From Coriobacteriaceae bacterium AM100-PB1-1D-6A (GTDB taxonomy: Bacteria > Actinomycetota > Coriobacteriia > Coriobacteriales > Coriobacteriaceae), in assembly GCA_027660625.1 (NCBI GenBank), contig JAQDNC010000023.1:1-10746 (forward strand): a stretch of DNA of 10,746 bases. The letters are read 5' to 3'. Both the position numbers and the translations under genes were made by a program. The notes beneath the pieces were generated by a model, which was not told the DNA's origin, did not search any database, and saw only the letters and a program-made list of their open reading frames with translations. Position 1 is the first letter of the stretch; each line of letters opens with the position of its first letter. This document shows, in pieces, positions 1 through 10,746 of the stretch.

Positions 1-74
1 TGTGTTTCGTCAAGAGGATTTGAGCAAAAAGAGCATCGGAAATTGAGCAGCTTGAGCATCGGAAGTGCGCACGC
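1..74. repeat. IS21 left terminal repeats (multiple transposase-binding units)
   Basis: Three related units are visible at about 5-27, 30-51 and 54-74. Two share GAGCATCGGAA, and several carry TTGAGCA. The unit at 30-51 matches the innermost right-end unit (2388-2410, inverted) most closely. IS21-family ends typically carry several such repeats as IstA binding sites. Unit limits are by eye. Confidence 0.7.
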
Positions 75-85
75 TTTTTGAGCGG

Positions 86-829
86 CTAGCCCTCCTGCAT
101 GAGGGCATGGCGGACGCGGTAGGACTCGCCGCGGAACTGGACCAGCCTCCCGTGGTGGACGATGCGGTCGATCACGGCGGCGGCCATCTGGTCGTCCCCG
201 AACACCGACCCCCACCTGCTGAACTCCAGATTCGTGGTGATTACCACCGACTGCCTCTCGTATGCGTCGACGAAGACCTGGAAGAGCAGCCTCGCCCCGT
301 CCGCGTCGAGCGGGAGAAACCCGAGCTCGTCGATGACGAGCAGGCGGGCCTTGCCGATGAGCGCGGCCTCCCGGTCGAGCCTCCCGTCGTCGCGGGCGCG
401 CCTCAGGCGCATCACGAGCGAGGACGCCGTGAAGAAGCGCGCCTCGAGCCTCCTCTCGCACGCCAGCGCGCAGAGGGCCGACGCCATGTGCGTCTTGCCG
501 GTGCCGACGTCGCCCATGAGCACGAGGTCCTCCCTGCGCTCGACGAAGTCGAGCGCGAGCAGCGACTCGCGCCCCATGCCCTCCGGCCACGACACGGCCG
601 ACCAGTCGTAGCCGTCGAAGGTCTTGGGCGCCGGCAGCGCGCAGCGCCTGAGCAGCGTCGCGCGCTTCGAGGCCTCGCGGCTGGACCTCTCCGCCTCGAG
701 GTAGCCCGCCAGGTACTCCACCTGTTTCGGGGTGCCGAGCCTCGACCACTCCTCCAGGACGGCGGTGGTGAGCGAGCACGACCGCCCGGCCTCCACGACC
801 CTGCGGGCCAGCTCCTCGCTAGCTGCCAT
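86..829 (-). CDS. istB: IS21-family helper ATPase IstB
   Basis: This 247-residue protein is the AAA+ ATPase that binds target DNA and activates IstA for cut-and-paste transposition. Walker A GDVGTGKT lies at residues 106-113 and Walker B LLVIDE at 163-168. A sensor-like ITTN follows at 197-200, and a C-terminal block IDRIVHHG then GESYR is typical of IstB. The ATG at 829 overlaps the 3' end of istA by 11 bases, consistent with translational coupling. Its length is normal for IstB and no motif is broken, so it looks intact. Codons are very GC-rich, like istA and unlike the integrase next door. Confidence 0.96.
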   Translation of the reverse strand: MAASEELARRVVEAGRSCSLTTAVLEEWSRLGTPKQVEYLAGYLEAERSSREASKRATLLRRCALPAPKTFDGYDWSAVSWPEGMGRESLLALDFVERREDLVLMGDVGTGKTHMASALCALACERRLEARFFTASSLVMRLRRARDDGRLDREAALIGKARLLVIDELGFLPLDADGARLLFQVFVDAYERQSVVITTNLEFSRWGSVFGDDQMAAAVIDRIVHHGRLVQFRGESYRVRHALMQEG

Positions 830-2285
830 CGGCGACCGCCCCCTTCAGGAACCCGTCGTAGACCGACAGGTCGGGCCCGCCGGCCCCGCCGCCGCCACCC
901 GCGATGCGCCTCGCCAGCACGTCGACCGTGGCGTCGTCGGGGACGCGGCCGCCCTCGACGACCCTGAGCGCCGCCTCGCAGGCCGCCTCGAAACCCGAGG
1001 ACTCGCTCGCCCGGCCGATCGACCTGAGCGTGCGCCTCCTGCCGGCGGAGTCCATCCGGTCGATCCCCTCGACGAGCCCCGGCGGCATGTCGCGCCTGAT
1101 CGTCGACTCCCCGAAGGCCCTCGGCCTGGCGATGATGGCGGGCACGAGCGAGAGGGGGTTCCGGACCGCGGGGCCCTCCCCGAAGGCCCTGGGGAGGACG
1201 GCGACCCGGCGGCCGCGGTCGGCGAGGATCTCCACCGTCGACGCGCGCATGCCGACGAGCAGGCTCCGCCCGTGCCAGGCGGGCCCGGCGACGTACTCGC
1301 GCCCGTCGGCCTCGACGTAGCCGCGCTTGTCGGCGCGGGCGGTGACCCACCTCACCGCGTCGAACTCCACGCCGGGAAGGGCGCGCATGGCGGCGAGGTC
1401 CTCCCGGTAGGCCTCCCCGTGCGGCCTGCCGTCGCGGCAGCGCGCCGCCGCGTTGACCCTCGCGCACCCCTCGGCGAGGAACGCGTTGAGCTCGGGGAGC
1501 GTGCCGAACGCCGGCACGGGGACGAGGAGGTTGCGCCGGAGGAACCCCACGGCGTTCTCGACGGAGCCCTTCTCGTTTCCCGAATAGGGGTTGCAGTACC
1601 GGCTCTCGAAGCGGTAGTGGGCCCTGAACTGCGAGAACAGCCTCGATTCCGTGACCTCGCCGCGTACCATCCTGCCCGCCTCGGTGGCGTTGTCGAGCAC
1701 CATCGCCGCCGGGGCGCGGCCCCAGCGGCGGAAGATCTCGAGCAGCCCGGCGCACAGGCACTCCGACCTCTGCGACATGAGGGCGACGCACTGCCGGTCG
1801 TTCGAGTGCGGAAGCGTCGCGACCAGCAGCTTGAGGTCGAGGGCCCTCCCTCCGACCGCGGCGCGGAAGTTCCCGAAATCGACCTGGCAGGTGCCGGGCG
1901 CCCACTCGAGCTCGAGGTACCCCTCTCCGCCCGCGGCCGCCCGGGCAAGCCTGAGCTCGCGGACGAACCTCTGCACGGTGGAGTACGAGCCGCCGTAGCC
2001 GCGCTCGGCGACGAGCCTGTAGTAGATCCGCCTGGCGGTGTGGCGCTGCTTCCTCGGGGCCCCGAGGTCGGCCTCGAGAACGCCCGCGATCCATTCCTCG
2101 TTGCCCTCGAGCGCGGGCCTGCCCCTCCTCTGGGGCATCGGCGCGACGGGCGACATGTCCTCCATGTCGGCGTACTTCGCCACGGTGTTCCGGCTCACGT
2201 GGAGCACTCTGGCGATTTCGGACCTCGAGCGCCCGGCGGCATCCATCGACCGTATATCATTCACTGTGTCCAGGGGCACGGTCAT
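819..2285 (-). CDS. istA: IS21-family transposase IstA
   Basis: This is the DDE transposase of the element, 488 residues from the chosen ATG. An N-terminal helix-turn-helix at about residues 20-38 (SEIARVLHVSRNTVAKY) would bind the terminal repeats. The RNase H-like catalytic core shows D136 (CQVDFG), D198 (MVLDNAT) and E243 (NEKGSVEN), so the DDE triad is complete. The start is uncertain. ATGs at 2294 and 2285 are in frame three codons apart, and the nearby GGAAGG and GGAGGAG are too close to either ATG to decide. I chose 2285 because MTVPLDTVNDIR reads like a typical IstA start. Two strong hairpins sit in its leader. Confidence 0.95.
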   Translation of the reverse strand: MTVPLDTVNDIRSMDAAGRSRSEIARVLHVSRNTVAKYADMEDMSPVAPMPQRRGRPALEGNEEWIAGVLEADLGAPRKQRHTARRIYYRLVAERGYGGSYSTVQRFVRELRLARAAAGGEGYLELEWAPGTCQVDFGNFRAAVGGRALDLKLLVATLPHSNDRQCVALMSQRSECLCAGLLEIFRRWGRAPAAMVLDNATEAGRMVRGEVTESRLFSQFRAHYRFESRYCNPYSGNEKGSVENAVGFLRRNLLVPVPAFGTLPELNAFLAEGCARVNAAARCRDGRPHGEAYREDLAAMRALPGVEFDAVRWVTARADKRGYVEADGREYVAGPAWHGRSLLVGMRASTVEILADRGRRVAVLPRAFGEGPAVRNPLSLVPAIIARPRAFGESTIRRDMPPGLVEGIDRMDSAGRRRTLRSIGRASESSGFEAACEAALRVVEGGRVPDDATVDVLARRIAGGGGGAGGPDLSVYDGFLKGAVADGS

Positions 2286-2298
2286 CTCCTCCATCCTT

Positions 2299-2330
2299 CC
2301 CGGGCGGGCTCGCCAAAGTAACCGCCCGGG
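2299..2330. promoter_or_regulatory. Hairpin in the istA leader
   Basis: A perfect 9-bp inverted repeat, CCCGGGCGG at 2299-2307 and CCGCCCGGG at 2322-2330, ends just before the upstream istA ATG. In the mRNA it would fold beside the ribosome binding region and could limit transposase translation. The regulatory role is inference. Confidence 0.6.
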
Positions 2331-2343
2331 GAAACCATACGGC

Positions 2344-2379
2344 GAGGGCCGCGCCCCCGGTCCCCGGGGCGCGGCCCTC
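2344..2379. terminator. Strong GC hairpin between IS right end and istA
   Basis: A perfect 14-bp inverted repeat has arms at 2344-2357 (GAGGGCCGCGCCCC) and 2366-2379 with an 8-base loop. It lies between the terminal repeat and istA. It could stop or stall transcription entering the element from outside, or act as a terminator on the plus strand, where CTTGCTT follows. There is no clean T tract, so a terminator is only one reading. Confidence 0.55.
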
Positions 2380-2387
2380 TTGCTTAA

Positions 2388-2455
2388 ACTGCTCAATTTT
2401 TCGTGCTCACGGTGCTCATTTCCCAGTGATCACTCGGACCACTTCTTAGTGAACA
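2388..2455. repeat. IS21 right terminal repeats, three units
   Basis: On the minus strand three units of 22-23 bp run inward: TGTTCACTAAGAAGTGG at 2455-2434, GTGATCACTGGGAAATGAG at 2433-2411 and GTGAGCACGAAAAATTGAG at 2410-2388. The repeated GT..CAC....AA.TG pattern supports an IS end at about 2455 rather than at the shorter match ending at 2418. The end was placed by pattern, not by a target duplication. Confidence 0.6.
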
Positions 2456-3432
2456 TCAACAACACCGAGCTTGCGCCAACGAGCTATGAAAGAGAAGCGT
2501 ACGATTGCAGGCATATCGAAGACCTATTCGGTGCGTTTCAGACAATTGAGGGGCTAACTCCCGATCTAATCGAAGAAACATATGCCGAAGCTCGTCGTAC
2601 GGGAAAATACAAACCATCAGAGCTTGTACGAATCAATGCGAAACTGCGTCAGATTCTGTCGAATGCAGTCGCAAAGAGAATAATTGACCGAAACCCCTGC
2701 GCTACCGTTCATGTTCGCAGACCACGCAACAAAAGAGAATCACTGACAATCGACCAAGTAGCTACCCTATGCACACATCTTCAACACATTGAGCTCACCG
2801 CCGAAGCTGTTGGTACGCTAGTACTAGTGTATACGGGTATGCGAAAAGGCGAGATGCTGGGCCTCGAATGGCGCGATTGGGACCCTGCCAATAAAACCTT
2901 GAAAATTGACAGGCAGTACACCAACGATCATGAACTGAGGGCACCCAAGTCACAAGAAAGCCAACGCAAAATCCCCGTTGGAGAAACCTTGGCCGAACGT
3001 CTTCAATCATGGTCAGCCATACAAAAAGAGCTCCTGGCCTCTCTGGGGCTGTCCCAGACTGGCAGCACTCCCATCATTAGCGATATTGCTGTCGAGCAAG
3101 GGGTCCCTACTGTCTGTCACATGAAAAACTACATCTTCAACCATTGGTTTCGCGATTTCGCAGTTAGCTGCAATCTTGGAATCTATGAGCCGAACAATTC
3201 GACTGGCGGAAAACTATATAAGGGCATCTGCCCGCATCAGCTCAGGCATTGCGTAAGCACTTTTATGCTGGCGAACGGATCGGACGTTAGAAGCGTGCAA
3301 GGTATTCTTGGCCACGCGGACCCCAATATCACGCTCAAAACGTATACAAGCCTCGTTCAACAATCAGAAATAAAAGCGGTTAAAGGCTACGAAGACTTCA
3401 TCAACGCCCATATACAGAGAAGCGAGAAATAG
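2456..3432 (+). pseudogene. int: Tyrosine site-specific recombinase (integrase), 5'-truncated by IS21
   Basis: About 325 residues remain. The core-binding SAM-like domain starts at about LAPTSYERE, followed by a full catalytic domain. The first catalytic arginine is at codon 2842-2844 (TGMRKGE). The HQLRH block, GHAD and the nucleophile tyrosine (TYTSL, codon 3343-3345) are all visible. The N-terminal arm-binding region and start codon are missing because the IS lies directly upstream. The reading frame stays open backwards into the IS as far as 2038, so a chimeric product cannot be excluded, but that upstream stretch is antisense istA. The downstream excisionase-like gene fits an integration module. 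Codon use is less GC-rich than in the IS. Confidence 0.9.
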
Positions 3433-3466
3433 CATGTTTTTCATTCATCGTTTTATTCATAATATT

Positions 3467-3484
3467 ACGGTACTATAATACCGT
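3467..3484. promoter_or_regulatory. Small inverted repeat after the integrase gene
   Basis: ACGGTA at 3467-3472 and TACCGT at 3479-3484 form a 6-bp inverted repeat around an AT-rich centre, 35 bases after the integrase stop. It could be an operator or a recombinase or excisionase arm site. Nothing in the sequence decides between these. Confidence 0.3.
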
Positions 3485-3509
3485 TTCCGCAGGTAGATGC
3501 TTTATTTGA

Positions 3510-3538
3510 TTGACAACTAATGAGTTTTAATACATGCT
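3510..3538 (+). promoter_or_regulatory. Candidate promoter for the excisionase-like gene
   Basis: A consensus -35 TTGACA at 3510-3515 is followed after 17 bases by CATGCT at 3533-3538, a poor -10 (3 of 6). It points toward the excisionase gene about 110 bases downstream, which leaves room for a structured leader. Confidence 0.35.
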
Positions 3539-3576
3539 AAAGCTGTCAGATGGCTGCGCATGTAGTCATAGAAACC

Positions 3577-3628
3577 GGCCCCCCAAGTGCTTATGAACCT
3601 GGTAAGTCTTACAAGCACAGGGAGGGCC
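3577..3628. repeat. Long imperfect inverted repeat in front of the excisionase gene
   Basis: Arms at 3577-3592 (GGCCCCCCAAGTGCTT) and 3613-3628 (AAGCACAGGGAGGGCC) pair at 13 of 16 positions. Inside the loop GTAAG-T-CTTAC (3602-3612) forms a second small palindrome. It ends just before the Shine-Dalgarno GAAAGGA (3634-3640) of the next gene. It could be a leader RNA structure or a recombination site. Confidence 0.6.
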
Positions 3629-3650
3629 CTCATTGAAAGGATAGCTCATC

Positions 3651-3896
3651 ATGGCTACACCAAAGATTAGCACTCAGGCGTCCACACCGACTTTCCCCAC
3701 TGGTGCCGCTCAGTGCGATCGGTTGCTCCGCGTTAACGATATCCGCGAACTCACTGGCTGGAGCGAAAACACCGCGCGCAAGTTTATGCGTGAGTCCGGC
3801 AAGCTCATCCAAATCCATCGCTCGAATTACATGTTTGAAAGCTCGTTCTACGAACTTTTCAAGCAGCTTGAAGGTCGTACCGCCCACCTTGACTAG
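3651..3896 (+). CDS. Excisionase-like helix-turn-helix protein
   Basis: This is an 81-residue protein. After a polar N-terminal tail of about 25 residues comes one DNA-binding unit at about residues 26-50 (LLRVNDIRELTGWSENTARK), followed by a wing-like part (IHRSNYMFESSFYELF). This fold and size match the excisionase / MerR-type HTH proteins that bend att DNA and bias integrases toward excision. GAAAGGA lies 10 bases before the ATG. The position just after a tyrosine integrase supports the role. The next gene starts 9 bases after its stop, so the two are probably co-transcribed. A simple transcription regulator remains possible. Confidence 0.72.
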   Translation: MATPKISTQASTPTFPTGAAQCDRLLRVNDIRELTGWSENTARKFMRESGKLIQIHRSNYMFESSFYELFKQLEGRTAHLD

Positions 3897-3905
3897 GCGG
3901 TAAAC

Positions 3906-4292
3906 ATGAGCGATCTACCGTCGATTTCCGACAGATATTCCGATGATGTTACTGAGCAACGAGAGATTAGAAGGAAAATGGATAACGCGAATTTTATTTC
4001 GGTGCCCGACTGGGCGTGTTGTGCCACCACTGTCGCTGCCGAGCGCCTCATCCTCGGCCTAGTATGGAAGCTTGGCAATCCTTCCAAAAACAAACGAGCC
4101 ATGGGCTTTTACGCAAAAAGCAAATGGATTGAGGAGCGCTACCACCTGAGTAAGAACACGATCTCCCGGGCCTATACCTCTTTGAAGGATAAGGGGTTTA
4201 TGCAAAAAGCGGGCGATGGCAGCTGGATGCTTAATTACGCTACAATCTACCGCGCCGCGATTGAAAACGCTTGGGAGCCCCCGAAATCTTAA
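3906..4292 (+). CDS. Winged helix-turn-helix protein (replication-initiator-like or regulator)
   Basis: This is a 128-residue protein. Residues 45-65 (ERLILGLVWKLGNPSKNK) and 69-100 (YAKSKWIEERYHLSKNTISR, then LKDKGFMQK) read as the two halves of an HTH_36-type winged helix: a first helix, a recognition helix with SKNTISRA, then a wing. This domain occurs at the N terminus of many phage and plasmid replication initiators and alone in small regulators. No helicase or primase domain follows, so it is either a regulator or a reduced replication protein. The ribosome site is weak (GGCGG) but the gene follows the excisionase stop by 9 bases, suggesting coupling. A hairpin lies downstream at 4349-4388. 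Confidence 0.7.
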   Translation: MSDLPSISDRYSDDVTEQREIRRKMDNANFISVPDWACCATTVAAERLILGLVWKLGNPSKNKRAMGFYAKSKWIEERYHLSKNTISRAYTSLKDKGFMQKAGDGSWMLNYATIYRAAIENAWEPPKS

Positions 4293-4348
4293 GTCCACAG
4301 ACCGACTATCGACGTGGGCTTCTGTCAAACAACCGAGTTAAAAACCAC

Positions 4349-4388
4349 TGAGCCAGAATCCGCTTCAATAGAAGAGGATTCTGGCTCA
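4349..4388. terminator. Perfect 13-bp hairpin, terminator-like on the minus strand
   Basis: TGAGCCAGAATCC (4349-4361) and GGATTCTGGCTCA (4376-4388) are exact inverted repeats with a 14-base loop. Read on the minus strand the stem is followed by GTGGTTTTTA, a reasonable U tract. On the plus strand, after the winged-HTH gene, no T run follows. It may be a terminator for minus-strand transcription or a protein-binding palindrome. Confidence 0.5.
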
Positions 4389-4389
4389 A

Positions 4390-4638
4390 ATGATATCCGA
4401 CCGTTCGCGCAGCGATGTCTACCGCAATCTGGTAAGAATCGAGGACGGAGAAACCGTCATCGAGGTCGTGAAGGTCGGTAATCGCCAGGCGTCTACAAAA
4501 ACATGCCGCGGATGTAAAATGAAACAGGGTCGAACCGAAACAGTTCCCGGACAATTGGCGTCCGGCCAGACACTTCGATTCGACCCTTTTTCATGCCCGC
4601 ATCTAAAACAATCCCATAATCATTCTCGACATCTTTAA
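4390..4638 (+). CDS. Doubtful short open frame, possible gene remnant
   Basis: This is an 82-codon frame. The first 35 residues (for example NLVRIEDGETVIEVVKVGNR) use codons like a real gene. The rest (CRGCKMKQGR, then HLKQSHNHSRHL) looks like noise. AGAGG lies 12 bases before the ATG, inside the preceding hairpin, which is poor placement. I do not recognise it. It could be a decayed 5' fragment of a larger gene or chance. Confidence 0.2.
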   Translation: MISDRSRSDVYRNLVRIEDGETVIEVVKVGNRQASTKTCRGCKMKQGRTETVPGQLASGQTLRFDPFSCPHLKQSHNHSRHL

Positions 4639-4823
4639 CGCCATCACTCTCCCGCCACCAACACGTCGTAGGTGCCATTTTCAACGAATCGATATGGCCG
4701 TCCATTCATGGTCTTTAAGGCGCGTGATACCATGAAAACGTGCGGTATTTCTCCAACCGAAAACCTGCGTGAATGCATGACTTGAGACGCCTTTTAGAAC
4801 TCACCGATCGCAGGGCGAACACA

Positions 4824-4888
4824 AATCAACAGCGGCCGTGCATTGTTCCCAGCCATATGGCATGGCGGAGCCATGCCCGTTGTTGATT
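4824..4888. repeat. Nested inverted repeat in front of the coiled-coil gene
   Basis: The outer arms AATCAACA (4824-4831) and TGTTGATT (4881-4888) enclose a perfect inner hairpin, GGCATGGC (4859-4866), a 3-base loop and GCCATGCC (4870-4877). The outer right arm abuts the ribosome binding site GGAG (4889-4892). It may be an operator or a leader RNA that controls access to the start region. Confidence 0.55.
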
Positions 4889-4901
4889 GGAGTGCCGCAC
4901 C

Positions 4902-5471
4902 ATGGCAGACGAGAAGAAAATCAGGGAGATCTACGGCGTGAAGTCCGTCCTCGATGAGGCCGCCGAGCGGATCGAGGCGACGTGGCGGGAGAAGCTACTG
5001 CGCGAGACGGGCGACCTCAGAACCGAGAACGCGTTGCTCAGGGCCCAGCTCGACGAATTCAACCGCAAGCTCGTCGAGGCGAGAGACCGGAACGAAAGAC
5101 TTGAGGCCGACTGCAATGAGCGGGTCGCCTTTATCGAGGAGAAGTTCGAGCTCGACACCGCGAGCATCGAGCTCGAGAACAATGAGCTCCATGCCGCGGG
5201 CGTCAGATACCTCGCCGATGCCAGGGAGCTCGGCAGGCAGGTTGTCCAGCTCCACGCCGAGGCTGAGGCCATGTCCGATGAGATCGAGCGTCTGCGCGTC
5301 GAGCGTGACGCCGCGTTGAAAGCCCAAGCCGAGCTGAGCGATGCGCGCCTGGCCCAGCACGACCTGATGGCCGAGATCGCCGCCCTCAAGGACCGCCTCG
5401 CCACCTCCGAGCAGCGTGCGGCCGTGGCCGAGGCCAAGGTCGAGGTCATGACCCAGATGAAGGGCGAGTAG
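4902..5471 (+). CDS. Coiled-coil protein of unknown function
   Basis: This is a 189-residue, highly charged protein with no signal peptide or membrane segment. From about residue 10 to 185 it is almost entirely heptad-like, rich in Glu, Arg, Ala and Leu (for example LLRAQLDEFNRKLVEARDRN), predicting one long coiled coil. No enzymatic motif is seen. The ATG at 4902 was chosen because GGAG lies 9 bases upstream. An in-frame TTG at 4887 would put the ribosome site inside the gene. It converges with the phosphoesterase operon, so it is a separate transcript. It might be a structural or DNA-organising partner such as the KfrA-like proteins of plasmids, but the HTH of KfrA is not visible. GC content is close to that of the phosphoesterases. 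Confidence 0.75.
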   Translation: MADEKKIREIYGVKSVLDEAAERIEATWREKLLRETGDLRTENALLRAQLDEFNRKLVEARDRNERLEADCNERVAFIEEKFELDTASIELENNELHAAGVRYLADARELGRQVVQLHAEAEAMSDEIERLRVERDAALKAQAELSDARLAQHDLMAEIAALKDRLATSEQRAAVAEAKVEVMTQMKGE

Positions 5472-5500
5472 CCCCGCGCTTCTCCTATCAGGCGGCTGAT

Positions 5501-5541
5501 TTCTAGGAACCTTCTAGAGCGCTTCTAGAAGGTTCCTAGAA
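5501..5541. repeat. Perfect 18-bp inverted repeat between convergent genes
   Basis: TTCTAGGAACCTTCTAGA (5501-5518) is the exact reverse complement of 5524-5541, with a 5-base loop GCGCT. It lies between the coiled-coil stop and the phosphoesterase operon and contains the stop codon of the last phosphoesterase (5514-5516). There is no T tract on either side, so a classical terminator is not clear. A bidirectional RNA stem that blocks 3' decay, or a protein site, is equally possible. Confidence 0.75.
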
Positions 5542-6251
5542 CCGGGCGCAGCACTTTCGATCGGCACGATGTCTCGGTAGACAAGGCGATGCTCGGCATC
5601 GCACCATTTGTCGCCGTGGTAGTGGCCGAAGAACCATGATCGGTAGCCGAGCCGGCCGTCGAGCTCGGCAAGGAATCGCTGAAGTCGGTCGCCCCGATAC
5701 TCGCGCCCGCGCTCCCGGCACAGCCCCTCAGCAAGGGCGGCAGGGGCCTCGTGAGTCACAACGTGGTCGACTTTCCAGCCCATGCGGTCGAGCGAGGCGC
5801 GGCAGCGCCCCATCTCTTCCTCGCTCGGCATCTCCTCGGGCCACCAGCTCCTCCCCTCCCTGCGATACTGCCTGTCGTTGCTCGCGGCGCCGCCCATGGC
5901 AAGGACCGTGAGCCCGTCGATATCGAACACCTCTCCGCGCATCAGGTGCAGCACGTGCGGTCGTGCCTCATGGACGAGCCCGCCGTTCCACTCCCGCACC
6001 GGCAGCCCGGCCAGGGCGTGGTGGTTCTCATGGTTGCCGTCTACGAAACACGTGGTCCAGGGCTTCGACTCGAACCAGTCGAGCCAATACCTCTCAGCAT
6101 TCGAGTCATCCCAGACAAAGCCGAAGTCGCCGGCCACGATCACCGCGTCATCGCGCGTCAGGGTCCGGCCCAGCGGCCAATTTTTGAATGCAAACCGGCT
6201 GGACCCGTACTCGGCCCTGCCGTGCACGTCGCCTGTCACATAGACCGTCAT
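5514..6251 (-). CDS. Calcineurin-like metallophosphoesterase, first paralogue (last gene of the operon)
   Basis: This is a 245-residue cytosolic phosphoesterase of the dimetal calcineurin-like superfamily. Metal-site motifs run in order: GDVHG (D8, H10), AGDFG (D42), GNHE (72-75), THEAP (H167) and GHYH (209-212). All expected ligands are present. The substrate cannot be told from sequence, and members cleave phosphomonoesters or diesters in nucleotides, nucleic acids or proteins. The ATG at 6251 shares one base with the stop of the preceding gene (TGATG), so translation is coupled and the upstream in-frame start at 6266 is unlikely. It closely resembles its neighbour (MTVYVTGD start, WWPEE/WWPQE), indicating tandem duplication. 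Its last residues are encoded inside the 18-bp hairpin. Confidence 0.9.
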   Translation of the reverse strand: MTVYVTGDVHGRAEYGSSRFAFKNWPLGRTLTRDDAVIVAGDFGFVWDDSNAERYWLDWFESKPWTTCFVDGNHENHHALAGLPVREWNGGLVHEARPHVLHLMRGEVFDIDGLTVLAMGGAASNDRQYRREGRSWWPEEMPSEEEMGRCRASLDRMGWKVDHVVTHEAPAALAEGLCRERGREYRGDRLQRFLAELDGRLGYRSWFFGHYHGDKWCDAEHRLVYRDIVPIESAAPGSRNLLEAL

Positions 6252-6976
6252 CAGTACGCACCCCACGGCAGGAGTTTGTCCCCGAGCCTCACGATCCGGT
6301 CATACAGCACCGTGTGCCGTTCGTCCGGATTGCCGTCTCGGTGAAAATGGCCGTAATACCAGTGCTTATAGTCCAGGCGGTCCTCGAGCTCGTCGAGGAA
6401 TCCGGTCAGCCGGTCCACATCGGGGCGTTCCCAGCCTGGGTCCGGGTAGAGCGTCGGCGAGAGCATGCGCGTGGCGCAGGTATGGGTGATGACGCAGTCG
6501 ACCTTCCAGCCGACCTCGTCGAGCTTTGCCCGCGCGGCATCGAATTCGCGCTCATCCGGGAGCTCCTGAGGCCACCAGCTGGAATACGGCACGCGGTATT
6601 CCCTGTCCACGCTCGTGGCACCGCCCATGGTGAAGATTGTCGAACCGGCGAGCTCGAAGACCTCGCCGCGCGTCAGGCGCCGAATGGGCGAGGTGTCCGA
6701 CAGGCGCTGCGTCAGCCCGCCATGCCACGGCTCCATGGGGCGCTCCTCCCAGTGATCGAAGCGCTCGTGGTTGCCGTCGACGAACAGTACCGTGTAGGGG
6801 CGCGATTCCAGCCAAGCGATGTCGGCGCATTCCTCGGCAGAAAAGCCCCACGGAAAGCCAAAGTCACCGGCAACGATGAGATAGTCGTCGCTGGTAAGAC
6901 TGTCGCCAAGCTCCCAGTCGCGGAGCTTTTGCATGTCGAGCCCACCGTGGATGTCGCCCGTCACATAGACCGTCAT
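6251..6976 (-). CDS. Calcineurin-like metallophosphoesterase, second paralogue
   Basis: This is a 241-residue protein with an intact dimetal centre: GDIHG (D8, H10), AGDFG (D38), GNHE (68-71), THTC (H165) and GHFH (209-212). It shares the order of motifs, the MTVYVTGD start, RGEVFE and the MGGA.S.DR.YR...SWWP block with the following gene, so the two arose by duplication within this lineage. It has diverged in the region after H165, which often shapes substrate choice. The ATG at 6976 overlaps the stop of the upstream phosphoesterase by four bases (ATGA). The reading frame continues upstream, but that part is the shifted frame of the preceding gene. Function beyond phosphoester hydrolysis is unknown. 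Confidence 0.9.
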   Translation of the reverse strand: MTVYVTGDIHGGLDMQKLRDWELGDSLTSDDYLIVAGDFGFPWGFSAEECADIAWLESRPYTVLFVDGNHERFDHWEERPMEPWHGGLTQRLSDTSPIRRLTRGEVFELAGSTIFTMGGATSVDREYRVPYSSWWPQELPDEREFDAARAKLDEVGWKVDCVITHTCATRMLSPTLYPDPGWERPDVDRLTGFLDELEDRLDYKHWYYGHFHRDGNPDERHTVLYDRIVRLGDKLLPWGAY

Positions 6977-7611
6977 CGGATCGCCTCTTCCCTCTTGTAC
7001 GCCGCCAGCTCGCGCTCGACCTGCCTGTCGCCGGTCTCGTTGACCCACCAGGGCCATTTCACCCGGCCGCACGGCTCGTCGACCCCGGCGAACCATTCCC
7101 TCAGCCCGTCGAGGCTCACCGGGGAGTGCCCGTTGGCATCGCAACCGACGTCGTAGCGCAGAAGGCCCTGCTTGCGGTTGAACTCGTTGTACGCGCCGCC
7201 GCTGCTGTGGATGTGCCCGTGGAGGTGCCACGATCCATGGTTCATGCCCTGCCAGTCGGCCATGGGGTAATGGCTCAGGACGATCTTCTGCCCGTCGATC
7301 TTGAGCACGCAGATCGGCGGCTCCACGGTGAAGGCGCCCGCGACCGCCGGCTGGGTCCAGTCCTTGTCGTGGTTTCCCGGGACGAGGTGGATGCGCCTGC
7401 AGGCGATCTGCTTGCGCAGCCCGTAGGCGTCCTGGGCGGTCATCTTGAATGAGAAATCCCCCAGGATGTAGAGCTCGTCGTCCACGGCGACCCTGCCGTT
7501 GATGTTGTCGACGATGGCGTCGTTCATCTGCCAAATCGTCTCCCACGGGCGGTCGGTGAACTTCAGCACGTTCTCATGCCCGAAGTGGGTATCGCTGGTA
7601 AACCAGATCAT
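6973..7611 (-). CDS. Metallophosphoesterase of a different subfamily (first gene of the operon)
   Basis: This is a 212-residue protein with motifs SDTHFGHENV (D7, H9), LGDFSF (D52), GNHD (79-82), SHYP (113-116) and HGHIH (131-135), the pattern of small stand-alone phosphoesterases common in phages and plasmids. It is not closely similar to the two following paralogues. AAGGAG lies 8 bases before the ATG at 7611, a better start than the in-frame TTG at 7704, which would add 31 residues encoded by a hairpin. It is the promoter-proximal gene of a three-gene operon joined by overlaps. The leader contains an attenuator-like hairpin, so expression of the whole set may be controlled there. Confidence 0.9.
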   Translation of the reverse strand: MIWFTSDTHFGHENVLKFTDRPWETIWQMNDAIVDNINGRVAVDDELYILGDFSFKMTAQDAYGLRKQIACRRIHLVPGNHDKDWTQPAVAGAFTVEPPICVLKIDGQKIVLSHYPMADWQGMNHGSWHLHGHIHSSGGAYNEFNRKQGLLRYDVGCDANGHSPVSLDGLREWFAGVDEPCGRVKWPWWVNETGDRQVERELAAYKREEAIR

Positions 7612-7627
7612 ATTTATGTCTCCTTCT

Positions 7628-7677
7628 GTCGCTAAAAAACGTTCTCCTTCGAGGTCAGGAGACGTTTTATGAGCGAC
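7628..7677 (-). promoter_or_regulatory. Attenuator-like hairpin in the phosphoesterase leader
   Basis: On the minus strand GTCGCTCATAAAACGT, then CTCCT, pairs with AGGAG, then AACGTTTTTTAGCGAC, around the loop GACCTCGA. The two 21-base arms are nearly complementary. The inner stem (ACGTCTCCT with AGGAGAACGT) is followed at once by TTTTT, the form of an intrinsic terminator. It ends 17 bases before the first phosphoesterase ATG, so it would act as a transcription attenuator of the operon. Confidence 0.6.
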
Positions 7678-7697
7678 ATGAGGTGCATATCCCTCAT
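7632..7697 (-). CDS. Possible 21-residue leader peptide
   Basis: An ATG at 7697 with GGAG (7709-7706) 8 bases upstream opens a 21-codon frame (MRDMHLMSLIKRLLTSKENV then F). Its stop lies immediately after the T run of the attenuator-like hairpin. A ribosome translating it would cover the hairpin, which suggests ribosome-mediated attenuation. The peptide has no obvious run of one amino acid that would name an effector, and the same region is open in another frame as an N-terminal extension of the phosphoesterase. This is inference from arrangement only. Confidence 0.3.
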   Translation of the reverse strand: MRDMHLMSLIKRLLTSKENVF

Positions 7698-7698
7698 G
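7677..7698 (-). promoter_or_regulatory. Second small hairpin in the phosphoesterase leader
   Basis: CATGAGG (7677-7683) and CCTCATG (7692-7698) form an exact 7-bp stem directly upstream of the attenuator-like hairpin. In the minus-strand transcript it would fold over the start codon of the possible leader peptide. Confidence 0.45.
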
Positions 7699-7740
7699 TT
7701 TCAAGCTCCAATCTGTCGGGTTTGCCCAACTAAAAGTTTA

Positions 7741-7764
7741 CGCCCACGCGCCCACGCGCCCACG
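7741..7764. repeat. Three tandem copies of CGCCCACG
   Basis: The 8-bp unit CGCCCACG is repeated three times without interruption, followed by CGCG. It sits between the phosphoesterase leader and the promoter of the predicted small RNA. It may be a slippage-prone repeat or a set of short protein-binding sites. Confidence 0.8.
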
Positions 7765-7791
7765 CGCGAACAGGATTTGATTTTTGAAATA

Positions 7792-7821
7792 TGGACAAAT
7801 TCCTCGTCAGGAGGGTAGAAT
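7792..7821 (+). promoter_or_regulatory. Promoter of the predicted antisense RNA
   Basis: TGGACA (7792-7797) and TAGAAT (7816-7821), separated by 18 bases, give a good sigma-70-type promoter on the plus strand. Transcription would start near 7828. No protein-coding frame with a ribosome site follows before the terminator at 7881-7914. Confidence 0.6.
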
Positions 7822-7827
7822 GGTGCC

Positions 7828-7914
7828 GACGGCAGCCCAAGTTGTAGTGAGCTGGGCAGAGCCGTTGCTTAATAGAGTTAGGTCATCGTCTTAGCGACGG
7901 TGACCTTTCTTTTT
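7828..7914 (+). ncRNA. Predicted small antisense RNA (antitoxin candidate)
   Basis: The RNA of about 87 bases is bounded by a promoter and an intrinsic terminator. Its 5' part folds into a strong stem-loop: ACGGC (7829-7833) with GCCGT (7861-7865) and GCCCA (7835-7839) with TGGGC (7853-7857). An A-rich single-stranded link follows, then the terminator hairpin. Its 3' part (7891-7914) is complementary to the last codons of the small hydrophobic protein gene, which is transcribed toward it. Convergent overlap at the 3' ends is the plan of type I antitoxins such as RatA, SR4 and the Fst/par RNA II. No homologue is claimed. Expression is unproven. Confidence 0.5.
7881..7914 (+). terminator. Intrinsic terminator of the antisense RNA
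   Basis: GGTCATCGTC (7881-7890) pairs with GACGGTGACC (7896-7905), nine Watson-Crick pairs and one G-U, with the loop TTAGC. The stem is followed by TTTCTTTTT. On the opposite strand the T run encodes the lysine-rich tail of the small protein, so both functions share the same bases. Confidence 0.7.
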
Positions 7915-8016
7915 GGGCTTCGAGCCCTGCTTGAGTGCCTTGGAAAGGCCGACAAGGGCCGTGAGGAGCGAGACCGTAGCGGTCAGGAGCTTCACGAGCT
8001 CGGTGAAATCGGTCAT
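7891..8016 (-). CDS. Small hydrophobic peptide, type I toxin candidate
   Basis: This is a 41-residue protein starting MTDFTELVKLLTATVSLLTA. Residues 7-24 form one hydrophobic stretch long enough to span a membrane, and the tail (KALKQGSKPKKKGHRR) is strongly basic. This layout matches the small membrane toxins of type I systems and the holin-like toxin group, though no specific family is recognised. The start is well supported: GGGAGGTGAT, almost the full anti-16S complement, ends GGAGG 8 bases before the ATG at 8016. The Shine-Dalgarno can be masked by a 5' hairpin (8025-8042). Its 3' end overlaps an oppositely transcribed small RNA. Alternatives are a small holin or an unrelated membrane peptide. 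Confidence 0.65.
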   Translation of the reverse strand: MTDFTELVKLLTATVSLLTALVGLSKALKQGSKPKKKGHRR

Positions 8017-8024
8017 GGGCATCA

Positions 8025-8042
8025 CCTCCCATCGAATGGAGG
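8025..8042 (-). promoter_or_regulatory. Hairpin masking the ribosome site of the small peptide gene
   Basis: In the minus-strand mRNA, CCTCC (8042-8038) can pair with the Shine-Dalgarno GGAGG (8029-8025) around the loop ATTCGATG. Type I toxin mRNAs often hide their ribosome site in such a 5' stem, so translation is low unless the RNA is refolded or processed. Confidence 0.5.
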
Positions 8043-8079
8043 GCTCTGCCCGGCACGAGGGCTGCCGACAGCAAGGACG

Positions 8080-8088
8080 ATTCTATCA
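8080..8088 (-). promoter_or_regulatory. Extended -10 promoter of the small peptide gene
   Basis: TGATAGAAT on the minus strand (8088-8080) is an extended -10 element, with no good -35 at normal spacing. Transcription would start near 8073, leaving a leader of about 57 bases. The leader carries CGGCAGCCC (8067-8059) and GGGCAGAGCC (8051-8042), the same pair of blocks as in the antisense RNA. Confidence 0.5.
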
Positions 8089-8203
8089 GAGCGGCTGACT
8101 CCCGCCGATCAATTCATACTCCTCACCCTCGCCGAATTGCGAGCATGAAAGAATCGGCACTGGATGGCAGCACGCCAGGGCACCGACGATAGGCTCTCCA
8201 AAA

Positions 8204-9403
8204 CTAGCGAGGCGTGTCTCCGCGAGCGTAATCGCCTCGGTCGACCGCACGATCGATCTGCGGCGAGATGTCGACGTTGCCACCATGGGCTCGGCCTGCG
8301 GCGCGAACGCGGTCATCGCCAGCATCGGGAACGGCGCCGGCGTAACGGTTTCGAATCTCCCTTGCGTAACCGCGCCGGGCAAGAAGCTCATCACGAACCG
8401 CCGGATCCTCGAGCAGATCTTCATCGCACTTCGGTGCGATGAACTTAGGGAAGAGATTGTAGGCGACGCCCTTGCTCGCCTTTGCCTGCTCGACCCACGC
8501 CGAATACGCTTTCTTAAGCCGTTGAATGTAAATCTCGCAACGCCTCTCATAAGGAAGGGCTCGCTCGGCTTCCAGCACGTTATTTTTAAAGGCCGCCTCA
8601 AGCTGCTTGATCGCAAACCGCCCGTCAAGACGGGTCAGGTTGAAAGTGCATTTCGGATTGCCGGCCTCCTTGATATCGAGATCCGTCGCATAGACTCGGT
8701 TGTTCTTAATGAAAATCTCTACGCCCCATGAGGCAAGTAACTTTTTGAACTGCTCCATAGTCTTCGGGTGATAGTCGTTGATTGCAATATGGATCAACTC
8801 GCGCAAATTGTTTTTATAGCTGTACTCTCCCCGATCGACAATTTTCTTTTCAGTGTCGCGCGGCTGTCGGTCTCGAATCTTCGAGTTCTTCTTTCCCTTT
8901 TCGAGCTGAGCGAGATTCCAGGCCTTGTCCATTTCACGAACCCACGCAGCGCGTTCGTACTTTCCGCGACGCCCACCCGTCTCGCAACGCTTACCCGTCA
9001 AAAGATCCGTGCGGTTAATCGCCATATGGACCGCGTAACGTTTTCCCGCCCTATCGCTTTCCTCATGCAAGGCGACAATCACTTGTTGATGCGGGTAGTG
9101 TTTCGCAAGCCATTGCTCCGCGTAGGCCATACATGCATCGGGGGTCATCTTGCCTCCGTTGCAGCTGCACTCCTCGGGAAGAAACGCAAGAACCTGATGA
9201 AGCATCGTTATGTTCTTCGCGCCGGCACGCGCAGGCCTGTCGTGATGAAACATCTTCCGCGTCATAGCCATCTCGGAAAACCAGTGCTTTCGGTTCGCGA
9301 GGTTCCAGCCGCCGCGGGCCAAAGCGTACTTTCCGTTAATGTACTTGCGCACGTTCTTCGCATAGCGCTCGGACGAAACACCTTTCTGCTTAACGACGGT
9401 CAT
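8204..9403 (-). CDS. Mobilization relaxase (MOBP-like)
   Basis: This is a 399-residue protein. Relaxases nick oriT, stay bound to the 5' end through a tyrosine and lead single-stranded DNA into the recipient. The N-terminal third carries the features expected: a candidate nucleophile Tyr21 in RKYINGK and the metal-binding part LHEESDRAGKRYAVHMAIN (H113, H126, N130), resembling motif III of MOBP/MobA relaxases. The C-terminal part is charged and lacks a helicase or primase motif. The ATG at 9403 has GGTGATC upstream and overlaps mobC by 14 bases, so the pair is one operon. No VirD4 or mating-pore gene is seen, so transfer would need a helper element. The exact MOB class is inferred from motifs only. 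Confidence 0.85.
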   Translation of the reverse strand: MTVVKQKGVSSERYAKNVRKYINGKYALARGGWNLANRKHWFSEMAMTRKMFHHDRPARAGAKNITMLHQVLAFLPEECSCNGGKMTPDACMAYAEQWLAKHYPHQQVIVALHEESDRAGKRYAVHMAINRTDLLTGKRCETGGRRGKYERAAWVREMDKAWNLAQLEKGKKNSKIRDRQPRDTEKKIVDRGEYSYKNNLRELIHIAINDYHPKTMEQFKKLLASWGVEIFIKNNRVYATDLDIKEAGNPKCTFNLTRLDGRFAIKQLEAAFKNNVLEAERALPYERRCEIYIQRLKKAYSAWVEQAKASKGVAYNLFPKFIAPKCDEDLLEDPAVRDELLARRGYAREIRNRYAGAVPDAGDDRVRAAGRAHGGNVDISPQIDRAVDRGDYARGDTPR

Positions 9404-9968
9404 TTTGATCACCGCCGACGAAATAGCGCTGTTCGAGTTCTTCGATAAAGAGAGTGACTTTGCGGGCGTTCTGGTAAACCTTTTCAAGCGTTCGGAAAAC
9501 TGCCTTCTCGTTGTAGGCCGGAAGACCTTGCGCATTCACAAAATACATCAGCTGGTTGAGGTTCGTCCCCTCGCGATACAGCTCGTGATAGATTTTTGCG
9601 ACCTGGCTCATATCGAAATCGATCTTCTCGATTTTCCCGGTAAGCATCACGCGGCGGGCATACGCACTGACGGTCGCACCGAGCGCATCCGCCTGTTTGC
9701 GGATCGCTTCGTGCTCCCCATCGGTGACCTTAACGTAAATAGTTTTCGAACGCGTTTCATGCAAATCGCCTGAAACGGTTTGCAGCTTTTTACTGCGGCC
9801 GCCGTCATCATTTTTGGAAATGACTAGGTCATCACTCCGATGAACCAATGCATAGCGAATGAGTTCGGCCTTCGTCATGCCTGCCTTGTCCGCCAAAGCG
9901 GAAAGCGTTTCATATTCTTCGGAAGTGAGTGTCGCCTTGACGGTGTACGGACGCTTACAACTCATCAT
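9390..9968 (-). CDS. mobC: MobC-like relaxosome accessory protein with two RHH units
   Basis: This is a 192-residue protein. Residues 132-145 (REGTNLNQLMYFVN) match the conserved NLNQ block of MobC, the DNA-binding partner that helps the relaxase open oriT. Residues 77-110 (TIYVKVTDGEHEAIRKQADA, then ATVSAYARRVML) form the ribbon-helix-helix that precedes this block in the family. A second RHH-like unit occurs at residues 8-42 (YTVKATLTSEEYETLSALAD, then MTKAELIRYAL), joined by a polar linker (about 50-74). Ordinary MobC proteins have one such unit and are shorter. The start is at one of two adjacent ATGs (9968 or 9965), with only a weak GGGGG upstream. A hairpin and a candidate oriT lie directly before it. 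Confidence 0.82.
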   Translation of the reverse strand: MMSCKRPYTVKATLTSEEYETLSALADKAGMTKAELIRYALVHRSDDLVISKNDDGGRSKKLQTVSGDLHETRSKTIYVKVTDGEHEAIRKQADALGATVSAYARRVMLTGKIEKIDFDMSQVAKIYHELYREGTNLNQLMYFVNAQGLPAYNEKAVFRTLEKVYQNARKVTLFIEELEQRYFVGGDQNDRR

Positions 9969-9983
9969 GCCCCCAGGAAATCA

Positions 9984-10008
9984 AAACCACCCCTAAAAGG
10001 GGTGGTTT
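9984..10008 (-). terminator. Perfect 10-bp hairpin with T-rich tail upstream of mobC
   Basis: AAACCACCCC (9984-9993) and GGGGTGGTTT (9999-10008) are exact inverted repeats with the loop TAAAA. On the minus strand the stem runs into TTTTGATTT, a fair intrinsic terminator that would insulate the mob genes from transcription out of the IS200 element. It may also be part of oriT. Confidence 0.6.
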
Positions 10009-10029
10009 GCTCTTAGGGTATAACCCTTG
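10009..10029. other. Candidate oriT core
   Basis: AGGGT-ATA-ACCCT (10015-10027) is a small inverted repeat beside the 10-bp hairpin, directly upstream of mobC and the relaxase, the usual place of oriT in mobilizable elements. There is no recognised nic sequence, so this is a positional proposal only. Confidence 0.3.
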
Positions 10030-10101
10030 GATTTCCGGCACGCGTCTAAAGGCGCCGGCCCTCACGGGGTTCGGGCCGCACTGCAGATTGACCCGTGGCG
10101 G

Positions 10102-10116
10102 GCCGGTCAAACCGGC
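10102..10116 (-). terminator. Hairpin just after the tnpA stop
   Basis: GCCGGT (10102-10107) and ACCGGC (10111-10116) form an exact 6-bp stem with loop CAA, one base beyond the tnpA stop codon. There is no U tract. It may be a 3' RNA stem or part of the IS right-end structure read by the transposase. Confidence 0.4.
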
Positions 10117-10117
10117 G

Positions 10118-10588
10118 CTACTTGCGCCCCGGCCCCCTATCGAAGGGGTCCTCGTACTCCTTGACGCTCAGCCGGTCGAGCGCGATGTCGGCCCTCTCCT
10201 GCTCCCGGATGTACTTCGCGATCGTGGCCTCGTTCAGGCCGACGGTGGACACGTAGTAGCCCTCGGCCCAGAACTTCCTGTTGCCGAACTTGTACTTCAT
10301 GTTCGCGTGCCTGTCGAATATCATCAGCGAGCTCTTCCCCTTCAGGTAGCCCATGACGCTCGCGACGCTGTACTTCGGCGGTATCGCCAGCAGCATGTGG
10401 ACGTGGTCGGGCATCAGGTGCCCCTCGATGATCTCGATCCCCTTGTACTGGCAGAGCTTCCTGAAGATCTCCCCAAGGTCGGACCTTATTTGGTTGTAGA
10501 TGACTTTGCGCCTATACTTCGGCGTGAACACGACGTGGTACTTGCACATCCACTTCGTGTGCGACAGGCTGTAGGCCTTCTGGGCCAT
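10118..10588 (-). CDS. tnpA: IS200/IS605-family Y1 transposase TnpA
   Basis: This is a 156-residue single-strand DNA transposase of the HUH class. The HUH motif is H62-V-H64 (PDHVHMLL) and the catalytic tyrosine is Y126 (IAKYIREQ), the same spacing as in well-studied IS200/IS605 enzymes. The N-terminal block (KYHVVFTPKYRRK) is characteristic of the family. The length is complete. I chose the ATG at 10588 because the family begins a few residues before this block. Upstream codons continue in frame but encode GC-rich hairpin DNA. The ribosome site (GGTGG) is weak, in line with the low expression typical of IS200. There is no tnpB alongside. Confidence 0.93.
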   Translation of the reverse strand: MAQKAYSLSHTKWMCKYHVVFTPKYRRKVIYNQIRSDLGEIFRKLCQYKGIEIIEGHLMPDHVHMLLAIPPKYSVASVMGYLKGKSSLMIFDRHANMKYKFGNRKFWAEGYYVSTVGLNEATIAKYIREQERADIALDRLSVKEYEDPFDRGPGRK

Positions 10589-10656
10589 ACGCCACCACCG
10601 CCCTCTCGACTCGGATTCCTTGCGGCCTGAACAATCGCAAGTGTCCGGCGAGGGGG

Positions 10657-10743
10657 CGGCTTTGTAAAGCCGTTTGGCCCCACCCGCATAGCGGGTGGTT
10701 TCTGATGCGGCGCGCTGCGCGCCCCGCACAGGCTAAAGCCTGT
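10657..10743. repeat. Cluster of four stem-loops upstream of tnpA
   Basis: Exact inverted repeats lie at 10657-10672 (CGGCTT/AAGCCG), 10680-10698 (CCACCCGC/GCGGGTGG), 10709-10723 (GGCGCGC/GCGCGCC) and 10728-10743 (ACAGGCT/AGCCTGT). The last is the best candidate for the left-end hairpin recognised by TnpA. The others may block incoming transcription, as known for IS200. Confidence 0.65.
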
Positions 10744-10746
10744 AAA

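Follow-up and report, generated by a model that had tools for sequence, protein, structure and literature searches.

Does a small hydrophobic reading frame, faced by a promoter that leads into a short structured RNA, form a type I toxin-antitoxin pair with that RNA, or does the arrangement have another meaning? The locus at issue lies in a window of 10,746 nt (the whole stretch of DNA that was analysed), and an earlier note had read it as such a pair, situated between the cargo and mobilization genes of a mobile element. The parts named there are all present in the sequence: a 41-codon frame for a hydrophobic peptide with a basic tail and a strong ribosome site, a facing promoter (TGGACA, 18 bases, TAGAAT), and a terminator-like hairpin that lies over the 3' end of the peptide gene and includes its stop codon. 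The two-gene module is real and selected, and not a product of chance.

The locus and the element that carries it

The features of the module are as follows; the mirror motif is a sequence found at both predicted transcript starts.

7792-7821 (+): promoter of the RNA, TGGACA-18-TAGAAT; 10/12 match, with the -10 box also seen in relatives
7828-7914 (about) (+): structured RNA, the predicted antitoxin; it overlaps the peptide gene in its last 7 codons and stop codon
7828-7866 (+): 5' hairpin of the RNA, GACGGC-A-GCCCA ... TGGGC-AGA-GCCGTT, containing the mirror motif; from the fold and the RNA model
7880-7914 (+): 3' hairpin of the RNA with a T-run, terminator-like, spanning the peptide stop codon; from sequence and stability
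7891-8016 (-): gene of the 41-aa peptide, predicted toxin, MTDFTELVKLLTATVSLLTALVGLSKALKQGSKPKKKGHRR; from sequence and homologues
8016-8014 (-): ATG of the peptide gene
7893-7891 (-): stop codon of the peptide gene
8030-8023 (-): Shine-Dalgarno sequence GGGAGGTG, with 8 nt separating GGAGG from the ATG
8088-8080 (-): extended -10 box of the peptide mRNA, TGATAGAAT; from sequence
8020-8073 (-): leader of the peptide mRNA
8059-8070 (-): mirror motif in the leader, part one (TGTCGGCAGCCC)
8042-8051 (-): mirror motif in the leader, part two (GGGCAGAGCC)
8023-8042 (-): hairpin in the leader between an anti-Shine-Dalgarno sequence, CCTCCAT (8042-8036), and the Shine-Dalgarno sequence GGGAGGTG (8030-8023)

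The RNA and the peptide gene share positions 7891-7914 on opposite strands; with this overlap and its hairpins, the RNA gene has the properties of an antisense gene of conserved structure, complementary to the predicted toxin mRNA. The peptide is small (<~60 aa), hydrophobic and of membrane type, and its location in the membrane is predicted. Its best 19-residue Kyte-Doolittle mean is 1.83 (1.53-2.55 across 14 representatives) and its net charge is +7; the peptide of one relative (G106) has a net charge of 0, which we count against the type I reading. AlphaFold2, given the single sequence, returned one helix covering residues 4-30 (mean pLDDT 84.3). Purifying selection acts on the peptide, with pn/ps values of 0.21 among nine distinct sequences of the MTDF type, 0.40 among 12 of the MTDL type, and 0.51 between the types.

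The peptide mRNA is expected to start near 8073, and its -10 box (TAGAAT) is retained in most of the Collinsella copies whose leader is intact. Folding of the leader predicts an occluded ribosome site: the Shine-Dalgarno sequence was predicted to be more occluded than in shuffled leaders for 55 of the 63 distinct parsed leaders, with a mean unpaired probability of 0.20 versus 0.37 after shuffling, in a set of which about one third are close Collinsella relatives and one member (G204a) was parsed wrongly.

A relaxase (PF03432), a NikA-like protein (PF21983), and a tyrosine integrase (PF00589) are all encoded in the window, and together with an IS21-like pair and an IS200-type transposase they mark the DNA as a mobilizable element. 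The IS21-like istA/istB frames and the IS200-type transposase are found close to the window termini (86-2396 and 10118-10729), and the integrase frame (2038-3432) runs into the beginning of the istA frame. The placement between cargo and mob genes proposed in the earlier note agrees with what we find, as mob genes adjoin the module, the integrase is on the same element, and homologues of the module occur on circular Collinsella plasmids. Phosphoesterase-type genes also adjoin it (5514-7611, minus strand), and three Collinsella aerofaciens plasmids have such genes next to the module as well. PF00149 is matched at 6251-6976 and 6973-7611 (minus strand); a further frame at 5514-6266 (minus strand) resembles these two genes.

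Folding and conservation of the RNA

The RNA at 7828-7914 has a predicted folding energy of -41.5 kcal/mol (z = -5.97), and none of 200 shuffled sequences was as stable. Promoter-like and terminator-like sites are in themselves unenriched in the window (2 found versus 3.0 expected, and 12 found versus 9.7 expected, respectively), and the significance of the module therefore derives from its folding and conservation. A covariance model, R2, with the window in its training set, scores the window RNA at 86.5 bits. When 76 distinct RNAs were aligned to this model, 93.4% of the cells of the 5' hairpin were paired versus 90.6% in shuffles (0/500), and sliding the pairing partners by 1-3 columns left 25-56% of the cells paired. 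Changes on both sides of a pair were seen in 39 cells of the same alignment versus 17.4 in shuffles (0/500), with one pair (UA 37, CG 30) carrying most of the covariation signal. The two covariation measures that are least affected by relatedness, which we count against the type I reading, were not raised among these 76 RNAs: 3 pairs had a double change versus 2.5 in shuffles (237/500), and further pair types numbered 13 versus 12.5 (226/500).

The alignments differ in how far they can be read. A2, the first of them, gave 8 pairs in RNAalifold, 0 of which had double changes, and our own structure had 3 double-change cells in it, a value that 17/500 shuffles attained; in this alignment the 3' hairpin is out of place, as is the upper stem of G223 and G263. 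A3, the larger alignment, is fitted to the model and so biased to its structure, and it contains a few probable chance matches, e.g. L004:6664-6759. As far as these aligned sequences go, the predicted 5' hairpin is conserved and shows some covariation.

In 76/76 RNAs, the 3' part exceeds shuffled sequence in stability. We take this as a better measure than the at least 7 pairs likewise found in 76/76, a count that discriminates little given that A3 is model-fitted. At least five T within the 10 nt past the 3' hairpin were found for 28 of the 76 RNAs on the RNA strand versus none of 76 on the mRNA strand, with mean T counts of 3.6 and 0.9, respectively; the exception is G026a, where inspection by eye shows T-runs on both strands. 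Given that the T-tail lies mainly on the RNA strand, the peptide mRNA probably often continues through the RNA gene.

Distribution, mobility and decay of the family

The conserved block reaches from -10 box to -10 box (7813-8093), which is the exact extent of the match obtained with the query 7600-8300 in a 900-kb chromosome-like record; a search with the query preset to 7810-8095 is uninformative about the block ends. An alignment of 27 copies has flanks that diverge beyond the block. The closest DNA relatives, on three Collinsella aerofaciens plasmids, are 85-95% identical across 67-72% of window positions 7600-8300, and the plasmid search returned four records, all from Collinsella, of which the 900-kb one looks chromosomal. 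No relative was found among the phages and viral contigs searched.

Both the small-protein search and the covariance search that the earlier note proposed found the module in related genomes. The peptide is present in 19 of 43 Collinsella genomes, with at most four copies in each (E<=0.001). A peptide profile matches 27 of 396 Coriobacteriia genomes, in 6 of 153 genera (E<=0.01), where the 27 include G276 (a match within a 391-aa frame, probably by chance) and G258 (a broken frame). A large protein set yielded 627 proteins at E<=0.1; four of the best 120 are named, as hypothetical proteins of Collinsella. For the RNA, a covariance model built from 21 sequences (R1), whose overlap with the peptide gene is limited to the codons of the tail, matches 89/396 Coriobacteriia genomes at E<=0.01 and 48/396 at E<=1e-6, the latter in 13 genera and 3 families by hand count. 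In a phylum-wide sample of 396 genomes, the sister model R2 matched 0 genomes outside Coriobacteriia at E<=1e-6 (best value outside, 6.1e-6), and 28 of the 40 genomes that it matched at E<=0.01 were outside the class. A leader or hydrophobic small ORF was present at 0 of the nine outside-class RNA matches inspected, one of which (G492) ends at a contig edge. We regard E<=0.01 as unspecific for the RNA model and therefore count at E<=1e-6.

The RNA model also points to peptide genes: at 31 of 47 further RNA matches, a convergent hydrophobic small ORF with a ribosome site is located at the RNA 3' end. The criteria (30-65 aa, opposite strand, Shine-Dalgarno sequence, hydrophobic stretch, net positive second half) are passed by 81/4000 random windows of the fetched loci, module DNA included, and by 0/940 shuffled windows. 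The 16 matches without a qualifying ORF count against the type I reading; among them, G288a, G290, G270a, G319, and G204c have a remnant of the peptide end beside an intact RNA. Weak matches to the RNA model also lie 2-5 kb from the module at L004:6664-6759 and, similarly, in G013, G020, G031, and G032; the L004 match, inside an ammonium transporter gene, is probably chance in conserved coding DNA.

Each divergent genome inspected (G026, G080, G106, G158, G223, G263, G302) has the whole layout in at least one copy, and incompleteness concerns single copies (G223d, without the leader motif; G263b, without a clear start; G258, with a broken frame). Homologous loci retain the frame, leader, hairpins, and -10 boxes. 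The earlier note would have given up its reading had the peptide frame and the terminator hairpin varied freely among such loci; alignment, profile, and RNA-model comparisons find both of them conserved. This comparative evidence would fit equally well a regulated, non-toxic small membrane peptide that modulates a membrane protein and whose level is tuned by the cis-antisense RNA, and the LexA-like control of some copies described below would suit a stress peptide. However, copies scattered over plasmids and chromosomes, patchy presence (19/43), and frequent decay resemble a selfish or addictive module more, and we judge a non-toxic peptide of this kind to be unlikely.

Decay was classified for 41 distinct Collinsella copies found via the peptide, of which, by crude script criteria, 24 have both parts, 13 the RNA only, 3 the peptide only, and 1 neither. 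The three peptide-only copies have lost the tail end together with the RNA. We considered and rejected an asymmetric retention of the antitoxin, as the pattern is not clean and decay is not one-sided. A role of the RNA as the main player, acting in trans as a small RNA with the peptide gene as its decaying passenger, would explain why the RNA persists in 13/41 copies that lack an intact peptide and why several other genomes have the RNA beside a peptide remnant. But 24/41 copies retain both parts, the peptide is selected, and the leader matches its own RNA best (see below), which makes this explanation very improbable. A decayed form in which a common sequence has replaced the 5' part of the peptide gene and the RNA hairpin is kept recurs in L014, L019, L022, L023, L025, L032, L038, L041, L042, and L045; the common replacement suggests that an already broken copy spread or was inherited.

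At one chromosomal site, a segment of ~720 bp is absent from six near relatives (L211-L213, L216, L217, L219). This absence, the many copies, and the fact that the conserved block ends at inverted repeats could be taken to mean that the repeats are the termini of a miniature mobile element, with the peptide being incidental. The segment in L004 (about 3926-4644), however, is larger than the module, and its boundaries are formed by a direct repeat (about 26-32 bp) rather than by the inverted repeats. This comparison of one chromosomal site with six empty relatives weakens the idea of a MITE or transposon, as the segment ends away from the inverted repeats. The ends of the repeats are the -10 boxes and the expected 5' ends of the transcripts, and the peptide is under purifying selection; a miniature element thus has next to no weight in our judgement. 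A palindromic repeat of the TGTGACAAAGGG..CCCTTTGTCACA type flanks the L004 segment at 3894-3925 and 4645-4676 and recurs near many copies.

Unexpected features and relation to known systems

Two features seen on comparing these sequences were unexpected, namely a motif shared in the same sense by the 5' ends and a LexA-box-like site in some other copies. Both predicted transcripts start, close to the expected 5' end, with the same motif, about RACGGC ... GGCAGNGCC, which in the DNA forms an inverted repeat flanking the peptide gene. Its sequence is specific to the locus: across 27 modules, which were hand-chosen and still include relatives by descent, cognate leaders and RNAs score 8.15 versus 5.90 for non-cognate ones in similarity of the 5' tract, and 8.67 versus 8.05 for the 9-mer, and 0/20000 permutations reach either cognate value. 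The outcome was the same for 19 of these modules, which represent 17 genera (8.26 versus 6.05, and 8.74 versus 8.19), and paralogues within a genome (G310a/G310b, G166a/G166c) are locus-specific, too. Counterexamples are L016, L035, G106, G342, and G224b, where the leader differs from the RNA, and G225 and G231a, whose leaders are fitted equally well or better by most other RNAs. That the two 5' elements pair directly with each other was rejected as the reason for the motif, given that cofolding is not cognate-specific (-5.24 versus -4.77 kcal/mol; 704/5000 permutations as good, in a set where the RNAs of G094a and G263a are wrongly excised or off register). The motif may reflect a binding partner common to both RNAs, or the two repeats may have been homogenised. 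To our knowledge, no described type I system has a 5' motif of this kind, shared by its two transcripts in the same sense and specific to the locus.

LexA-box-like sites (at most one mismatch, within 130 nt upstream) accompany 21 of 72 parsed leaders, whereas none of 169 background windows, drawn from downstream parts of these sequences, has one. Eighteen of the 21 belong to MTDL-type Collinsella copies (CGAACATATATTCG or CGAACAAACATTCG) and likely share one ancestry; the others are G209a, G368 (a perfect site), and G190, and by eye the site is also present in G094b and G263b, both outside the parsed set. The peptide promoter of the window copy has no such site, and so not the LexA box that TisB-like SOS control would call for. 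Upstream of six recA loci of the genus tested (L180-L184, L187) lies a perfect CGAACN4GTTCG, and 12/12 lexA loci have two or three sites, every one of them with a single mismatch.

We assign a probability of about 0.7 to the reading that the module functions as a type I toxin-antitoxin pair. This reading draws on the layout, the ORFs pulled out by the RNA model, the pairing of the 5' hairpin, the stability of the 3' part, the pn/ps values, and the occluded Shine-Dalgarno sequence, as well as on the presence of up to four copies per genome, the plasmid copies, the LexA-like sites, and the AlphaFold2 helix. The null covariation measures, decay in both directions, lack of cognate cofolding, and absence of a Pfam or NCBIfam family count against it. 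In such a pair, the peptide, with its single hydrophobic helix and basic tail, would act at the cell membrane, and the RNA would pair with the 3' part of the mRNA (the last 7 codons, the stop codon, and probably the 3' untranslated region), leading to decay of the mRNA or keeping it untranslated. The leader hairpin may hold translation back long enough for the RNA to act. The module would serve for stability on plasmids and on the window element, and some other copies might be induced by DNA damage via LexA.

The earlier note had likened the layout to that of TxpA/RatA, BsrG/SR4, and Fst/par; the convergent overlap bears this out, and the likeness ends with the T-tail, which is mainly on one strand, and with the 5' ends, which are inverted copies. 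Fst/par (RNAI/RNAII) of Gram-positive plasmids comprises a peptide gene and a convergent antisense RNA that overlap in a hairpin, with 5' repeats at both ends that make the two RNAs complementary and with a bidirectional terminator. The module shares the convergent layout, the hairpin overlap, the repeats at both 5' ends, and the plasmid setting. In contrast to Fst/par, its 5' repeats are inverted, so that the transcripts share sequence there rather than complementing each other, and its T-tail is mainly on the RNA strand; complementary 5' repeats and a bidirectional terminator are thus not what we see in the module, save for the T-runs noted by eye in G026a. A relation of the peptide to Fst did not emerge from the Pfam-A and NCBIfam scan of 10 representatives, none of which scored above cut-off. 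The TxpA/RatA and BsrG/SR4 systems of Bacillus also have a convergent antisense RNA overlapping at the 3' end and a hydrophobic peptide with a charged tail, as does the module, which differs from them in its mirrored 5' motif and in the anti-Shine-Dalgarno sequence beside the Shine-Dalgarno sequence in the leader. Pfam, NCBIfam, and Rfam gave nothing at cut-off in the module that would relate its peptide or RNA to TxpA or BsrG.

The antitoxin gene of TisB/IstR-1 is arranged differently from that of the module. TisB of E. coli is described as a small membrane toxin induced via LexA (PMC8145889, PMC7708055), and the likeness consists in the LexA-box-like site of some module copies, which is absent from the window copy. 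Its Pfam model is the nearest toxin model, matched by the peptide of the relative G080 below cut-off (E 0.095, 13.6 bits; cut-off 25). For MsoT1/MsoA1 of Microcystis (Cyanobacteria), toxicity and rescue in E. coli have been reported (PMC12390103), whereas the Coriobacteriia module is known from sequence. Of six cyanobacterial candidates in that paper, four were without effect in E. coli. Collinsella-1 RNA (RF01700) is described as a structured RNA of Collinsella (PMC2864571); we rejected it as the same element, as it is located elsewhere in the genomes searched and has no match to the window.

The module is most likely a new type I toxin-antitoxin family, judged by database comparison: ten representative peptides have no Pfam or NCBIfam family above cut-off, and Rfam, searched to E 1, matches nothing in the window. 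Sub-threshold Rfam matches to antisense RNAs (rdlD, RNAI, ctRNA_p42d) in 2/7 relatives are not relied on. Among the matches listed in the open-licence PMC literature (preprints excluded), no title concerns a type I system of Collinsella or other Coriobacteriia. A wider proposal, which we put forward tentatively and consider rather doubtful, is a class-wide type I superfamily, the first in Actinomycetota, in which the shared locus-specific 5' motif would be recognized by one factor, perhaps the peptide's own basic tail, that co-controls toxin mRNA and antitoxin RNA beyond antisense pairing, with some chromosomal branches being SOS-wired. One 2025 report states that, until the cyanobacterial case, Proteobacteria, Firmicutes, and Tenericutes were the only phyla with known type I systems, a narrow range thought to reflect search bias (PMC12390103). 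If the type I reading is true, a family from the Coriobacteriia, which are common gut bacteria, would extend these systems to Actinomycetota. The family supplies RNA and peptide alignments for testing, offers a candidate module for plasmid stability and DNA damage in organisms with few genetic tools, and raises the new question of what keeps the 5' motif the same in two convergent transcripts. The window also contains an 8-bp tandem repeat, CGCCCACG, at 7741-7767, upstream of the RNA promoter, and its copy number varies among relatives.
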